Both the position numbers and the translations under genes were made by a program. A stretch of 64,000 nucleotides of DNA from a virus. The notes under the pieces were generated by a model that made no database searches, had not been told where the DNA came from, and was given only the letters and a program-made list of their open reading frames with translations. Location: the IMG/VR virus record IMGVR_UViG_3300042900_000531, positions 22,199-86,198 of that record; one strand, 5' to 3'. Positions within the stretch are counted from its first letter, which is position 1; every line of letters starts with the position of its first letter. This document shows, in pieces, positions 1 through 64,000 of the stretch.

Positions 1-3000
1 AAAGGATCTCTTCTAGCGCTTGTCTGTTGATTATCTTGTTGAATACTAGAATTTGCCTGCTGAATCATTCCTTGATCTTCATAAGGTTGCTGTTGCATGG
101 TTTGATCATACATTTTATTTAATCTTTGCTTCTTAGCTAAATAGTAACCAGCACTTGCTGCTCCAACAGCAATTGTTCCCAATGCTAATTTTGGTTTAAT
201 TTTAGCTAGACCGTCCAAGATAGCGGCATCTCTGCCTGTTCTATTCCTGCCAAACTTAGTTCCAAAGACTCCAGCATCTACCCTGTCTTTATGAAAGATA
301 TTTTTTAGCTTGCCCATAAATGTGTCACTAGACTCTGCTTTACCTAAAGCTTGCAAATGTTCTTGCATTAAACTGCCACTTAACTCTGAATTGACTGCAG
401 CAGATTCTGCTCCACCCATGTGAGATAACTGATCTCTTGCTGCTTGCGGGATTGATCCGGAGAAACTAATTGTTTCTTCGCCCATTCTTTGAGTTTGAAA
501 AACCATACCTCTAGCTATGGCAGGTTGATCGTTTCCAATGTCTGAACCAGCCTTCTGTAGAACTGCTGTGATACCTCGTGCTTCTTCGCCTTCAATTGCT
601 CCAATAGCAGGACCAGATTCCATTAATCTTTGTGCTAATCCTTCGGAGAATTGTCTTAACCTTTGTACTACTTCAGGAGTGTTGTTTGCCAAAAGCGCTT
701 TTATTTGACCGGCTTCTTCAAGACTGTAAGACAACCCTTGTTCAACCATCTCTTCAACTGTTAATGAAGTCTTAGCCTTCAATACGTCTAATAACGATTC
801 TGCAAAAGTTCCTGCGTCATCTCTCGCCATTCCTCCTTTGCCAGCAACTAAGTTTACAATATCCCTAGTTGGAGTTTTTACTATAGAAAGAGTAGAAGTA
901 TCTAGTCCAGCTTTTTTCCAAAATGCAGAATCTACCATTGGAACGGACTTGCCGCCCTCGGTAATTCTCATTTCAGAAAGGACTGAACGAGATATTAATG
1001 GCTTAGTCGGCTGCATTGTTTGAGCACTAATTAACCTAGTCTTTTTGATTACCGGAACATGAGATACAGTTTGTTCTGATAAATATAATGAACTATCTGT
1101 TGCTCTTAAGTTGATTGAATCTATTTGTGCCTGTGGCATTGTAGAAACAAGAGCTTCAATTTGCGCATCGGTCATAATTCTACCTTCTGCTACTGCTCTT
1201 TGTGCTTCTGCTTTTTTAGCTATTTCTTTAGCCATTTCACTCATATCACCTTGGTATGGTACTGCAGAAGTTAATGTAGAGATGGCAACAAAGTTAGATC
1301 TCATAACTGGATCTAGAACGGCTAATCCTGCTCCTCCTTGATATATAAGATCTTGTGCTGTTGCCATAGATGCAGCGTTCGGCATCTCGAAACGATATAA
1401 CATATTGTTCACAAGTTTTCTTGGCCCTGATGTTACTGATTCTGGCCTGTCACTTAAGTGTGGAAAACCTATATGTTTTCTAGTAGTTGTCATTGCCGCA
1501 ACAAAAGCATCTTCGTCTGCTTCAGTTGATAAAAATGCTCCTGGTCCTCTAGCTATCGTTGAAAGACCAGAGAATCTTGATACCGCTGCTAAAGTAGAGT
1601 TCATCTGACTTGCTTCTGCAACGTTTATTCCAGTAGAAATAACGTTTGGTCCATATTCCGTATACGTAGATCCATCTTTTGCTGTTTTGATTTCTGTTTC
1701 TGACATTGCTCTTCTAATTACATTTCTGGCATCTTTTGCTGAAGACATGCGTTGAGGCGCTCTTCTTGGATCGGAAAAGACTTTTTCATATGCACTTATT
1801 TCAGGATTATAATGTAGAAATCCCTCTACTTGTCCAGTTGCGCTATCAATAATCTTGACTCTTGCACCGATTAATGTTCTATCTGAAGCACCAGACGGAT
1901 CAGTTAAAAAATCAAATACCTGATCTGAAATTTCGCCCATGCTTGCTATATTAGAAGTTGGTACAGTAGCAGTTGCTCTACTGACTGCATCTAATGCAGA
2001 AGCTATGCTTTGCCCTCTAGTCGTTGATAGATCTGCTCTTTTAGAAGGATTTTGAATATCTAAATCTCCACTTACAATACCCCTATAAATTGACATAGAT
2101 AACTGTGCGTCTAATTCAGAGATGTGAGATCCACCAGCTAAATCTAGTACAGCTTGCCTCATAGGAGTGTTGCCAGCAGAGTCCGTGAAATCGTACATTT
2201 GTTCTAATACATTAGTTGACGTAACTACATTTTCAATACTGAAAGGCTTAACGCCTTCTCCTACTATGCCAGCTTTTGCTAAACTTTCTGGAGATAAAAG
2301 AGAAGTTAGTCCACGTTCTATTATAGTTTCAGGAGTCATAACAAGAGAAGCCATTCTGTCTCTTACTATTCCAGATAAATATTGCCTAGACATTTGAGTA
2401 ACATCTATCACACTATCGCTAGCAGCTTTTTTTTGTACAGCTTCTATTATTCCTCTGGCTTCTGGATTTTCCATGAACTCTGGTATTGCAGATGCTGTAG
2501 CTAATAACCTTGGTATGTCAAAACTAACAAAGTTATTACCAAGCAACATTGTGTCTGGGTCAGCTATTGACTGAAGGTACTTGGTTAGTTCCGCTGCTGA
2601 ATCAATTCTTCCTTGTTTGGTTGTAAGATCAAATATTCGACCAGCACCTGAGGACATACCTCCTCCGGGTAAGAGTCTTCCACTTTCTATGTCAGCTAAA
2701 CGTCCTCCCAACTGAACTGCAGGAAGACCTCTTCTTTGACCCCTTGTTAGAGTCTGCATTTCTGGCAGTAACATATGAAAGTTAAAAGTATCTGATGGGC
2801 TAGTGCTTTGGCTAATACCTTTTAGAGCTCCAGCAACATCTGTTGCTGTATCGGTTGGCATTTCGTACGTTTGCCCAAAAACAGATCTAGCTAAGTCATA
2901 CGGACCAACTCCACCTGTCTCAATGTCAGAAGTCATTATTCTCAATCTTCTTCCATTATCAATTGCTTGCTGTACTACTTCTTGGGGGTCTCTCCTAGAA

Positions 3001-3581
3001 ATCATTGTTTGCAAATATTCAACTGTTGGGATAGCACTGGAAGAAACTGACATAGCTTTTTCTCCAACTTTTTCATTAGAGACTGAAACAGCTCTACCTG
3101 ACATTAGAACTGATAATGGATGGTTAGAATCGGGCATGTTGTATAAAACACTTTGTGATCTAACGTTTCCTGATGGAATTAAGACTGATGGAAACCCAAC
3201 ATTTTCATTAAGTCCACCCATAGTTAATTCTTGCCATTGATCATTTAGAGCGTTTCTAACCTGTCTATCTGATATCAAACTGAGATTCATAGTTGGAGCT
3301 GACATTGCGGTTTGAATTGTTTGATTTTTTTCAAGAGTTGAAATTGGCATTTCCAGTTCTGCTTCTAATGCTTTTCCATATGAAGCTTGAAGGTCTTTTA
3401 ACCTTTCCATTACTGTATCCCCTGGGTGCAAATCCGTAGGATGCATGTCCAATACTGCTGAAGATAACACAGGATCAACACCGATCCTTGCATTTCGCAT
3501 TACCTTTTCTTTTATCTCTTCTTCAGGTATATGAGGAAACAATCTCTTGTACATATTGACTAGATCGTCTAATTTACTCAT
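1..3581 (-). CDS. Large virion-like protein with embedded DEDDh 3'-5' exonuclease signature (3' end outside window)
   Basis: Continuous minus-strand frame from an ATG at 3581, at least 1193 codons and still open at position 1. The start overlaps the end of the upstream gene by 8 nt. I see an ordered DEDDh set: Exo I D219-I-E221-T-G, Exo II N..FD with D355, and Exo III H486-x4-D491 followed by Ala, as in DnaQ/RNase T-like exonucleases. The Exo I to Exo III distance (about 270 residues) is longer than in a minimal domain, so an insertion is likely. Near the C-terminus (about residues 1125-1150) there is a hydrophobic Ala/Gly-rich segment, then a Gln-rich tail. Neighbours on this strand are small basic structural-looking proteins, which suggests a virion or assembly role. 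Alternatively the motifs are chance and this is a plain structural protein; catalytic activity is inferred. Confidence 0.75.
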   Translation of the reverse strand, partial: MSKLDDLVNMYKRLFPHIPEEEIKEKVMRNARIGVDPVLSSAVLDMHPTDLHPGDTVMERLKDLQASYGKALEAELEMPISTLEKNQTIQTAMSAPTMNLSLISDRQVRNALNDQWQELTMGGLNENVGFPSVLIPSGNVRSQSVLYNMPDSNHPLSVLMSGRAVSVSNEKVGEKAMSVSSSAIPTVEYLQTMISRRDPQEVVQQAIDNGRRLRIMTSDIETGGVGPYDLARSVFGQTYEMPTDTATDVAGALKGISQSTSPSDTFNFHMLLPEMQTLTRGQRRGLPAVQLGGRLADIESGRLLPGGGMSSGAGRIFDLTTKQGRIDSAAELTKYLQSIADPDTMLLGNNFVSFDIPRLLATASAIPEFMENPEARGIIEAVQKKAASDSVIDVTQMSRQYLSGIVRDRMASLVMTPETIIERGLTSLLSPESLAKAGIVGEGVKPFSIENVVTSTNVLEQMYDFTDSAGNTPMRQAVLDLAGGSHISELDAQLSMSIYRGIVSGDLDIQNPSKRADLSTTRGQSIASALDAVSRATATVPTSNIASMGEISDQVFDFLTDPSGASDRTLIGARVKIIDSATGQVEGFLHYNPEISAYEKVFSDPRRAPQRMSSAKDARNVIRRAMSETEIKTAKDGSTYTEYGPNVISTGINVAEASQMNSTLAAVSRFSGLSTIARGPGAFLSTEADEDAFVAAMTTTRKHIGFPHLSDRPESVTSGPRKLVNNMLYRFEMPNAASMATAQDLIYQGGAGLAVLDPVMRSNFVAISTLTSAVPYQGDMSEMAKEIAKKAEAQRAVAEGRIMTDAQIEALVSTMPQAQIDSINLRATDSSLYLSEQTVSHVPVIKKTRLISAQTMQPTKPLISRSVLSEMRITEGGKSVPMVDSAFWKKAGLDTSTLSIVKTPTRDIVNLVAGKGGMARDDAGTFAESLLDVLKAKTSLTVEEMVEQGLSYSLEEAGQIKALLANNTPEVVQRLRQFSEGLAQRLMESGPAIGAIEGEEARGITAVLQKAGSDIGNDQPAIARGMVFQTQRMGEETISFSGSIPQAARDQLSHMGGAESAAVNSELSGSLMQEHLQALGKAESSDTFMGKLKNIFHKDRVDAGVFGTKFGRNRTGRDAAILDGLAKIKPKLALGTIAVGAASAGYYLAKKQRLNKMYDQTMQQQPYEDQGMIQQANSSIQQDNQQTSARRDP

Positions 3582-4290
3582 CCTTTATTTCCTGTGATTC
3601 AATATAATCGTCTACCTCATAAGTTCCAAGTTTTTGTTTAAGAATTTTTTCTCTTTGATTTTCTATAGATTGAACTTTATTGATAATATCTGAAATTGCT
3701 TGTGCTGTATCAAGTTGAACTTGACCAACTTTAGCTTTAGCTTCTCTCGTTGCAAGTAATTGATTTCTAAGATCCTTGCGACGCTTGTGTAGCTTGTCTT
3801 CTAGTTCTACAGCTAAATGTAATTCTTTCTTAAGTATTGGTTGACCATCTTGATCTATTCCAATAACATTTTCTTGAATGAAGTGTTCTTTGGCAAGTAG
3901 TTTTGTTTTTCTAATGTACTGAACTTCTTGGTCGACTAAATCTCTAACCATTGAAACTTCTACCAAGTTGTTAGGATTAACATCTAGCTGCTCAAGATAT
4001 TCGGCAGTAAATTGAGAAACCATCGACATCTCTATTGGGCACGGGTTATTCTTTGGAGCAACGTTTTCTTTCAACAATGGACATGTTGAAGCATATACAC
4101 ATCTCTCTGCTTCACAATTCATTGGAATTGAAGAGAACATTGCAGTTCGTGTTTTTTGTGGCTTAACCAATTCTATAGCTTTATTTATCTGTTCTTCATT
4201 CCAGTGATCCGGAAAAAAAAGATCTGGTCTTAAAGACTCAAATTCTTTCATGAAACCATTCTTATTATTTGCTTTTTCTATATTAGACAT
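3574..4290 (-). CDS. Cys-motif, coiled-coil-rich protein, 238 aa
   Basis: Not recognised. The start at 4290 is chosen because ATGtcTAA overlaps the stop of the upstream zinc-ribbon gene, a typical coupled arrangement; the frame stays open up to 4332. A cluster C-x4-C-x5-C-x12-C in the first third (containing CVYASTCPL) could bind zinc or an Fe-S cluster. The C-terminal two-thirds is charged and helical (Lys/Glu/Gln-rich), probably coiled coil. A CVYA...CPL motif recurs in the protein at 52644-53225, so the two may share a metal-binding module. Its stop overlaps the next gene's start, placing it in the minus-strand virion-like operon. Confidence 0.8.
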   Translation of the reverse strand: MSNIEKANNKNGFMKEFESLRPDLFFPDHWNEEQINKAIELVKPQKTRTAMFSSIPMNCEAERCVYASTCPLLKENVAPKNNPCPIEMSMVSQFTAEYLEQLDVNPNNLVEVSMVRDLVDQEVQYIRKTKLLAKEHFIQENVIGIDQDGQPILKKELHLAVELEDKLHKRRKDLRNQLLATREAKAKVGQVQLDTAQAISDIINKVQSIENQREKILKQKLGTYEVDDYIESQEIKDE

Positions 4291-4456
4291 TAAAATCAAT
4301 CCACTCTGTTGCATAGAAACCATTGTTGTCAAAGTGTTCTATCATAGAACTTTTACATTTAGTACAATAATATTCTTTTGTATATATAAATTCAGGTTCT
4401 TCTATGAAAAACTCTACAATGTTTTCTAACTTGAAATCGCACCTTGGACATAACAC
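4283..4456 (-). CDS. Small zinc-ribbon protein, 57 aa, GTG start
   Basis: A short frame with C-P-R-C near the N-terminus and C-T-K-C about 28 residues later, the typical two-knuckle zinc ribbon. The only plausible start in frame is GTG at 4456, just after an in-frame TAA. It lies between two minus-strand genes and its stop overlaps the ATG of the downstream gene by 8 nt, supporting real coding. Function unknown; the size fits a nucleic-acid- or protein-binding zinc knuckle. Confidence 0.6.
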   Translation of the reverse strand: MLCPRCDFKLENIVEFFIEEPEFIYTKEYYCTKCKSSMIEHFDNNGFYATEWIDFNV

Positions 4457-4458
4457 AT

Positions 4459-4869
4459 CTAACGATCCATTAGTATTTCGTTAAGACTCTTTTGAAGCTT
4501 TTGTACTATTTCTAAATTGTCTGCTGCGTTAATAAAGAAGCCAACTTCCTTCATCTCGTCGGCAGTTAACGTTGAGCTAATTATAAATCTAGCACCTTTA
4601 CAAACATCACAGTATAGTTCTTTTTCGCTTAAAGAACAAATACATGGGTCTATTATATTAAAAAACTCAAGAGCTTTAGCTATTTCAAACCAACGTGCTT
4701 TAAACATTTTTTTAGTCTGTTCTTTATAGGCTCTTAATTTATGTTGGTCGTTAGACAATAATGTGCCCATGTCCAAAGACTGTTTCATCAAATCATTAAT
4801 AGTTCTATATAAAAAGTTAGGCAGCTCAAAATCACCTGACTCATTAATAAAACTTTCCCAATTAGTCAT
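4459..4869 (-). CDS. Hypothetical protein with CxC...CxxC cluster, 136 aa
   Basis: Not recognised. The N-terminal half is helical and acidic/basic mixed; the middle carries C-I-C followed 9 residues later by C-D-V-C, a likely zinc site. The start at 4869 lies one base after the stop of the upstream gene with GGAAG upstream; an alternative ATG at 4887 overlaps that gene by 17 nt. Longer in-frame extension runs through the upstream gene and is unlikely. It belongs to the minus-strand virion-like operon. Confidence 0.7.
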   Translation of the reverse strand: MTNWESFINESGDFELPNFLYRTINDLMKQSLDMGTLLSNDQHKLRAYKEQTKKMFKARWFEIAKALEFFNIIDPCICSLSEKELYCDVCKGARFIISSTLTADEMKEVGFFINAADNLEIVQKLQKSLNEILMDR

Positions 4870-4870
4870 A

Positions 4871-5152
4871 TTACATTGGTCTTCCATTTTGGGGAACTGG
4901 CATAACTGGTCTCCTTGGATTATATCCACCAACTGGCTTTTCTCTATTGGCTCTACCCATGAGTGCCATAGCAGCAGCTCCGCCAACTACTCTTTTGCCA
5001 GTTTTTATTTGTGATGCTCTCGTAGCTGCAAGTCGTGTCGTTGCCGACCCTCTCATTCCAGCTGGTGCAGCTGGTGCAGCTGCTTTAGTGCCATGAAGAA
5101 CTGTTTGAGCCATGGTGCCAACAGACCTATACATTGAATTAAATCTTGCCAT
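4871..5152 (-). CDS. Small basic Ala/Gly/Met/Arg-rich protein, 93 aa
   Basis: Low-complexity protein rich in Ala, Gly, Arg and Met, with a short hydrophobic Ala/Met stretch near residue 65 and a C-terminus ending Q-N-G-R-P-M. AAGGAAC lies upstream of the ATG. No family recognised. It resembles in composition and C-terminal style the products at 5154-5345, 8908-9069 and 63666-64000, all near structural-looking genes, so a virion-associated or DNA-packing role is a reasonable guess but not shown. Confidence 0.75.
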   Translation of the reverse strand: MARFNSMYRSVGTMAQTVLHGTKAAAPAAPAGMRGSATTRLAATRASQIKTGKRVVGGAAAMALMGRANREKPVGGYNPRRPVMPVPQNGRPM

Positions 5153-5153
5153 C

Positions 5154-5345
5154 TTAGTAGTTCCTTATCCCAGTTGGTCTACCTGGCATACTATCTAATC
5201 CAGATTTTCTTCTTCTCATCATGGCACCTGCGCCAACTACGCCAGCTGCAACTGCAGCACCTTTTTTATATCCCATGCTTTTTATTCCACTTTTAGCTTG
5301 TCCCAAAAGACCCATAGCTCCGGATGATGTACCTACTGCTCGCAT
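5154..5345 (-). CDS. Small basic Gly/Ala/Met-rich protein, 63 aa
   Basis: Starts with ATG at 5345 behind a good AGGAGA ribosome-binding site. Gly/Ala-rich with a central hydrophobic run (AAVAAGVVGAGA) followed by RRRK, so it may touch a membrane or pack into a particle. It ends P-G-R-P-T-G-I-R-N-Y. No recognised family; member of the same composition class as the next gene downstream. Confidence 0.75.
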   Translation of the reverse strand: MRAVGTSSGAMGLLGQAKSGIKSMGYKKGAAVAAGVVGAGAMMRRRKSGLDSMPGRPTGIRNY

Positions 5346-5385
5346 TGTTGTCTCCTAATTTAAACTATTTACCACTTAATAGTAA

Positions 5386-6555
5386 CTATGCTTCTTTTAT
5401 TAAGTCCTGTTTTTTAGATGGCTTAATTACATTAAACTTAAATACAGAATCTTCATAGTCTATTTGAAATATGGATCCTCTTGGTGTTGGGTTGTCCATT
5501 ATCGACTCTGCTAGCTGAGATTCTATTTTATCTCTTCTTATTTGAGCTAAACCTCTAGCTCCCTTGATTGAATCTATTCCTTCTGCAATCAATCCAGAGA
5601 TAACGTTATCGTTATACTCCATTGAAAAGCCTTTTTTGGAAAGTTTCTCTGCTATTACCGACATCTCCAGCTGTGCTATTCTTGAGCAGTCTTCGTCTGA
5701 TAGATAATTAAATATAACAGTTTTGTCTATTCTATTTAAAAACTCTGGTTTAAAATGTTTTTTAACTGCGTCGTTTGTATTTCTCTCAACGATCGATCTA
5801 CTTGGTACTATCTTTGTCCCAGTTTTGTAATTAACATTGTTGGTGAATCCAGCTCCGCCAGAAAGTAAATGTTCAGATGTTTTATCATTTCCAAGATTTG
5901 TGGTCATAATAATAATTGTATTTTTAAAGTTTACAATTTCACCTTTACCATCAGTTAACACTCCGTCATCAAAAACTCTTAAGAATGTATTCCATAGATC
6001 CGGATGAGCTTTTTCTACTTCATCAAGAAGTATTACAGTATAAGGATATTTCTTGACTAGGTTAACTAACTGCCCACCTTCGTCATGACCTACATAGCCG
6101 GGAGGAGAACCTATTAGTTTCTGATTCTCGTGCTTATGTTGAAATTCTCCACAATCGATTCTAACCATTGGATAATCTGACCCAAATAGATATTTATGAA
6201 GAGCATTAGCTAGATGCGTTTTTCCAACTCCAGAAGATCCAGCAAATAAGAAAACACCCAATGGTCTATCTGGATCATGTAATCCAGTCTGAGATCTTCT
6301 TTATGCATTTATTAAAGCACTAACAGCATGCTCTTGGCCAATAATATTATTCTTAAGATAAGGCTCTAAACCAAGGAACTTTTGCTTAGTAATCTGCTTA
6401 GACTTAACGTCTGGCTTTTCTTTAGCATTACCTGAGATTGGTAGATCGTTTTCATCTACTTTAGGAAATTTACCTCTAAAGTTTTTAATTGTATCAAGGA
6501 ATGCTTTAGAAGCTATATCATCTTCGTCATCAAATAAAAATGGATTGATATGCAT
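5386..6555 (-). CDS. ClpB/ClpA-type AAA+ ATPase, split by one in-frame TAA
   Basis: Two pieces in the same frame (6555-6301, 84 aa, and on to 5386) are separated only by TAA at 6301-6303. Read through, the sequence follows the second AAA+ module of ClpB/ClpA: IIGQEHAV before the stop, RRSQTGLHDPDRP after it, Walker A GSSGVGKT, Walker B VILLDEVEKAHP, sensor-1 TTNLG, FLNRID arginine-finger box and GARGL sensor-2. The first AAA+ module and N-domain of ClpB are absent; instead there is an acidic, probably disordered N-terminus. In ClpB the stop position is normally Ile/Val, inside the helix before the P-loop domain. Either it is a nonsense mutation or sequencing error, or the C-terminal part is made alone (TTG at 6264 possible) or by readthrough. 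It sits in the virion/assembly operon, so a chaperone role in assembly is plausible. Confidence 0.75.
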
Positions 6556-6562
6556 TGGTGCA

Positions 6563-6865
6563 TCATAGGCAATGTTTATCCATCCGGTCTATATCCAAAC
6601 CTGGGTTTAGCATAACGCAGCCTGCGTATATTGCATCTAAGCATTTCTCAGCAGATTTGCGTGACATTGCTCGTAAGCATTCAGAGATTTCATTCTTTAG
6701 GTTAAAAATAAAATGCTCAATAACCTTCTTCTTAAATTTTTTGAACTCTAATTCAGATTCAACTTTAGGACATGAAGATAAGAAAGTCTGGATCTCTTCT
6801 GGGTCCAAAACTTTAAACTTAACATACGTTGCTAATTCTGGAAAGAATATTTGATATATTCTCAT
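6563..6865 (-). CDS. Hypothetical protein, 100 aa
   Basis: First gene of the leftward block apart from the 49-aa gene further upstream. ATG at 6865 follows AGGAG with good spacing. Mostly helical, charged, with Cys residues scattered and no clear metal motif. No family recognised. Its position just ahead of the AAA+ gene suggests co-expression with the assembly genes. Confidence 0.7.
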   Translation of the reverse strand: MRIYQIFFPELATYVKFKVLDPEEIQTFLSSCPKVESELEFKKFKKKVIEHFIFNLKNEISECLRAMSRKSAEKCLDAIYAGCVMLNPGLDIDRMDKHCL

Positions 6866-7050
6866 ACACTAACTCCTAGGCTGTTAAACCTATAGTAACT
6901 TAAAAATAATTTTAAGCACCTGTATAGTGTATTGGTACACATAGTATTATTAAACTAACGTGTATGCTTTGCTAGCTACGGATAACCCATAGGTTAGATA
7001 GGGCTGCTGTATACAGATTATACACCCCACTATACGGTACTTGTCAAATC

Positions 7051-7200
7051 CTACTCGGAAATATCTTCTATTTCTGGATGTGGTTCTAAACAAGGACCAC
7101 TAAATGCCCAGTACCTAATTAGGTCATGCGGAGTGTTAATCTTTGTCTTTAATAGTTTTACTGCTCTGACATAATCGAGATCAAACTCTACTTTTTTCAT
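7051..7200 (-). CDS. Small acidic protein, 49 aa
   Basis: A short minus-strand frame from ATG at 7200 with AGGA eight bases upstream, ending in TAG at 7051. The product has a basic helical N-terminus and an acidic end (HPEIEDISE). Not recognised. It starts at the divergence point between the leftward virion-like block and the rightward recA operon, so its promoter must overlap the rightward leader. Confidence 0.6.
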   Translation of the reverse strand: MKKVEFDLDYVRAVKLLKTKINTPHDLIRYWAFSGPCLEPHPEIEDISE

Positions 7201-7203
7201 GTG

Positions 7204-7232
7204 TTGTTATTCCTGTGCTTCTATGCTATATT
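7204..7232 (+). promoter_or_regulatory. Candidate sigma70-like promoter for the recA operon
   Basis: TTGTTA at 7204-7209 and TATATT at 7227-7232 with a 17-base spacer, about 20 bases before the ATG at 7252. The mRNA leader would be only about 13 nt, so translation would be near-leaderless, which actinobacterial ribosomes tolerate. Confidence 0.35.
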
Positions 7233-7251
7233 TGTTGTCCCAAAGTATATC

Positions 7252-7473
7252 ATGAAAGACGTTCTCCCCTTGCAAAAAAAGAACCCCAAACAATTGGAAC
7301 TACAAAAATTATATAGGTTGTTAGATCAAATCAACGAAAAAACACTTGCTGCAGATTACGAGTTGAGATGGCAATTAAAAGAAGCTAAGCAAAAGGTTAT
7401 AGATAAGATAAAAGCTATCGAGTGCAAACCTACTGATGAAGCTATGCCTGTGGTAGAATGTATACATGGATGA
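7252..7473 (+). CDS. Small helical protein upstream of recA, 73 aa
   Basis: The start at ATG 7252 is preferred over the in-frame GTG at 7201, which would overlap the divergent gene's leader and add a hydrophobic run. Charged, helical, probably coiled coil (Lys/Glu/Gln/Leu-rich). It overlaps the start of recA by 8 nt, so translation of recA is probably coupled to it. No family recognised. Confidence 0.6.
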   Translation: MKDVLPLQKKNPKQLELQKLYRLLDQINEKTLAADYELRWQLKEAKQKVIDKIKAIECKPTDEAMPVVECIHG

Positions 7474-8452
7474 ATCAAAACAACTTGAGTTAGCCATAGC
7501 TCAAATCGAAAGACAATTTGGTACCGGATCTGTAATGAGATTAGGTTCTTCCCACTTTGAAAAATGGCCCGCAATCCCAACAGGTGCTTTATCTCTTGAT
7601 AAGGTATTAGGAATTGGTGGTCTACCAAAAGGTAGAGTAGTAGAAATATTTGGACCAGAGTCTTCTGGTAAATCAACACTTGCTTTGTCAGTGGTTGCAC
7701 AAGCACAAAAGCTTGGCATTCGTTGTGCATATGTAGATGCAGAGCATGCTCTTGATCCAATTTACATGCAAGCCGTTGGTGTAGACCTAGATGAATTACT
7801 TTTAGCTCAGCCCGATTACGGCGAGCAAGGTTTAGAGATCGTAGACAAGCTTATTAGGACCGGAGAGATTGGTCTGGTAGTAGTAGACTCAGTTGCTTCT
7901 TTGATCCCTAAGGCAGAGCTTGAGGGCGATATGGAGGCAAACCAGATGGGCTTGCAGGCACGCATGATGTCGAAAGCATTGCGTAAGCTTGTTGGATTAG
8001 CTAATGAGCACAAAACTCTTATTATATTCATTAACCAATTAAGAAGTAAGATTGGTATAATGTTCGGCAACCCAGAGACCACTCCAGGTGGTATGGCATT
8101 GAAGTATGCAGCATCTGTGCGTATCGACATTCGCAAGAAGGAAGATATCAAGGATAAGTCTGGAAACCCAATTGGAATTACTTCTAAGGTTAAGATCATC
8201 AAGAATAAGATGGCACCCCCTATGAAGATAACAGAATTTAATATATTTTACGGAAAAGGAATAGACGAACATGGATGTGTTTTTGATGTGGCAGTGGACC
8301 AAGGAATCTTTACGCAAAAAGGTGCGTGGATTTATCAAGAAGGTGAACTTTTTGCACAAGGTAGAGAAAACGCAATAACAAACTTGCGTGACAATACAGA
8401 ACTGTTTAATGAGATAAAAAACAAGATCAAAGATGCAGCCAAACAAATTTGA
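7466..8452 (+). CDS. recA: RecA recombinase
   Basis: Complete 328-aa RecA, close to the bacterial length with a short C-terminal region. Visible are Walker A GPESSGKST, the aromatic-adjacent segment YVDAEHALDP, Walker B LVVVDSVASL, loop L1 region (EANQMGLQARMMSKALRKL), L2-like INQLRSKIGIMFGNPETTPGG, and the C-terminal GKGIDEHG segment. It forms ATP-dependent filaments on ssDNA for homologous pairing; in phages this serves recombination-dependent replication and repair. The bacterial acidic C-tail is reduced. It lies first in a small rightward operon and overlaps genes on both sides. Confidence 0.97.
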   Translation: MDESKQLELAIAQIERQFGTGSVMRLGSSHFEKWPAIPTGALSLDKVLGIGGLPKGRVVEIFGPESSGKSTLALSVVAQAQKLGIRCAYVDAEHALDPIYMQAVGVDLDELLLAQPDYGEQGLEIVDKLIRTGEIGLVVVDSVASLIPKAELEGDMEANQMGLQARMMSKALRKLVGLANEHKTLIIFINQLRSKIGIMFGNPETTPGGMALKYAASVRIDIRKKEDIKDKSGNPIGITSKVKIIKNKMAPPMKITEFNIFYGKGIDEHGCVFDVAVDQGIFTQKGAWIYQEGELFAQGRENAITNLRDNTELFNEIKNKIKDAAKQI

Positions 8453-8588
8453 CATAGACCCATGTCCAGACTGCCCAGTGCCAACTAACTTTATTGTTAA
8501 GCCAGGCAAAAAACAAGAACAAAAGTGCCTATTCATTGAATGTAGAGAATGTGGCGATAAATGGACGGAGATTATAGAACATGAATAA
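8433..8588 (+). CDS. Small zinc-ribbon protein, 51 aa
   Basis: ATG at 8433 lies within the last codons of recA; the frame ends 8 bases into the next gene. It has C-P-D-C near the N-terminus and C-R-E-C about 25 residues later, followed by W, the pattern of a zinc ribbon such as in transcription-factor or Ogr-like small proteins. Overlaps on both sides support translational coupling with recA. Function unknown. Confidence 0.65.
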   Translation: MQPNKFDIDPCPDCPVPTNFIVKPGKKQEQKCLFIECRECGDKWTEIIEHE

Positions 8589-8868
8589 TGAAGAAGAATT
8601 TTACAAAGAGTATTATAAATATTTCTCAGAAGATGAGACAAATGTCTATCAATTTAAGAAAAAAGACGAAAAGTCTAACAAAAAGCTTAAGTTTGGTAGC
8701 GAAGGCGCAATCATTAAGTATTCTGCCTTTGAAGGTGCAGCTATGTCTCTCAACCTTAACTTCAAGTTCTCAAACGGCTTTATAGAAAAGCTTGATCGTA
8801 GAATAGATAGAGTTCAAAAAGCTTTAGAAGATATTCGTAACGATTTACGCAAATCTGAAGATTTTTAA
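8581..8868 (+). CDS. Hypothetical acidic/basic protein, 95 aa
   Basis: ATG at 8581 overlaps the zinc-ribbon gene's stop. The N-terminus is acidic and Tyr-rich, the middle Lys-rich, the end a strongly helical Lys/Arg/Glu segment likely to form a coiled coil. No family recognised. Third downstream member of the recA operon. Confidence 0.7.
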   Translation: MNNEEEFYKEYYKYFSEDETNVYQFKKKDEKSNKKLKFGSEGAIIKYSAFEGAAMSLNLNFKFSNGFIEKLDRRIDRVQKALEDIRNDLRKSEDF

Positions 8869-8907
8869 ATTACTATTACAACTACATTCTAACTCTAAGG
8901 AGATTTC

Positions 8908-9069
8908 ATGAGTAGAGGTAGTAATTTCGGTAAGATGTTTTCTGGGGCTGCAAAACAGTCTAATACTAGAAGTATGAAAAACATGGGTAGAGCGAGGAAC
9001 TTAGCTTCTTCAAATGGTATCCCTATGACTAAAGTGAATAGACCAATGCCTAAACAAAACCGCGCCTAA
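8908..9069 (+). CDS. Small basic protein, 53 aa
   Basis: Strong AAGGAGA site six bases before ATG 8908. Product rich in Arg, Ser, Asn, Met and Gly and ends P-M-P-K-Q-N-R-A. The composition resembles the small virion-like proteins at 4871-5345 although it is on the other strand. It is the last gene before a terminator. Function unknown. Confidence 0.65.
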   Translation: MSRGSNFGKMFSGAAKQSNTRSMKNMGRARNLASSNGIPMTKVNRPMPKQNRA

Positions 9070-9092
9070 AAAAATCGGGCGTTTATTTTTTT
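9057..9092 (+). terminator. Rho-independent-type terminator after the recA operon
   Basis: AAAC..CGCC pairs with GGCG.TTT around an A-rich loop, followed by eight T residues. The hairpin is short with a small bulge, and overlaps the stop codon of the 53-aa gene. Confidence 0.5.
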
Positions 9093-9130
9093 TAAATTGA
9101 TACACAACTCCTAGTAGAAAGACTACTTAT

Positions 9131-9424
9131 ATGGAATATTTCATAGAGTTAATGAAGAGAATCATAGTCTCTGGTGAGATGGGTGGTGATTCGGGGGAGT
9201 TCCTAGTTAACCTAGATGACATTCCTGATATGGAAGACTCTGTTATTACGGTGTTACACGAAGAAGACGGCCAGATTACTCTAGCCGTCTTTTCTACTGC
9301 TCAATGGGAAATTGTTGAAGACTTAGTAAGTTTGACTAAACAACCTCAAGAAGATGTCGTCAGATCACTTGCTAAAGACATTCCCAATGTATTTACATTC
9401 AATCCTAATGATTACGAAGACTAA
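9131..9424 (+). CDS. Acidic hypothetical protein, 97 aa
   Basis: Very acidic (Asp/Glu-rich) protein with alternating beta/helical segments and a C-terminus ending N-D-Y-E-D. No family recognised. Its stop overlaps the stop of the convergent gene by 4 bases. Acidic small phage proteins often mimic DNA or bind host factors, but nothing specific supports that here. Confidence 0.7.
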   Translation: MEYFIELMKRIIVSGEMGGDSGEFLVNLDDIPDMEDSVITVLHEEDGQITLAVFSTAQWEIVEDLVSLTKQPQEDVVRSLAKDIPNVFTFNPNDYED

Positions 9425-9981
9425 ACATATAATATCTTAGAATAATTGTTCTCTAGATGCGTTAGTTCGTATCTTTCATATATTAAACATCCAGCCACTT
9501 CTAGAGCTAATCTGTTCGAGAGGTGAGCTGGAATTTTTGTTCTTACGCACTCATTGATCTCGGCCCATTCAATGCGGTTGTCAAAGCCCATATCTTTAGT
9601 CCAAAAGTTATAGACCGCACAAAATTCAAGTAGAGGATCTAGTTTGTGTATAGGTATAGTATTGTTAATCAGTATAGCTGTATCAAACTTGAATCCATAC
9701 TTATTATACAGATCTAATAATACTTGTGTATCTTGACCCAGTCCTATAAAAGTCAGGTGTTCATGTTTGATCTGTGAGATATTATATAGCTTCTTAGAGA
9801 TTTTCTTTACATTTACGCTATGTCTGTAGTCTACGTCTGAGAACATTGTTTTAAACAATAATAATCTGTGATCTTTAGATAGCTGTCCTATGAAGGAACT
9901 ATCTAGTCTCCAGGGAGCTTTTGTTCTGAACAACTTCTCTGAGCCTACCATTATATTATTTGGCATTGTTGGATTTGTCAT
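9421..9981 (-). CDS. Hypothetical protein, 186 aa
   Basis: Convergent to the preceding gene. The product has an alpha/beta middle (LTFIGLGQDTQVLLDLYNK then TAILINNT) that could be a Rossmann-like strand-helix-strand, and a helical C-terminal half. I do not recognise the family. ATG at 9981 lacks a clear ribosome-binding site. Confidence 0.65.
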   Translation of the reverse strand: MTNPTMPNNIMVGSEKLFRTKAPWRLDSSFIGQLSKDHRLLLFKTMFSDVDYRHSVNVKKISKKLYNISQIKHEHLTFIGLGQDTQVLLDLYNKYGFKFDTAILINNTIPIHKLDPLLEFCAVYNFWTKDMGFDNRIEWAEINECVRTKIPAHLSNRLALEVAGCLIYERYELTHLENNYSKILYV

Positions 9982-10018
9982 TAGTGAGTGGTCTTTCTAT
10001 CTATTGTATAAGGATCGA

Positions 10019-10168
10019 TTAGTAATCGTATCCGTAGTTGTCTGAATCGTATTCGGTATCACCGTAGGCTGATCTGTATGAGTCGTAATCAGACTTCATA
10101 TAGTCAGATAGGAACGTCTCTACGGTATCTGTAGTTTCTAGGATCATGTTCTCTGGATCTATAGTCAT
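10019..10168 (-). CDS. Small Asp/Tyr-rich protein, 49 aa
   Basis: Minus-strand frame with a helical acidic N-terminus and a repetitive C-terminus rich in Asp, Tyr, Ser and Gly ending Y-G-Y-D-Y. No Shine-Dalgarno is obvious. Real coding is suggested by the biased composition and its position as the upstream partner of the 186-aa gene. Confidence 0.4.
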   Translation of the reverse strand: MTIDPENMILETTDTVETFLSDYMKSDYDSYRSAYGDTEYDSDNYGYDY

Positions 10169-10402
10169 TGTAGTAGTTTTACTTTCTGTATTGTTTTGCC
10201 GGCGATTTCCGACTTGAGAGATAACTTATCAGTGGTTTTGTGTGTTAGCAACTCGTAGGGAGAATTTTTAGGGAAAAAATTTTGAGAGCGAACGGTATTT
10301 GAAGAAAACCTATATACAGGTATAAAACAAATAGGCTTTAGAAATAGGGGAAAATTTTCAGGGTGGTAATAGTGAATAGTATATGTGTTGTAAAGTTTTA
10401 AC

Positions 10403-10444
10403 GAGGGTACGGGGGTATACCCTCTTATGTACGTTCTTTTTTTT
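10403..10444 (+). terminator. Terminator-like hairpin with T-run
   Basis: GAGGGTA (10403-10409) pairs with TACCCTC (10418-10424), followed after a few bases by TTCTTTTTTTT. No plus-strand gene lies directly upstream, so it may insulate the cassette region from the convergent genes. Otherwise I see no gene between 10169 and 10498. Confidence 0.5.
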
Positions 10445-10452
10445 ATGGATAG
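10434..10452 (+). promoter_or_regulatory. Repeat element A, copy 1 (T-run + ATGGATAG)
   Basis: First of eight copies of a T-run joined to ATGGRTAG or a close variant. Here GGATAGAT then pairs with ATCTATTC downstream to form a leader hairpin, 47 bases before the LysM gene. Probably a promoter/leader unit. Confidence 0.55.
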
Positions 10453-10498
10453 ATTCTAGGCTTGGTAGGCCATCTATTCAGAAAGGAGGAAAGTATCC

Positions 10499-10750
10499 AT
10501 GCGTAAAACCATAGTACGTTGGGTTCTTGCTACTTTGGTAATCTTCGGATTAGTCAAAGTGCTTGAGTCTAACGAACAATTCACTTGCCCATCCGTTACT
10601 GTTATCGTTCAACAAAACGACACAGTATGGGATGTACTCAAGGAAAATGGTTGTACAGGGAACTTGGAGAATGCCAGGAATAAGACAGTAAAGCTTATTG
10701 GTGGCTCAACCATTTACCCAGGACAACTTATCCAACTACCAAGTAATTAA
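10499..10750 (+). CDS. Membrane-anchored LysM-domain protein, 83 aa
   Basis: Strong AAGGAGG precedes the ATG. One N-terminal transmembrane helix (residues about 7-22), then an exposed domain (residues about 33-80) matching LysM: V-x-V-x-x-N-D-T-V-W-D-V-L...N...L-I-G-G...I-Y-P-G-Q-L-I-Q-L-P. LysM binds N-acetylglucosamine in peptidoglycan. The two Cys residues could form a disulfide. A phage protein like this may hold cell-wall-active partners at the membrane or alter the host envelope. Own leader element and terminator: a monocistronic cassette. Confidence 0.8.
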   Translation: MRKTIVRWVLATLVIFGLVKVLESNEQFTCPSVTVIVQQNDTVWDVLKENGCTGNLENARNKTVKLIGGSTIYPGQLIQLPSN

Positions 10751-10810
10751 CTTGGTTTAGCCATTTGTGCTTGCGCCAGTCAGGGGCGTAGATAAATACT
10801 CTGTCAAGAA

Positions 10811-10844
10811 GAACCTCAGGGCAATCCCCTGGGGTTTTTCTTTT
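10811..10844 (+). terminator. Terminator after the LysM gene
   Basis: CCTCAGGG pairs with CCCTGGGG (one G-T pair), followed by TTTTTCTTTT, which also forms the T-run of the next repeat element A. Confidence 0.7.
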
Positions 10845-10852
10845 ATAGGTAG
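10835..10852 (+). promoter_or_regulatory. Repeat element A, copy 2 (TTTTATAGGTAG variant)
   Basis: Shares the T-tail of the upstream terminator; 87 bases before the next gene. An ATCAC/GTGAT hairpin follows. Confidence 0.5.
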
Positions 10853-10938
10853 TCATCATCACGGGTGATTGCCGAGTCGTACGCCAACCCGGTGTGCGCC
10901 TTTATCCATGGGTGAAACCATGGGGAAAGGAGATTGTC

Positions 10939-11220
10939 ATGGTGTTTTTAACACTTGATGATTTCATGGCCAACTACACTCCTTGCGGGTGTGGGGAGTA
11001 TGCGTGTGAGACTTGTCTCAATTACGGGGTAACCTGGATTGATTCTCGTCTCAGGACGTTTTACAAACCCACAACCAAAAAGGTCTGTGAGGTATGCCAG
11101 AAGGAGGTTACCTTCACTGATGTTCTCATCAGGAATGTAGACTTCGGACGGTGGTACCCATCAGAAAGTAGTTCGGTCTCAGCAGGGGTTACGTGCACGC
11201 ATCCAGCGTGTAACAAATAA
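10939..11220 (+). CDS. Zinc-binding protein with several Cys pairs, 93 aa
   Basis: ATG 10939 is chosen for its GGAGATTGTC ribosome-binding site; an upstream in-frame ATG lacks one. Cys residues occur as C-G-C-G...C-E-T-C, then C-E-V-C, then C...C near the end, enough for two zinc sites. Function unknown; a monocistronic cassette between element A copies 2 and 3. Confidence 0.75.
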   Translation: MVFLTLDDFMANYTPCGCGEYACETCLNYGVTWIDSRLRTFYKPTTKKVCEVCQKEVTFTDVLIRNVDFGRWYPSESSSVSAGVTCTHPACNK

Positions 11221-11289
11221 CTCCAATTGCTGACTAAGCTGTGTAACAGCTAGGCACTCATGCCTGGAAACATAAAATGAGAAAAGACG

Positions 11290-11316
11290 AACCTCTTTCG
11301 GGAGGTTTTTCTTTTA
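11290..11316 (+). terminator. Terminator hairpin AACCTC/GAGGTT
   Basis: Six-pair stem with TTTCGG loop followed by a T-run (TTTTTCTTTT) that continues into element A. Confidence 0.75.
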
Positions 11317-11323
11317 TGGGTAG
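11306..11323 (+). promoter_or_regulatory. Repeat element A, copy 3 (TTTTATGGGTAG)
   Basis: Consensus copy fused to the terminator T-tail, 61 bases before the following gene. Confidence 0.55.
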
Positions 11324-11383
11324 TTTGACGATTGCCAAGTCCTGCATCACTCCGATGTGGGCATTAGAACATGGAGGTAAAAC

Positions 11384-11593
11384 ATGTTCATCCCGAAGGA
11401 GACAGCAATGTCTACGGAAATATCAAGAGAGTATGCGGTGCGTCTACTTGCGTACACTGAGGAGCGTTTGTCAACAATGTCTATTGACGACAAAAATTGC
11501 AAAGCATTCGCTGATGCGAAGACTCACTACATTACGCTCTTGTCATCTCCTGCTGGAACCGTTGTCGGTACCACTCATTTGGCTGAAGGCTAA
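11384..11593 (+). CDS. Small helical protein, 69 aa
   Basis: Two good starts exist: ATG 11384 after GGAGGTAAAAC, and ATG 11408 after AAGGAGACAGCA, giving 69 or 61 residues. The double arrangement may be intentional or the first could be a leader. Helical, mixed charge, no Cys pairs, no family recognised. Confidence 0.65.
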   Translation: MFIPKETAMSTEISREYAVRLLAYTEERLSTMSIDDKNCKAFADAKTHYITLLSSPAGTVVGTTHLAEG

Positions 11594-11670
11594 ACCACTC
11601 AGTTAGCTTAATAGCCACTGAGTATAAGAGGATTTACCATCCTATACATATTATTATAATTGGTGATTAA

Positions 11671-11698
11671 GAAGACTCCCTTCGGGGAGTTTTCTTTT
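11671..11698 (+). terminator. Terminator hairpin ACTCCC-TTCG-GGGAGT
   Basis: Six-pair stem closed by a UUCG tetraloop, followed by a T-rich tail that merges with element A copy 4. Confidence 0.8.
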
Positions 11699-11707
11699 TA
11701 TGAGTAG
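11690..11707 (+). promoter_or_regulatory. Repeat element A, copy 4 (TTTTTATGAGTAG)
   Basis: GAGTAGG pairs with CCTGCTC about 24 bases later (one G-T pair), keeping the leader hairpin despite a changed sequence. 66 bases before the next ATG. Confidence 0.55.
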
Positions 11708-11773
11708 GTCTTAGGTCCCAAGAAGGGATGTCCTGCTCAAACAAAATAATCTACCTTTTGAAAGGGGTATATC

Positions 11774-11962
11774 ATGAAAGAATGGATGTATGCATACAGG
11801 GGAGTAACAGTTTCCTGTAAAGATTGTATGAACAATGCAATCAAAAAGCAATACGGACCAAATCCAGTAGGTTGGCAAGCAACTGAATGGACGAACGACA
11901 ATGGGGTTAAAGGTATCAACACCGATGCACCTTGTCAATTCTGCAACAAGCGATCAGCTTAA
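11774..11962 (+). CDS. Small zinc-ribbon protein, 62 aa
   Basis: GAAAGGGG precedes the ATG. C-K-D-C in the N-terminal third and C-Q-F-C near the C-terminus make a likely zinc ribbon around a Trp-containing middle. Monocistronic cassette. Function unknown. Confidence 0.75.
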   Translation: MKEWMYAYRGVTVSCKDCMNNAIKKQYGPNPVGWQATEWTNDNGVKGINTDAPCQFCNKRSA

Positions 11963-11976
11963 ATGCGAGAAAGAAT

Positions 11977-12004
11977 ACCTGGGGTCAGTTCCCAGGTTTT
12001 TCTT
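11977..12004 (+). terminator. Terminator hairpin ACCTGGG/CCCAGGT
   Basis: Seven-pair stem, loop GTCAGTT, T-tail shared with element A copy 5. Confidence 0.8.
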
Positions 12005-12014
12005 TTATGGGTAG
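11997..12014 (+). promoter_or_regulatory. Repeat element A, copy 5 (TTTTATGGGTAG)
   Basis: Followed by a perfect TCACTAG/CTAGTGA leader hairpin; 42 bases before the HAD gene. Confidence 0.6.
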
Positions 12015-12056
12015 TCACTAGACATCAAGTCTAGGCCCTAGTGATCGGAGAAAATC

Positions 12057-12488
12057 ATGAAACCAAAAGCTGTCCTTGTGGACATCGACGGCACTCTTGT
12101 GAGTGTCACACCAAACTGGTCAATGGAGCGTAATGACCAGTGGGTACAAGAAACGCTCAATGCAGATGCACTAGATGGGGGTATAGCTATGCTTCAAGCC
12201 TTTAAATTGATGGGCTATGAGCTTGTGTTCTTAACTGCACGTGGACAGAATTGCAAGGTTAATACTTGGAAGAAGTTGCGGCAATTAGAGATTGATCATT
12301 TAGTTGATTCGATCTGGCACAGGCCTCTAAGGTGGGATGGTATTAGCAGCAGGAAATATAAGGAGAATATGATTAACATGCTAATGAAGAAATACGATCT
12401 CCAATGGGCCATGGATGACGAAGATCCTAACCTGGAGATGATGAAGAGCCTTGGGTTGAATGTAATCGATGCAAAGGTTTGGTGGTAG
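12057..12488 (+). CDS. HAD-superfamily phosphatase (polynucleotide 3'-phosphatase-like), 143 aa
   Basis: All HAD motifs are visible: motif I V-D9-I-D11-G-T, motif II L-T-A-R-G near residue 60, a Lys in the RKYKENM segment for motif III, and D-D-E-D-P-N near residue 122 for motif IV. The architecture (short, no cap domain) matches the phosphatase part of phage polynucleotide kinases or small nucleotide phosphatases. It probably removes a phosphate from a nucleotide or nucleic-acid end using Mg2+; the substrate cannot be read from the sequence. Monocistronic, under element A copy 5. Confidence 0.85.
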   Translation: MKPKAVLVDIDGTLVSVTPNWSMERNDQWVQETLNADALDGGIAMLQAFKLMGYELVFLTARGQNCKVNTWKKLRQLEIDHLVDSIWHRPLRWDGISSRKYKENMINMLMKKYDLQWAMDDEDPNLEMMKSLGLNVIDAKVWW

Positions 12489-12541
12489 GCGTGTGAGTAA
12501 TATTAGCCTTTAATCCTATAACTATATTTATAATATCAAAA

Positions 12542-12559
12542 TCTTTTTTTTATGGCTAG
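12542..12559 (+). promoter_or_regulatory. Repeat element A, copy 6 (TTTTTTTTATGGCTAG)
   Basis: 39 bases before the PcfJ-like gene. No terminator hairpin is obvious upstream, so the long T-run here is part of the element itself. GACCT/AGGTC forms a short leader hairpin. Confidence 0.55.
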
Positions 12560-12597
12560 AACCAAGACCTTCGCCAGGTCCCAACATGGAGGTAACC

Positions 12598-14460
12598 ATG
12601 AACAGTTTCGAGCAAACTGATGTCCCATCCACCCACTATCCAAAACCACCAATCCCCTCTCCACAAGAGACAAACCCATTCCCGATAGAAAAGGAGACCG
12701 AGCCCATGAAGCTCACAATCAAAACAAGAACAGGCACGCTAGAGGAATACAACCTCTGGTTTGCAGGCATCAATCCAGCAGAAATGGATTCAATGGACTT
12801 GGCAAAGGCGATACTTGATATCAGTCAAATCCAACACGTAATGAATCAAGCTGAGATGGATCATCGTTTAAGCATTATGACTGTGGTGGGCAATGATCGT
12901 TCTTTCCCAAAAGCTCGTATTTTAAAGCAAACTCCTCTGTCCAAGATTGAAGTAATAGAATCATTGGCACTTATTAATGACAACTACTTGGATGCAAGAA
13001 ATGCCATTAAGAAGTTCAATGAGAAGGTAGACAAATTGGGTGTGTACGTTTCTGGTGAAGACGATTTCTCTCCACTTCATGCATATTCAACTCGATCCAT
13101 GCAAAAAGGTTCACGTACCAAGCGGGTCTTGAAACTTGAACAAACATATGGAGATGAGTATCAGGATTCCAAGTTGTTTGATTACGTCTCCATCAATCAG
13201 ATGTATGTATCTGAAATGCCTGGAGAAAAAGCTGGTTGGATTGTTGAGTTCAAAACAGCAACCATCAACACCAGAGGTCAGCACTATGAGAAGAAGTGGC
13301 CTGGAGTTCTATTCATGAACAAGACTGATAACGGTTATCGTCTCATGTGGAAGAACAAGAAGACAGGTGCTCCCATTTGGGGTATTGGTTACAGTCAGAT
13401 GGCAAGGAAGAAATTGGTTCCAACCGATGCCGCAATTGAGATCACAATGCTCGGTCTGCGTGATCAGTTGATTAAGGAAGAAGATGTATTGAAAATCCTC
13501 AAGTACATGCCAACTGAGTATGGTGGTACATCAGTAGGTCTGTATCCAAATGGAATTACCCAGAGCGATATCTACTGGATTGGTGGAGAGATGTCCACTA
13601 AGAAGATCTTGAATAAGGCTTACATGCATCCTCATGGAGTAACTAAGAAGATCTTTGGTGACATCAATAACATCAAGACATTGGATCATCTTCGTGGAGC
13701 TATCAACTTATTGATCATTGCGCGTGGGTTCAACCCTCAAGTATTAGAGAAGTTGGATCTTGACGTAGTCTGTAACTACATGCGCTATAACTCAAGTCCT
13801 GTAATGAGAAAACGTTTTAAGGCATTCTTTCGGGACTTTGGTTATAAGGATGAATATCTCTTGCAAATGTTTACACCTGACAAAGATCTTGGTCATTTGT
13901 ATTTAAATGGGCAGCACGCTGTTGATGCAGCACATATGTTTACTGCGATAAAGAGTCGCAATCACAGAACTGCAATTAAGCAGCACGTGGCACGATCAAG
14001 GATGAATGTTGAAGAGATCCATGACTTTGTTACAGCAGAGTACAACAAAATCAAGACGCAGAACAAGAAACTCACCAAGACCAAGTTCTATAACACATTT
14101 GCAGAATTTGATGGAAAGTGGATTGCAGAAGGAATTCAGATGATTGTTCCTAAAATGACGCATGACCTTGTTGAATGGGGAGCTACTCAGAACAATTGCA
14201 TTGGCTCTTATGCAGATCGTGTTTACAATGGTCAAACAATCATCATTGGGTTCAAGGACATTGAAGGTCAATGGATCGGTCATGCAGAGATTCAGAACAA
14301 CGTTGCCTATATTGGTACACTTGAAGTTCCTGTAAATGGCGACATGACACAGTTGCTTGGCAAGCACAATCAGCCTCTTCCTGAAGAAACACGTAAGCCA
14401 ATTGTGAAATTCTTGAAAGATGAACTAAAAGTAACAATGAACAACTACTGGGAACAATAA
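12598..14460 (+). CDS. PcfJ-like domain protein, 620 aa
   Basis: The ATG at 12598 follows GGAGGTAACC; the in-frame ATG at 12586 is within that site. The N-terminal 35 residues are Pro-rich. The C-terminal part carries the PcfJ signature: N-N-C-I-G-S-Y (about residue 535) followed by a strand-rich stretch G-x-T-I-I-I-G-F and H-A-E-I-Q-N-N-V. PcfJ-like proteins occur in conjugative plasmids and phages; their biochemical role is not settled. The middle shows no known domain to me. Codons are C/G-richer than in the 35-62 kb genes, suggesting strong early expression. The next gene starts 34 bases downstream with no terminator between. Confidence 0.75.
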   Translation: MNSFEQTDVPSTHYPKPPIPSPQETNPFPIEKETEPMKLTIKTRTGTLEEYNLWFAGINPAEMDSMDLAKAILDISQIQHVMNQAEMDHRLSIMTVVGNDRSFPKARILKQTPLSKIEVIESLALINDNYLDARNAIKKFNEKVDKLGVYVSGEDDFSPLHAYSTRSMQKGSRTKRVLKLEQTYGDEYQDSKLFDYVSINQMYVSEMPGEKAGWIVEFKTATINTRGQHYEKKWPGVLFMNKTDNGYRLMWKNKKTGAPIWGIGYSQMARKKLVPTDAAIEITMLGLRDQLIKEEDVLKILKYMPTEYGGTSVGLYPNGITQSDIYWIGGEMSTKKILNKAYMHPHGVTKKIFGDINNIKTLDHLRGAINLLIIARGFNPQVLEKLDLDVVCNYMRYNSSPVMRKRFKAFFRDFGYKDEYLLQMFTPDKDLGHLYLNGQHAVDAAHMFTAIKSRNHRTAIKQHVARSRMNVEEIHDFVTAEYNKIKTQNKKLTKTKFYNTFAEFDGKWIAEGIQMIVPKMTHDLVEWGATQNNCIGSYADRVYNGQTIIIGFKDIEGQWIGHAEIQNNVAYIGTLEVPVNGDMTQLLGKHNQPLPEETRKPIVKFLKDELKVTMNNYWEQ

Positions 14461-14494
14461 CATGAAAAACAACAATAACAAAAAGGAGACAGAA

Positions 14495-14740
14495 ATGTCA
14501 TACAACAAGAAAAAGAGCCGTCGTACCTGGCAATACAGCGGAATGAAAGAATGCGATGAATGTCGTAGCCATGGACTGGATGATCGCCAGTATGACACGT
14601 TTACATCAAACAATCCTAACAGATTGATCTTGTGCCGGGCGTGCTATCAATTCATCTACATGCATGACAGGAAAGTCCAACCAACTCCTGTCTGCCCATG
14701 GTTTCACAAGCCAAGTCTCTTTGATGAGATCGAGGAGTGA
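14495..14740 (+). CDS. Zinc-ribbon protein, 81 aa
   Basis: ATG 14495 is preferred (AAAGGAGACAGAA) over 14462. Basic N-terminus, then C-D-E-C and 25 residues later C-R-A-C; a third Cys lies near the C-terminus. Co-transcribed with the PcfJ-like gene. Function unknown. Confidence 0.75.
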   Translation: MSYNKKKSRRTWQYSGMKECDECRSHGLDDRQYDTFTSNNPNRLILCRACYQFIYMHDRKVQPTPVCPWFHKPSLFDEIEE

Positions 14741-14746
14741 TTCGTC

Positions 14747-14836
14747 ATGACATGGATCATATTATTAAATAATAAAACTATCACTAGTGCAACTATCGCT
14801 AATACATTGGGACGTGACCCTAGACCTAGAGCTTAA
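14747..14836 (+). CDS. Possible 29-aa peptide
   Basis: ATG 14747 lies nine bases after GAGGAG. The frame ends with TAA just before element A copy 7. Short and without recognisable features, so it could be chance. Confidence 0.3.
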   Translation: MTWIILLNNKTITSATIANTLGRDPRPRA

Positions 14837-14837
14837 A

Positions 14838-14855
14838 TCTTTTTTTTATGGGTAG
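14838..14855 (+). promoter_or_regulatory. Repeat element A, copy 7 (TTTTTTTTATGGGTAG)
   Basis: Consensus copy without an upstream hairpin, 129 bases before the SSB-like gene. The long leader between (14856-14984) holds no gene but has inverted repeats around CTAGATCTA. Confidence 0.55.
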
Positions 14856-14984
14856 ATCCTAGATCTATATCCAGCCAGTACTTAGTGCGGGTCCTGTGGC
14901 TTAACAGCTCCAGGTTAAACGAGTAAATAGTAGTCATATGTACATTCCGTGCATATGCGTTCTACATACAACTTGGAGGTTGTC

Positions 14985-15428
14985 ATGTCAGCAACAAAGA
15001 AGGCGTACTTGTACGTCAACACAGCACCAGCTATCAATAACATGAAGGATGGATCAGTCTTCTGGACTGTCCTGATTGGGCTGACCCCGGACTTGCTCTC
15101 TGCAAAGGGAGTAACCGAGGCACAAGCCAAGACGCTCAAGGTAAAGATGACAATCTTTCCCGACAAGCTCGAATTGATGGCTGATGCATTTGCTAAGGCA
15201 AAAGCAGCTGGGTTGAAGTTGGTTCTGAAGTGTGACGAGTTCACTCTTACGGAAGTAAAGCCGAACAACTACATCAAAGATGGTGTAGCTATTAATGGCT
15301 TTGCAGCTTCAGTGTGGGCTAACGGAGAAAAGACTCTTGATGTTCTTGGTTCATCCATGGGCGTCTCAGAGGAGCTCCGGAAGCTTCTTGGGGACTACAA
15401 CGACAAAGAAGATGGTGACATCCTCTAG
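14985..15428 (+). CDS. Putative SSB-like protein with acidic tail, copy 1, 147 aa
   Basis: The start is fixed by TTGGAGG at the right distance. It is clearly homologous to 18120-18533: both begin with a basic strand, then N-T-x-P-x-x-N-N-x-x-D-G-x-x-F-x-T-V-L-x-G-L, and end L-G-D... with an Asp-rich tail. Strand-rich body plus acidic tail is the layout of phage ssDNA-binding proteins (T7 gp2.5, T4 gp32), but no residue motif proves DNA binding. A canonical SSB is also present at 56226. G/C-rich codons hint at high expression. Confidence 0.6.
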   Translation: MSATKKAYLYVNTAPAINNMKDGSVFWTVLIGLTPDLLSAKGVTEAQAKTLKVKMTIFPDKLELMADAFAKAKAAGLKLVLKCDEFTLTEVKPNNYIKDGVAINGFAASVWANGEKTLDVLGSSMGVSEELRKLLGDYNDKEDGDIL

Positions 15429-15480
15429 TCGTTGGATTCAACGAGACCTACCTAACAGCATTCTGTTGGAAGAAGAGAGG

Positions 15481-15504
15481 GCCCCGAAAGGGGTTTTCTC
15501 TTTA
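15481..15504 (+). terminator. Terminator hairpin CCCC-GAAA-GGGG
   Basis: Four-GC-pair stem closed by a GNRA tetraloop and a T-rich tail running into element A copy 8. Confidence 0.7.
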
Positions 15505-15511
15505 TGGATAG
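15494..15511 (+). promoter_or_regulatory. Repeat element A, copy 8 (CTTTATGGATAG)
   Basis: GGATAG pairs perfectly with CTATCC about 30 bases downstream, with an inner TAGA/TCTA pairing. 81 bases before the 792-aa gene. Confidence 0.55.
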
Positions 15512-15592
15512 ACTATAGACCTTGAATCTAGACCCTATCCACAAAACAAAGGCTATGTTGAAGCCTCCAATTCAACAGAAAGCGAGAGTATC

Positions 15593-17971
15593 ATGTTTCA
15601 TGGTATTATCAAACGTAATGATGGCTGGTTCCGGCTCATCACTGCGGTCCCTCTCCTTGAGAATGATAAAGTTCTTGAGGAGTTCGATGGTGGTCCTTAT
15701 TGGCCCGCCTTTCTTGAGCAATTCTTTCCGGATCATTACCGGATCGAAGTGCGAAAGATCCAAAAACAATGGCATGGTGTGGTTCCTTCACAGGATCCTA
15801 CAGCTATGCCAATCCTAGCCAATTCAGAAATCCTGCGTTGGAGCAACTCATCAGATCAGTACACAGTGCGGATCAAAGGTGTGAAGCCCCATCGTGGACG
15901 TACGACAACGTGGCTTGCTGGACTCGATGAGGTTGGTCTTGTGATCAAGAACTCAAAGAAGATGAGCAAGCGGTTGGCTGAAATTGTTCGCATGTCATGC
16001 ATGTGGACATATGATCCCGATGGCAACATCAAGGTTCAAACTATCGACCACCTAGATCTTGGGTACATCGATAGTGATGTAGATGGAATCTCCGCAATCA
16101 GCCAAAGCTTTGCTATACGCTGTGTTGTGAGTAACCATCGTGCATCACGTGAATGGATCAACAAACAGATTGCACTAATCCTTGATGGTCAAACATCAGT
16201 AGTTCAGATCCGAGTCCTCATGAAAGATGGGTTGATCAAGGGCAATGCTCTAGTCCTCCCAGATAAGATGATGGATGGGTACGATATCAAGACCTTTGGT
16301 CCCAACATCAAGCCCGAGATCAGCACTAAGGGTTGGCAGTTTGCTACAATCGAACCGTCGTACTCGGCTATCCCTGTCAAGAGTGATGACCTTACCATGG
16401 CCATCTACCAGAAGGTAAATGGTCTGTATACTCAAGAAGATGTCATTCGTGGCCTAATAGGTACTCTTGAACAAGCAAAGGTCGACCTTGCAGAAGGTAA
16501 CCAATTCAAGTTCATGACTACCTTGGTAGATAACAACAATGCTGTTGCCCAGTATCAAGCTAGTGAGGAAGATGAATTCCGTCGACCTGTCTCTACGCTT
16601 GAGATTGTGCAAAAGGCTGTTCGTGATCTTGATCAAGCTGGAATCCCATTTAATGCAACACAAACACTTCGCTGGTTGACAGTAAATGGTTTGAAGCGGT
16701 CATTCCTTGGTGCTAACGAAGGAAATGAAGGCATGGGCAATGTATGGCGTCATAAGCAGTATCACTGGTTCCCGGTTGAATGGGCATATGCCACTCACGT
16801 AATGACTCAAGAAGCACTCTCAATCTTCGGATTCAAGAATGTGTACAATGACTGTGGCTATTACCACAAGAAGACACACTGCTTTGCGGTACCTGGTAAG
16901 TACTTCGAGAAGAACCACATCAACCATGGTGGGGATGACCTAGACGATACATGGAAGATCCATGTCCGACTAGTTCGCTTTGCTGATGGGAACATCAAGC
17001 TTATGGCGTTCATTCTCCGTAACCCAAATGACTTTGGTGAATGGTCAATGATCCCAATCGAGAACTATGGCCCAGTATTCCATCGGTATACTGCATTCCC
17101 GCCTGTCATTGACTATGAGGAGCTGTTCAAGGCTGTTCCTCAATCTTCGTACCTGGAAGAGAACAATTTGGTTGTTCCCGGAACCCTTCCTGGTAGCTCT
17201 ATTCTGAAGATCAACCCTGAGTATTCTCTGGGAGATGAAGGACGTAGTCGACTAGTGGCAATGGCATTCCCTGGTGGAGTTGGTTCTGCAGTACTGCCCA
17301 AGATCCTTTGGCATGCTCTAATCAACGAATACATCAAGAATCCTGTTGCTCGTAACGAAGACATCATTGACGGCATTGAACAGGGACTCGCTACTGTTGC
17401 TGACGTAAAGCTCATTGCACAATGGGTTGGTGAACTATACCGCCAAATCCGTGAAACAAATGGTCTTAACGGTACCAAGATGGATATGTTCTGGATGGTA
17501 ACTCGTATGCCAGAGGTGCATGCTAAGGACCTTGAAACCACTACGGTTGAAGAGTCTCCTTGGTGCCAGATGCATATCCAACGAGAAATACTGGTGCGAA
17601 CCACTGTTTCCGAAATGTCAGACCACCTGAATGCAACGCTTGTTGAGCCAGAGGTGCTGTTCAATATCCAGTGGACAGAAGAAGAACTGCTCAATGCAGC
17701 TCTAGAACACCAAAAGATCAGTGTTAAGCGTCGCATCATGACTGCAGAAGCATGGGTAGATTACCTATGTGATCTGTTCACTCGTATTGATGACAACCCA
17801 GACAAGGGTGTCGACTACATGAACCGCAAGATACTGGCACTGGCTTATCAGTCATATGTTGCCAAGCGTCAGTATCCGAAGGCCAATCACGACCAGTGGT
17901 TGTACACGTTCAGTGCAAAGAGCCCCAAGCAGCCAATTGATTGGTTCATCCGAGCACTCAACTCAATCTAG
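15593..17971 (+). CDS. Large phage protein, paralogue of 30412-32952; possible divergent two-barrel RNA polymerase, 792 aa
   Basis: Shares ordered motifs with the 846-aa protein: D-G-[LM]-I-K-G-N (K216) followed about 230 residues later by H-G-G-[DH]-D-x-D-D-[TF]-[WF]-K (D449, D451, D452), then R-x-P-N-x-x-G-E. A KG motif followed by an Asp triad recalls the two double-psi beta-barrel RNA polymerases (KG in one barrel, DxDGD in the other; YonO, QDE-1, crAss gp66), but the Gly of DxDGD is missing and the RxP box comes after rather than before it. The polymerase idea is therefore a hypothesis. No strong ribosome-binding site (GCGAGAG). G/C-richer codons than the right half of the window. Confidence 0.7.
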   Translation: MFHGIIKRNDGWFRLITAVPLLENDKVLEEFDGGPYWPAFLEQFFPDHYRIEVRKIQKQWHGVVPSQDPTAMPILANSEILRWSNSSDQYTVRIKGVKPHRGRTTTWLAGLDEVGLVIKNSKKMSKRLAEIVRMSCMWTYDPDGNIKVQTIDHLDLGYIDSDVDGISAISQSFAIRCVVSNHRASREWINKQIALILDGQTSVVQIRVLMKDGLIKGNALVLPDKMMDGYDIKTFGPNIKPEISTKGWQFATIEPSYSAIPVKSDDLTMAIYQKVNGLYTQEDVIRGLIGTLEQAKVDLAEGNQFKFMTTLVDNNNAVAQYQASEEDEFRRPVSTLEIVQKAVRDLDQAGIPFNATQTLRWLTVNGLKRSFLGANEGNEGMGNVWRHKQYHWFPVEWAYATHVMTQEALSIFGFKNVYNDCGYYHKKTHCFAVPGKYFEKNHINHGGDDLDDTWKIHVRLVRFADGNIKLMAFILRNPNDFGEWSMIPIENYGPVFHRYTAFPPVIDYEELFKAVPQSSYLEENNLVVPGTLPGSSILKINPEYSLGDEGRSRLVAMAFPGGVGSAVLPKILWHALINEYIKNPVARNEDIIDGIEQGLATVADVKLIAQWVGELYRQIRETNGLNGTKMDMFWMVTRMPEVHAKDLETTTVEESPWCQMHIQREILVRTTVSEMSDHLNATLVEPEVLFNIQWTEEELLNAALEHQKISVKRRIMTAEAWVDYLCDLFTRIDDNPDKGVDYMNRKILALAYQSYVAKRQYPKANHDQWLYTFSAKSPKQPIDWFIRALNSI

Positions 17972-18070
17972 AGACTATAGGAGCAAATATTATATTGCTT
18001 CTAAAATCTCTTTAGTGCATGTTTAATCTATAGCATGCCAAGATACTCTTCTAAACTGGACTTTCTGTCT

Positions 18071-18081
18071 AAAAAGAAGGG
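18071..18081 (+). promoter_or_regulatory. Repeat element B, copy 1 (AAAAAGAAGGG)
   Basis: 38 bases before the SSB-like gene at 18120, whose own ribosome-binding site (AGGAGG) is separate. One of six copies. Confidence 0.5.
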
Positions 18082-18119
18082 TGATTACCTCATCCATAAC
18101 GACCTTAGGAGGTCCCACA

Positions 18120-18533
18120 ATGTCCCTATCCAAAAAACTCATCTACATCAACACCTCGCCGAAGGTCAACAACAAGGCAGACGGAACTCAGTTCTTTACT
18201 GTCTTGGTCGGGCTCAACAAGTCTGACAACATCGGCAATGCTGAGCGGATCACGATGACCGTGTTTCCAAATCAGCTCGAAGCAATGACCAAGGCATTTG
18301 CCAAGGCCAAGGCAAACGGCGTCAAGCTTGCGTTGTCCTGTGATGAAATCGTCGTCACTGAGGCCAAGTTGAACACATTCATCAACTCAGATGGTGTTCA
18401 GATCTCAGAGCTCCAAGCTTCGTGCTGGGCTCAAGGTCCAAGCCAGTTGACAGTCGTCAGCTCCACAATGTCTATCTCTGATGAGCTTCGTGCTCTTCTG
18501 GGTGACGACGGAGATGACGACCTTCTGGTCTAA
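18120..18533 (+). CDS. Putative SSB-like protein with acidic tail, copy 2, 137 aa
   Basis: Paralogue of the 147-aa product at 14985. TTAGGAGG lies six bases before the ATG; an earlier in-frame ATG at 18081 lacks one. Strand-rich body and a D-D-G-D-D-D-L-L-V tail. High C/G content at third codon positions contrasts with most genes here and suggests abundant product. Copy 1 is under element A and copy 2 under element B, so the pair may be expressed at different times. Confidence 0.6.
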   Translation: MSLSKKLIYINTSPKVNNKADGTQFFTVLVGLNKSDNIGNAERITMTVFPNQLEAMTKAFAKAKANGVKLALSCDEIVVTEAKLNTFINSDGVQISELQASCWAQGPSQLTVVSSTMSISDELRALLGDDGDDDLLV

Positions 18534-18552
18534 CGGCTGGTCAAGTCCCCCT

Positions 18553-18605
18553 GTCCCAGTAGATTCGCATCACAAGTGCGGGTCTGCTGGGACTTCCCCC
18601 TTTTT
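18553..18605 (+). terminator. Strong terminator after SSB-like copy 2
   Basis: GTCCCAGTAGA pairs with TCTGCTGGGAC (one G-T pair) with an inner CGCA/TGCG stem, followed by CCCCCTTTTT. Confidence 0.8.
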
Positions 18606-18648
18606 CTGACTAGTCCTTCAACTAGTGCATACAAAAGAGAATTCTGTC

Positions 18649-18660
18649 AAAAAAGAAGGG
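18649..18660 (+). promoter_or_regulatory. Repeat element B, copy 2 (AAAAAAGAAGGG)
   Basis: 34 bases before the ATG at 18695. Confidence 0.5.
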
Positions 18661-18694
18661 TGTAAGCCCAAAAATATTCCTAAGGAGGAATACC

Positions 18695-18865
18695 ATGTAT
18701 ACAAAACTAGAAAACCTAATCAATGACACTGTTACCCTTATTAATGAGGCAGATAGCATTGTTTCTATGATGGAAAATATCCGTTGGATTTCGCCGGCAG
18801 GTGACTTGTTCATCGAACCACGTGGAACTATTCTCGAGATGATTGAGACCGGTTCCTGGCGGTAA
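18695..18865 (+). CDS. Small helical protein, 56 aa
   Basis: TAAGGAGGA precedes the ATG at ideal distance. Acidic amphipathic N-terminal helix, short strand region, then an acidic helix. No family recognised. Confidence 0.65.
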   Translation: MYTKLENLINDTVTLINEADSIVSMMENIRWISPAGDLFIEPRGTILEMIETGSWR

Positions 18866-18974
18866 AGTTTAAGCATTCTTTATATGCTTAGCTGACAGTC
18901 GATCTGAGTCTTCTGTCAGACTTAAACAAAGTGTCCTAAGCATGACACTGCAAATAACTGCTTCCTATCTGCAT

Positions 18975-19055
18975 GACACCTCCCAGGTTGTGGATAGTCG
19001 GTTCTTTCTTTTCTCGACCGGCTATCCACACTGGTGTGTCTTGTTATTATTTTTT
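18975..19055 (+). terminator. Long hairpin / terminator
   Basis: GACACC and GTGGATAG..CGGT pair with ACCG.CTATCCAC and GGTGTGTC; a T-run (TTATTATTTTTTT) follows. Eight perfect inner pairs make it very stable. 18866-18974 holds no gene. Confidence 0.65.
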
Positions 19056-19091
19056 TATCCCTAATCCATCAATCTCTCAAAGGAAAATACC

Positions 19092-19262
19092 ATGTCCACA
19101 ATTATCAACAGACTACGCTGGCTTTCAGTTGGCGTATACCTCGGAGCATTCCTTGTCTATCTAATAGAAACTTATTCTAAAGAAGATGACAAAACAATAG
19201 ACCTAACACAAAATTGGTCTGACTACAAGCATAACCATCAGAAAGCAGAAACAAATGCGTAA
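19092..19262 (+). CDS. Single-pass membrane protein, 56 aa
   Basis: AAAGGAAAATACC precedes the ATG. Basic N-terminus, one hydrophobic helix (about residues 10-24), then an acidic/polar cytoplasmic or external tail. First of a run of overlapping small genes. Function unknown. Confidence 0.6.
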   Translation: MSTIINRLRWLSVGVYLGAFLVYLIETYSKEDDKTIDLTQNWSDYKHNHQKAETNA

Positions 19263-19359
19263 GCACCTAGCAATAGCATTCACCACAGTGTGTTTCGTAA
19301 TCGGTATTTATACCGGTGACAAAGCACGCTCTACATTCATAAAAAGGAAATACTCATGA
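19255..19359 (+). CDS. Small membrane peptide, 34 aa
   Basis: ATG 19255 overlaps the previous stop and its TGA overlaps the next ATG by 4 bases. One short hydrophobic stretch (AIAFTTVCFVIGIY) between basic ends. The tight overlaps argue for translation. Confidence 0.45.
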   Translation: MRKHLAIAFTTVCFVIGIYTGDKARSTFIKRKYS

Positions 19360-19658
19360 AAGAAATAACCTATCTACAAACATTAGAACTTATTGATCTT
19401 GCGGCACAAGAAGACAGGCTATACCATCACAATGGTGGTCAAGCTTACATTCGCGTGTCTATGGATCTCAATGTCCTTATGATTATTGATCACACCAGCC
19501 TAAACAAAGTAAGAATCGAACTTATGGATGGCACAGAATACTTCAAAGAATGTGTCAACTATAACTACGAACACTCTAAGCGTTTACGCAACCACTCAAC
19601 AACAATGGTGGAATGGTATACAAAACATACGCTGTTAACAGAAATGCAGGCAGTCTAA
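19356..19658 (+). CDS. Hypothetical protein, 100 aa
   Basis: Coupled to the peptide gene by an ATGA overlap, with AAAGGAAA upstream. Helix-strand protein with several His and Tyr residues; no metal motif or family recognised. Its stop overlaps the next ATG (TAATG). Confidence 0.7.
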   Translation: MKEITYLQTLELIDLAAQEDRLYHHNGGQAYIRVSMDLNVLMIIDHTSLNKVRIELMDGTEYFKECVNYNYEHSKRLRNHSTTMVEWYTKHTLLTEMQAV

Positions 19659-19840
19659 TGTGGTACTGGTATATCACTGGCTCAATTACAACAATTACGT
19701 TCTTATCTCTTATTATTAATTATATGTTAGTAACAGGTTTTATGAATGTGGTTGTTCGCCGGCCCCATAAGCAACAACTAAACATTGTTTATAACTGGGA
19801 AGATCACACCGGCCCAATTGAAAGAAAGGTAGCTGGCTAA
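19658..19840 (+). CDS. Single-pass membrane protein, 60 aa
   Basis: ATG sits in TAATG with the previous stop. N-terminal hydrophobic helix of about 25 residues (WYITGSITTITFLSLIINYM), then a basic, polar tail. Continues the coupled chain of small genes. Confidence 0.65.
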   Translation: MWYWYITGSITTITFLSLIINYMLVTGFMNVVVRRPHKQQLNIVYNWEDHTGPIERKVAG

Positions 19841-19962
19841 TGGCAATGTTCATGCTTGGCTTTGTATGCAATTACGCATTCTTAGCCACCATTTATATAA
19901 TCATTAACTCAAACAGAAGCAATAACAATGGTCAGTACATTCCACAGAAGTGGCGTGACTGA
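19840..19962 (+). CDS. Small membrane peptide, 40 aa
   Basis: Starts in a TAATG overlap. N-terminal hydrophobic helix of about 25 residues and a short polar tail ending Q-K-W-R-D. Two adjacent small membrane proteins could act together in the envelope, for instance in lysis or exclusion, but nothing specific shows that. Confidence 0.5.
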   Translation: MAMFMLGFVCNYAFLATIYIIINSNRSNNNGQYIPQKWRD

Positions 19963-20019
19963 TCATTGTATTTGTTTTTTCTCTCTAACTTCTAAAGCGC
20001 TTTTTAATACAGCAAATAC

Positions 20020-20031
20020 AAAAAAGAAGGG
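20020..20031 (+). promoter_or_regulatory. Repeat element B, copy 3 (AAAAAAGAAGGG)
   Basis: Fifteen bases before the 25-aa peptide gene; AAAGGAAA follows directly as its ribosome-binding site. Confidence 0.5.
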
Positions 20032-20045
20032 AAAGGAAACAGTAA

Positions 20046-20123
20046 ATGCTTGATTGGTTACTCGATTTCATCACAGACATCCTAGAATTCATAATTCCAG
20101 GAAAAAATACAGACACACAATAA
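20046..20123 (+). CDS. Amphipathic 25-aa peptide
   Basis: AAGGAAACAGTAA before the ATG. The peptide (Trp/Leu/Ile/Phe with Asp at regular spacing) would form an amphipathic helix, like small membrane-active phage or toxin peptides. It is the first gene after element B copy 3, which favours real expression. Confidence 0.4.
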   Translation: MLDWLLDFITDILEFIIPGKNTDTQ

Positions 20124-20141
20124 ACACAAAAAGGAAACATC

Positions 20142-20384
20142 ATGTCCACAACAGAAAAAACACCCATGGCAGAAAAAACAGCTAAGCTTTTCGGTAAATT
20201 AACCGCAAAAACTATCTCTGCAACTAGCAGCATTACCGGTAAAACGGTAGACGCAATCAAAGTAACACCTTCTAAAACCAGTGATCTCACACGTAGCATC
20301 ACCGGTGCAATTGCAGAAGGTTATCGCGAGGTTCGTCCAGCTGAAGTTGAAGATACTTCTGACTCAAACACAACCACAGCCTAA
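20142..20384 (+). CDS. Thr/Ser/Ala-rich small protein, 80 aa
   Basis: AAAGGAAACATC precedes the ATG. Thr, Ser, Ala and Lys dominate, with the near-repeat S-I-T-G occurring twice and an acidic Thr-rich C-terminus. No family recognised; probably largely unstructured or helical. Confidence 0.65.
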   Translation: MSTTEKTPMAEKTAKLFGKLTAKTISATSSITGKTVDAIKVTPSKTSDLTRSITGAIAEGYREVRPAEVEDTSDSNTTTA

Positions 20385-20399
20385 CACTGCGGTATAAGC

Positions 20400-20410
20400 A
20401 AAAAGAAGGG
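20400..20410 (+). promoter_or_regulatory. Repeat element B, copy 4 (AAAAAGAAGGG)
   Basis: 73 bases before the 333-aa gene. A GTATACCTCAGATATACC inverted repeat directly follows. Confidence 0.5.
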
Positions 20411-20482
20411 TATACCTCAGATATACCTTTTTGCACAATTATTCACAATTATTCAAAATTATACAACTAAGGAGACAGTAAT

Positions 20483-21484
20483 ATGTCTACATCATCCATC
20501 CTCAACAAGTTCGGTCTTTCAAATGACCTATTCTCGGCAATCGCAGAGAACATTGACAACTTGCAATCTACTGCTCGTACACAGAGCCTCGTAGTTGGCA
20601 AAACAGTCAAGTTCACTGGCTCCGTCAATGGCATTGAAGTTCCTGCAGAAGTAACCCTTCGTGAAGCTAACTTGTCACGACTTTCAGTGCTTCGTCAGTC
20701 ATCGCCATACACAGGTAAAGAATACCTTCTTGTCACTGGTGTAATGAACCCTGTCAAGCTTGATATTTCAGTAAACATCGATGGCGAGTCCATGAGTCTT
20801 GTTGATCTCTTGCATGCATTTGTTGGTGATTCTGTTGAACGTTCAAAGTTCGAAGAATCCCTTGCTGCAATGGGCATGAACTACTCAGCCGGTATGCCAT
20901 TGTTCTTCCAGCAATTCGGTGCACATGAAGAAGGTATCAAGCATGCCATCAATGCCTTTAAAACTGCTGGTGCAATCGATGTAACCAATTCCATTGAAAA
21001 TCCTGGTCGCATTGTTGCTGCATACCAACACCAATCAGGTGTTCCAATGACCAGTTTCGAGCTTGGCACAACCGATCGTGAAAAGTCGCGTACCAATCAA
21101 GGTTTCTTGAACCTTGTTGACGCTTCTGTATCAACGTTCCAACGTGTATACCAGCTTCGTCTCGAGGCACATTCGCTTGGCCAGAAGATTTCTGATCTTC
21201 CTCAAGCTAAAGTAAAAGAAGCAGAAGAGAAGCGTAAAGAACTTCTTGCACTGTCTCGCCAATGGGTCAGCAACTGGTCCGGTTCGCAAGAGCGTATCAA
21301 AGTAGAAAAGAATGGTTCAAAGACTCCTCAAAACATCTTTGACCCAGTCAACGCTCCTTGTGGTCGTTTCTCGCTTGCAGTACAAGGCGAAGTCGTTGCA
21401 TGCGATCTCTGGAGTAACTCGGCACGTGCTGAGCAGACTTCAGTTGTCGTTGAAGCAATTGAAAACGAAGAAGATCCCTTCTAA
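20483..21484 (+). CDS. Abundant-type phage protein with SSB-like acidic DPF tail, 333 aa
   Basis: CTAAGGAGACAG precedes the ATG. Strand-rich first half (residues about 38-120), a helical middle with a Lys/Glu coiled-coil segment (about 235-265), and a strand-rich end with one Cys pair. The C-terminus E-N-E-E-D-P-F resembles the acidic tip of bacterial SSB (DDDIPF), which recruits partner proteins. Codon use is C-ending rich. Candidate ssDNA-binding or replication accessory protein; the fold is not recognised. Confidence 0.75.
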   Translation: MSTSSILNKFGLSNDLFSAIAENIDNLQSTARTQSLVVGKTVKFTGSVNGIEVPAEVTLREANLSRLSVLRQSSPYTGKEYLLVTGVMNPVKLDISVNIDGESMSLVDLLHAFVGDSVERSKFEESLAAMGMNYSAGMPLFFQQFGAHEEGIKHAINAFKTAGAIDVTNSIENPGRIVAAYQHQSGVPMTSFELGTTDREKSRTNQGFLNLVDASVSTFQRVYQLRLEAHSLGQKISDLPQAKVKEAEEKRKELLALSRQWVSNWSGSQERIKVEKNGSKTPQNIFDPVNAPCGRFSLAVQGEVVACDLWSNSARAEQTSVVVEAIENEEDPF

Positions 21485-21508
21485 ACTTCGGTAACTGCCA
21501 ACTGTGGG

Positions 21509-21531
21509 GTGCGTATACAGTATAAACGCAC
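21509..21531 (+). terminator. Hairpin GTGCGT/ACGCAC after the 333-aa gene
   Basis: Six perfect pairs, AT-rich but not pure T tail; possible terminator. Confidence 0.45.
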
Positions 21532-21597
21532 ATTTATTATAATTACATAAGATGTTTCTAAACAGTCTTAGTATTTTTTTACAGCTTGTCCTTAGCA

Positions 21598-21603
21598 TTG
21601 ACA
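21598..21603 (+). promoter_or_regulatory. Consensus -35 box TTGACA
   Basis: TTGACA with GATAGGT about 18 bases downstream, weakly -10-like; it would drive the tRNA-like stretch that follows. Confidence 0.3.
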
Positions 21604-21685
21604 ACATAAAAGGCTAGTCGTCGATAGGTAATCAATATTAATGTTCTCGAAAAGGGCCTTGGCCAAAGTACAGATTTAATATTAT

Positions 21686-21713
21686 AATGGTTCGAATCCA
21701 TTTAGACGCACCA
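21686..21713 (+). other. tRNA-like 3' end (T-arm, acceptor strand and CCA)
   Basis: AATGG-TTCGAAT-CCATT is a perfect five-pair T-arm with canonical TTCGA loop, followed by TAGACGC-A-CCA. No matching 5' acceptor strand, D-arm or anticodon arm is found in the 80 bases upstream. GGTGCGT at 21508 could pair with ACGCACC, giving an RNA of about 205 nt. It could be a tRNA remnant, a tRNA-like RNA, or an attachment-site-like tRNA 3' end. Confidence 0.4.
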
Positions 21714-21769
21714 TAGTTACATAAACATATATAATAAAACATTTTTTATTCATACAAAGGAGAATATTA

Positions 21770-21973
21770 ATGACCACACCACAAGAAATCATCCAACAAC
21801 AACAAGAATTAATTGAACAATACAGAGTAGTAGTCAACGCTCATGGTGAAGCACAAGAAAAACTATACCAGTACATCAATCAAATCCACAAACTCCTACT
21901 TACTGATGATCCAGTATCTAAAGAAGTAGCTATAGATCACATCGGCAAACTCGCAGCAAAGGCAAAACAATGA
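21770..21973 (+). CDS. Small coiled-coil protein, 67 aa
   Basis: AAAGGAGAATATTA before the ATG. Gln/Glu-rich heptads across the length. Its stop overlaps the next gene by ATGA, so the two are coupled. No family recognised. Confidence 0.7.
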   Translation: MTTPQEIIQQQQELIEQYRVVVNAHGEAQEKLYQYINQIHKLLLTDDPVSKEVAIDHIGKLAAKAKQ

Positions 21974-22221
21974 GAGATCAACTAACACCATGCATTGTAT
22001 GTGAAAAAGCAGTCATCTACCTATGGCCAGAAGAATTTGGCACAGGTGATACTAATAATCTTAATGGTGCTACACACCTAAACTTTTATTCTGGTTATGG
22101 CTCAGAGTTTGACTGTAACGAGTATCAAGCAATCATCTGTGACGATTGTCTCGACAAAGCAATTCAACGTAACCGAGTACTGTTTGTTAAAGAACATTCT
22201 CTATTTGGTGACAATAATTAA
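21970..22221 (+). CDS. Zinc-ribbon protein, 83 aa
   Basis: C-I-V-C at the N-terminus and C-D-D-C about 45 residues later frame a strand-rich middle, a layout common in small phage zinc proteins of unknown role. Translation is coupled to the coiled-coil gene upstream. Confidence 0.75.
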   Translation: MRDQLTPCIVCEKAVIYLWPEEFGTGDTNNLNGATHLNFYSGYGSEFDCNEYQAIICDDCLDKAIQRNRVLFVKEHSLFGDNN

Positions 22222-22300
22222 CCGTACCAACAAAAATCTAATTAGGCATTGTTATGTATCCCATGTGGTATATAACATGCCTTTTTATTTTTTTCTATAA

Positions 22301-22313
22301 GGCGAGAATCGCC
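22301..22313 (+). repeat. Element C, copy 1: palindrome GGCGAGAATCGCC
   Basis: Perfect GGCGA/TCGCC inverted repeat preceded by a T-run. The same 14 bases (GGCGAGAATCGCCG) recur at 22757. Probably an operator or RNA hairpin. Confidence 0.6.
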
Positions 22314-22370
22314 GAAATTTAAACCTTATTTTAAAGTCGGTATTCGAGCCGTAATTATTTGTCCTACGAG

Positions 22371-22399
22371 TTGATCGCTGGCAATACAACTGATATAGT
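22371..22399 (+). promoter_or_regulatory. Sigma70-like promoter for the 71-aa gene
   Basis: TTGATC at 22371-22376, 17-base spacer, TATAGT at 22394-22399; start codon 45 bases downstream. Confidence 0.45.
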
Positions 22400-22443
22400 T
22401 ATATCGTCTAAGCAGACAACTCACATAAGGAGAAATAATAGAC

Positions 22444-22659
22444 ATGACTCGGCAACACCAATCATCTACGATGAAGAAAGTCCTATCGGAGCTACTCCGG
22501 TTAGGATTTAAAGTTGAAAGAGCAAAGTCGGGCGTATATAAGATTGTTCCCCCCTCTACAATCCAAGGCCCAATGTACACGACACATGGAACAGAATCAG
22601 CCCTGCATCCCATGCGTCGAGACTTTAAAAGATTGTACAATGTAAATCTCCCTGTTTGA
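22444..22659 (+). CDS. Small basic protein, HicA-like layout, 71 aa
   Basis: AAGGAGAAATAATAGAC precedes the ATG. The order helix (KKVLSELLRLGFKVER), strand (GVYKIVPP), turn and C-terminal helix resembles the small alpha-beta fold of HicA-type RNA-binding proteins, but the catalytic His context (G-S-H) is absent and no HicB partner is adjacent. Treat as an uncharacterised nucleic-acid-binding candidate. Confidence 0.6.
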   Translation: MTRQHQSSTMKKVLSELLRLGFKVERAKSGVYKIVPPSTIQGPMYTTHGTESALHPMRRDFKRLYNVNLPV

Positions 22660-23074
22660 GTAATATGCGGACTGAGAAGCCGGTTGTAGGTATGGTGGTT
22701 ACCTACGCCGGCTTTTCGTATGTCCCTAGTTAAAATATTATATTTTTTATTCCTAGGGCGAGAATCGCCGCAATCAAATAATGCTTTACTTACCTATGGT
22801 ATATACATAAATAGGATAGCGACAGTATACCTTTAGGGTAACTATAAGATCAATCCTTGATCCTTTTTGTTAATAAAACCCCATAAGGTAGACCCTCGCA
22901 CAGGGGCACCCATATATAACCTGTATAAACTATACAACCCTATAAATGGATCCTACCCCCTATCCCCCACTAGTCCCCACCACCCACCACTACAATCCCT
23001 CTCTACACAAGTATTATAAATGCTTAATCAAGCTATGAATACAATGTGATAAAACACTGATACAGGAGCTATCT
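22660..23074 (+). other. Intergenic region with terminator, element C copy and C-rich tract
   Basis: No gene seen. It holds a strong terminator (22679-22720: AAGCCGG + GTAGGTA paired with TACCTAC + CCGGCTT), the second GGCGAGAATCGCC palindrome at 22757-22769, an inverted repeat GGATCAA/TTGATCC-type around 22845, and a tract at 22940-23000 with runs CCCCC, CCCCC, CCCC and CCC. Confidence 0.6.
22757..22769 (+). repeat. Element C, copy 2: palindrome GGCGAGAATCGCC
   Basis: Identical to copy 1 and again just after a T-rich stretch; 305 bases before the next gene. Confidence 0.6.
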
Positions 23075-23326
23075 ATGAAACGACTACTTAAGCACATAGG
23101 CCGTACTACAGCCAAGGTTATTAACCGTATTAAGTCTAAAGATACTCCTAGAAAAGTATTAGTATCCTATTGGGCATTAGAGAGCTTTTATTCTGCCGGC
23201 ATTTTCATAACCTTTATGATAGCTGGCATGTATATTCAAGCCTCTATAGCCCTAGCGGTACTAGCCCTACTAACCTACGCCATCCGTGGCGTACTACACA
23301 CAGAAACTTACCAACATGTCCACTAA
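23075..23326 (+). CDS. Membrane protein with two hydrophobic segments, 83 aa
   Basis: AGGAGCTATCT before the ATG. Strongly basic N-terminal 30 residues, then two adjoining hydrophobic helices (about residues 35-70) and a His-containing tail. Overlaps the next gene. Function unknown. Confidence 0.7.
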   Translation: MKRLLKHIGRTTAKVINRIKSKDTPRKVLVSYWALESFYSAGIFITFMIAGMYIQASIALAVLALLTYAIRGVLHTETYQHVH

Positions 23327-23630
23327 ACCTTATCCTCCTAAGACACTACAAGAGATCTTCATGCTCATGGGATTCTATTCAAGTGGTTTTTGTTCCGGCC
23401 ATTGCGAACACGCTCCTATGCGTACTAGCAATCCAGAACTAAACTCTCAGATAGAAGCCTGGCATGACAAGTATTATAGTTATCCTACTACACCTATAGA
23501 ATATACTGGTGAGTACATGGAAAATGATACCCAAGATCAATACGTCAGTCCTCAGTCTCATATCGAACTCTATGACATCCTATCAGATAAGCTAATCCTT
23601 GACAACGATTATGCGTCTGATCCGTTCTAA
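23316..23630 (+). CDS. Hypothetical protein with acidic DPF tail, 104 aa
   Basis: ATG 23316 lies inside the end of the membrane protein gene. Pro/Tyr-rich N-terminus with a C-x3-C-x2-H-like patch (FCSGHCEH), acidic C-terminus ending Y-A-S-D-P-F, the tail also seen at 20483-21484 and 59752-60105. No family recognised. Confidence 0.65.
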   Translation: MSTKPYPPKTLQEIFMLMGFYSSGFCSGHCEHAPMRTSNPELNSQIEAWHDKYYSYPTTPIEYTGEYMENDTQDQYVSPQSHIELYDILSDKLILDNDYASDPF

Positions 23631-23660
23631 TTGCAAAAAAAATTAATCGCCGGATTTGGC

Positions 23661-23921
23661 ATGAAAAGAGATATAATGAACAATGTATTCAGCGAGATCC
23701 TCGATGATCCAAACAACTTAGAAATTCTTAACAAGTCACTGTTATCTCAACAGTCTACTCTTAAAAACTATCTAAACCTCGATTTGACCAACACTGTAAC
23801 CAAAGAAGATCATATAAGGATCCAATCGTCTATTCAAAGAATTGATGATATCCTAGATATGATTGAAGGTTATAGTACGTCAAAAAACGAGGAAAAAGTT
23901 ACGCTTCAAGATCCAAGCTGA
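23661..23921 (+). CDS. Helical hypothetical protein, 86 aa
   Basis: Start uncertain: ATG 23661 or 23676, or TTG 23631 directly after the previous stop. Leu/Asn/Asp-rich helices, coiled-coil-like. No family recognised. Confidence 0.6.
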   Translation: MKRDIMNNVFSEILDDPNNLEILNKSLLSQQSTLKNYLNLDLTNTVTKEDHIRIQSSIQRIDDILDMIEGYSTSKNEEKVTLQDPS

Positions 23922-23990
23922 GCTAGATATATACCCTCCTTTATCATCTAACTCCCATTAGGTAGTCAAGCTTGATCTAAAGCTAACCGA

Positions 23991-24052
23991 ACCCAGTTCC
24001 CAGTAGTCTTGTCCTTTGTACTACTGGGGGCTGGGCTTCCCACTATTTTATT
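23991..24052 (+). terminator. Strong terminator hairpin
   Basis: CCCAG..CCAGTAGT pairs with ACTACTGG..CTGGG, followed by TTCCCACTATTTTATTTT. Marks the end of the 23075-23921 group. Confidence 0.75.
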
Positions 24053-24067
24053 TTAAAAAGGGGTAAG

Positions 24068-24316
24068 ATTATTCTTCCTAAACAAAACCCATCCTCATCT
24101 CTAGGTGAGTTAGAAGCTCAGTTCTTTGAGAACCTGAGAGTCTTTCACGAAACCTATACAAAATATTATGATTGTTTAATTACAGTTCCTATCGTACAAG
24201 ATAACATCAAGGATTTGAGATCTCTAACTGAAGGATTTGACACTCTGTCTAAGGCCTTTAGTAACATGTCTCAATCTCTTCCTGCCTTGTGCGAAGCCAA
24301 AGGAATTGTCTTTTAA
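24068..24316 (+). CDS. Hypothetical protein with no ATG/GTG/TTG start (ATT proposed), 82 aa
   Basis: A clean 82-codon frame begins right after AAAAAGGGGTAAG and ends at TAA 24316, but the first in-frame ATG is near its end. ATT at 24068 or 24071 stands at the correct distance from AGGGG, so a non-canonical start is proposed; a sequencing error upstream is the alternative. Helical, ends A-K-G-I-V-F. It is bracketed by two terminators, as expected of a single gene. Confidence 0.5.
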   Translation: MILPKQNPSSSLGELEAQFFENLRVFHETYTKYYDCLITVPIVQDNIKDLRSLTEGFDTLSKAFSNMSQSLPALCEAKGIVF

Positions 24317-24331
24317 ATCGTATTTTTTGTT

Positions 24332-24365
24332 AAACCTCGTATTTTATACACCTTTGAGGTTTTTA
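24332..24365 (+). terminator. Terminator hairpin AAACCTC/GAGGTTT
   Basis: Seven perfect pairs and a T-tail (TTTTAAT), just after the 82-aa gene. 24366-24505 holds no gene; TATAAT at 24372 and a TATCTGAA/TTCAGATA hairpin near 24398 are visible. Confidence 0.65.
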
Positions 24366-24505
24366 ATACTATATAATATATATGACTTGTAATGATGGTA
24401 TCTGAAAAACTTCAGATATTTCCGATATCATCTACATTTAACACCTGTAGCTATATATCTTTATATATCTTATTATCAACAACAACCTCATAGAGGAGTA
24501 CCAAA

Positions 24506-24760
24506 ATGCCAAGAGGAAAAACAAATGCTATTGAACAGCTCATCAATACCAAGTACAGCAACGGAACTGAAATCACTGTTGCTCAACTTGCAACAGAAGT
24601 TGACTGCACTGTTCAAAACGTTTACATCTACATGCGAAAGAATTCTACTAGATTCTCTCAAATTCGTAGAGGCGTATATAAAGTTAATCCATCTGGCACT
24701 GTCGCTGTTAACAGCAGCAGCAGTGGCAGCATGACCATTGACGCTTCTACAGAAATATAG
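24506..24760 (+). CDS. Winged-helix/HTH DNA-binding protein, 84 aa
   Basis: AGAGGAGTACCAAA precedes the ATG. Residues about 20-60 read as helix, turn, recognition helix (ITVAQLATEV then TVQNVYIYMRK) and a strand (RGVYKV) as in winged helices. The C-terminus is a Ser/Gly/Thr tail. Likely transcription regulator of nearby phage genes; its operator could be one of the palindromes around it. Confidence 0.65.
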   Translation: MPRGKTNAIEQLINTKYSNGTEITVAQLATEVDCTVQNVYIYMRKNSTRFSQIRRGVYKVNPSGTVAVNSSSSGSMTIDASTEI

Positions 24761-24852
24761 ACACCAAAGCTAAGTAATACTTTAAAAACCGTTACTATTT
24801 ATAGAACGTAATTAATTTATTGCGAAGCGCAGGAGTACAATGTCTTTGTAAG

Positions 24853-24886
24853 ATCCCGGGAAATTGTCCCAACAGTTTCTCGGGAT
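24853..24886 (+). terminator. Hairpin ATCCCG.GAAA / TTTC.CGGGAT
   Basis: Ten pairs with one bulge on each side; tail TTCTTCCATTT. Probably terminates the HTH transcript. Confidence 0.6.
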
Positions 24887-25027
24887 TCTTCCATTTAAGA
24901 AATGTATTCCTTTTTCCGTTTATACCGTAATTCTATTTAGAATTAAAACAGGAAAATATTATATTAAATAATATCCTGTACGGTTAACACTGGAGGAACA
25001 AACTGTTAAGTTTAAAAACCAATAACA

Positions 25028-25235
25028 CTATCATCTATGTGATACAATATGTAATGCCCGTTTGCACCGGGCAAGGGTAATATCCCTAACCCAAATAGAT
25101 AGTTATATCTACGAAGTCGGAGAGGCAATCCTGCCACTGCTGCGGACAATTCGTTGTGTCCGTGCATCTTCGGTTTCGCAACCTGCGCGTTTGCTAATGA
25201 GACGTAAGTCTCAAACCCACACGAAAAGGAGCGAA
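25028..25235 (+). promoter_or_regulatory. Structured 5' leader, candidate riboswitch, ahead of the Rpf-like hydrolase gene
   Basis: About 200 bases without a gene, with many nested hairpins: TGCCCG/CGGGCA (25051-25071), GGG/CCC, AGGCA/TGCC (25123-25137), CGGACA/TGTCCG (25142-25161) and TGAGAC/GTCTCA (25196-25213), then AAAAGGAGCG and the ATG. In Actinobacteria the ydaO-type c-di-AMP riboswitch is known to precede rpf and other wall-hydrolase genes. I cannot match the ydaO consensus with confidence, so only the class of element is proposed. Confidence 0.5.
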
Positions 25236-25240
25236 AACCC

Positions 25241-26092
25241 ATGCGCATAATACGAAACATATTATTGTCACTTCTGGTGATAATAGCTGGAGGATTACCA
25301 GCAACAACAACATCAGTATCTGCTAAGAATGTCGACGGTGTTTCGGAAGTTTCTTCCGAGCCCCGAAGTACCACCTTACTCAGTTATCCTACTAAATGGA
25401 AACCTATCTATTACAAGATGGGTCCATCAATAAACTACTGGAAAAAAGTTGCCAAATGTGAAACAAATGGCAACTGGCAAGACGGTGGCAACTGGGGAGG
25501 TGGACTTGGTATAGCTGAGTCCACATGGAAAGGATACGGTGGCAATGAATTTGCTGCCCATCCCTCCAAAGCTACAATGCTAGAACAGATAATTGTTGCT
25601 AATAGAGTATCAACATTTGGCTATCAAACTAAGAATGAATTTATGACTGTCGAAGACAGAACTAATAATAAACCATTCTTTAGACCAGCTGTTGGTTTTA
25701 ATGGTTGGGGTTGTATTAAAAACAACTCCTATCTTAAACCTAATGTTCCTAAATTCTATTACTCTAAGCTTCCAGCTAGTCCAGAGTTTTATTGTCCAGC
25801 ATTTGAACCTATATTTAAAAAATATGGTTTACCATGGAAAGTATTCTCATACATTGCATGGCGTGAATCACGTTGTGATCCGAATGCCTTCAATGACACT
25901 CTAAACTCTGATGGATCTACTGATTCTGGCTTGTTGCAGATCAACTCATGTTGGTATAAAACATTCAAGGCAGAAACAGGCTATGATTCCACTCATTTGA
26001 TGAACCCTGAACTTAACGCTTTATTTGCCAGCTGGATTCTACACTTTTCAAGTGGCAGACTATCCAATTGGAATATTAAAGCAAGAGTATAG
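25241..26092 (+). CDS. Secreted cell-wall hydrolase: Rpf-type domain plus lysozyme-like (SLT) domain, 283 aa
   Basis: N-terminal signal sequence (about residues 1-28). First domain (about 63-125) matches resuscitation-promoting factor: W-K-K-V-A-K-C73-E74-T-N-G-N-W, then G-G-L-G-I-A-E-S-T-W-K-x-Y-G-G, with catalytic Glu74. Second domain (about 195-280) matches lytic transglycosylase/lysozyme: W-R-E209-S-R...N-x-D-G-S-T-D-S-G-L-L-Q-I-N with catalytic Glu209. Both cleave glycan strands of peptidoglycan. Two different muralytic domains in one secreted product are unusual and suit either lysis or remodelling of an infected or dormant actinobacterial wall. Expression is probably set by the structured leader directly upstream. 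Confidence 0.88.
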   Translation: MRIIRNILLSLLVIIAGGLPATTTSVSAKNVDGVSEVSSEPRSTTLLSYPTKWKPIYYKMGPSINYWKKVAKCETNGNWQDGGNWGGGLGIAESTWKGYGGNEFAAHPSKATMLEQIIVANRVSTFGYQTKNEFMTVEDRTNNKPFFRPAVGFNGWGCIKNNSYLKPNVPKFYYSKLPASPEFYCPAFEPIFKKYGLPWKVFSYIAWRESRCDPNAFNDTLNSDGSTDSGLLQINSCWYKTFKAETGYDSTHLMNPELNALFASWILHFSSGRLSNWNIKARV

Positions 26093-26140
26093 TACATCCA
26101 GAAATATACAAACCTTAATCATTAATACAAGGAGAACACG

Positions 26141-26503
26141 ATGACCACACGGATTCGTAACCTGTCAGACATGTCCACTGCTACTCAGTTGATCAAACGC
26201 CCAGAGCGATTTGGTATAACTGATGTAACCTCACTCATGACACCAGTAGCTAGCTTTCCAATAGGAGCTGGCCGTGGACGTAAGCGTAATGCTATTACCA
26301 CACAGATGTACGCACATCTTTTGGAAAACATGAACCAATCATTCCATATCAATATCCCGTTTGCTACTCAAAAAGAAGCAAACAACTTTGCTGCTAACCT
26401 ATACAGCAAAGCACGTCAAGATGGATTGTCATTTAGCCGTTGCGTAGTGCAAGATCAAACAAAAGCTAATGCTTGGAACCTTTGGGTCGAGCTTAGCCGA
26501 TAG
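26141..26503 (+). CDS. Basic hypothetical protein, 120 aa
   Basis: CAAGGAGAACACG precedes the ATG. A Gly/Arg patch (GAGRGRKRN) sits in the middle; C-terminal alpha/beta segment with N-I-P-F-A-T-Q-K-E-A-N-N-F-A resembles small nucleic-acid-binding proteins. No family recognised. A strong terminator follows. Confidence 0.65.
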   Translation: MTTRIRNLSDMSTATQLIKRPERFGITDVTSLMTPVASFPIGAGRGRKRNAITTQMYAHLLENMNQSFHINIPFATQKEANNFAANLYSKARQDGLSFSRCVVQDQTKANAWNLWVELSR

Positions 26504-26528
26504 GTTAATTAAAATACAAAGCATCTCA

Positions 26529-26558
26529 GGGTCGGGCTCGTAAGAGTCCGGCCCTTTT
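26529..26558 (+). terminator. Strong terminator hairpin
   Basis: GGGTCGGGCTC pairs with GAGTCCGGCCC around GTAA, followed by TTTT. Confidence 0.8.
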
Positions 26559-26586
26559 GCTATGTATCCACTTTTTTTGTTCGTAC

Positions 26587-26598
26587 AAAAAAGAAGGG
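26587..26598 (+). promoter_or_regulatory. Repeat element B, copy 5 (AAAAAAGAAGGG)
   Basis: 22 bases before the 46-aa membrane peptide gene. Confidence 0.5.
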
Positions 26599-26620
26599 AA
26601 CACTACACAGAAGGTAACTT

Positions 26621-26761
26621 ATGTCAATATACATAGATCCTATAGCCATTATATTCTTTCCACTATGTTTCATAGTCTTGGTAGTCTCCTTTCTACGAGG
26701 AGATTCTGAATACAGATATAAACGTGAACAGGAGAAACTTAAAAAGAAAACAAAACTATAG
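26621..26761 (+). CDS. Single-pass membrane peptide, 46 aa
   Basis: AGAAGGTAACTT before the ATG. Hydrophobic helix at residues about 7-25, then a very basic Lys-rich tail. Short, with a good ribosome-binding site and element B upstream. Function unknown. Confidence 0.6.
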   Translation: MSIYIDPIAIIFFPLCFIVLVVSFLRGDSEYRYKREQEKLKKKTKL

Positions 26762-26806
26762 TATATACAAAACATCGACTTATATATTTACATAGGAGAA
26801 TACAAA

Positions 26807-27250
26807 ATGTTTATGATGATGATAATGCTAGCAATCTCTTCGACCATTGTCGAAATGATGTTTGCTGCTAACTTTGCTGGCTGGCGAATTAATGCCCATA
26901 AGTACAAATGGTTTAACATGGTTATATCCGTGCTAATCTCATTTATCTTGGGTATTGCATTCGGTGCCCAAGGCTTAATTGCCCTTGGTGCTGCCATGAT
27001 ATCAACCGTACTGTCAATTCCGGGTTATGCATTCTTACACTGGAACTACGATAGTCCCAAAGCTCAGACTCTTGGGATTCCTCGTACAGAGCATATTAAA
27101 ATTGTAGCTAAAGACAAATCAGAAAAAGGCAAAGAACTTGCCGGTGATTTGGCTAAAGTTGCATACGGTACCGGTAAAGTTATTACCGCACCAATTTGGG
27201 TTACCCGCAAGGCAACAACCAAATACAAGGCTTATAAAAAAGCCTCATAA
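26807..27250 (+). CDS. Integral membrane protein, 147 aa
   Basis: ATAGGAGAATACAAA before the ATG. Three hydrophobic stretches in the first 85 residues (about 1-20, 36-52, 54-74), then a basic Lys/Thr-rich cytoplasmic-type tail. No family recognised. Confidence 0.75.
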   Translation: MFMMMIMLAISSTIVEMMFAANFAGWRINAHKYKWFNMVISVLISFILGIAFGAQGLIALGAAMISTVLSIPGYAFLHWNYDSPKAQTLGIPRTEHIKIVAKDKSEKGKELAGDLAKVAYGTGKVITAPIWVTRKATTKYKAYKKAS

Positions 27251-27276
27251 CTTATATTAAATAAAGGAATAGTATC

Positions 27277-28023
27277 ATGTCCAATTTAGATGACAATTCT
27301 GTACGCAAGATTGTAGCTTCTTACCATAAAATCCAAGAGGCTAAAGACTCTATTGAGTATCTTCTCAAAGATGAAGATGATATCGAGCTTGTCGAGCTTA
27401 TGCTTGACTCGCTTGATTCAATAGATTCTATCATTAAGCGTCCACTTACTAACTATTCAACAGCTTCAGTTGTTGGCGAATGGTGTATTAATCAATACGG
27501 CCTTGGCCCGATACTCACTGCGGGCATTATGTCCCACATTGATATCACCAAAGCTAACACAGCTGGAGCACTCTGGCGTTACGCAGGATTTGAACCAACT
27601 CCACAAGATAGTCCTAAGATACCATACAATGGTGAACTTAAAAATATCTGTTGGAAAATTGGATTAAATTTTGCAAAATACTCTAATCGCACTAAGTGCT
27701 TTTATGGACAACTCTATCTAAGAGATCGTACCCGACGAACTGAAGACAACAATAACTTGATGTATGCTGATCGGGCGTATGAACTTCTTGATAATGTAAG
27801 TTCAAAAAATAAACCCAACATTGACACTCTGTCTATGGGGAAACTTCCCCAAGAACAGATAGATGCTCAAGCTCGTAGGTTTGCTATTAAAATGTTCTTA
27901 AGCCACTACCACGCAGTAGCTTATCAAGAATATTATAACACTGTTCCTGATCGTCCATCATTTATTTATATTGATGGCGAAAAGGAAGAAGTCCAAATCC
28001 CCAACAACCCATTCAAACAATAA
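27277..28023 (+). CDS. IS110-type transposase C-terminal-domain-like protein, 248 aa
   Basis: AAAGGAATAGTATC before the ATG. Residues about 78-150 read G-L-G-P-I-L-T-A-G-I-M...A-G-A-L-W-R-Y-A-G-F-x-P and then a helical region ending R-R-F-A-I-K-M-F-L-S-H-Y, the pattern of the C-terminal (Transposase_20, helix-hairpin-helix) part of IS110/IS116 transposases. The N-terminal RuvC-like DEDD catalytic domain is absent, and no inverted repeats or bridge-RNA-like flanks are seen, so this is a domesticated domain rather than a mobile element. It may bind DNA or RNA structure. Confidence 0.65.
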   Translation: MSNLDDNSVRKIVASYHKIQEAKDSIEYLLKDEDDIELVELMLDSLDSIDSIIKRPLTNYSTASVVGEWCINQYGLGPILTAGIMSHIDITKANTAGALWRYAGFEPTPQDSPKIPYNGELKNICWKIGLNFAKYSNRTKCFYGQLYLRDRTRRTEDNNNLMYADRAYELLDNVSSKNKPNIDTLSMGKLPQEQIDAQARRFAIKMFLSHYHAVAYQEYYNTVPDRPSFIYIDGEKEEVQIPNNPFKQ

Positions 28024-28034
28024 GGAATACTCAC

Positions 28035-28382
28035 ATGCTACATACCAATAACGCTACCACTGATCTTCAATACTATACTCAACTTGCTTTTAGATATCTT
28101 GATGATCGTTTAGAAGAGCTAAATGATTCACCTATTCCATCTGACTGTTTAACAGTTATGTTAGACTGGCATCCTAAACAGGATCCTCGTTTTCTAGACA
28201 TGGGCACAGGTCAAGTAACACTTTATGCTTATCCTAGTCGTGAGACTTTTGCTGTAACTGGAACTGCAGATGGCAGTTCAGTTACTTACGTAGTTGAAGG
28301 ACTCAAATATGCTCTACTTCTTGTAGAATATCTTGCTAACGATTCTATTTATATGGCTAATCTTCTTAAAGGACCACGATAA
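28035..28382 (+). CDS. Hypothetical protein, 115 aa
   Basis: AAGGAATACTCAC before the ATG. Alpha/beta, acidic, no Cys pairs. No family recognised. Starts 11 bases after the IS110-like gene and is probably co-transcribed. Confidence 0.7.
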   Translation: MLHTNNATTDLQYYTQLAFRYLDDRLEELNDSPIPSDCLTVMLDWHPKQDPRFLDMGTGQVTLYAYPSRETFAVTGTADGSSVTYVVEGLKYALLLVEYLANDSIYMANLLKGPR

Positions 28383-28387
28383 ATAAA

Positions 28388-28807
28388 ATGTCTATCTATA
28401 AATTCCTTTATGAAGACATTAGAACAGTAACAAACAATAATTTTACTTTACCTAATTCTCTTCGTAATAAATTTTACGAAGCTGGATATCTTAATTTCTA
28501 TGAAATTATTACTACTCCAATTGAACACTTAAAGAAAAATGCACACATTACTGATGCAAAGGTTAATCAATTAAACAAAAAGCTTTCTCATGTATACCTA
28601 TCTCTTGGTATGTCTAAAGAAACATTTGATTGGGTTATTAAGTATTATTATACTGAATATTACCATGCTTTAATTCCTAAATTGCATCTTAAACAGATCC
28701 ATCGTGCTGTTTACAACCAAACATTACCCTTGCTTACTGCAAAGAAAATTCTAGCTAAAATACCAGGATCTGTTGAATATTTTTATGCAACAGGCAAATT
28801 TAGATAA
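28388..28807 (+). CDS. Helix-hairpin-helix-like protein, 139 aa
   Basis: Residues about 28-70 (AGYLNFYEIITTPIEHLKKN then DAKVNQLNKKL) resemble the paired HhH fold of the RNA polymerase alpha C-terminal domain, a DNA- and protein-binding module. The rest is helical and aromatic-rich. The match is suggestive only. AT-rich codons. Confidence 0.55.
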   Translation: MSIYKFLYEDIRTVTNNNFTLPNSLRNKFYEAGYLNFYEIITTPIEHLKKNAHITDAKVNQLNKKLSHVYLSLGMSKETFDWVIKYYYTEYYHALIPKLHLKQIHRAVYNQTLPLLTAKKILAKIPGSVEYFYATGKFR

Positions 28808-28836
28808 AACACTTTAAAAGAAAAAAAGGAATAACA

Positions 28837-29109
28837 ATGCCAAAACTACCAGACAGACATACTTTTAGTTTAAGACTTATGCCTGACGCATATCAAAAGC
28901 TTGATATCATTAGCAAAATAACTGGTTTAAAAATGACTCAAATTATTAATCAACTTATTATCACAGCTGAAATTGATACAACTAACGTTGAACAAATTAT
29001 TCAAAAAACTTCTCAAATTAAAGATCTTGAAGATCAACTTAAAGCTCTTAGAGATGAAGTTTTAAACAACCAGAATAAAGAACTTATATTTAAGGAACAC
29101 AATGCTTAA
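28837..29109 (+). CDS. Ribbon-helix-helix regulator with coiled-coil tail, 90 aa
   Basis: AAAAGGAATAAC before the ATG. F-S-L-R-L-x-P forms the ribbon; two helices follow (DAYQKLDIISKI and KMTQIINQLI), as in CopG/Arc-type RHH dimers. The C-terminal 40 residues are heptad-like. Likely DNA-binding repressor or small nucleoid protein. Overlaps the next gene by 8 bases. Confidence 0.65.
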   Translation: MPKLPDRHTFSLRLMPDAYQKLDIISKITGLKMTQIINQLIITAEIDTTNVEQIIQKTSQIKDLEDQLKALRDEVLNNQNKELIFKEHNA

Positions 29110-29689
29110 TATTATTACAACAATAAGTCCAGAACGAGTTGCCAAAGCAGTTCAATACCTCGAAGAGAATATTGTACCTCAACTTGGCACTGACGTTTCT
29201 AACTACGCACCTGGTCGGAGTCGAGTATGGTTTCCATACGAAGCTCCACTAAGTGAAGCCAGAGACTATCAACTTGCTTGTCAAGATGATAAGATCTGGA
29301 CATTTGTTAAAAACATTTGCTCAACCTTCGAATGGGAACCAGAGTTAGGTCTGGTTTCCAAAGGTGGCACCATTAATTCTCACCGAGATGCAGCTTATGC
29401 TGACTTCCGTTCTATCGGAATCAATCTTGGCAAAGTGACATGGTGCTATGAAAGAATTTATCCAAACTTTGGATGGGCTCGTCCAGAAGATTGTCTTAGT
29501 CCTTCTGAAATAATTAAAGTCCCGATGACAGGTGGTGAAGTTTTTGAATTCAACTGCAAAAATCCTCACTGGACCGAAGACGTTGACCCTGATCGTTGGG
29601 CTTTTAATATGTGGCGCATCTCTAATAAAGGTCGTTCTAAGTTTGAAAACTTCTTAAATCAATCTAACCTACTAGTTAACCAGGAGTAA
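29102..29689 (+). CDS. Fe(II)/2-oxoglutarate oxygenase-like protein, 195 aa
   Basis: Shows the H-x-D...H iron facial triad in order: H94-R-D96 in a short strand, then H156 in K-N-P-H-W, with Arg165/Arg172 able to bind 2-oxoglutarate; G-G-E-V-F-E-F precedes H156 as in double-stranded beta helices. Such enzymes hydroxylate nucleobases, proteins or small molecules; phages use relatives to modify DNA. The substrate is unknown. Coupled to the RHH gene and directly followed by WhiB. Confidence 0.6.
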   Translation: MLNIITTISPERVAKAVQYLEENIVPQLGTDVSNYAPGRSRVWFPYEAPLSEARDYQLACQDDKIWTFVKNICSTFEWEPELGLVSKGGTINSHRDAAYADFRSIGINLGKVTWCYERIYPNFGWARPEDCLSPSEIIKVPMTGGEVFEFNCKNPHWTEDVDPDRWAFNMWRISNKGRSKFENFLNQSNLLVNQE

Positions 29690-29691
29690 CA

Positions 29692-29943
29692 ATGATTTCA
29701 GAATCCTTTATGCGATTTGCTAAATGCAAAACAATTAAAGATACTAACTTCTTTTTCTCTGATCATGTATCAGGGACTAATAAGGCTATTGCATTTTGTC
29801 AAGACTGCCCCGTAAAAACACCATGTGCTTTATATGCTATTGAAAATAACATTAATCATGGTGTATGGGGAGGTCTATCAATTCGTGCAAGAACTGTTAT
29901 TCGTAGAAATAAATCTAACAACTTCCTGGTACCTGCAAAATAA
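29692..29943 (+). CDS. WhiB-like Fe-S regulator 1, 83 aa
   Basis: Four Cys in the WhiB arrangement (C12, C36-x2-C39-x5-C45), then the G-V-W-G-G turn and a basic C-terminal DNA-binding region. WhiB proteins hold a [4Fe-4S] cluster and act with the primary sigma factor region 4; they occur in Actinobacteria and their phages, which fixes the host group. A phage WhiB (TM4 WhiBTM4) is known to inhibit host WhiB function. Starts three bases after the oxygenase gene. Confidence 0.92.
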   Translation: MISESFMRFAKCKTIKDTNFFFSDHVSGTNKAIAFCQDCPVKTPCALYAIENNINHGVWGGLSIRARTVIRRNKSNNFLVPAK

Positions 29944-30031
29944 TGACAAGTTAAACTACTTGAACATTCTTCAACAGCATATTAACTTTATGCTGTAGAT
30001 GAGTAGTTCATGTCTATAAAAGGAGATATTT

Positions 30032-30229
30032 GTGAACTATACACAAATGTATTCAGACATCTACGAAAGTCTGCAAACAACCAAAGTCAACCACGATGAG
30101 CTTCACAATATTTGCTTGCGAATTTGTGACGCTTTAAATGATTACAACATAATTATCAGTGGCATGGCAACATCAACTAAGGCTTCTGGCCCTAAGTTGG
30201 GTTACCCTGTCGCTTGTAAAGTTTCTTAG
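30032..30229 (+). CDS. Hypothetical protein, GTG start, 65 aa
   Basis: AAAGGAGATATTT at ideal distance selects GTG 30032. Helical, acidic N-terminal half and a Lys/Gly-containing end. No family recognised. A GCCAGC/GCTGGC hairpin (30274-30305) downstream is a weak terminator. Confidence 0.65.
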   Translation: MNYTQMYSDIYESLQTTKVNHDELHNICLRICDALNDYNIIISGMATSTKASGPKLGYPVACKVS

Positions 30230-30373
30230 TTATGCTAAGAACAGGTTTAGTTATATACCTGAAAAGAACCAGCGCCAGCCTGGCTTCGAAAATATAACAG
30301 CTGGCACTCACACATATAAGTATCAAATATTCTAATTGTGTAAATTATTTTTTAATAAGGGAATAGTTTATAC

Positions 30374-30384
30374 AAAAAGAAGGG
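30374..30384 (+). promoter_or_regulatory. Repeat element B, copy 6 (AAAAAGAAGGG)
   Basis: 27 bases before the 846-aa gene, which also has its own AAGGAGGG ribosome-binding site. Confidence 0.5.
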
Positions 30385-30411
30385 ACCAATGACTAATCCT
30401 AAGGAGGGATT

Positions 30412-32952
30412 ATGAACTTTAATACATACCGACCAACAGTACGCATGAAAGCATTTAAAGATGCTCCATTGCGTTCTACCAACGACTATCAAATCGGATT
30501 CTATGACATCGGCATCATGCGTGAGCTGATGGAAAACGTAGATGCTTCCGAGTTTCGTGTAGCAACAATGCCTATACCTACCAATGTATTTGATCGTGCT
30601 GAAGTTGAGAAGATTATTTCTCACCCTTCAGTCGAGTATGCCTTGGTTGATAAAAACAAGATTGTTGCCGTTTCCCTCAAAGGATCCAACGGATGGCTTT
30701 CAGCACTTACTAAGTCTGGATACAAAGTCAAAGGTGGAGGCAAGACCTCTAAGCGTCTCAAGACTGTACACCGTGCAGCTCTAATCAATGCTCACTTTGA
30801 CAACGTCAATATTCAATGGGTTAACCCTACTGACTATACACGTTTCAACTTTGAATCTGGTTGGGCAGAATGGGTAGAAAAAGCTACACCTCGACTTCTC
30901 GATGGTGGCTTCATTGTTTCTTCACGCCTTATTCGTAAGGCAGTAGAGGCAATGCCTATCTATGACTCCGTTAATTCAGCAGATGAAAACGACGTATACT
31001 ACGATCCTAAGATCCAAGCAGATCTTCGCAGATTCTTAATTGAATCTCGAGTATTTAATGGTAGACTCCTTTTCGAAGATGGAATGATTAAAGGTAACTT
31101 TATCGTTTCAGATAATCTTCCAGAAGGTGTTGACATTCTTTCAACACGTGACAACGTTAAGAAAGAACTTGCTTACTCTGGTGGATTTCGTCTTATCGCA
31201 GAACCTCAAGGACCTAAGTCCCGTGTAGTTACTGATGATCAAACTGTTATCAACTTTCCAAAGTTGTTCCGCAAAGCTGACATGGAAATGTGGCTCAAAG
31301 AAGACTATGAAAAGATGTTCCAAGACGCAGTCAATGGACGTCTTCTCACCAACTGGAAGTCATACTTTGTTCGTCAGTTCTCACGTGACAATAAAGAAGT
31401 AGAAGATGTAGAAGCTCAAGCTCGCATCGGATACGTTGGCTATCGTTGGGCCAGTATGGGATTATCAATTACGGATTCTCCGTGGTTGTTTAAGACTCTT
31501 GCTATCTCCCACGCAAAGCCACTTGAAAACCGTATTCCTATTCCGTGCAGTGTTTACGAGCAGGTTATTCCTGAATCGTTAGCACGTATGGGCGGATGGA
31601 ACATTGAAGTTGACGAAGGTACAATTCGTCGAATCAATGATATCGGTGTTCATGTTGTTAATGACTTTGACTGGCTCGAGATGTACGAGAGCCATGGCGG
31701 TCATGATCAAGACGACTTCTTTAAGTTGTTCTACCGTACACTTACCGGTGGTACTCGTGATAACGAAAAAGTAGTTATTATCGCTCGTTCTCCTAATGGC
31801 TATGGTGAATACACCATTCTTAGCTATGTTGAAGACGAGTGGTATCCTACTTGGTCTAAGGCTAATGGCGAAGTGATTAGCTTTCCTGAAGTAAATGGTC
31901 GTAACTGGCCAGTTCGATTGTCTCATGCAATCCGCAACAATCAGGTTAGATATCTTGGTTTGCCGAGTGATCACAACCCTTTACCTCTTCGTAAGACTGA
32001 GCAAAATTATTCTGTAGCAGATGTTATGGCAGACATTGATACTGCGATGATGGGTGGTAACGTTGGTCGTTTCGTAAACGGCTCAATGCTCCACTCTTCC
32101 ACACTAGGAAAACATCGTCCAGTTCAAGTATGTTCTTTAGAATCTGCTATTGACGGATGTACTCAGACTTCAGATCCTCGTGATCGTCAAGCAATTGATG
32201 CTGAAGCAGAAACTATTATTCAAGAGGTTCTTAATTCCGGTCGCCCAATAGATCATGATCTATGGTTCGGTCGCTTTAAGAATCTTTCCCGTAAGCATCC
32301 TGAAGTAGAAACCTACGAAGGTACCCTTACTCATTTGAATAACCTTTGCAAGCATTACAATGCACTGTATGTAGAGCGTGTTACCAAGTACTCTCAAGAG
32401 AATATTGAATTGTCTCCAACTATTCAGGCTCTTGCTGAACGCTTGTACTTTCACGCTGGTCCCATATTGCGTAAGTTCCGTATGAACATTTATAATACTA
32501 ACAGTAACGAATTCGTTCAAACTGTTGGCTCTATAAAGCGTGAAGAATGGGACTACTTGTACAAGTTTGTCGTTGATGCAATCAATTCATTTGAACGCAT
32601 TGAAGACCAACATGACTTCGTACTTGCTTTGTACTGCTCTAGCATCAAAGAGCCTACTAGTTCAGGTAAATTGTCTGACCAGATTGTAATGAACCGCACC
32701 GTATATCCATATCTTGAGAAAGCTCTCATTCACTATGGCATTGGTAAGCGTGTAATCATGCAATACGAAGACAATGAGTATAAGATCAAAACTTTTAGGC
32801 ACAATAAGTGGCTGTATACAGATCCTGATGGAACCGAACACGTCTTTGATGACGTGCTTGAGTACCAAAAGCATCATGCAACATTCTCACCTATTGTGTT
32901 TACAAACAATGAAACACCCACTCCTGTACGCAGACTCAAAGCTGAGTTCTAG
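30412..32952 (+). CDS. Large phage protein, paralogue of 15593-17971; possible divergent two-barrel RNA polymerase, 846 aa
   Basis: CTAAGGAGGGATT gives a strong start. Shares with the 792-aa protein D-G-M-I-K227-G-N, then H-G-G-H-D432-Q-D434-D435-F-F-K, then V-V-I-I-A-R-S-P-N-G-Y-G-E-Y. The KG motif and Asp triad recall catalytic residues of two-barrel RNA polymerases, with the caveats given for the paralogue. Both genes lie in blocks with repeated promoter-like elements but different ones (A there, B here). A strong terminator follows. Confidence in the gene is high, in the function low. Confidence 0.75.
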   Translation: MNFNTYRPTVRMKAFKDAPLRSTNDYQIGFYDIGIMRELMENVDASEFRVATMPIPTNVFDRAEVEKIISHPSVEYALVDKNKIVAVSLKGSNGWLSALTKSGYKVKGGGKTSKRLKTVHRAALINAHFDNVNIQWVNPTDYTRFNFESGWAEWVEKATPRLLDGGFIVSSRLIRKAVEAMPIYDSVNSADENDVYYDPKIQADLRRFLIESRVFNGRLLFEDGMIKGNFIVSDNLPEGVDILSTRDNVKKELAYSGGFRLIAEPQGPKSRVVTDDQTVINFPKLFRKADMEMWLKEDYEKMFQDAVNGRLLTNWKSYFVRQFSRDNKEVEDVEAQARIGYVGYRWASMGLSITDSPWLFKTLAISHAKPLENRIPIPCSVYEQVIPESLARMGGWNIEVDEGTIRRINDIGVHVVNDFDWLEMYESHGGHDQDDFFKLFYRTLTGGTRDNEKVVIIARSPNGYGEYTILSYVEDEWYPTWSKANGEVISFPEVNGRNWPVRLSHAIRNNQVRYLGLPSDHNPLPLRKTEQNYSVADVMADIDTAMMGGNVGRFVNGSMLHSSTLGKHRPVQVCSLESAIDGCTQTSDPRDRQAIDAEAETIIQEVLNSGRPIDHDLWFGRFKNLSRKHPEVETYEGTLTHLNNLCKHYNALYVERVTKYSQENIELSPTIQALAERLYFHAGPILRKFRMNIYNTNSNEFVQTVGSIKREEWDYLYKFVVDAINSFERIEDQHDFVLALYCSSIKEPTSSGKLSDQIVMNRTVYPYLEKALIHYGIGKRVIMQYEDNEYKIKTFRHNKWLYTDPDGTEHVFDDVLEYQKHHATFSPIVFTNNETPTPVRRLKAEF

Positions 32953-32971
32953 TAAATATAAAATTGAAGTG

Positions 32972-33006
32972 TCTGGGGATAGCAATATCCCCAGATGCTT
33001 TTTTTA
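32972..33006 (+). terminator. Terminator after the 846-aa gene
   Basis: TCTGGGGATA-GCAA-TATCCCCAGA, ten perfect pairs, followed by TGCTTTTTTTATTTT. Confidence 0.9.
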
Positions 33007-33037
33007 TTTTATCTTAATATTTTAAATTGGAGACCCT

Positions 33038-33697
33038 ATGTCTGATAAAGACAATAATTTTACATTCACTACACCAGAAGACTTTAATGAAAGAACTTCC
33101 CTTCTTTTACCCGATGCTTGGACTCAAGTAAAAAAGTCTTCTAAATTCTTTTCTGAAGTAATTAAAGCAAGTGGTCCAAGTACCTTTTCTGCTACTGTCG
33201 TAGTATTCAATTGCGATAAAGATCTTTCTGCAGTTGTTACCTCTCGACCAGTTTCTGGCAAAGAAGATTTGTATCAATCACTTTGTGAAATACTATTTCT
33301 TCCTATGAGTATTCGTTCTGAATTATTTATTGTTATTACAGATACTGTAATCACAGACGTTCAAGACAGTAACTCTAAACAAGATGCCATGAATATGACT
33401 TTTGTTTCTCCTGACTTTTGTCTTATATGCACCTTCCCTTATATCGTTCAAGATAACAATGAAGTTGTTTTTGATTACGATAAATCTAATATGATTTCCA
33501 TAACTAAAGAAGAAGATTCTACAGAAGCATCTGCTGCTGGAGACATGTTAGAACTATTCTATATTTTCTCTCACGTAGAGAACAGTGGCCCTTTTCATAT
33601 TGACGACGTCCTTGCTTATTTCGAAGACAATAACATGATATATGAAATTATTAATAAAGAAAACCTACAAAAACGACCAGCTTCGTTTTTAGTTTAA
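33038..33697 (+). CDS. Hypothetical protein, 219 aa
   Basis: TTGGAGACCCT before the ATG. Acidic alpha/beta protein; strands around residues 45-60 and 95-110, a helical acidic C-terminal half. No family recognised. First gene of the helicase group. Confidence 0.75.
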   Translation: MSDKDNNFTFTTPEDFNERTSLLLPDAWTQVKKSSKFFSEVIKASGPSTFSATVVVFNCDKDLSAVVTSRPVSGKEDLYQSLCEILFLPMSIRSELFIVITDTVITDVQDSNSKQDAMNMTFVSPDFCLICTFPYIVQDNNEVVFDYDKSNMISITKEEDSTEASAAGDMLELFYIFSHVENSGPFHIDDVLAYFEDNNMIYEIINKENLQKRPASFLV

Positions 33698-33706
33698 GGA
33701 CACATT

Positions 33707-33886
33707 ATGACAACACCCATTAATCTTTTAGATAAGGAAGATTTTCAATTTATTGAATCTTTCGTATATATTAAAGACTCACAAACTACTGTATGTGGTA
33801 AACTAGAAATGTTTGACTACAAAGAGTTAGAAGATAAATTCACCTTCGAACCATTCTTCGGAGAATGTGATCTGTTTGGATTTTAA
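33707..33886 (+). CDS. Small acidic protein, 59 aa
   Basis: AAGGACACATT before the ATG. Phe/Asp/Glu-rich, ends C-D-L-F-G-F. Lies 3 bases ahead of the helicase gene and could be a helicase partner. No family recognised. Confidence 0.6.
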   Translation: MTTPINLLDKEDFQFIESFVYIKDSQTTVCGKLEMFDYKELEDKFTFEPFFGECDLFGF

Positions 33887-33889
33887 AAT

Positions 33890-35563
33890 ATGACATTTAC
33901 ACTGCGACCATATCAACAAGAAGCACTCGATGCTGTTGTAACTAATGCTAATAACGGTATTACGAAACAACTAGTAGTTCTTCCAACTGGTGCAGGAAAA
34001 ACTGTTATATTTTCACAGCTTCCTATAATTAAACCAGATACTTTACCTATGCTAGTCTTAGCTCATAGGTCTGAGTTATTAGAACAAGCTAGGTCCAAAA
34101 TCCTAGATTGTAATCCCAATCTCACTGTAGAGATTGAACAAGCTGAACGTAAAGCTGGCAAAGTAGACGTAGTCGTTGCCAGCGTTGCTACCTTGGGTAG
34201 AAACAATACTCCTCGTATAGAACAATATCCTAAAGATTACTTTAAATCCATAGTTATAGATGAGGCTCACCATGCTGCTGCTCCTAGTTATAGAAGAATT
34301 ATTGATTTCTTCTCTCCTGATTTTCTGCTGGGCGTTACTGCGACGCCGCAAAGATCAGATTCTACTAGACTAATTGATGTCTTTGACGAAATAGTCTACT
34401 ATAGAACTATACAAGATCTTATCCAAGAAGGGTGGTTATCACCACTCGTAGGATATAGAGTAAAAACAAGTACCGACATTTCAGAAGTGGAGATCCAAAA
34501 TGGCGAATATAGTCAATCGCAATTGGAAGAAAAAATTGATAACCCTGAGCGTAATGCTCATGTTGTCGCTGCCTATCGCAATCTGGCAATGGATAAAAAA
34601 GCCCTTGTATACGCATCCGGCGTCAGACACGCCCAAAACTTGGCCTTATCCTTTAACCAAGCGTCGGTAAAAACAGCTGTAATCGTAGGGACAACCCCAC
34701 GAGAAGAACGAGAAATCATCCTTGCTCAGTTTGCAAAAGGACAAATTTCCGTTATTGTAAATGTTGGCGTTTTGACTGAAGGCTTTGACGAGCCATCATT
34801 AGAAGCCATCATAATAGCTAAACCTACTCGAAGCACTCTCCTCTATACTCAAATAGTTGGACGAGGTACTCGTTTATTTGAAGGTAAAGAGCATTGTATA
34901 ATTATAGACATTGCAGACACCACAAAGGGAAAGAAGCCTATTGGCCTTCCTACTCTATTGGGTATGCCACCAGAATTCGATTTACAAGGACAAAGCCTTA
35001 CAGACGTAGCTGAAAAGTTTGAAGAACTTGAATCTTATTGTCCAGGCGAAGCTGTTCGTGTTCTTAATCCTGATGATATACAAGTAGCTTATACTCGTAT
35101 TAATCTATTTATGCCACCACCTCCTAACCCTGTTGTCTTAGAATATTCTAAATTAGTTTGGGCAGAAATAGCTGAAGATGAATTTCATCTTGGCTTAAAC
35201 AATTCTGAATCTATGCGTATTAAGTGCGATACACTTGGACGTTGGAATGTAACTCTACATGATAACGTTCAGAAATCTACTAGAGTTCTTGGTATTGCTC
35301 CTGATATGCGTGAAGCTTTTGCTCGCTCTGATAAATGGATACAATCCAACAGAGCTTCATCTGTAGCTCTCCTTGACTCTTCAGCAGCATGGAGAGCAGA
35401 TTCCCCAACTGACTCTCAACAAAAACTATTAAAGCGTATAGGTATACCTATTACCACTGACATGACCAAGGGCATGGCTAGTCAAATCATCTCTCGTTAC
35501 TACGAAAACAATCCTAAGCCTAAATGGCTACAGAATAAAATATCTAGTAAGAAAAACTTTTAA
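33890..35563 (+). CDS. SF2 DEAH-type helicase, 557 aa
   Basis: Motifs in order: Q-region R-P-Y-Q-Q-E-A-L, motif I P-T-G-A-G-K37-T, Ia L-A-H-R, II I-D-E-A-H-H, III T-A-T-P-Q-R-S-D, V V-L-T-E-G-F-D-E-P, VI Q-I-V-G-R-G-T-R. This is the SSL2/RAD25-like or type III restriction helicase-like branch common in phages. The C-terminal 170 residues are an extra domain. Predicted ATP-driven DNA (or RNA) translocase for replication, recombination or repair. Confidence 0.92.
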   Translation: MTFTLRPYQQEALDAVVTNANNGITKQLVVLPTGAGKTVIFSQLPIIKPDTLPMLVLAHRSELLEQARSKILDCNPNLTVEIEQAERKAGKVDVVVASVATLGRNNTPRIEQYPKDYFKSIVIDEAHHAAAPSYRRIIDFFSPDFLLGVTATPQRSDSTRLIDVFDEIVYYRTIQDLIQEGWLSPLVGYRVKTSTDISEVEIQNGEYSQSQLEEKIDNPERNAHVVAAYRNLAMDKKALVYASGVRHAQNLALSFNQASVKTAVIVGTTPREEREIILAQFAKGQISVIVNVGVLTEGFDEPSLEAIIIAKPTRSTLLYTQIVGRGTRLFEGKEHCIIIDIADTTKGKKPIGLPTLLGMPPEFDLQGQSLTDVAEKFEELESYCPGEAVRVLNPDDIQVAYTRINLFMPPPPNPVVLEYSKLVWAEIAEDEFHLGLNNSESMRIKCDTLGRWNVTLHDNVQKSTRVLGIAPDMREAFARSDKWIQSNRASSVALLDSSAAWRADSPTDSQQKLLKRIGIPITTDMTKGMASQIISRYYENNPKPKWLQNKISSKKNF

Positions 35564-35637
35564 TCTTTAGTAAATACAAAAAAAAGATATTTATTAATTA
35601 TTATCTATTTATATAACTTATATGAAATGGAAAAATC

Positions 35638-37194
35638 ATGTCCTTTAAGCTAAAGCATTTTGTGCTTTCTGCTGCTTTAATTTCTAGTATATTTATATAC
35701 AGTCCAGCACAAGCTCAATACAATATCTACGATGTTGCTCCTGCAACTTCTCGGGTTAAATTTAAACATACTTTAAATACCTCAATACCCTTTATCTCTG
35801 GAAACATTCCCTTTGAATCACAATATCGTGGTCAAGGAGTCTATACTGTTATCATAGATACAGGAGTAGAAGTATCTCATCCATTCTTTCAAAACAGAGT
35901 TTCTTTAGAAGCCTGTTTTGCTGCCTTATGTCCTAATGGCAAAAATCAACAGATTGGCCCAGGAGCAGCTAAGCCAGTTCACTGGCACGGCACTCATGTT
36001 GCCGGAATTGTAGCTGGATACAATTCTTCTTTTTATGGTGTAGCCCCTGAATCTAATATTATTGCTATCAATGTGTTTGATTCTACTGGAGCAGCATATG
36101 ACGATGATATCACTCGTGCTTTAAATTGGGTTTTATCAATTTCAAATACTTACAATATTGCTGCAATCAATATGTCTCTTGGGGGAAACACTACATATTT
36201 AACTACTTGTGATGATTACATTCCTTCAATGACAACTGCTATTGAAAATCTTAGAGATAAAAATATAGCTACAGTAATTGCTGCTGGTAATAACTATTCC
36301 CACGGAATGAGCGTTCCTGCATGCATTTCTTCTTCAGTTTCTGTAGCTGCTATGTACACTGGTACAAGTACTATTACTAATTTTTCAAATATAAGTAAAT
36401 ATACTACAATAGCTGCTCCCGGTTATGTTATTAACTCTTCAAAAACTGGAGCTATTTATGGAACAGCTTCTGGAACTTCAATGGCAACACCATTTGTAGT
36501 TGGAGCATTTGCTGTTTACAGATCTAAGTTTGGAATTCAATCTGTTTTTAAAGTTGTTTCTGATTTTAAATCTACAACTAAAACTGCTTACGATTCTTAT
36601 GCTCGCATAACAATTCCTCGCTTAGACTTTGCTCATCTATTTGCAACAGATACTCCTACTACTCCCACAACCACAACTACAGTAGTTCCTGTAACTACTA
36701 CAACAGTTCCCGTAGCAACCACTACTATTCCTGTAGTGACTACCACTACAGTTCCAGTTGTTTCAACTACTGTTCCAGCACCTGTTACTACCACCACTGT
36801 AGCCCCAATTGTTACTACTACTACATTTCCTGTAGTCACTACAACAATTCCTGGAACTACACCTAAACGAGTATCTACCCCCAACTTACATGAAGTTGAT
36901 GGTAAATTTAAAACCTATGTTCAAATCTATTATAGAGATCCATATGTAAACTTTAAAAATGTTTCTTATTATACATTAAAGTGCAATGGATCTACTGAAT
37001 ATATGATTCCTCGTAGCGCTTCTTATGGATGGAACGTTTACAGATTAAAAGTTCCAGCTAAGAATATTTCATACTGTGCTATGAGATCTGTATCTTATGA
37101 TGGTTCTACATCATCTTACACTTCTAATCAAAACATATATCCTAGAAACAAAATTTCTTCATCAACTATCAAATCTATATTTAAAGGAAAATAG
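35638..37194 (+). CDS. Secreted subtilisin-family serine protease, 518 aa
   Basis: Signal peptide at residues 1-26 ending S-P-A-Q-A. Catalytic triad D74 (I-I-D-T-G), H117 (H-G-T-H-V-A-G) and S281 (G-T-S-M-A-T-P). After the catalytic domain (to about residue 335) comes a 75-residue Thr/Val/Pro linker of near-repeats, then a C-terminal strand-rich domain with Cys residues. The layout is that of an exported, possibly surface-attached protease. In a phage it might act on host surface proteins, superinfection receptors or competing cells; it could also be a captured host gene. The Thr/Pro linker is typical of actinobacterial exoproteins. Confidence 0.9.
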   Translation: MSFKLKHFVLSAALISSIFIYSPAQAQYNIYDVAPATSRVKFKHTLNTSIPFISGNIPFESQYRGQGVYTVIIDTGVEVSHPFFQNRVSLEACFAALCPNGKNQQIGPGAAKPVHWHGTHVAGIVAGYNSSFYGVAPESNIIAINVFDSTGAAYDDDITRALNWVLSISNTYNIAAINMSLGGNTTYLTTCDDYIPSMTTAIENLRDKNIATVIAAGNNYSHGMSVPACISSSVSVAAMYTGTSTITNFSNISKYTTIAAPGYVINSSKTGAIYGTASGTSMATPFVVGAFAVYRSKFGIQSVFKVVSDFKSTTKTAYDSYARITIPRLDFAHLFATDTPTTPTTTTTVVPVTTTTVPVATTTIPVVTTTTVPVVSTTVPAPVTTTTVAPIVTTTTFPVVTTTIPGTTPKRVSTPNLHEVDGKFKTYVQIYYRDPYVNFKNVSYYTLKCNGSTEYMIPRSASYGWNVYRLKVPAKNISYCAMRSVSYDGSTSSYTSNQNIYPRNKISSSTIKSIFKGK

Positions 37195-37195
37195 T

Positions 37196-37546
37196 TTGAC
37201 TCTTTTAAAAGAGCTTGATCTTGAAAACAAAATAGAAACTTTATATATTCCTTATCAAGGAAGTGCTTGCATTATATTGGAAGCATACGATAAAGTTATC
37301 GATTACATTTTTCAAAATCAACCTACATACAAAATAAAGATTACTGATCAAGTATTCATTATTCTATCATATAGTAACTTTGGGATTTACCCTAAAGTTA
37401 ATCATGATGCAACTGTTCTTTATAGAACTTATACTAATATATATCAAGACTCTACAATTTATGGTGATGCTTTAGTTGTAGGCGAAGATTCACAATCTGT
37501 GTCTCAAGAAATAATTGATTCTATATTAAATATATTCTATAGATAA
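37196..37546 (+). CDS. Hypothetical protein, TTG start, 116 aa
   Basis: AAAGGAAAATAG leads to TTG at 37196, two bases after the subtilase stop; no ATG is available early. Strand-rich, Tyr/Ile-rich. No family recognised. The tight spacing to the protease suggests a partner such as an immunity or inhibitor protein, but nothing shows this. Confidence 0.55.
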   Translation: MTLLKELDLENKIETLYIPYQGSACIILEAYDKVIDYIFQNQPTYKIKITDQVFIILSYSNFGIYPKVNHDATVLYRTYTNIYQDSTIYGDALVVGEDSQSVSQEIIDSILNIFYR

Positions 37547-37586
37547 AAAAAAACAATAACATTCTTACCCAAGAAAGGAAGATATT

Positions 37587-37874
37587 ATGACAATGGCAAT
37601 GATGATAACATCTTCTCCTGAAGATTTATCTAATCTCACTACAACTATTAAACTCATTAAGCTTGTTGAAAACATGCTTGGAGACAATGCTACCTTCGTA
37701 GAATATGGTGACGCAAAAATCAGCAAGCCTGAAATAGAACACATTTCAGGTTACTTTGCTGGCATGCATCACATACTTACTAATTCTGGTATGACAGAAC
37801 AAGGAAGCATTGACTATCAGGAGTATACATCTAATGAAGAACCCTCAGAAGAACTCATTAAATCAAAACTTTAA
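37587..37874 (+). CDS. Hypothetical protein, 95 aa
   Basis: AAGAAAGGAAGATATT before the ATG. Helical with Met/Thr-rich start and acidic end. Its last 41 bases overlap the next zinc gene in another frame. No family recognised. Confidence 0.65.
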   Translation: MTMAMMITSSPEDLSNLTTTIKLIKLVENMLGDNATFVEYGDAKISKPEIEHISGYFAGMHHILTNSGMTEQGSIDYQEYTSNEEPSEELIKSKL

Positions 37875-38001
37875 TCTTAAAAAGAAATGTTCATCTTGCG
37901 GATCAATATCTAATGATGTTAACAAATCTGTTTTAATGGATAAACTCTTATGCATAGCCTGTCTTAAAGATGCCATCATTGGCAAAACTCAAAACACCTA
38001 G
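37834..38001 (+). CDS. Small zinc-ribbon protein, 55 aa
   Basis: AGGAGTATACATCTA before the ATG. C-S-S-C-G and 20 residues later C-I-A-C make a zinc ribbon. Unusually long overlap (41 nt) with the upstream gene. Ends 10 bases before tRNA-Leu. Confidence 0.6.
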   Translation: MKNPQKNSLNQNFNLKKKCSSCGSISNDVNKSVLMDKLLCIACLKDAIIGKTQNT

Positions 38002-38011
38002 TTTACCATTC

Positions 38012-38095
38012 ACCCGAGTGGCGGAATAGGCAGACGCAGGGGGCTTAAACCCCCCGGAGGGCAACCTCTTACCGGTTCAAGTCCGGTCTCGGGTA
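38012..38095 (+). tRNA. tRNA-Leu (anticodon TAA)
   Basis: Acceptor ACCCGAG/CTCGGGT, anticodon arm GGGGG-CTTAAAC-CCCCC, long class II variable arm and T-arm with GGTTCAAGTCC. CCA not encoded. Decodes UUA, a codon common in this AT-rich genome and rare in many actinobacteria. Confidence 0.95.
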
Positions 38096-38113
38096 CTGTC
38101 TGCTGTAATAAGC

Positions 38114-38416
38114 ATGACAAATTATTTTAAGGAAATAAACATACTTATGAAAAAGTTTATTAACAATTTAATTCCAAAAATCAGACCATTTACTGATGGA
38201 TTTGATTACGGTATTAAACATCACAAGACAATTGAAGATCATCACTTCTTCACTTATCCATATCGTGTAGATGAATATAATCTAGCCAGAAAACAAGATG
38301 CTCTTTATCGCAAGGGCATACGTTCTGCAAGAGTGTATTCTCGCTATAGATATGAAACACTTTTGCTCATATATGTATTATCAACTGCAATTATATTTTC
38401 ACGTTGCGGTTGGTAA
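38114..38416 (+). CDS. Basic protein with C-terminal hydrophobic helix, 100 aa
   Basis: Start uncertain: ATG 38114, or ATG 38147 behind AAGGAAATAAAC. Very basic, Tyr/His-rich, ending with a transmembrane-like helix (LLLIYVLSTAIIF). No family recognised. Confidence 0.6.
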   Translation: MTNYFKEINILMKKFINNLIPKIRPFTDGFDYGIKHHKTIEDHHFFTYPYRVDEYNLARKQDALYRKGIRSARVYSRYRYETLLLIYVLSTAIIFSRCGW

Positions 38417-38439
38417 AATAACCACCAATAAAGGAAAAC

Positions 38440-38700
38440 ATGAAAACAAAAATACAACCAACACGTCAAGAAGCTCAAGATCTTATTCTTATAGCTCATC
38501 GCTTAATTGATAATCTTAGACCTATAGGCCTTGACCTTAGAGAGCTTTTATTATCTCTTCATGAAGCTAATTTGACTTTGTCATTTGCTAACACTGAAAC
38601 AGATTTTGATAGTCACGACGTTACTCCGTTATTTGCTATTCAACTTCTTGATAACCCTCAGTTGCAAAATTACGATTCTTCACTTGAAGTAATAATTTAA
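38440..38700 (+). CDS. Hypothetical helical protein, 86 aa
   Basis: AAAGGAAAAC before the ATG. Leu-rich helices and an acidic end. No family recognised. Its stop is 5 bases before tRNA-Asn. Confidence 0.65.
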   Translation: MKTKIQPTRQEAQDLILIAHRLIDNLRPIGLDLRELLLSLHEANLTLSFANTETDFDSHDVTPLFAIQLLDNPQLQNYDSSLEVII

Positions 38701-38705
38701 TCTAA

Positions 38706-38778
38706 TCCCAGATAGCTCAGTTGGCAGAGCTACGGACTGTTAATCCGTTGGTCGTAGGTTCGAGCCCTACTCTGGGAG
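38706..38778 (+). tRNA. tRNA-Asn (anticodon GTT)
   Basis: Acceptor TCCCAGA/TCTGGGA, D-arm AGCTCAGTTGGCAGAGCT, anticodon arm ACGGA-CTGTTAA-TCCGT, T-arm with GGTTCGAGCCC. No encoded CCA. The next start codon begins two bases after the discriminator base. Confidence 0.96.
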
Positions 38779-38780
38779 CT

Positions 38781-38984
38781 ATGACAAAATCCAAATATGA
38801 CATGTCTCACCTATTAGGTAGACGTATAGAAATAATTACTTGCACCGACAGATACACTAATCTTGTCCCTGGCTCTCAGGGAACAGTAACTGCGGTAGAT
38901 TCTAACGGAACTGTATTTGCAAAATGGGATGATGGTTCTATTTTAGGCCTCATCCCTGCAATTGATAAATGGAAGTATCTATAA
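38781..38984 (+). CDS. DUF4314-like small protein, 67 aa
   Basis: ATG 38781 follows tRNA-Asn directly (G-CT-ATG), so tRNA 3' processing would leave an almost leaderless mRNA. Residues 12-65 read G-R-R-I-E-I-I...Y-T-x-L-x-P-G-S-x-G-T-V-T-x-V-D-x-x-G-x-x-x-x-K-W-D-D-G-S, as in DUF4314, a small SH3-like barrel. Role unknown. Its stop overlaps the next start (TAATG). Confidence 0.75.
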   Translation: MTKSKYDMSHLLGRRIEIITCTDRYTNLVPGSQGTVTAVDSNGTVFAKWDDGSILGLIPAIDKWKYL

Positions 38985-39268
38985 TGTTTATTACTTACTC
39001 AACTCGTTCAAATGATGGCTTAACTGCTGATCATTTAAATATCGAAGATGCTTTGGAAGCTTTTACTTCTGATTCTGGATATCGTTTAGATTTCCACTTT
39101 GAAGATGGACGTGTTCTTTACATTCATCGTGCAGAGTACGGAGATGAAATTCCAGATGATCATCCAGCATTTAAGGGTTATTCTCAAGCTTTGGCTAAAG
39201 TACTCTTGTACACCCCTAAAACTAATGACGTAAACAATGTTGTACACGTTAACTTTGGTCAGGATTAA
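38984..39268 (+). CDS. Hypothetical protein, 94 aa
   Basis: Coupled by TAATG to the DUF4314-like gene. Alpha/beta, acidic; no family recognised. Confidence 0.7.
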   Translation: MFITYSTRSNDGLTADHLNIEDALEAFTSDSGYRLDFHFEDGRVLYIHRAEYGDEIPDDHPAFKGYSQALAKVLLYTPKTNDVNNVVHVNFGQD

Positions 39269-39271
39269 CCC

Positions 39272-39562
39272 ATGTTTAAAAAAATTAGAAACGCACTTAA
39301 AACTATATCTATTCTAGAAGATATAGATGTTAATATGTCAAAAATGGAATGGTATAATTCTGTTTTGCAACAAGATGATCTACCTAAGTATACTTACTTT
39401 GCCCAGTATCATGGATACACCCATGTTGTATCATGGGGTCCATTCGCTACCTTAGAACAAGCAAAAGCTTGGGTTGATTCAACTCAAGAAAAGCATAATC
39501 TATCATGCAATATAATACCTGCATTAGATCCTAAGGCAGATTCAAAACACTGGCCTCTTTAA
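39272..39562 (+). CDS. Hypothetical protein, 96 aa
   Basis: Starts three bases after the previous stop. Basic N-terminal helix and an aromatic strand-rich second half (YTYFAQYHGYTHVVSWGPFATLEQAKAWV is spread over residues 42-70), similar in feel to small SPOR-like modules but not identified. Confidence 0.65.
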   Translation: MFKKIRNALKTISILEDIDVNMSKMEWYNSVLQQDDLPKYTYFAQYHGYTHVVSWGPFATLEQAKAWVDSTQEKHNLSCNIIPALDPKADSKHWPL

Positions 39563-39605
39563 TTAAGTGACCTTTATATCAAATTAGTACCTTTTAAGGA
39601 TTTAA

Positions 39606-39893
39606 ATGTATCACCCTTCATGGTTCGATGCAGCGGCATGTAAAAATCAAACTGATTTATTCTTTCCGCTTTATAACGAACGCCCTCAAGCTAGAGTTAA
39701 ACGAGAAGCAAAAGCTTTGACCATTTGTTCTCAATGCCCAGTAGCCACTCAGTGCAGAGCTTATGCTCGTGACAACCTTGAGTACGGCATATGGGGTGGC
39801 GAAACAGAAGAACAACGTGTAAAACTAGGTTATTTTCCTTATGGCAATGCCAAAAGAAAACCTAAAAGAATTATCAATAAGGATGGAATATGA
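39606..39893 (+). CDS. WhiB-like Fe-S regulator 2, 95 aa
   Basis: W6-F..A-A-A-C12, then C41-x2-C44-x5-C50, the E-Y-G-I-W-G-G turn and a basic C-terminus with Lys/Arg. Closer to canonical host WhiB (including the D-x-F-F-P segment) than WhiB 1, so it was probably acquired separately. Predicted [4Fe-4S] transcription factor acting with the host sigma factor. Confidence 0.94.
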   Translation: MYHPSWFDAAACKNQTDLFFPLYNERPQARVKREAKALTICSQCPVATQCRAYARDNLEYGIWGGETEEQRVKLGYFPYGNAKRKPKRIINKDGI

Positions 39894-40024
39894 TTTACTC
39901 TATTCAACATTTAATTAATAGGATTAGGTTTAAGCGTACAGCTAGACAACGTTATAAATCCTATAACAAAATCCATCAAACTCCTTATGGAATCTCTACT
40001 AGAAATCAAGGTTATTACGAATGA
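39890..40024 (+). CDS. Small basic protein, 44 aa
   Basis: AAGGATGGAAT and an ATGA overlap with whiB 2 give a coupled start. Arg/Lys/Tyr-rich. No family recognised. Confidence 0.5.
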   Translation: MIYSIQHLINRIRFKRTARQRYKSYNKIHQTPYGISTRNQGYYE

Positions 40025-40095
40025 AAGATATACTAATCATATTAGTTATTGCAGGTGTTTTAACTTTTATAGTAGAAAAACTATGGAAACCATAA
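40021..40095 (+). CDS. Membrane micropeptide, 24 aa
   Basis: ATGA overlap with the previous stop. One hydrophobic helix (ILIILVIAGVLTFIV) with short charged ends. Short, but the coupling supports translation. Confidence 0.4.
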   Translation: MKDILIILVIAGVLTFIVEKLWKP

Positions 40096-40143
40096 TTTAT
40101 TATGGAATCCATTAAACAAAAAATATAATAGAAACGAGTACTA

Positions 40144-40344
40144 ATGCCTACAGGTATTGTAAAATTTTTCAATGAAGAAAAAGGCTTTGGCTTTATTTCT
40201 ACAGACACAGATGGAGACATCTTTGTTCATACTTCTAATGTTGAACAAGCTGCCCAGCCTGCATTGACTACAGGTCAAAGTGTTCAATTCGATATTGGCG
40301 AAGGACGTAAAGGTCCTGAAGCAATCAACGTTCGCGTTGTATAA
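40144..40344 (+). CDS. Cold-shock domain protein, 66 aa
   Basis: Full-length CspA-type OB fold: G-I-V-K-F-F-N, RNP-1 K-G-F-G-F-I, RNP-2 D-I-F-V-H. Binds single-stranded RNA/DNA and keeps mRNA unfolded. Phage copies probably aid translation or replication during host shutoff. Confidence 0.96.
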   Translation: MPTGIVKFFNEEKGFGFISTDTDGDIFVHTSNVEQAAQPALTTGQSVQFDIGEGRKGPEAINVRVV

Positions 40345-40378
40345 TTGTTATTATACATATAGACATAAGGATTAATTA

Positions 40379-40591
40379 ATGATATTTAAACTTCACAAAA
40401 AACATAAGCTTGATATTATTGCTCATTCTTTAACTGCTTCTGGTATTGTAATCTGGCATGGTATTCCAGAAAAAATTATTCAAGATCTTAATGCAGCTGG
40501 TTATAAAATTAAAAAAAGTAAAAAGCTTAAACAAGTTTTACAAACACTAGACATAGTTGAACCCACTACCATTGATGACATCTATCCATAG
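40379..40591 (+). CDS. Small basic protein, 70 aa
   Basis: ATAAGGATTAATTA before the ATG. Lys/Leu/Ile-rich alpha/beta product. No family recognised. Ends 10 bases before tRNA-Lys. Confidence 0.65.
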   Translation: MIFKLHKKHKLDIIAHSLTASGIVIWHGIPEKIIQDLNAAGYKIKKSKKLKQVLQTLDIVEPTTIDDIYP

Positions 40592-40601
40592 ATGACATCA
40601 C

Positions 40602-40674
40602 GCGCCTTTAGCTCAGTTGGTAGAGCATCGGACTTTTAATCCGTGTGTCCCGGGTTCGAGCCCCGGAGGGCGTA
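40602..40674 (+). tRNA. tRNA-Lys (anticodon TTT)
   Basis: Acceptor GCGCCTT/AGGGCGT (two wobble pairs), D-arm AGCTCAGTTGGTAGAGC, anticodon loop CTTTTAA, T-arm with GGTTCGAGCCC. No CCA. The next start codon follows after two bases. Confidence 0.95.
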
Positions 40675-40676
40675 CT

Positions 40677-40955
40677 ATGACAAATGAATTAAATTTACTA
40701 AACGAACTTCATATTGGCGATGTTGTAGGCACCACCAATAGGACGGTTATAACAGCTACTAAAAAAGCTGATAGGATTCCTGACGATAGTTATGCTCATT
40801 GGATAACTATTTGTCATAAAGAGAACGAGCTTCATCCATACGTAGTATGGAGCGTTGTGGCTATACCTCAAGGCTTTGAAGCATCGAATGGTGATTACTG
40901 CACCACCTTAGAAAAAGCAGTTACTATATATAAAAAACGTGGAGGGGAAGCGTAA
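40677..40955 (+). CDS. Hypothetical protein, 92 aa
   Basis: ATG 40677 lies two bases after the tRNA-Lys discriminator (A-CT-ATG). Strand-rich, with V-G-T-T...T-A-x-K and a C-terminal helix; no family recognised. Stop overlaps the next ATG. Confidence 0.7.
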   Translation: MTNELNLLNELHIGDVVGTTNRTVITATKKADRIPDDSYAHWITICHKENELHPYVVWSVVAIPQGFEASNGDYCTTLEKAVTIYKKRGGEA

Positions 40956-41119
40956 TGACTATTAATCCAAAAAACAATGCTATCCAAATGGTTGATAAAG
41001 CTATTGGAGACATTTCTGGTCAACAGCTTGTCTCGTCATCTGAAATGACAGACCTGCTATTAGACATTCGTCTATACTTACTACTTACAGAAGAGGCTAC
41101 ACCAACTCATGAAAGTTAA
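40955..41119 (+). CDS. Small helical protein, 54 aa
   Basis: TAATG-coupled. Acidic Leu/Ser/Thr-rich helices. Overlaps the next gene by 11 bases. No family recognised. Confidence 0.55.
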   Translation: MTINPKNNAIQMVDKAIGDISGQQLVSSSEMTDLLLDIRLYLLLTEEATPTHES

Positions 41120-41309
41120 ATTAATTGTTGAAATCCATGCCGATATTCCTGGCGAATTTCAAGATGACATCCTAGCAGTTACTCTACTAAAAGAAGAGCT
41201 AACTGAGCTATTGTCAATTGGCGCTGAATACGATAGAGATGATCAACCTTCAGTTATGTTTGAATCCGCTAAGATCAATATGTATATTCCAGGAGCTGGA
41301 AAGCTTTAA
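41109..41309 (+). CDS. Small acidic protein, 66 aa
   Basis: Beta strand (MKVKLIVEIHADI), acidic helix and strand (PSVMFESAKINMYI). No family recognised. The 160 bases before tRNA-Met that follow contain no gene I can support. Confidence 0.65.
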   Translation: MKVKLIVEIHADIPGEFQDDILAVTLLKEELTELLSIGAEYDRDDQPSVMFESAKINMYIPGAGKL

Positions 41310-41470
41310 TATTTTATTTGATTAATGTTATGCAGTGACATGCAATCATTTTAATCTATGGGAGCTTACAGTCCCCATTGCTACGGATCACCACTTGTTT
41401 ACAACTGGCCCGTCCACAAAGTGATACCAATATGCTTATCCTTCCATTTAAGCATTCACAACTGTCTTAC

Positions 41471-41544
41471 GGGCCTTTAGCTCAGTCGGTTAGAGCATCG
41501 GACTCATAATCCGTGTGTCCTGGGTTCGAGCCCCAGAGGGCCCA
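41471..41544 (+). tRNA. tRNA-Met/Ile2 type (anticodon CAT)
   Basis: Acceptor GGGCCTT/AGGGCCC (with wobbles), D-arm AGCTCAGTCGGTTAGAGC, anticodon loop CTCATAA, T-arm GGTTCGAGCCC. CAT could be elongator Met or, if lysidine-modified, Ile for AUA. No CCA; the next ATG follows after two bases. Confidence 0.94.
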
Positions 41545-41546
41545 CT

Positions 41547-41708
41547 ATGTTTAAAACTATTTTTATGTATATTTGGTTATTCTATATAGTATTAACTGAA
41601 TCTCTTTTCATGCAATTCTTTGCAATATTTATTTTTTATGTTGCTTCTAAAATTGCTCCTACTTCTACCAACAATTGGTATTACCCTGAACAGGAAACCT
41701 ATGACTAA
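41547..41708 (+). CDS. Small membrane protein, 53 aa
   Basis: ATG is two bases after the tRNA-Met discriminator (A-CT-ATG). First 37 residues very hydrophobic and aromatic (two short membrane segments), then a polar tail. Overlaps the next ATG. Confidence 0.6.
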   Translation: MFKTIFMYIWLFYIVLTESLFMQFFAIFIFYVASKIAPTSTNNWYYPEQETYD

Positions 41709-41961
41709 CGTTATTTATTATCGTGTTGCAGAAGATGAAAACTCTTATTGTCCTGAAAATGTTCATACAGTATGCATTCATTGTGAAGGTGAAACATTCT
41801 TTTTAATGACTAAAGAACAATATAACAAATGGAAAGTTCGTGGGCTTTATGTTCAAGACGTATTTCCACAGCTTGATAAAGAGACTAGAGAATGGATGAT
41901 TTCTGGAACTCACCCAGCATGTTGGAATCAAGTCTTTGGCGAACAAGAAAAGGATTATTAA
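41701..41961 (+). CDS. Hypothetical Cys/His-containing protein, 86 aa
   Basis: ACAGGAAACCT before ATG 41701. Contains C-P-E-N-V-H...C-I-H-C, a possible zinc site, and a helical C-terminus with W-M-I-S-G-T-H-P-A-C-W. No family recognised. Confidence 0.65.
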   Translation: MTNVIYYRVAEDENSYCPENVHTVCIHCEGETFFLMTKEQYNKWKVRGLYVQDVFPQLDKETREWMISGTHPACWNQVFGEQEKDY

Positions 41962-41963
41962 TT

Positions 41964-42227
41964 ATGCCTTACATTAAACCTGAATTAAGAGCCGAGATAT
42001 TGCTTAGCCCTGAAGCTATAGTCAATGCCGGCGAATTAAATTATTACATCTCTACCCTTATTAATCACTTTATTGATAAGAAGGGTAAATCATATTCTAC
42101 CATTAACGAAGTTATTGGAGCTTTAGAGTGTGCAAAATTAGAACTTTACCGTCGTATTGCAGCACCGTATGAAGATACAAAAATACAAGAGAATGGTGAA
42201 GTGTACACTAAGCTAATAGGAGACTAA
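41964..42227 (+). CDS. Conserved-type phage protein (MPYI..R start), 87 aa
   Basis: AAAAGGATTATTAATT before the ATG. Begins M-P-Y-I-K-P-E-x-R, has N-A-G-E-L-N-Y and helical C-terminus with C-A-K-L-E-L-Y-R-R; this pattern recurs in small proteins of many phages and is of unknown function. Two bases before the next gene. Confidence 0.75.
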   Translation: MPYIKPELRAEILLSPEAIVNAGELNYYISTLINHFIDKKGKSYSTINEVIGALECAKLELYRRIAAPYEDTKIQENGEVYTKLIGD

Positions 42228-42229
42228 AC

Positions 42230-42700
42230 ATGGGAATGGACGTTTATGGCAGAAAGCCAAAGAACGAACAGGGCGAATATTTTCGTGCCAATGTTTGGTA
42301 CTGGCATCCTTTATGGGCATGTCTTGATGACCTTCACCCTACTATCTGTGGCAAATGCGAATCTCCACATGATAACTCTGGCGATGGATTAAATGCTAGA
42401 GACTCGTTAACCTTATCTAAGCTTTTAAAAAAAGACTTAGAAAAAGGAATCATAGAACAGTATATCACTGACTTTTATGCATCTATTGCAGCTATTCCAT
42501 TGGAAGACTGCAAACATTGTGAAGGAACGGGCAACCGTGACTGGAATCAAGAAGATGGAACCATTCTCACCAAAGTGTGCAATGCTTGCAATGGAACTTT
42601 AAAAGTTTCATCTCATATAGCTTGGTACCATATGAGTTTAGATCTTATGAAAGAATTTCAAGTCTTTCTTGAAAACTGCGGTGGATTTAATATCCACTAA
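42230..42700 (+). CDS. Widespread phage protein with DnaJ-type zinc knuckles, 156 aa
   Basis: Begins M-G-M-D-V-Y-G-R-x-P and Y-F-R-A-N-V-W-Y-W-x-P-L-W, a signature seen in many phage proteins. Residues about 95-125 carry C-x2-C-E-G-T-G and C-x2-C-N-G-T, as in DnaJ zinc modules. Molecular role unknown. Confidence 0.8.
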   Translation: MGMDVYGRKPKNEQGEYFRANVWYWHPLWACLDDLHPTICGKCESPHDNSGDGLNARDSLTLSKLLKKDLEKGIIEQYITDFYASIAAIPLEDCKHCEGTGNRDWNQEDGTILTKVCNACNGTLKVSSHIAWYHMSLDLMKEFQVFLENCGGFNIH

Positions 42701-42709
42701 GATTTAACT

Positions 42710-42960
42710 AGTAGCCCTGTAGTGGATACGTAATTACAATATTTTAGGGTGGACCCATATCTTCCGTTGTAACTACTGGTTAATTAATTTGATGGTGAAC
42801 GTTTATGGACGTGAGCGTTCGCCATCACTAGCTTTGATAGCAGCTAGTAAATTCAAACTTACTACGTGGTAAAACACAGAAATAAGCCGACTGAATTGCT
42901 AACCAAAAGTAATGACACTAGTGGCCCCATATCGCCCCATTGCCTGCTGTCAATTTATTT
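42710..42960 (+). other. Structured non-coding interval
   Basis: No gene over about 280 bases. Prominent hairpins: GATGGTGAACG/CGTTCGCCATC at 42791-42836 (one G-T pair) and ACTAGCT/AGCTAGT at 42828-42850, plus GTAATTAC-type repeats. No T-tail after the first, so it is more likely an RNA element or small RNA than a terminator. Confidence 0.4.
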
Positions 42961-42980
42961 TATATTATATTGGAGAAATA

Positions 42981-43250
42981 ATGATTAACATTAAGCGTAA
43001 TTCACCTACTCATGTAGCATTGTGTTATCTTAAAATCAGGGGCCATAAATGGTCTACCGAAAATGATCTTATGGCTTTATCTCCTACAAAGTATAATAAA
43101 AGATTAAGTTCTGTTATGCGCTCACTTGATGTTCTTGTTCGACAGCAGCTTGCTATAAAGTCAGATAAAGGTTATACTATAACCAAGCTTGGCATACAAG
43201 CTTTGCACCAAATTGTAAAAGAACAACCCCAGAAACAGACTGCACAATGA
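42981..43250 (+). CDS. Winged-helix-like regulator, 89 aa
   Basis: TTGGAGAAATA before ATG 42981. Helix-rich with a C-terminal wing (Q-L-A-I-K-S-D-K-G-Y-T-I-T), typical of small winged-helix DNA-binding proteins such as the MarR/PadR-like group. Lies before the ubiquitin-like cassette and could regulate it. Confidence 0.6.
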   Translation: MINIKRNSPTHVALCYLKIRGHKWSTENDLMALSPTKYNKRLSSVMRSLDVLVRQQLAIKSDKGYTITKLGIQALHQIVKEQPQKQTAQ

Positions 43251-43294
43251 AATTAGATTTTCGAATATGTTTGGATACATCTCCGTTTTCGTAC

Positions 43295-43371
43295 ACGGGC
43301 GTATCCCCTCACTCTTATAAAGTGTAGAAAGGGTAGTTGGTGGCACGCGGGTTCAATTCCCGTCGCCCGTA
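43295..43371 (+). tRNA. tRNA-like element of 77 nt with non-standard core
   Basis: The ends are those of a tRNA: perfect seven-pair acceptor ACGGGCG/CGCCCGT and T-arm GCGGG-TTCAATT-CCCGT. The 45 bases between do not give a normal D-arm and anticodon arm; the best hairpin is CACT-CTTATAA-AGTG (anticodon would be TAT). A degenerate tRNA, an unusual tRNA or a tRNA mimic are all possible. Confidence 0.5.
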
Positions 43372-43415
43372 CAATCTTACACAAAAAAATAGACCACTTA
43401 CAGTTTGGATATTTA

Positions 43416-44087
43416 ATGTCTCATTACTCTGACAACGATGATGATCTTTTTCAAGAACCATCAGCTCAAGCTCAAGCTCCTTCTTTCCATAATGTATTTT
43501 CAAATACTAGTCTTGGAAAAGACGAAGAACTAGAAGCTCTTATCGAATCTAGCAAAGATTATGCTAAGAACAAAGGAGTCGGTTCTGGTGGCTTCATGCT
43601 TAGAACTGGCGTAATTACTTCATTTTATGAAGTTTCAAACCGTTTTATTTTTGAATCTGAATCTTTAAATCGGTCAATTTTTAACGCTTTAAATAAATTA
43701 TCTGATGGCAAGTATGCTAGCGAATTGTATGCTGACATACTTGAAGAATCAATTGCAAAACGTTTTGCTATTATAGAATTTTTAAATGCAATAATAACTG
43801 CAGACAATACAAAGTCTTTTGAGCTTGCTGCTAAACATTTGAATATTACTTTAAACGATTCCTTTATTCGCATATACTTTGGTTCTATGCATAAAGTTAT
43901 GACTCATTCTATAAATCGCAACATTGATATTTATGAAAAGTTGTGTGAACAAATCAACAGAGTTCCTATGAAAGCGATTATCGATAAAGATTATTCTAAT
44001 ATCGATGTTCGTTCTTTCTCTTCTAACGCTTATATCAATCAATCCTTTCAGTCCATTAGAGAATCTCTTGGCTTTAAGATCTACTAA
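43416..44087 (+). CDS. Hypothetical protein at head of the ubiquitin-like cassette, 223 aa
   Basis: Acidic, probably disordered first 35 residues, then an all-helical body (residues 45-223). No family recognised. It starts the run of plus-strand genes leading into the E2-, JAMM-, E1- and Ubl-like genes, so it may belong to that pathway. No clear ribosome-binding site (TTTGGATATTTA). Confidence 0.7.
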   Translation: MSHYSDNDDDLFQEPSAQAQAPSFHNVFSNTSLGKDEELEALIESSKDYAKNKGVGSGGFMLRTGVITSFYEVSNRFIFESESLNRSIFNALNKLSDGKYASELYADILEESIAKRFAIIEFLNAIITADNTKSFELAAKHLNITLNDSFIRIYFGSMHKVMTHSINRNIDIYEKLCEQINRVPMKAIIDKDYSNIDVRSFSSNAYINQSFQSIRESLGFKIY

Positions 44088-44097
44088 TAAGGATTAT

Positions 44098-44502
44098 ATG
44101 ACTTCTTATCCAGAAAAAATTCCCATCAGTGCTAACGCTCCTATAGATAACTTTTACTTTAGACTCGATGCAGCTAAAGGAATTAAAAAACAACTTCAAT
44201 CTGATCTTGCTCATATAGATGAAAGAATAGATAAAATTGTTGATCACTTTACTTTATCTGATATGCCTATCATACGTTTTATCTTAAACATTAGTGAAGA
44301 TAAAGAAGAGATAAAAAAAGTTGCTAAAGCTTTAGATCGGGTTGCTGATCTTATCGATGCTAAAAATAAAATACTTCCTAAGCTTCAACTAATTACAACT
44401 GCAGAACAAGATCCCAACTGGTTAGCTATGACCTTTGGTGATTTTTCTATGGATGTAGATTTAGAGCTAGATGACATTGCGAATGGAAAATATAATGACT
44501 GA
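44098..44502 (+). CDS. Helical protein, 134 aa
   Basis: ATAAGGATTAT before ATG 44098. Two long charged helices likely to form a coiled coil, acidic C-terminus (VDLELDDI). Overlaps the next gene by 8 bases. No family recognised. Confidence 0.7.
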   Translation: MTSYPEKIPISANAPIDNFYFRLDAAKGIKKQLQSDLAHIDERIDKIVDHFTLSDMPIIRFILNISEDKEEIKKVAKALDRVADLIDAKNKILPKLQLITTAEQDPNWLAMTFGDFSMDVDLELDDIANGKYND

Positions 44503-46327
44503 TTCATATAACTACTCTTTGGTCAAGAACGATCAAGGCACTTATGCCATCCGGTCTTCTGTTAAATCTTTTAACTTAGACCACGTAACTGATAAAGATA
44601 TTGTATCTTTTTACAATAACTTCTCTCAGTTTGCGTCCTTTGATACTGGTCTACTTCCTCTAAATGGCACAGGCGTGCTTGCAATCCGTTCTGCTGGCCC
44701 TCAGACCCAGGTTGTGACACAACATGCCCCCGGTACGTATCACATCAACTGGGGAGCTCACGAAGGCGATAAGAATGCTAAGACATATTACGTAGCCCAG
44801 CCTTATCGTATTGTTATTGGAGACTTTGAAAACGGCAACCTTTTAGGTGCTAAGATGTTTTACTCTCCATATCCAATTACCTCTCCCAATAACGTTCTTT
44901 ATCACGTTAACCTTCCTAACATTAACTGCAAAGGTTACCGAGGAAATGCTGTAGGTTGGATTTGCTTATACCACAAAGACGATTGGTCTTCTCTTCCTTT
45001 TAATGAAAAAGTTTCTCGTTTCATTGAGCGCTGCTCAGGAGTAGAGACTTACAATGACGCCAACATGTCAGAGACTGATGGCCCTCGGTTCTATGCTTCT
45101 AAGGGAAAACCTGAATATATTACTAATCCTCAGCTTTGGCAACAAAAGTCTGAAGAAGAAGGTTTTAACTGGACCTTAAATGAAGAGCTTTGGATTCCTG
45201 TTAAAGTTAAAGACATGGACGATCAAGGTCAACATGATGACAAGGGTCAAGAGCTAACTCTTGCTATGGCTATGCTAGGTAATTACCAAGCATACTACTC
45301 TGATACTAACATTCCTAAGATGTATAATATTATATCTCGTCCTGATCTATCTTTTACTGATGTAAACATTGCTGATATGTTTAAAAAAGCTTTTGCTTCT
45401 TCACCGGTAAACTATACTCATGAGGCTAAAGATAATCCTTATGACTTTACTGTTGCTAACAGAGAAAAAAACGGCTCTGCAGTTTTAGCTCCAAACTTAT
45501 TTTCTAACAATAATGATGAAGATGATGAAAATGATTGGGTATGTATTTGCTGCGATGAACAGTATAATACAAGTGATGAAGAACCTATTGGAGACATTAA
45601 TGGCAATGATGTATGTAATTGTTGCTTAGGTGACTATTATGTTTTCATTGAATCTGTTGATGGTTATTATCATAAAGAAGATGATAACATAATATATTCA
45701 GAACTTGATTGTGAATATTATCATAAAGTTAAAGATACCGTTGCACAATGCCATACTTGTTCAAATTGGGTAGGCGTAAATGGTCATTCTGATTCTTCAA
45801 AATCAATTATGTTTAAACAACTTCTTCACCTTCCTGGTTCTGAAGAAGTAATTTGCCCTACTTGCCAACCTCATTTTATAGCAGACAATGAATTAACTCC
45901 TACTAACTGCTACATATGTCAAGCAGTTGCTATTAAAACTAATGGTTGGGGAGAAAGTTACCCTATGTCAAAAGCTATGGTTGCTACACCTGATTTGACT
46001 TTAGCTCCTAAGGTTATTACCCTTTGTCAACCATGTAATGCTCAGCACTTTACTTGTCCTTGCGGATTGTTAAAGAATAATACTGATCAATTTGGATCAT
46101 GCACTCCAACTATATTGCCAGAAGACACTTCCATTACTGTAACCCAGTGTTGTGCTGAATGTCTTGGCAATGTTACCGAAGACTCTGACGGAAACATGGT
46201 TGCTTATTATCAGCCATTCCAAGAAGAGTATGTTAAAGTTGCAATTAAACAAGCTGTTCATACTTTTTCTAAATCTATTGGAACTCACAAACAATCTAAC
46301 AATGTGCCTAGCACCGAACCTTTTTAA
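44495..46327 (+). CDS. E2-like protein with C-terminal zinc-finger array, 610 aa
   Basis: Start at 44495 within the end of the previous gene (GGAAAATATA upstream); ATG 44483 is the alternative. N-terminal domain (about 45-200) shares with the proteins at 53230 and 54373 the order H-A-P..(R-P-P there), strand pairs Y-R-I-V-I-G...A-K-M-F-Y-S, L-P-N-I-N, then G-W-I-C157. This resembles PRTRC system protein B, an E2-like family, and C157 would be the thioester cysteine. From C350 to about residue 575 there are many C-x2-C pairs (VCICC, VCNCC, CHTC, CPTC, CYIC, CQPC, CPCG), enough for several zinc sites, as in RING-like or ribbon arrays. It may therefore combine transfer (E2) with target or Ubl binding (E3-like). 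Inference by motif only. Confidence 0.7.
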   Translation: MTDSYNYSLVKNDQGTYAIRSSVKSFNLDHVTDKDIVSFYNNFSQFASFDTGLLPLNGTGVLAIRSAGPQTQVVTQHAPGTYHINWGAHEGDKNAKTYYVAQPYRIVIGDFENGNLLGAKMFYSPYPITSPNNVLYHVNLPNINCKGYRGNAVGWICLYHKDDWSSLPFNEKVSRFIERCSGVETYNDANMSETDGPRFYASKGKPEYITNPQLWQQKSEEEGFNWTLNEELWIPVKVKDMDDQGQHDDKGQELTLAMAMLGNYQAYYSDTNIPKMYNIISRPDLSFTDVNIADMFKKAFASSPVNYTHEAKDNPYDFTVANREKNGSAVLAPNLFSNNNDEDDENDWVCICCDEQYNTSDEEPIGDINGNDVCNCCLGDYYVFIESVDGYYHKEDDNIIYSELDCEYYHKVKDTVAQCHTCSNWVGVNGHSDSSKSIMFKQLLHLPGSEEVICPTCQPHFIADNELTPTNCYICQAVAIKTNGWGESYPMSKAMVATPDLTLAPKVITLCQPCNAQHFTCPCGLLKNNTDQFGSCTPTILPEDTSITVTQCCAECLGNVTEDSDGNMVAYYQPFQEEYVKVAIKQAVHTFSKSIGTHKQSNNVPSTEPF

Positions 46328-46359
46328 CAAAATAAAGAAACCCTAAATCTGGAGATTTT

Positions 46360-48012
46360 ATGGACCAAATAGATAATATTACTTATATGAATGTTAAGTT
46401 GGAAGACTTAAATTACTTCTGGACTAAATCCGGAGTTCCATGCTTTATGGCAAACAGACCTAACATTGAAGAAGAAATTGAATTTCTTGGTTTCAATATT
46501 TACTACCTGATTTGCAATGTTGCTACTGACCGCAAAGTCGAAACTAATGTTTACGACAAAGGCATTACAACCAAAAACGTTTCTTACGTAACTGATCTTT
46601 CTACTAAGATTGTTAAGGTTGTTAACAACTTTGTTGGAAGAACTGTTTCTGAAATTGTTGATGAAGACTTGTATGACTTTGAAGCTACTCGTGAAACAGC
46701 TGAGTATAGTCTTCCAGCAATTCCTCGGGTTATCATCGATAAACTAGACGAGTTCTTTAGACTCGTTCACACTCAACATGGTACTGAGTCAATTGTTCTT
46801 TTGACATTTGATCCTCAGCATGAAGGTACTTCTCAGGGTTGGGGCGTTCTTGTCCCAGACCAAGTAAACACTTCTGTTCATTGCAAGTATGATGCAGATA
46901 GTATCGTAGATCAAAAGCCAGAAGATGTTTTGATTGTTGGTTCTGTTCACAGTCATCCTGACATGGCTGCATATGCATCTGGCACAGATCATGCAGACCA
47001 AGCAGACTTCGATGGCATTCATATTACTTATGGATGGCAAAAGTCTGTCAACAATGGCGCAACTCAATATCACATTGAGATGCAAATGGCTGGTCACACT
47101 TACACCCTTAAACCAGAAGATGTATTTGAAGATTATGTTTTCACAAAAGAACCCGATCCTGAAGTCGTAGGATGGACTGCTAAAGTAAAAAAAGCACTCC
47201 CCCCTATAGCGGGGGGTTCGGTTACTCAGGTGGCACAGGCGTCTACAGCGCAGGCTACAACGCAGGCACAGACTCTACCGCAGGCCTTTACTCCTCTTGG
47301 TATTCGTAACGGAGATTCTCGACTTCAAGAGTATCCAGACCCTAAGGACGATGAACCTTATCTTGTTATTGGTGAAGTAGATTCTGCTGGATCTGAATGC
47401 CCATCATGTCAAGCTGAAGTTCTTGCTTATGTCCCTAAGAGTTTTTATTGCGACACTTGCGATTTATGCTTTGCCCTTATGTCAGACTCTTATGGTGAGA
47501 TAATTGACAACGCTAAAAAGTATTTAACTGACAGAAAATTTGATTCTAATATAACTTATTATCTTTGGACTAAAGATGCTCAAGATCAAGATTTGCTTAT
47601 GCGAATTAAAGAAGTAGATTATAACGATGATGATAGCTCATTGCATACATCATTGCTGACTACTAATTCTGGTCCAACTTTAGAAGTTCTTGATGGTTAC
47701 TTCTATGAAGGATTTGACGAAACAAGAACAGTTTGTTGTGATGTTCATTTGTACACAGTTGAAAAATGCACTTGTGAAAAAACTGTCTATTACGATGATG
47801 TAATTGAATTCGATCAAAGTCATCCATACAATGTGTATGATAATAAAGCTGCTTGTGTTGATTGCGAATTTTATTATTCTCGCAACTGCAAACCTTATTT
47901 AAATTCAATTGTTAATTTTGCAAAAAACAAACAAAAGATTGAAACCCCTATTGGTGAATGTAAAGATTTTACTCTTTATGAACTCAGCAATACTATGTCT
48001 AGTTACGATTAA
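46360..48012 (+). CDS. JAMM/JAB metallopeptidase with zinc ribbons (PRTRC-A-like), 550 aa
   Basis: N-terminal domain (1-120) unknown. JAMM motif is complete: E143 (G-T-E-S-I-V-L-L), then H197-S-H199-P-x6-S207-x2-D210. JAB peptidases cut isopeptide bonds or process the Ubl C-terminus using Zn2+. An Ala/Gln/Thr linker (about 283-315) leads to a ribbon C347-P-S-C350...C364-D-T-C367 and a Cys-rich C-terminus. Codons 277-278 sit in a slippery A-run followed by a hairpin, so a 316-aa form without zinc ribbons may also be made. Between the E2-like and E1-like genes. Confidence 0.88.
   Translation: MDQIDNITYMNVKLEDLNYFWTKSGVPCFMANRPNIEEEIEFLGFNIYYLICNVATDRKVETNVYDKGITTKNVSYVTDLSTKIVKVVNNFVGRTVSEIVDEDLYDFEATRETAEYSLPAIPRVIIDKLDEFFRLVHTQHGTESIVLLTFDPQHEGTSQGWGVLVPDQVNTSVHCKYDADSIVDQKPEDVLIVGSVHSHPDMAAYASGTDHADQADFDGIHITYGWQKSVNNGATQYHIEMQMAGHTYTLKPEDVFEDYVFTKEPDPEVVGWTAKVKKALPPIAGGSVTQVAQASTAQATTQAQTLPQAFTPLGIRNGDSRLQEYPDPKDDEPYLVIGEVDSAGSECPSCQAEVLAYVPKSFYCDTCDLCFALMSDSYGEIIDNAKKYLTDRKFDSNITYYLWTKDAQDQDLLMRIKEVDYNDDDSSLHTSLLTTNSGPTLEVLDGYFYEGFDETRTVCCDVHLYTVEKCTCEKTVYYDDVIEFDQSHPYNVYDNKAACVDCEFYYSRNCKPYLNSIVNFAKNKQKIETPIGECKDFTLYELSNTMSSYD
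47187..47216 (+). promoter_or_regulatory. Candidate -1 ribosomal frameshift signal in the JAMM gene
   Basis: In-frame heptamer A_AAA_AAA (47187-47193), spacer GCACT, then CCCCCC-TATAGC-GGGGGG (47199-47216). The geometry matches dnaX-type -1 frameshifting. After slipping, 38 codons rich in Gly/Ser/Tyr lead to TAA at 47307-47309, giving a product of about 316 aa. Confidence 0.5.
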
Positions 48013-48022
48013 GGAATAATTT

Positions 48023-48772
48023 ATGGAACCTAAAAGAGTAGTTTTAGTTGGTGCCGGTGGCATTGGCACCTGGTTAGCAGAAGGAGTTGTTAGACTTCTT
48101 GAATGGAAATATCCTGGATCTGCTTTGATAATCGTTGATGGTGACAGCTATGAGCAAAGAAACTTAGAGCGTCAATCATTCACTCAAGTCGGCAACAAAG
48201 CTTCAGTTAAAGCTCTTGAGCTGACTAAGCAATTTAATCAGACTCTTGTTATACCTATTCCTAAATGGGTTGTTTCTGATGAACATCCTGAAACAGATGA
48301 AGAGTCTAGCAAGATTAGAGCAACTAAGTTGCTCGCTGAAGGCGATATCGTTCTTGCTGTTGTTGATAACTTTTCTGCTCGTAAAATTTTATTTGACGCA
48401 GCTTCAAAACTTAACAACGTAGATGTTTTTACTGGTGGAAACGATGATAACCTTTTTGGTAGCATCTATCATTATCGTCGTCGTGATGGCGTAGACGTTA
48501 CTGCTCATCCAGTAGAAACACACCCAGAATACCAAAATCCACCTGATCGCAATCCAGGTGAAATGTCTTGTCAAGAACGAGCCGAAGTAGAAGGTGGCAC
48601 CCAAATACTTGCCACCAATATGGCTGTTGCTGCAATGATTCTTGGTCGTATTCAATATACTATTGTTTCCGAACAAAATCCAGAACAGTCAGAGATCTAC
48701 TTTGATCTAGGTCTTGGCATGTCCCAACCATATAATCGTATGGTCAATCAACAGCAACCCGCTTACCTATAA
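48023..48772 (+). CDS. ThiF/E1-like activating enzyme, 249 aa
   Basis: Rossmann nucleotide site V-L-V-G-A-G-G-I-G at residues 6-14, acidic end of strand 2 (V-D-G-D-S-Y), N-L-E-R-Q (Arg finger-type residues of E1/ThiF/MoeB), and V-V-D-N-F-S-A-R (the metal/ATP Asp). C183 in G-E-M-S-C-Q is a candidate catalytic cysteine. E1 proteins adenylate the Ubl C-terminus, then carry it as a thioester. Short, without ubiquitin-fold or rhodanese domains, as in PRTRC ThiF. Eleven bases after the JAMM gene and 22 before the Ubl gene. Confidence 0.9.
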   Translation: MEPKRVVLVGAGGIGTWLAEGVVRLLEWKYPGSALIIVDGDSYEQRNLERQSFTQVGNKASVKALELTKQFNQTLVIPIPKWVVSDEHPETDEESSKIRATKLLAEGDIVLAVVDNFSARKILFDAASKLNNVDVFTGGNDDNLFGSIYHYRRRDGVDVTAHPVETHPEYQNPPDRNPGEMSCQERAEVEGGTQILATNMAVAAMILGRIQYTIVSEQNPEQSEIYFDLGLGMSQPYNRMVNQQQPAYL

Positions 48773-48793
48773 TTAATAAACGGAGATAATAAC

Positions 48794-49045
48794 ATGGAAA
48801 TGAATTCCAACCAAACAAACACCAGCACAGGCGAAGGCGTAGCCAACGTTCGTTACGGTGTATACAACCAACCAGCACCAGTCTCAGGAAAGACTGTTGG
48901 ACAGGTCCGTGAGCAGTTCAGCAAGCTCTGGGGCATTAGCTCAGATGCTATTGCTTACAAGGGCAAAGACAAGCTTGACGAGAACTATGTCATTCAGTCA
49001 AACGACAACGTTGAGTTCCATCGCCGTGCAGGCGAAAAGGGCTAA
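48794..49045 (+). CDS. Ubiquitin-like beta-grasp modifier (PRTRC-C-like), 83 aa
   Basis: ACGGAGATAATAAC before the ATG. After a 17-residue polar tail, residues 18-80 fit a beta-grasp: strand (ANVRYGVY), strand (APVSGKT), helix (VGQVREQFSKLWG), strands (AIAYKG, VIQSNDNVEFHRR). The C-terminus is ...R-R-A-G-E-K-G, close to the conserved end of PRTRC system protein C as I recall it. A single terminal Gly rather than GG; either the Gly is used directly or the JAMM enzyme trims EKG to expose an earlier Gly. A 13-pair terminator directly follows. Confidence 0.8.
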   Translation: MEMNSNQTNTSTGEGVANVRYGVYNQPAPVSGKTVGQVREQFSKLWGISSDAIAYKGKDKLDENYVIQSNDNVEFHRRAGEKG

Positions 49046-49064
49046 CACCTTTCCTAACATGATC

Positions 49065-49136
49065 GTGGGGGGGACTATTAAACTACTTGATAGTTTATTA
49101 GACTCTTAACAGAGTAGTCCCCCCCACTATTTTTTA
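49065..49136 (+). terminator. Very strong terminator after the Ubl gene
   Basis: GTGGGGGGGACTA (49065-49077) pairs perfectly with TAGTCCCCCCCAC (49115-49127), then TATTTTTT. It separates the Ubl genes from the AAA+ gene and may set the Ubl:ATPase ratio by partial readthrough. Confidence 0.85.
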
Positions 49137-49175
49137 TAAAGCCATTAGATTATTATTTTGATACCTGGAGTACAT

Positions 49176-50774
49176 ATGCTCTTTCAGCAAATCCAATTGG
49201 GAATTCCCGCTATTTGGATTAAAACAACCGACCCTTACAGACTCGAAGAAAATATTACATCCTTTGATAAGCGTACATACTTTACAATTTCAAAAGATGG
49301 ATTTTCTCAAAACATAAACTTCCAATGGAAACCAGTTCTTGTTTCTATACCTGCTCCTGAAGACGGTGCTCCACCAATAATCAAGACAACTACTGATTTG
49401 TCATTGTCTTTTGACTACATGCTTAATTCTTCTGCTGTTAAAGATCTTCCTAAATCTTTTATTTACAATTTAATTGGAGATCCTAAAGCATTTGCTAATG
49501 AATTTTCAGGCTTAGTCTCTTCCCTGCATTCTGATTACAGAAAATCTTTTAAATCTGATGACATTTCTTTAATGCCACTTCAGCTCATAGTCTTGAGCGC
49601 TTCTGATGTTCCAGAAGAAATTGCGCATTTATTTTATGTTCATGAAGATATGTACCCCACTCTTCAAGAGCTAAACGAAATTCTCAACCACATACATACT
49701 TCTACTAATGGCGAAGTATTAGATGCTGCTAAAGCCAAAGAAATTTCCAATGCTGGACTTGGTCTTACAGAATCTAAATTTATCAATCTCTGTCTTATGT
49801 CAGTACTTGAACATGGAACAATTAGTTCTTCTTACATCTATGAAGCTAAAATGGCTAATGTTAAGAAAAACGGAATCCTTGAAATAATAAAACCTAAGAT
49901 TACTTTTGATCAAATTGGTGGCCTTGATAATATTAAAGATGTTATTATGCGCAATCTTTACTTCTGGAATAATCCTGAAGAAGCTGAGAAGTTTGGCATT
50001 CAGCCTATTCGTCGCATGCTAACTGTTGGCATTCCCGGCACTGGTAAGTCTGCTATATGTGAGGCAACTGCTAGTGCTCTTGGTCTTGACCTTGCCCGAA
50101 CTGGTGTAAGTCAAGTCATGAATTCTTTTATCGGTCAATCAGAACAAAACATGCGTACAGTCTTTCAGCAAATTAAAGTCATGGCTCCGCTTTGCGTATG
50201 GATTGACGAGTTTGGTCGAGATATGTCTGGTGGTCAAAGCTCGTCTCAAGTAGACGGTGGCACTACCGATCGTGTTCATGGTGAATTTCTTACTGGACTT
50301 CAAGAACTTCCTAACGATGTTTTCTTAATGTGTGCTGCTAACCAGCTAAACCATCTTAAACCAGAAATGCTTCGTGCAGAACGCTTCGATAAGATCTTCT
50401 TTGTTGGCTTGCCATCATTTGAAGAACGAATTGAAATTATTAAGATCTATCTTCCTGAAGACACTTATGATTACTCTGCTATAGCTCAAGCAACCAAGTA
50501 CTTTACTGGTGCAGAAATTAAATCATTAGTTAAAGAAACAAAATTCAATGTTGTTTCTGCTGAACACCGCATGCTCAATACTGCTGATGTAGTAAAAGCT
50601 GCTCCATTTATGCGTAATATTCTTTGGAATAAAGAACGCGAAATGATTAGAGACTTATATCGTTATGCTTATGACAACTGGGACTGGGCTTCTAGCTTCC
50701 AGTATAATGACATAGATGATATACTTGGTAAACAAAAATCTTCTCAAGCCCCTTCTTGGGACTTGAAAGTCTAA
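49176..50774 (+). CDS. Ycf46-type AAA+ ATPase, 532 aa
   Basis: ATG 49176 chosen for CTGGAGTACAT; TTG 49158 is possible. The N-terminal domain (1-190) and the linker L-T-E-S...K-K-N-G-I-L-E-I-I-K-P...F-D-Q-I-G-G-L-D-N-I-K-D match the Ycf46 family. The AAA module has Walker A G285-I-P-G-T-G-K291-S, Walker B V-W-I-D344-E345-F and R-A-E-R-F-D. It lacks the coiled coil/OB N-domain and a C-terminal HbYX tail of proteasomal ATPases, so docking to the phage proteasome-like protein is not shown. Predicted protein-remodelling ATPase. It lies between the Ubl operon and two further E2-like genes. Confidence 0.88.
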   Translation: MLFQQIQLGIPAIWIKTTDPYRLEENITSFDKRTYFTISKDGFSQNINFQWKPVLVSIPAPEDGAPPIIKTTTDLSLSFDYMLNSSAVKDLPKSFIYNLIGDPKAFANEFSGLVSSLHSDYRKSFKSDDISLMPLQLIVLSASDVPEEIAHLFYVHEDMYPTLQELNEILNHIHTSTNGEVLDAAKAKEISNAGLGLTESKFINLCLMSVLEHGTISSSYIYEAKMANVKKNGILEIIKPKITFDQIGGLDNIKDVIMRNLYFWNNPEEAEKFGIQPIRRMLTVGIPGTGKSAICEATASALGLDLARTGVSQVMNSFIGQSEQNMRTVFQQIKVMAPLCVWIDEFGRDMSGGQSSSQVDGGTTDRVHGEFLTGLQELPNDVFLMCAANQLNHLKPEMLRAERFDKIFFVGLPSFEERIEIIKIYLPEDTYDYSAIAQATKYFTGAEIKSLVKETKFNVVSAEHRMLNTADVVKAAPFMRNILWNKEREMIRDLYRYAYDNWDWASSFQYNDIDDILGKQKSSQAPSWDLKV

Positions 50775-50796
50775 CAATCTTAAACAAAAGGTAATT

Positions 50797-51414
50797 ATGT
50801 CAATTGAAGAAAATGTAGAAGAGTTCTTAGAATCACTAGATTCTGATAACCAAGATGATAAACCAAAATACACTAATACACTTTATAAGAAATGGTTTAA
50901 ATCTAAATCCCAAAGTGGTTTTATTTCCATTCGACCTTGGTTTCAGGGTATGAAATTTTCCATTGACATTGGTAAGACCAATGCTTCTGGAAAGCTTGAA
51001 AGTAATACTAACTGTTTTGTTGATGCTATTGACTTTGCAGCTTACCTTAAAGCTATAACCAATGGAACTGCTGCTCTTAACTTTCCTGCTAATGAAAGAC
51101 TTGGCCTTGCTACACCTGAAGCATATGTTTCTTATGGTGGAACTATGACTGCTGCTGGTCAATCAATCAGTAGAATCTTTAAATGTCAGTATTGGCAGTC
51201 TGGAGACAACGTAGATACTAATGCGTTCATCTGGAAAGCTGGTCATTTTAAAGCTCGCAAGTCTGACAGTGGTGCATTTATTCCTGATATGAAATCACCT
51301 CTGTCTGTTGACTCTATTAAAGTAAGTCGTCAAGATATCGTAAGCATTTCTTATTTGCTTGATCTTTCTTTAGCTTCCCATGTCACTAACAACACAGAAT
51401 GGTACGACGCATAA
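50797..51414 (+). CDS. Hypothetical protein, 205 aa
   Basis: AAAGGTAATT before the ATG. Acidic helical N-terminus, then strands F-I-S-I-R-P-W and K-F-S-I-D-I-G-K, Gly/Ser-rich middle with Tyr/Trp. No family recognised. Stop overlaps the next ATG (TAATG). Context suggests it serves the AAA+/Ubl pathway. Confidence 0.7.
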   Translation: MSIEENVEEFLESLDSDNQDDKPKYTNTLYKKWFKSKSQSGFISIRPWFQGMKFSIDIGKTNASGKLESNTNCFVDAIDFAAYLKAITNGTAALNFPANERLGLATPEAYVSYGGTMTAAGQSISRIFKCQYWQSGDNVDTNAFIWKAGHFKARKSDSGAFIPDMKSPLSVDSIKVSRQDIVSISYLLDLSLASHVTNNTEWYDA

Positions 51415-51803
51415 TGTCAGATGATTCATTATTCGAAGGCATAAGCGATATAGACCTTCTCAGAGAACAAACTCAGCAACTTATTATATCTATGTCTAAT
51501 AAAATAGACGAAAGATTTAAAGAGTTTGATGAGTCTATTGAGAATCTAGAGAAGCAGATTGCTACTTTAATTCTTGGTTTTGGCGAGCAAGCAGTAAACA
51601 TGGAAGGCCTTATAGCCCAAATTAAATTTGCTACTCCTGAATCCCAAAAAATATTTATGGACACTATAGCTCACAGCAGAAAACAAATGCTTGAAGCCAT
51701 GAAAGAAGGAGCCGGTGGTCTATTGGCTGCAGAAAGTCCAGGAGTTGCCTCAGCCATTGAGAGCCTGGCTGACGAAAAGTTATTTGACGGAACCGATCAA
51801 TAA
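51414..51803 (+). CDS. Coiled-coil protein, 129 aa
   Basis: TAATG-coupled. Long charged helix (residues 10-60) with heptads, Ala/Gly-rich second half. No family recognised. Could be an adaptor for the adjacent ATPase. Confidence 0.7.
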   Translation: MSDDSLFEGISDIDLLREQTQQLIISMSNKIDERFKEFDESIENLEKQIATLILGFGEQAVNMEGLIAQIKFATPESQKIFMDTIAHSRKQMLEAMKEGAGGLLAAESPGVASAIESLADEKLFDGTDQ

Positions 51804-51993
51804 CGTTTCTGTTCTATTTGTAGAATCTGAAAATTTTAATATATTAAATAATTTCTATTTTTTACATAAAATATATCCAATTGCAAAACAAGTGCATGAC
51901 GAAATACATTCGTTGCATTTGTCATCTTTGCCATTTCTTGATTCATTACAAAATAAAACATTGTCCTTTGAATCTATACTTACGGAGACTTAA
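51784..51993 (+). CDS. Hypothetical protein, TTG start, 69 aa
   Basis: No ATG is suitable; TTG 51784 overlaps the upstream stop. Phe/Leu/Ile-rich alpha/beta product; stop overlaps the next ATG (TAATG). No family recognised. Confidence 0.5.
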   Translation: MTEPINNVSVLFVESENFNILNNFYFLHKIYPIAKQVHDEIHSLHLSSLPFLDSLQNKTLSFESILTET

Positions 51994-52637
51994 TGCTACC
52001 TATATATCAAATACCTACAACTGGATTCACCAATGAGCATTTAGATGATATTCTTGATTCTATTGATGATCATCTTTATCCAGTTAATACTTTTATAGCT
52101 TATCATCTTTTAAATAAGAATTATTCTTATCTTAAAACTTTACCTAAAAGTTCTGAGATAACTGTAGAACGGTATGCTCAACTAACTTCAGAGCTAACTC
52201 TAAGTCAAACAGTTGTTGCACGCGCTTTTGCTGATGATATTTTTAATACATCTCACACAACTTATGCTTTCATCGGATCTAAAAAACTTTTTAAAACAAT
52301 AGCTTTTGATTCCTTTCTACCAAGTGACTATGAGAATATCATATCTCAATTAACTGCAAACAATTATCTTAAGATATCTGGTCAAGGATCTGGATCTGTT
52401 GTTCTTCTTAATACACACAAGTTAGATCAACCTTTTACCGTACACAGTTTTAGTAATTCTGATAATTTTCAATCTTCTATATCTTCTTTTATCGATTCTT
52501 TTAATTTAACTAAAATTGATAATCAATACCTTTTAAATCTTTTATCTGAAAAAGATATATATATAAATTCTCTTCTTGAGCAAATTCAAAACCTTAAGAC
52601 TGAGAACTATCAAGTTTCTCAAATGACTTGGAGATAA
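51993..52637 (+). CDS. Hypothetical protein, 214 aa
   Basis: TAATG-coupled. Mixed alpha/beta, Ser/Asn-rich, with a C-terminal coiled-coil-like helix (LLNLLSEKDIYINSLLEQIQ). No family recognised. AT-rich codons; part of the E2-like gene run. Confidence 0.7.
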   Translation: MLPIYQIPTTGFTNEHLDDILDSIDDHLYPVNTFIAYHLLNKNYSYLKTLPKSSEITVERYAQLTSELTLSQTVVARAFADDIFNTSHTTYAFIGSKKLFKTIAFDSFLPSDYENIISQLTANNYLKISGQGSGSVVLLNTHKLDQPFTVHSFSNSDNFQSSISSFIDSFNLTKIDNQYLLNLLSEKDIYINSLLEQIQNLKTENYQVSQMTWR

Positions 52638-52643
52638 TTAATA

Positions 52644-53225
52644 ATGTCAACATCAACAATAAGAAATCTTTTGGATTCTATAACGGATCCTAAAAGTGAT
52701 GATTATGAACTTGCCAAAGAGATTTCTAAAAATACTTTAACATCTTGTCAGCATCACAGTTCTCCTTCTAATCTTAATGCATCTTCTTCTTATGCTTACG
52801 CTAATAATCCCGGCATATATTCTTGTTCAGCTCCTACTCGCAAGTCTAACGATGGCCAACCTATCTCTTGTGTCTATGCAATGGAACAGTCTAATTGCCC
52901 GTTGTATAAGCCAGACTTTTCTGTTATGAATAAGGTAAGAGCTAATAATGACATTGATTATTATCTTTCAAGATTTCGTTCTTATGACGGAACATATCTT
53001 TATAGAATTTATGATAATAACTTAAATGTTTATTCTCAATTTAAATACACTCAAATAGAAATGGAAAACGACAACTTAAATTTAGAAGCAATTTCTTTAT
53101 TTAATAAGTTTTTAATTGATTTGTCTATACAGTTTGTTCAACAAGATGTAGCTGAAGATGCTATGTTGATCCCCAAACAAAAAGAAACAAATTCTTATTT
53201 GAAGACTTTAGTTTCTAAGGAGTAA
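52644..53225 (+). CDS. Cys-motif protein next to E2-like genes, 193 aa
   Basis: Contains a spaced C-Q-H-H...C-S-A-P...C-V-Y-A-M-E-Q-S-N-C-P-L segment (about residues 34-90), a likely metal site, related to CVYA..CPL in the protein at 3574-4290. C-terminal half helical. Five bases before the first of two E2-like genes, so a partner role is plausible. Confidence 0.7.
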   Translation: MSTSTIRNLLDSITDPKSDDYELAKEISKNTLTSCQHHSSPSNLNASSSYAYANNPGIYSCSAPTRKSNDGQPISCVYAMEQSNCPLYKPDFSVMNKVRANNDIDYYLSRFRSYDGTYLYRIYDNNLNVYSQFKYTQIEMENDNLNLEAISLFNKFLIDLSIQFVQQDVAEDAMLIPKQKETNSYLKTLVSKE

Positions 53226-53229
53226 TATT

Positions 53230-54369
53230 ATGGATCCTGAATATTATGACTATAATTATTCTTTGTATACCCCACAGAATATATTTAATCTTACCCATCA
53301 AGCAACTCCCAGAGTTGTTGACAATGATCTTTGGATTAATTACCAGGTTAGTTTTTTAGATACTAATAAAGTAATAGAAGATCGTTCTAAATCTGCTTTT
53401 ACTAGAGATTATTCCCTATTGCCTTTGGCCGTTAGGTATTCATCTCCTGACGGCAAGACTCATATTATAGAGCGCCCTCCTTTTGAGATAGAAATAGACT
53501 TTTCTACTGCAACTTCTTATCGCCCTAGGACTACTCCTAAATATTTACAATCAGTTAAGATGTGGATTCCATGGACCGTTTCAGTTATATCTACTGAGTA
53601 TCAATCAGGTTCTTTTAGTAGTTCTTTTGTTTTTCATTTATACTTTAACGATGGTCCCCTTCAATCTTTTGATGATAAGTTAGTTCCTTGCTATCTTCCT
53701 AATTCTAGTTCTGGCAATATTTGTATGGGACAAGATTCTTTACCAACTAGCCAGATGATTGAAAATGGTTCTTCTATAACTGATATTTATAATCATACTT
53801 TTAATTCTTATTTTGGTGGATGGAATTGCGATCTTTCTTGTGCTATGCAAAACCTAGAATATTTTGCTCCTATAGTTGAAAAAATATCACAAAATAAAAA
53901 GAGTGCTGCTATTATTTCTAACTATTACAAAAGACATAACACTGCAAAGTATTACAAGAGTCTTTTGTATCTTTTGTCTAATATTTCTTTACAAGAGCAC
54001 ATTGGCTACATCACTTACACTAAAGAAAAAACTTCTTACCATCCAACACTAAGACATCATTTTAATAAATCTAATTTAGATTCTTTTATTTTAATATCTC
54101 AATCTCACCAAAATGCAACTGCTCCCTGGCATAGAATAGCAAGAATCTTGACTCATAACTATGGACAATATCCTTCAGTTGTAAACGAAACAAGTTTTAA
54201 AGTGGTTATAAAAAATTATCAAAGTTCTCTTATTCTTGATTATATTTCTAACCCTTATATTGTTGCTTCAATATACAAGGCTATGTTGAATTTTGACCCT
54301 GACAATTTACAAAACGAGTTTGATCATTCTGAGATCGCTCCTTATATTAAACAATCGGAGAATATTTAA
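53230..54369 (+). CDS. E2-like protein (PRTRC-B-like), 379 aa
   Basis: AAGGAGTAATATT before the ATG. Shares with the next gene: L-P-L-A-V-R-Y-S-S-P...E-R-P-P-F, I-P-W-T-V, strand F-V-F-H-L-Y-F, then S-G-N-I-C165-M-G and, 30 residues on, Y-N-H-T-F-N-S-Y-F-G-G-W-N-C-D. The G-x-[IL]-C then W/F-rich helix order is that of PRTRC system protein B / Prok-E2 family D as I recall it, so C165 is the proposed Ubl-accepting cysteine. C-terminal helical region (about 235-379) is unique. Confidence 0.68.
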   Translation: MDPEYYDYNYSLYTPQNIFNLTHQATPRVVDNDLWINYQVSFLDTNKVIEDRSKSAFTRDYSLLPLAVRYSSPDGKTHIIERPPFEIEIDFSTATSYRPRTTPKYLQSVKMWIPWTVSVISTEYQSGSFSSSFVFHLYFNDGPLQSFDDKLVPCYLPNSSSGNICMGQDSLPTSQMIENGSSITDIYNHTFNSYFGGWNCDLSCAMQNLEYFAPIVEKISQNKKSAAIISNYYKRHNTAKYYKSLLYLLSNISLQEHIGYITYTKEKTSYHPTLRHHFNKSNLDSFILISQSHQNATAPWHRIARILTHNYGQYPSVVNETSFKVVIKNYQSSLILDYISNPYIVASIYKAMLNFDPDNLQNEFDHSEIAPYIKQSENI

Positions 54370-54372
54370 ATC

Positions 54373-55614
54373 ATGTTAACACCTGCCGATTTTATATATA
54401 ATGAACAATCTTCTTCGGAGTATATTGAATTCAACTATAGTCCTTTAGCTCTTGCTGGTCGTTATTCTTCTTATTCTGTCTCTGATTATTTCTTAAAGAT
54501 ATCTGATCAGTCTTCTACTGTTTCTCGGGAAATGAAAATTCAAAATCTTGAGTCTTTTCAAAGCTTTAATATAACTGTTGCAGAAAATGCAATGAAAGAA
54601 CTTAAATCTGCTATTTCTCATCGTTCTTTTTCTGAAGATGAATCTCTTTTATTCCCAGGAGTTAGACATTTGTCACCTGGAATTATACTATTTGAACGTC
54701 CTCCGTGTCATAAAGTGGTATCAACTTACAATGATTACAGAGATCAAATAAGTAGTCAAACTGGTACATCGGAATACTACCTGCCTATTCCCTGGCAAGT
54801 CTATATTGCTATGTACAATCCAGAAGACATGAGATTAGTTTCTGTTAAGATGTTTTTTACATCTAACTCTTTAGCTTCATTGGACCAACCTATTTACTCT
54901 CCTCCTTTGTACAACTTTTATTCTAATGGCACTTTGTGCAGACCTTTCTTTAGTAACATGGAAGACATTGAGAAATACCCTAAAGATCTTTCTGGGGTAA
55001 TTGCTTCTGCTTACGACTGGATCTGGAACAGTGGTTTTAATTTCGATATTACTGAAAGTATATCTTTCTTTTTGCATTGTAAAAAGTATGAACAGTTTGA
55101 AAAATATTTAAATCCTCAAACTATGCCTAATATGAATTGGTTGCGAGATCATAATTTATATAGTCTTCCTTCTAACTTGCCTTCTCAATGGCACAGTCCT
55201 TTCTTCAAATGCTGGGAACAAGTTCCTCTTTCTGAAATTTCTAAATTATCTTGGAATACTTTCACTGAAACTGAGTTCTATTACCAGCATATAAACAACC
55301 TCAGAGATAACTTAATTCATGAATTTTGTGATTCTCATGATTATGTTATTCACGAAACTGATTCTGATGAGGATGATTGCCACAGTGATTATTGCTCCGA
55401 CAATTGTGTTCATCTTCACGAATTTTCTGAACTAGAAGCTTATCAAAAATTTATTGCTAAGCGCTTCTTATCTGAAAACCGTACTTTAACTCAAGCTTTA
55501 GATGATTCTGTTAAATTCTTGAATTCTCATAGAATCAATATTAAACCATCTTCTTACATTCAGTGTAGACAGATGTTCTCTAATATTATTCAGAATTCTG
55601 TTCTTCCGTCTTGA
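54373..55614 (+). CDS. E2-like protein (PRTRC-B-like), 413 aa
   Basis: Paralogue of the gene 4 bases upstream: P-G-V-R-H-L-S-P...F-E-R-P-P-C, I-P-W-Q-V-Y-I-A, S-P-P-L-Y-N-F-Y-S-N-G-T-L-C189-R, then A-Y-D-W-I-W-N-S-G-F-N-F-D. C189 is the proposed catalytic cysteine; P-x-Y-N-x-Y-x-x-G-x-x-C is closest of the three to PRTRC-B. An Asp/Cys/His cluster (DSDEDDCHSDYCSDNCVHLH) near residue 340 may bind metal. Divergent from its neighbour, so the duplication is old. Confidence 0.7.
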   Translation: MLTPADFIYNEQSSSEYIEFNYSPLALAGRYSSYSVSDYFLKISDQSSTVSREMKIQNLESFQSFNITVAENAMKELKSAISHRSFSEDESLLFPGVRHLSPGIILFERPPCHKVVSTYNDYRDQISSQTGTSEYYLPIPWQVYIAMYNPEDMRLVSVKMFFTSNSLASLDQPIYSPPLYNFYSNGTLCRPFFSNMEDIEKYPKDLSGVIASAYDWIWNSGFNFDITESISFFLHCKKYEQFEKYLNPQTMPNMNWLRDHNLYSLPSNLPSQWHSPFFKCWEQVPLSEISKLSWNTFTETEFYYQHINNLRDNLIHEFCDSHDYVIHETDSDEDDCHSDYCSDNCVHLHEFSELEAYQKFIAKRFLSENRTLTQALDDSVKFLNSHRINIKPSSYIQCRQMFSNIIQNSVLPS

Positions 55615-55639
55615 CTTTTATATACCTTTTTGTTATTAT
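55611..55639 (+). promoter_or_regulatory. Sigma70-like promoter for the MerR-like/SSB operon
   Basis: TTGACT (55611-55616), 17-base spacer, TATTAT (55634-55639). The -35 box overlaps the stop codon of the upstream E2-like gene; the ATG is 31 bases downstream of the -10. Confidence 0.55.
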
Positions 55640-55669
55640 ATATAATCTAAGCTTGAAAAGGTAATACGA

Positions 55670-55984
55670 ATGACCAAAAACAAATCATCTCAGCCTTCTT
55701 TTAACAGATCTGAAGTAGCTAAAATTCTCAATGTTTCTACATTGACTATCGCTAATCGAGAAAAAAATAATAAGTACCCTAACCCTAGAAGAGATTTAAA
55801 TAATTACAGAATTTATACTATAAATGATGTTTTAAATCTTCAACTTATAACATATAATCATGTTGATCCAAAACCTGTTATATCTGTTTTGTACGACAAA
55901 GGTTATAAGGATACTAAATATCTTGGCCAAATAATTGACGAAGCTTTATCGAATAGGGTGAATACAAATGTCAACAGAAGATAA
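55670..55984 (+). CDS. MerR-type HTH protein, 104 aa
   Basis: AAAGGTAATACGA before the ATG. Residues about 12-60 form a MerR-like winged HTH: F-N-R-S-E-V-A-K-I-L-N-V-S-T-L-T-I-A-N, N-Y-R-I-Y-T-I-N-D-V. No effector domain. It heads the operon with ssb and may autoregulate it. Overlaps the next gene by 17 bases. Confidence 0.75.
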   Translation: MTKNKSSQPSFNRSEVAKILNVSTLTIANREKNNKYPNPRRDLNNYRIYTINDVLNLQLITYNHVDPKPVISVLYDKGYKDTKYLGQIIDEALSNRVNTNVNRR

Positions 55985-56210
55985 TCAAAAAGAACAGGAG
56001 TATGCTGAAGGATTTAAACTTCTTGAAGACATTCCTGAAGGCACTACCACAGATGTGGTTACAGATCTCAAGATGGGTATATATAATTTATACCTTAATC
56101 TTTTGAACTACCTTATGGTAGAATATGGTTCAGCAGAAGCAGTTAGAATTTCTACTGAATTTTTAGATCAAATATCTAATACATTTAAAGATACATTAAA
56201 CAAAGAATAA
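55968..56210 (+). CDS. Acidic helical protein, 80 aa
   Basis: ATG 55968 lies in the end of the MerR-like gene. Acidic N-terminus then two helices. No family recognised. Sits directly before ssb. Confidence 0.65.
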   Translation: MSTEDNQKEQEYAEGFKLLEDIPEGTTTDVVTDLKMGIYNLYLNLLNYLMVEYGSAEAVRISTEFLDQISNTFKDTLNKE

Positions 56211-56225
56211 TTGGAGACAATAGAA

Positions 56226-56660
56226 ATGATAGATCCACGTAACAACGTAATATTAACAGCAGGCATCGTGTCTGATCCAGAAGTGATTGCTAATGGCAAC
56301 ATTGCTAAATTCAGAATTGCAGTTGACTTTGCAGGCAGCGAAAAAGGTGCAGGCGTAACTTCAGGATACTTTGATGTTACCTATTACCTTAAAGATGGAA
56401 CAGACTTTGCTACTAAGAATGCTTCGTTTGTTTCTAAGCAAATCAGCGAAGGCAAAATGAAAAAGGGTTCACAAGTTCAGCTTGTTGGACGCTTGGTTCA
56501 AGAGCGTTGGCAGCAAGAAGGATCAGCTCGTTCGAAGATTGTTATTGTTGCAGAAGCCCTAACTTATGTTGGCTCTTCCTTCCAGAAGTCCGACACAGCA
56601 GCAACTAACGATCAGACTAAGCAAGCTGGATCAGCTAACTCTGTTCCGGATGAGTTCTAA
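56226..56660 (+). CDS. ssb: Single-stranded DNA-binding protein
   Basis: ATG 56226 follows TTGGAGACAATAGAA. OB fold of SSB: N-x-x-L-T-A-G-I-V-S-D-P-E, A-K-F-R-I-A-V, Y-F-D-V-T-Y-Y, strand G-S-Q-V-Q-L-V-G-R-L-V-Q-E-R-W, and K-I-V-I-V-A-E. Disordered Ser/Ala/Asn region then the acidic tip V-P-D-E-F. It coats ssDNA in replication and recombination beside RecA. Overlaps the UDG-fold gene, suggesting a shared repair role. Confidence 0.93.
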   Translation: MIDPRNNVILTAGIVSDPEVIANGNIAKFRIAVDFAGSEKGAGVTSGYFDVTYYLKDGTDFATKNASFVSKQISEGKMKKGSQVQLVGRLVQERWQQEGSARSKIVIVAEALTYVGSSFQKSDTAATNDQTKQAGSANSVPDEF

Positions 56661-57408
56661 TTCATTTGACGCTTCCTTAGTAGAAGAAATTATAAACGAA
56701 GCTTTATCTGAATCTCCATCAGTTGAGAGATCTTATGGTCAACTCGGCTTTATGGAGACAGATATAGTTTCTAATATATTCTCAGCAATTGATAAGAAGT
56801 TGCCAAATGCAGATGTTGCTAACATCATTAAAGAGGCAAGAGTTTCTTCTAATTCTTTAAAAACTTCTTTAAAGATTACAGACCTGCATACAGTTACTCA
56901 CAATTGTAGGAAGTGTCAATTTTCTTCTAGTCCAGTTTTACCTAAATGGAATGTTAATAACCCTGACGTTTTATTTATATTTGAGACTTCCTATTTAGAT
57001 CAAGCTTCTTCTGATTTCTTCATATCTTCTTTGAAAGAAGTAGGATTCTCTTCAGAAAAAGCCTGTGTAACATATCTACTGAGATGTCCTACCAGGGATG
57101 TAGATCAAAAATATATAGACAACTGTTTGCCATATCTTCATAACGAAATTCATATTATGAATCCTAAGATTATATGTCCAATAGGAAACACTGTTCTATC
57201 TAATCTTTTTGGCACAGACCTTAAAATAAAAGACTACAAACAAAAATTAAACTGGCTAGGTAGTTGGCCAATATATCCACTCTATTCTTTAAACTATGTT
57301 TTAAAATCTGGAGAACCTGCTCAAGCTTCCTTCAAGGAAGATATCTTACAAGTGTACCAATTTATATATAAGAAAGGCAATAAAAATGGAGCTCACATAC
57401 CTGAATGA
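56650..57408 (+). CDS. Uracil-DNA-glycosylase-fold protein with altered active site, 252 aa
   Basis: Starts inside ssb. An acidic helical N-terminus precedes a UDG-superfamily core: C-R-K-C, D-V-L-F-I-F, T-Y-L-L-R-C-P-T-R, C-L-P-Y-L...I-M-N-P-K-I-I-C-P-I-G-N-T-V-L. These are family 4/5 landmarks with possible Fe-S Cys. The G-E-A-P-G active-site motif is replaced by F-E-T-S-Y and the H-P-S/A motif is missing, so base excision is doubtful; like SPO1-type UDG-fold replication proteins it may act structurally. Confidence 0.7.
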   Translation: MSSNSFDASLVEEIINEALSESPSVERSYGQLGFMETDIVSNIFSAIDKKLPNADVANIIKEARVSSNSLKTSLKITDLHTVTHNCRKCQFSSSPVLPKWNVNNPDVLFIFETSYLDQASSDFFISSLKEVGFSSEKACVTYLLRCPTRDVDQKYIDNCLPYLHNEIHIMNPKIICPIGNTVLSNLFGTDLKIKDYKQKLNWLGSWPIYPLYSLNYVLKSGEPAQASFKEDILQVYQFIYKKGNKNGAHIPE

Positions 57409-57766
57409 TAAAGCTATAGCTTCTATCTCAGACTACGAGATGTCCAAGTTTCAAAAAGTCGTTGCCCTCGACATTAAGTCTTCTGAAACATCTGATGAAG
57501 TTAGAACATATCTTCACTCTCATCTTGAACTTTGGCATTACAGTCTTCAATTAGTTAGAAGAGAAATTGAACTTCAACTATCTTGCCAGAAAAGTAAAGT
57601 TGAAATGCATAAAAATAATTTAAGAAAAAACAGTTCTCAGTATTCTGAGTCTCAAGTTCTAGATTATGTTAACAAACAAAACAACTGGAGAATGACAGCT
57701 GTCAAGTTTCTTTCTAATATTGAAAGAAGAACTCTCTACGTAAAGCTACTGTTAAAGAACAAGTGA
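57386..57766 (+). CDS. Helical protein, 126 aa
   Basis: GAAAGGCAATAAAA before the ATG, overlapping the UDG-fold gene by 23 bases. Charged long helices, probable coiled coil. No family recognised. Confidence 0.7.
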   Translation: MELTYLNDKAIASISDYEMSKFQKVVALDIKSSETSDEVRTYLHSHLELWHYSLQLVRREIELQLSCQKSKVEMHKNNLRKNSSQYSESQVLDYVNKQNNWRMTAVKFLSNIERRTLYVKLLLKNK

Positions 57767-57767
57767 T

Positions 57768-58193
57768 ATGAACATTTCTATAGAGTCAATACAATCTTTA
57801 GACTCTTCTTTTTTTGAAGAGGACTCTTATGAATTTTTAATATTTTATCAGTCTTACAAAGACTGGAAAGTATATGATTCTACAGAAATATCTAATCAAG
57901 TTGCTCTGTCTCTTGCTAATAATTTTATGAATTTTCACGGAAAGATTCCTTTTCCTGAAGATATTCTTAATGACCTATACTGGAGTGCTGTACCATTAAA
58001 CACTTTCAGATATAAGTTATTACAAAATCTAGAATGTGGACTAGTAGATCCTACTGACACTCAACCTGGGTATATTGTTGAAGGTGTATGTTGGACTAAC
58101 GGATTTGTCTATGTCGTTAGAGACAAAAAAAATATTATTCAAATCAAATTATTTATAGACTCAGAAACTTATACCAATTATGGATACCCTTAG
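57768..58193 (+). CDS. Hypothetical protein, 141 aa
   Basis: Begins one base after the previous stop. Acidic, aromatic-rich alpha/beta. No family recognised. Ends 20 bases before tRNA-Arg. Confidence 0.65.
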   Translation: MNISIESIQSLDSSFFEEDSYEFLIFYQSYKDWKVYDSTEISNQVALSLANNFMNFHGKIPFPEDILNDLYWSAVPLNTFRYKLLQNLECGLVDPTDTQPGYIVEGVCWTNGFVYVVRDKKNIIQIKLFIDSETYTNYGYP

Positions 58194-58213
58194 TGGTGAT
58201 ATAATTGTTTATT

Positions 58214-58285
58214 GCCTCTGTAGTTAAATGGATATAACATGGGACTTCTAATCCCCCGTTCTAGGTTCGATTCCTAGTGGAGGCG
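58214..58285 (+). tRNA. tRNA-Arg (anticodon TCT)
   Basis: Acceptor GCCTCTG/TGGAGGC, anticodon loop CTTCTAA, T-arm CTAGG-TTCGATT-CCTAG. No CCA. Decodes AGA, a codon favoured here and rare in most actinobacteria, so it supplements the host set. Confidence 0.94.
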
Positions 58286-58358
58286 CAAAGGGTAGCTATT
58301 GCTCAGGTCCATCGAAATACTAGAATAATAGCTGCTCTTTATAATCGAAAGTAAAAAT

Positions 58359-58604
58359 ATGGAAACATTTAAATTACACAACTTTAAAGAGAGTAGCGTT
58401 TTACATGCTGCCTCTTGGAATAATGAGACAAGAGATCTTATTATCATTTTTCGTTCAAGAGCAGTTTGGCTTTATCGCCAAGTTCCTGAAACTATCTACG
58501 AAAATTTTATTGCAGCTACCTCTTCAGGTCAGTTCTTTAATGTTAACATAAGAGACACCTATCTTTCTCAGTGCTTGTACAAACAAGGGGAAACAGTTGT
58601 CTAA
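58359..58604 (+). CDS. KTSC-domain protein, 81 aa
   Basis: The KTSC domain fills the protein: S-S-V-L-H-A-A-S-W, then L-I-I-I-F-R-S-R-A-V-W-L-Y-R-Q-V-P, F-I-A-A-T-S-S-G-Q-F-F-N, I-R-D-T-Y. KTSC modules occur with RNA-processing proteins and alone in phages; function not settled. Weak start context (GAAAGTAAAAAT). Confidence 0.82.
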   Translation: METFKLHNFKESSVLHAASWNNETRDLIIIFRSRAVWLYRQVPETIYENFIAATSSGQFFNVNIRDTYLSQCLYKQGETVV

Positions 58605-58746
58605 ACGTAAAAAGAACAAAAATACATACAAACAGAAATCTCATAATTACTATACCCATCAAACTAAAGACCCTAGGCAAATTAAAGAAATTGCTTTAAA
58701 AGTCTTTGGTTCTTTATATTATAATCCTAATCAAGAATCTATTTAA
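58597..58746 (+). CDS. Small basic protein, TTG start, 49 aa
   Basis: AAGGGGAAACAG selects TTG 58597, overlapping the KTSC stop by 8 bases. Very basic N-terminus (SKRKKNKNTYKQK) suggesting nucleic-acid contact. No family recognised. Confidence 0.55.
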   Translation: MSKRKKNKNTYKQKSHNYYTHQTKDPRQIKEIALKVFGSLYYNPNQESI

Positions 58747-58747
58747 A

Positions 58748-58776
58748 TTGTTTTTGTCCAGGATATGTAGTATAAT
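58748..58776 (+). promoter_or_regulatory. Sigma70-like promoter of the proteasome-like gene
   Basis: TTGTTT (58748-58753), 17-base spacer, perfect TATAAT (58771-58776), start codon 32 bases downstream. Starts one base after the previous stop. Confidence 0.65.
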
Positions 58777-58808
58777 CCTTTTGCCGATATTTATAAACGA
58801 GGATTTAC

Positions 58809-59420
58809 ATGACTACAATAATTGGAGTTCAAGGTGATGGTTTCAGTATTATTTGTACAGATTCCAGAATATCTTCTATGGACGATGGTGGTTTCGCCTC
58901 TCAAATAACAACTTTAGGAAAAAACTCTTCTAAGGTAGCAGTTAATGGTAGATACCTTTTAGGTGCTGCTGGAGATGTTAGAGCTATAAATATCCTGCAT
59001 CACGTCTTTCAGCCACCTGTACCACCACCAGGCACAACAGATTCTAAGTTGGACCAGTTCTTTACTAGTAAGTTTATACCATCTTTAAGAGCTACATTTG
59101 AAGTTCAAGGTTATGCTGCTCCTGAAAGAGATGAGTCAAGCCACATAGCTGAGCAGGGCTCTACTGTCATCTGTTCCATTAATGGCTCCATCTATGTTGT
59201 GGATGGAGACTACTCTTGGACATCTGACGTCAGTGGCCTCTACGCGCTCGGTACAGGCGCTTCCTACGCTCTAGGTGCTATGTCTATCCTCTTTCCTAAA
59301 AAGGGCATTCCTAACATCGCTCAGGCTAAAACTTTCTGCCTTAAAGCTATTGCGGTTTCTGCAAAATTTGACCCCTATACTGGTCCCCCTTACTATTGTT
59401 ATGTACAGGAAGAGTCATAG
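58809..59420 (+). CDS. Proteasome beta-type Ntn hydrolase (peptidase family T1-like), 203 aa
   Basis: AAACGAGGATTTAC before the ATG. After Met removal Thr becomes residue 1: T-T-I-I-G-V-Q-G-D-G. With mature numbering, Asp17 (C-T-D-S-R) and a Lys in the position of Lys33 (G-K-N-S-S-K, Lys37 after a four-residue insertion) complete the T1 active set; A-A-G-D-V-R-A and Y-A-L-G-T-G-A-S-Y-A-L-G-A are the usual proteasome strands and helix. No propeptide, as in HslV. It resembles simple beta/HslV-like subunits, with no alpha subunit or HslU nearby. Predicted compartmental protease; the unfoldase partner may be the Ycf46-like or ClpB-like ATPase. Confidence 0.85.
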   Translation: MTTIIGVQGDGFSIICTDSRISSMDDGGFASQITTLGKNSSKVAVNGRYLLGAAGDVRAINILHHVFQPPVPPPGTTDSKLDQFFTSKFIPSLRATFEVQGYAAPERDESSHIAEQGSTVICSINGSIYVVDGDYSWTSDVSGLYALGTGASYALGAMSILFPKKGIPNIAQAKTFCLKAIAVSAKFDPYTGPPYYCYVQEES

Positions 59421-59432
59421 AACGGAATAATA

Positions 59433-59744
59433 ATGGATTTTGATAAACTTACATGCAGCTCTTGCAGCATTGAATGGAACCGTCAGAAAACTAGAGGAAG
59501 AAAACCAAAGGTTTGTCCAGATTGTACCATTAAACCAATAGACGAAGTAGAAGAAGAAGATCCTACGGAAGACATTCCTTTGTCTCCGGAACCTCGTCGT
59601 GCAAAAACTAAGTATCCACCTAATACAAAATGGTTATGCCATTCTTGTCAAGCCACCGTTAAAATCGGTATTGGTATTAACGAGGAGCCAACACACAAAT
59701 GTCAGAAAAGACTTAAAAAAGTCTTTCCTTTAGAAAGAGTTTAA
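59433..59744 (+). CDS. Double zinc-ribbon protein, 103 aa
   Basis: C-S-S-C...C-P-D-C in the first 32 residues and C-H-S-C...C near residues 73-95, joined by an acidic Pro-rich linker. Downstream of the protease in the same operon; may bind substrates or the Ubl, but this is guesswork. Confidence 0.7.
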   Translation: MDFDKLTCSSCSIEWNRQKTRGRKPKVCPDCTIKPIDEVEEEDPTEDIPLSPEPRRAKTKYPPNTKWLCHSCQATVKIGIGINEEPTHKCQKRLKKVFPLERV

Positions 59745-59751
59745 TATCTTA

Positions 59752-60105
59752 ATGATTAGTTCCAATTGGCCTATGCCACAAAATTCAAAGGTATCAAAAA
59801 ATGAAAACTCTAATTCTATCAAGAGTACTGAATCTAATAAAAATTCTTCTCTCTTTAACAACACTGATATTAAAAATTTCATTGCCTCAAAACAAGAGTT
59901 TATTACTAACAGTAGTTTAAACCCTAAACTAAAAAGCGAATTAAAATCTGCTCTTGATGATTTAGCTAAATTTATTAATCACAATCAATTAAAAGGTAAG
60001 CACTTTCAAATAGGTTTTGCTGTAGATGATATGAGTGAATTAGCTGTTATCCAACAAGGATTTCAAGAACAGTTTATTGATCAATCAGACAACGATCCAT
60101 TTTAA
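59752..60105 (+). CDS. Hypothetical protein with acidic DPF tail, 117 aa
   Basis: Starts right after the previous gene. Asn/Ser/Lys-rich disordered N-terminus, helical middle, and a C-terminus S-D-N-D-P-F matching the tails at 21484 and 23630. No family recognised. Confidence 0.65.
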   Translation: MISSNWPMPQNSKVSKNENSNSIKSTESNKNSSLFNNTDIKNFIASKQEFITNSSLNPKLKSELKSALDDLAKFINHNQLKGKHFQIGFAVDDMSELAVIQQGFQEQFIDQSDNDPF

Positions 60106-60109
60106 TATT

Positions 60110-60340
60110 ATGAATTTTGACGAGTGGATTAAAATAGGTTTAGATAACAATTGGTGTGGACCAGCTGTATGCTATACTCATGACGGTCTTCCTATGAGTG
60201 AAGAAGAAGATGATGAGTTTGCAGACGGATCAGATCCTTGCATGCACATTATCCGTCTTTATGAAGACGATGAACATAAAATTAAAATTGAGAGTGTACA
60301 CTCTCCTTCTATCTGGAGAAAACCTTATGAACCAAAGTAA
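60110..60340 (+). CDS. Acidic hypothetical protein, 76 aa
   Basis: ATG 60110 four bases after the previous stop. Asp/Glu-rich with several Trp; no family recognised. Overlaps the next gene. Confidence 0.65.
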   Translation: MNFDEWIKIGLDNNWCGPAVCYTHDGLPMSEEEDDEFADGSDPCMHIIRLYEDDEHKIKIESVHSPSIWRKPYEPK

Positions 60341-60497
60341 AGAAGAACTTTTGGAGTGGGTTACTAAATGCCCAGAATGTGCTGTTGCCAAAATCGAGAT
60401 TCTTCAAATGGATCTTGATGAATGGAAATCGATTGCTCAGTATCGTGAGCAAGAAATGCACAGATTAGAAAACGCGTTAGCTCGTGGTTACACCTAA
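60327..60497 (+). CDS. Small coiled-coil protein with one C-x2-C, 56 aa
   Basis: TGGAGAAAACCTT before ATG 60327. C-P-E-C followed by a charged helix. No family recognised. Confidence 0.6.
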   Translation: MNQSKEELLEWVTKCPECAVAKIEILQMDLDEWKSIAQYREQEMHRLENALARGYT

Positions 60498-60516
60498 TTA
60501 ATTTAATGGAGAAAAT

Positions 60517-60972
60517 ATGAAATCTTTAATTCAAGCTATTAACAATCTAACCAATGCTATAGTTAGATTGGCTACAACTGATAAAACTGTTACCCCAAAA
60601 CCTGTTTCTCAAATAACTACTTCTAATCCTTACACTGGAACTAGTTCAGTTAATGTAACTCCATCTTATGCTTCTACGGGTACAGAAGGTTGGTTTTCTT
60701 TAGATGCTTCTGAAAAAGAACAACTTTATTATATCTATAAAGCTATTAAGACTAAAGCTACAGATTCTAGCTATATTCCCAATTATACTAATTCTGACAT
60801 TGCTTTTACAAAAATGATGGATAACCTTCATGCTAATTGGCCTTCTTTCCATGCCCCAGTTCAAAACCTTATTCTTTTAAAAAGAAAATCTATTCAAGAT
60901 AAATATAATAAAAGAATAAATCCTTCTTCTAAAGAAGTATGGAATTTTCCTCATCAACACGAAAATCCTTAA
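60517..60972 (+). CDS. Hypothetical protein, 151 aa
   Basis: AATGGAGAAAATA before the ATG. Helical N-terminus, Thr/Ser-rich linker (about 25-65), then a helical basic domain. No family recognised. Confidence 0.7.
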   Translation: MKSLIQAINNLTNAIVRLATTDKTVTPKPVSQITTSNPYTGTSSVNVTPSYASTGTEGWFSLDASEKEQLYYIYKAIKTKATDSSYIPNYTNSDIAFTKMMDNLHANWPSFHAPVQNLILLKRKSIQDKYNKRINPSSKEVWNFPHQHENP

Positions 60973-60973
60973 A

Positions 60974-61171
60974 GTGAAAAGAGATATATCTTTTGAAGCT
61001 AAGGATAGATTGATTAGAACCTGGGGTCCTGAAGTTGTATTACAATGTTCTTGTGGTCAAGTACCATCACACTCTATGTGGGGACAATACTCAAATCCAC
61101 GTTGTCCTGTTTGCAAGCAGGTGTGTCACGTAATAAGTCAAGAGTGGGGATTTACTTCTGATGGATCATAA
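60974..61171 (+). CDS. Small zinc-ribbon protein, GTG start, 65 aa
   Basis: GTG 60974 lies one base after the previous stop; no early ATG in frame. C-S-C-G and, 18 residues on, C-P-V-C. Overlaps the next gene by 11 bases. Confidence 0.6.
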   Translation: MKRDISFEAKDRLIRTWGPEVVLQCSCGQVPSHSMWGQYSNPRCPVCKQVCHVISQEWGFTSDGS

Positions 61172-61364
61172 AGAAATGCGAGATGCTATGACTAGAGCAC
61201 TAAACCAGATACATAATGACTTTTGCAATAACTGCAAGAATCCTTTTGATGAAAATCAAGGCGGATACACAGATCTTATAACAGTTGATAAAATGTATAA
61301 GCTATGGTATTGTGACGACTGTTTTGAAGTGGTTGAAGATGAAGATGATTATTTCAAAGATTAA
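61161..61364 (+). CDS. Small zinc-binding protein, 67 aa
   Basis: C-N-N-C then C-D-D-C about 28 residues later, acidic tail. Overlaps neighbours on both sides. Confidence 0.65.
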   Translation: MDHKEMRDAMTRALNQIHNDFCNNCKNPFDENQGGYTDLITVDKMYKLWYCDDCFEVVEDEDDYFKD

Positions 61365-61545
61365 AAACCGTAGAAAGCATAAAGTTATTTTTAGGCTTCA
61401 ATCAACCGGTAAAAAGATTTGCACCGTTAAATTTACGGATAGAGAATTTTTGAGAATAACTCTTGCAGCTATGTCTGCAAATATTACTCTTGAAGATTTT
61501 TTTATTGACATAATAAGAAACGCAGGAAAAAATGACACACCATAA
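61345..61545 (+). CDS. Small basic protein, 66 aa
   Basis: Start at ATG 61345 or 61339, overlapping the previous gene. Basic N-terminus, then strand-helix (TDREFLRITLAAMSANITLEDF is spread over residues 34-55), reminiscent of ribbon-helix-helix proteins but not secure. Confidence 0.55.
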   Translation: MIISKIKNRRKHKVIFRLQSTGKKICTVKFTDREFLRITLAAMSANITLEDFFIDIIRNAGKNDTP

Positions 61546-61756
61546 TCCTATTGCAGAGGCAATAAAGAAATTAAAGCGTCATCCTAATAATTCTGATCAA
61601 CCTGATCTTACCCAAAGTGAAACAATAACTAATCAGAGACAACTTATTAAATTCTGGGTAGATCACGCTAAAAGATTAGAACTAGAAAACCAAGATCTCA
61701 AACTTCAAATATCTACTCTACGTGAAGAGTACAACTATACGCAAATCCCTGAATAA
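61532..61756 (+). CDS. Coiled-coil protein, 74 aa
   Basis: Overlaps the previous gene by 14 bases. His/Asn-rich start and a long heptad helix (AKRLELENQDLKLQISTL). No family recognised. Confidence 0.6.
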   Translation: MTHHNPIAEAIKKLKRHPNNSDQPDLTQSETITNQRQLIKFWVDHAKRLELENQDLKLQISTLREEYNYTQIPE

Positions 61757-61781
61757 TTTTTAATACAATAAAGGAGATGTT

Positions 61782-62279
61782 ATGACAAAACCTACAATGA
61801 GTAACTCTGAATACCTTGAATTATGCAAAGAGCAAAAAATTAATCATCCCGATGTAATGGGATTTTATTTTCCTAAACCAATTCCTAATTTTGAACCACC
61901 TATGATTACCGATAGTGGCACTTTAAGAGAACCATCATTTCCTATGGTATCAAAGTGTTGTTGGGACTGTGCATACTTGTATTATTTTGAAAGAACAATA
62001 GAAGAAGTAAAAGAAATTTATGGCTATGGCAATAATAAAAAAGATAGAAGCTATTATCTTAATGGAGAACTCATAGAAAGAATTCTTACTTCAGAACAGA
62101 TTGAAGCTAAGAATCTTGCAGATGAATTGCATATTCAAAAAAATTTAGGATATTACTTTTGTACTTTTCCCAAAGAAGATCTTAATTCAGGAATTTTGAT
62201 TATTGAAAATGAAGAAAACATTGAAAAATTTGATTATGAATGGGCTTGTGACATTTGTGAAATGAGTGGTTGTTACTAA
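61782..62279 (+). CDS. Cys-rich hypothetical protein, 165 aa
   Basis: AAAGGAGATGTT before the ATG. Cys clusters C-C-W-D-C in the middle and C-D-I-C...G-C-Y at the end, Tyr-rich. No family recognised. Last rightward gene before the convergent virion-like block; 62280-62452 is AT-rich with T- and A-runs able to terminate both strands. Confidence 0.7.
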   Translation: MTKPTMSNSEYLELCKEQKINHPDVMGFYFPKPIPNFEPPMITDSGTLREPSFPMVSKCCWDCAYLYYFERTIEEVKEIYGYGNNKKDRSYYLNGELIERILTSEQIEAKNLADELHIQKNLGYYFCTFPKEDLNSGILIIENEENIEKFDYEWACDICEMSGCY

Positions 62280-62452
62280 CTATTTTGTTTTTAAAATTGC
62301 TATATAGGGTAAAATTTAGAAAAAAATTTGTAGGCCCAATTCCTTTTTAAATTTTTCCTAGCACCTGGGAATTTAAATCTTTTTTTTCTAGTACAAAATA
62401 GAATTATTATAAGTAATATTTTTTCAACTCTAGGCCCTTAAACTGCCGAAAA

Positions 62453-63665
62453 TTATCTCATTACTTTAGCTGCAGTTTCCCCTGCTTCAATTACTTTTGC
62501 CAATGTTCCTCTACTCATGACGCCAATCCTTCTAGCAACTCTTTGTACTGGGCCTGCACTTTCAGCTATGTCATCTGTAGCAGACGATACTTTTGCACCT
62601 AGGGTACCAAGAGCCCTTCTTGCTGTTACAATCGGCTGCCTAACAAATTCATCAAAAATAGTAGGATTCATTACCGGAGTCATATCGACTGCACCAGAAT
62701 ATCTAACCGAAGAACCTACCGCAGTTCTTGGTATTGAAACAGAAATGTTACCTATATCTTCTACAGCGTTTCTATAAGGATGTACTCGGCCACGAAGTGC
62801 AACCTTTTTTCCTGTAGCTATTGTACCTTTCAACTCAATTCCGGATTCGGGAGGGAATGGATTAAGATTAATATCCTCTACCTCAACACTTCTAGTTATT
62901 GCTTCGGTATATATCTGTTCTGCATCAGCGCCTTGCTTAGAAAGTTTGGGGAGCATGCTATCGTCATGGATTGCCGTTTCCATGACACTTGTATCCACCT
63001 CATATGCGTGCAAGAAAACATCACTGCCATCTCTAGCTTCTCGTCCCATTCTATCACGAGCAGAAGATAAAGTTCCGGCATGGAAGACTGAAGCAGCGTC
63101 CTGACTCTCTCCTGATAAGAAGCCAACAATTCCATCTAGGTTATCTTGGTTTGCTTCTTTAAAGGGTCCGTCTTTAACTCTTTCACTAATAATCTTTAAA
63201 AGTGTTTCCGGATTTTTTGCAGCTTCTATTTCCTCTGCTTTGATAATTCCTTGATCAAATAAAATATCTATAGTGTCTTGGACGTTTGGATGAACGTCCA
63301 TCAAGTGCGGTGCTATTGGAGATGAAGAGGCGTGATAAAAGAATACCTTTTTACCTCTTTGTAATGGGTGTAAAGCTTCAGCTTCAGAAAACTGATCTGG
63401 GTTTGATATTCTACCAATGTCTTGCAAGAATTTGTCTATAGGTTTTGTGTCTACAGCTGTAATTATAGGTCTAGTTACAGGAGGATTTAAATTGGGATAG
63501 ATAATATCATTTGTAAACGTTTGAGATACACCGGCTAGATGCAGACTCTACAGCAGTTTGCGAACTTTGGATTTCGGCATGTATAGACTCCAACATCCCC
63601 GACAGCCCAGATGGACCAAGATCGCCTACACCTAGACCTTTCTTGAGCTTATCAAAAAAACCCAT
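62453..63665 (-). CDS. Virion-like protein with apparent frameshift, about 400 aa
   Basis: A frame from ATG 63665 (MGFFDKLKKGLGVG...) ends at TGA 63507, while a second frame is open from 63547 and continues to 62453. Joining them by one frame change between 63547 and 63507 gives one sensible protein, so a sequencing error, mutation or programmed shift is likely; otherwise the second part starts at TTG 63427. The body has F-H-A-G-T-L-S-S-A-R-D-R and V-F-L-H-A-Y-E-V-D, reminiscent of ADP-ribosyltransferase-like domains found in some phage head or injected proteins, but no catalytic Glu context is clear. The C-terminal 90 residues are basic and Ala/Arg-rich. Confidence 0.6.
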
Positions 63666-64000
63666 CTAGAATAATCCCATGCTATGACCCATTATTGCTG
63701 CTGATCCAAGACCAAAAGCTGCAACACCAAGTGCACCGTAGCCAGCCTTACTCTTTCTCAGTAGGGTAACGCTTTCAGATAGGGCTTTGTCTGATCTTCT
63801 TGCAGCTCCAGATGCTTTACGCATAGTGCCTAGGCTTGTTGTTCCAAATTTTTCTGCGCTTCTAGCTATCCCAGCAGCTCCTTTTTCTAGTTTCATTGAA
63901 GACTTTCTTGCTGCGTTTGACTTAGCCATATTCCTAGAAACGCCACTCCTACCAACAGCAGTTATGCCACCGCCTATCGCCATGATTCCAGCTCCGGCAA
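63666..64000 (-). CDS. Small basic Ala/Gly/Ser-rich virion-like protein (5' end outside window)
   Basis: The frame runs through position 64000 (…AGAGIMAIGGG…), so the true start is probably beyond the window; ATG 63983 is the first inside it. Lys/Arg/Ala/Ser-rich with a C-terminal hydrophobic stretch (GALGVAAFGLGSAAIMG). Same composition class as products at 4871-5345. One base from the next gene downstream. Confidence 0.65.
   Translation of the reverse strand, partial: AGAGIMAIGGGITAVGRSGVSRNMAKSNAARKSSMKLEKGAAGIARSAEKFGTTSLGTMRKASGAARRSDKALSESVTLLRKSKAGYGALGVAAFGLGSAAIMGHSMGLF

Follow-up and report, generated by a model that had tools for sequence, protein, structure and literature searches.

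The RNA element at positions 43295 to 43371 (plus strand) of the window, by which we mean the whole 64,000-nucleotide stretch of viral DNA analyzed here, is real and conserved and is a member of a large phage RNA family. Judging from the sequences, we consider it most likely, with a probability of roughly 0.8, that the members of this family are working decoder tRNAs of a second chain topology and that the window's element is a tRNA-Ile(UAU). In standard tRNA numbering, the proposed chain would run through 1-7, 8-9, a bulged base, 23-25, 26, 27-31, 32-38, 39-43, and a linker (5 bases here) and then continue with 10-12, U13, A14, R15, the D loop with G18G19-N20, a short tail, 48, the T arm at 49-65, and 66-73. 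The D arm would become a long-range helix enclosing the anticodon arm, and since the helices and the usual tertiary partners (8:14, 15:48, 19:56, and 54:58) are kept in the sequence, the same L shape could form. We refer to this form as rewired.

The ends of the 77-nt element are those of an ordinary tRNA. The acceptor 5' strand (positions 1-7, 43295-43301) forms 7/7 pairs with 43364-43370, all seven of which covary across 95 members, and the acceptor 3' strand with the A73 discriminator (43364-43371) is followed by CAA, CCA not being encoded. The T arm (GCGGG-TTCAATT-CCCGT, 43347-43363), assigned by pairing and covariation, has 5/5 stem pairs (one G-U) and the loop TTCAATT. The length of 77 nt, the seven-pair acceptor, and the canonical T arm described in the initial annotation are thus borne out by the letters, and its characterization of a tRNA-like RNA with a perfect acceptor and T arm but a nonstandard core was right.

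The core reads UA-U-CCC-CU-[CACU CUUAUAA AGUG]-U-AGAAA-GGG-UA-GUUGGU-GGCA-C, with the anticodon arm in brackets. It begins with U8, A9, and a bulged U (43302-43304), U8 lying opposite A14 and A9 opposite U13; TA occupied positions 8-9 in 87 of the 88 distinct matches listed from a scan that left the 5' half free. The D-stem strand CCC, equivalent to positions 23-25, is placed directly after the acceptor (43305-43307) and pairs with 43331-43333. C26 and U27 (43308-43309) follow, with a U27.U43 mismatch here where most Arg members are paired. The anticodon arm CACU-CUUAUAA-AGUG (43310-43324) has four pairs, all covarying, together with U33, A37, and the anticodon UAU at 43316-43318 (Ile, AUA). 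U43 and the linker AGAAA (43325-43330) bridge this arm to the second D-stem strand GGG, the equivalent of 10-12, which with U13 A14 fills 43331-43335; covariation supports this strand, and U13 A14 also occurs in the relatives found by BLAST. The last part of the core holds the D-loop sequence G15 UU G18 G19 U20, a four-base tail, and C48 (43336-43346), including the R15:Y48 Levitt pair. AGUUGGU has the letters of a D loop (A14 R15 U U G18 G19 U20) but lies on the 3' side of the anticodon arm; no D hairpin separates position 9 from this arm, and covariation puts the D-stem strands on either side of the arm. Where the initial annotation had seen no normal D or anticodon arm, then, the D hairpin is indeed missing, whereas the anticodon arm is normal, carries UAU, and is merely displaced toward the 5' side.

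ARAGORN, which had been proposed as a check, called five canonical tRNAs in the window and no standard cloverleaf at 43295-43371. The Rfam tRNA model gave the element 32.2 bits (gathering threshold, 29) versus 60 to 70 bits for the four canonical tRNAs listed. The fold of the single sequence was unremarkable (z = -1.44) and uninformative; the proof of structure is therefore comparative and comes from 95 distinct members and their covariation.

We searched for relatives by BLAST, pattern scans, and covariance models. BLAST with the element returned 43 records of Streptomyces phages plus a single other record, and a shorter query added Rhodococcus phage Peregrin and the crAss-like phage cr130_1. 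Only 2 of the 43 Streptomyces records, both of them EGole, carried an annotation beneath the element, as tRNA-Leu. Listed matches in mycobacteriophages and Propionibacterium covered the T-arm/acceptor part alone (query bases 61-85 only in the listed mycobacteriophage matches) and were dropped. Three pattern scans of 2.9 million viral contigs found 5, 77, and at least 119 stretches. The pattern with a free 5' half, run on genome contigs of 84,980 species, found nine stretches, all in metagenome-assembled genomes, eight of which also had a covariance-model hit. With strict filters and 12 candidates scored per listed genome, covariance model R1 matched the seed genome alone in each of two bacterial phyla (395 and 392 genomes), and BLAST of the element against plasmids found none. 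On this sampling, the rewired-tRNA family is essentially viral.

Rewired members parse in Streptomyces phages Yaboi and Coruscant, Agrobacterium phage Atu_ph04, Salmonella phage SSBI34, Stenotrophomonas phage SOVA965, and Limnohabitans phage DC31. The crAss-like phage tikkala has a rewired Tyr at the stricter descriptor setting and a rewired Ile(GAU) at the looser one, plus a canonical Ile(UAU), and Alishewanella phage Slicko01 has a variant that is annotated as tRNA-Ser and that the descriptor fails to parse. The family occurs in phages whose hosts are Actinomycetota, Bacteroidota, and Proteobacteria. The window holds a WhiB gene (39606-39893), which suggests that its phage has an actinobacterial host. 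A scan for the acceptor and T arm only gave many unexplained candidates. Separately, Jay2Jay (87505-87581) and LilMartin (84563-84639) share a conserved 77-nt acceptor/T-arm element whose core is unlike the rewired one and which is called by neither ARAGORN nor the rewired descriptor.

Next, we evaluated the proposed pairs in an Ile alignment (A1) of 95 distinct members, including the window's, with rows filtered for 8/12 acceptor plus T pairs; 90 members were 77 nt long, 4 were 78 nt, and 1 was 76 nt. Across the 95 rows, 98.0% of the proposed pair cells were standard (shuffled, 69.9%), there were 623 double changes versus 183 when shuffled, and sliding the partners abolished the covariation signal. 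Compensatory changes were present in the acceptor, D-stem, anticodon, and T helices. The first D-stem pair was CG in 58 rows, AU in 29, UA in 6, GC in 1, and unpaired in 1, and R15:Y48 covaried as well (AU in 63, GC in 27, GU in 1, and other in 4). The core is thus kept and covaries across relatives, a check that had been suggested at the outset. RNAalifold, unaided, recovered the acceptor, anticodon, and T helices plus 3/5 D-stem pairs. The 8:14 and 19:56 contacts were invariant in the 95 rows, partly through pattern choice: the search patterns fixed U13 A14 and G18 G19, and some of them also GAAA or TA, so that invariance was partly imposed. GAAA was fixed in two of them, the 77-stretch scan and the free-5'-half scan; where the linker was left free, in a scan with strand x = CGG and a free anticodon, NGAAA was found in 41 of 43 distinct Ile elements among the matches listed.

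The scan with a free 5' half yielded 88 distinct full-flank matches in the list: all three D-stem pairs were Watson-Crick in 85, the acceptor had 7/7 pairs in 74 and 6 pairs in 11, and the 4-bp anticodon stem was complete in 79, with one match (L114) broken. In that locus, the broken copy (7137-7210, plus strand) consists of a rewired Ile 3' half abutting another tRNA-like 3' end, and a complete rewired Ile(UAU) begins at 7084. Eight extra model hits (81 to 90 bits, one duplicating a training row) were taken without a pairing filter, and all eight pair, under a covariance model that itself favors pairing; four of them (L091, L038, L109, and L147) have CUC/GAG or CCG/CGG in place of D-stem pairs that never varied among the training rows. 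An Arg alignment (A2; 60 of 62 rows, two with a 2-nt bulge being left out) was 98.8% paired, with 394 double changes versus 106 when shuffled. D-stem variation is undersampled among the Arg members, since the patterns that yielded most of them fixed a D-stem strand; their other stems covary freely.

Weaker covariance-model hits were rewired tRNAs with other anticodons. Applied to all loci collected, a topology descriptor gave 227 distinct hits, of which 224 were Ile, Arg, or Tyr and three, with other anticodons (TAG, ATG, and CTA), were judged to be chance. An earlier version of the descriptor had 0 hits in 2.9 Mb of reversed sequence and the final version 3 in 5.8 Mb, which is close to the count put down to chance in real sequence. 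The rewired set comprised 149 Ile (UAU, 87; GAU, 44; CAU, 18), 62 Arg (UCU, 46; CCU, 7; ACG, 5; UCG, 2; CCG, 2), and 13 Tyr, all GUA. ARAGORN calls overlapped 4 of the 224 distinct elements. T54 T55 C56 A58 occurred in 222/224 members, the descriptor having required [AT]TC[AG][AT].

Scans with the anticodon freed returned the same isotypes. With x = CGG and the anticodon free except for U33 and A37, there were at least 120 stretches, and 116 of the 120 listed parse; among the matches listed, every x = CGG element in the parsed stretches was Ile (UAU or CAU) or Arg (UCU, CCU, or CCG), and the four that did not parse were two further Ile/Arg relatives and two chance matches. G37 in place of A37 gave one stretch, a chance match. 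A scan with strand CAC gave 19 stretches, 18 of which parse as Ile or Arg, while the remaining one (L247) reads as an Ile relative. The Tyr scan gave 21 stretches, of which 10 parse as real and 11 look like chance. At an E value of 0.01, BLAST with a Tyr member found none in phages, even though one is present in bajarodcaudo virus 1 and in tikkala. In what was scanned, the rewired form is restricted to Ile, Arg, and Tyr; isotypes with other spacings could have been missed (compare Tyr).

The numbering is fixed by the Arg members, in which a single base (26) precedes a 5-bp anticodon stem; 27:43 is U.U in 130/149 Ile and paired in 53/60 Arg rows. Tyr members keep the class II long variable arm, its strands placed in the linker and the tail, flanking the D strand. 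The best helix of this arm has at least 4 pairs in 13/13 members, with compensatory changes (CTCC/GGAG, CTGC/GCAG, and CCGC/GCGG), and a Watson-Crick 15:48 pair is missing in most Tyr rows. Locus L371 (8183-8420, minus strand) carries a tandem of three rewired Arg tRNAs (UCU, CCU, and CCG) spaced 7 to 8 nt apart. LilMartin (85682-85756) and Slicko01 (L476, about 1485-1563) share an Arg(UCU) subtype with TTGGCC / GGYGCA strands, which the descriptor misses and which perhaps has a 5-bp D stem with a bulged G. Jay2Jay (95284-95355) and LilMartin (92687-92758) also have a conserved 72-nt tRNA-like element with a CTGTAAA stretch (possibly Tyr GUA) and no ARAGORN call; LilMartin lacks a Tyr tRNA call.

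Then we compared the bases with known identity determinants. In Escherichia coli, A20 is described as the main arginine determinant for ArgRS, and D20 (a modified U) is described as an Ile determinant (PMC9976931). The base after G18G19 (position 20) is A in 59/62 Arg and 2/149 Ile members and U in 141/149 Ile members, and these bases agree with what ArgRS and IleRS identity predicts. In Streptomyces phage Yaboi, an Arg(CCU) built on an Ile-type framework (U.U mismatch and GAAA linker) has A at 20. A73 is found in 149/149 Ile and 13/13 Tyr members, and the Arg discriminator is varied (A, 20; G, 20; T, 19; C, 3). Against the match stand position 38, which is variable (A, C, or T), and C4:G69, an E. 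coli Ile minor determinant that is present in only 39/95 Ile members.

We also counted whole tRNA sets in 23 phage records (LilMartin without its last 2.5 kb; some contigs being fragments). In six records (Peregrin, G009, G013, G020, G022, and G016), the canonical Ile was of one type and the rewired Ile exclusively of the other; G016 was placed by a model hit and its sequence, and the other five were placed by the descriptor. G009 adds a rewired Arg(ACG) and G013 a rewired Arg(CCU), each absent from the record's own canonical set. Several records had no canonical Ile at all, including G006, with 38 canonical tRNAs, and the 86-kb record of the window's phage, in which the element is the sole Ile tRNA seen. 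Shuffles of distinct sets revealed mutual avoidance between the rewired and canonical forms of an anticodon, which co-occur more rarely than in the shuffles: in the 27 loci with one rewired and at least one canonical Ile, an anticodon was shared in 4 versus 9.9 expected (P = 0.0017), and in 16 loci for Arg it was shared in 0 versus 5.2 expected (P = 0.0006), P values that are rough because the loci are related. By single anticodon, avoidance was clear for UAU, GAU, and UCU; it did not reach significance for CCU, ACG, and GUA, which had few cases, or for CAU, whose canonical calls include Met. Furthermore, the Gly(GCC)-Ala(UGC) slot of two sister phages, with both flanks aligning, holds a canonical Arg(UCU) in Jay2Jay and a rewired one in LilMartin. 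The latter has a D-stem mismatch or bulge, for which reason the descriptor missed it, and was found by the model and the acceptor/T-arm scan. A codon-demand prediction (UAU where AUA is common) failed: AUA usage was 0.307 in UAU loci versus 0.336 in GAU loci (P = 0.11), and GAU loci used AUC less (P = 0.004), the reverse of what demand would predict.

These tRNA sets bear on the alternative that the elements do not decode and instead mimic tRNA-Ile, -Arg, and -Tyr as decoys or regulators, soaking up host enzymes (anticodon nucleases, synthetases, or modifying enzymes). In its favor, there are phage tRNAs that counter tRNA-cleaving defenses (reported in PMC11555353 and PMC12409363), only three isotypes turned up in what was scanned, the core is strongly conserved, and the same anticodon is held in both forms by 6 of the 23 records (Jay2Jay, LilMartin, G001, G002, G003, and G017). 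A decoy would have no evident reason, however, to avoid the canonical tRNA of its own anticodon or to occupy that tRNA's slot, and the anticodons span wobble sets (UAU, GAU, and CAU; UCU, CCU, UCG, ACG, and CCG). We therefore regard this alternative as unlikely. The mimic or anticodon-nuclease decoy raised in the initial annotation is less likely than a working tRNA, given the anticodon complementarity, the identity bases, and the slot exchange.

A second alternative is a permuted gene, whose transcript would be cut and rejoined into an ordinary cloverleaf, as happens with permuted tRNA genes in other systems. Nearly all the cloverleaf pieces are indeed present in the order 1-9, 23-44, 10-20, 48-73. 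Three cuts and as many joins would nevertheless be needed to swap two internal segments, all the helices already pair in the RNA as encoded, and the NGAAA linker recurs in nearly all of the listed Ile elements from the scan that left it free; we hold this reading to be very improbable. The permuted tRNA genes of algae and archaea, in which the 3' half is encoded upstream of the 5' half and which are processed to an ordinary cloverleaf, share with the rewired form an unusual order of gene segments and differ in that the rewired element has its acceptor strands at both ends and its rearrangement inside.

A decayed tRNA gene or attachment-site remnant, also suggested at first, could account for the low Rfam score and the one broken copy in L114, and phage attachment sites do contain T-arm/acceptor ends of tRNA genes, but conservation and covariation refute it, with 98% pairing across 95 distinct members and compensatory changes in all four helices, and we consider it excluded for practical purposes. 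A tmRNA is dismissed, since it would be several hundred nucleotides long with a tag reading frame and the 77-nt element scores 17.5 bits with the Rfam tmRNA model, below 47; this match and the plastid Rfam matches were rejected because a shared T arm yields such artifacts.

The letters of the L-shape contacts are kept despite the changed chain order, and the simplest account is that the family consists of working tRNAs. The links 9 to 23, 44 to 10, and 20 to 48 that the rewiring creates look sterically possible, because the canonical fold already packs position 9 against the 12:23 pair and has 44 stacked close to 10:25. The rewired RNA would be expected to undergo RNase P and CCA maturation, to be charged by the host IleRS, ArgRS, or TyrRS, and to decode phage codons in a three-dimensional shape predicted from its contacts. 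A bolder extension, which we find possible rather than probable, is that it is a second tRNA architecture for Ile, Arg, and Tyr that is interchangeable with the cloverleaf, goes unseen by host enzymes that grip the D hairpin, and sustains phage translation after host tRNA destruction. By conjecture, the changed fold could serve escape from tRNA-cleaving defenses.

The rewired form shares with canonical tRNA (Rfam RF00005) the acceptor, T arm, anticodon arm, A73, U33, U8, A14, R15:Y48, G18G19, and the length of 77 and differs in lacking a D hairpin, in its D-stem strands being swapped round the anticodon arm, and in its chain order. Plant RNA virus tRNA-like structures reach a tRNA shape through another chain topology and can be charged; they are 3' ends of viral genomes, whereas the rewired elements are free tRNA genes in an isotype set. 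Minimal tRNAs without a D or T arm (mites and others), as described in PMC2797822, are likewise functional without a cloverleaf but are short and have lost an arm, whereas the rewired form keeps both D-stem strands. Phage tRNAs that resist or outlast tRNA-cleaving defenses are known (reported in PMC11555353, PMC12409363, and PMC10264068), among them T5 tRNA-Lys against PARIS AriB and a phage tRNA-Tyr against retron-Eco7 (PMC12409363 and PMC11555353). Those, too, are phage borne and replace attacked host tRNAs; in the descriptions given by the latter two reports, what sets them apart from host tRNAs is substitutions or strong expression and not the order of the chain. A search of open PMC text found no paper on a swapped-strand tRNA topology; a prior description is possible in bioRxiv or the subscription literature, which lay outside its scope.

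The cloverleaf arm order is treated as universal, and tRNA gene finders depend on it. If the reading as a second architecture is true, the universal cloverleaf is a historical choice and not a ribosome requirement, and the family would show the L shape, rather than the cloverleaf, to be what tRNA function needs. It would open to test which host enzymes (synthetases, RNase P, D-loop modifiers, and tRNA nucleases) read topology, would revise the tRNA counts of many phages, and would offer a new scaffold for orthogonal tRNAs.

Finally, the element had been placed just ahead of a ubiquitin-like cassette. That cassette does lie downstream, but 3 kb away: window positions 46360-50774 hold, in a row, Prok-JAB (46360-48012), a ThiF-type E1 (ThiF, 48023-48772), an 83-aa ubiquitin-like candidate with no Pfam match, and an AAA ATPase (49158-50774). 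Among 312 loci, only L003, a close relative, had a JAB homologue; the loci being short, this is a weak test, and nothing ties the element to the cassette. Elsewhere among the loci, a GOLLD RNA (280.7 bits) lies at L068:7644-8058 (minus strand), inside a cluster of phage tRNAs, some of them rewired. At 148 nt (L239:1897-2044, minus strand) and 191 nt (L339:6388-6578, plus strand), two Rfam tRNA matches may contain introns or insertions.
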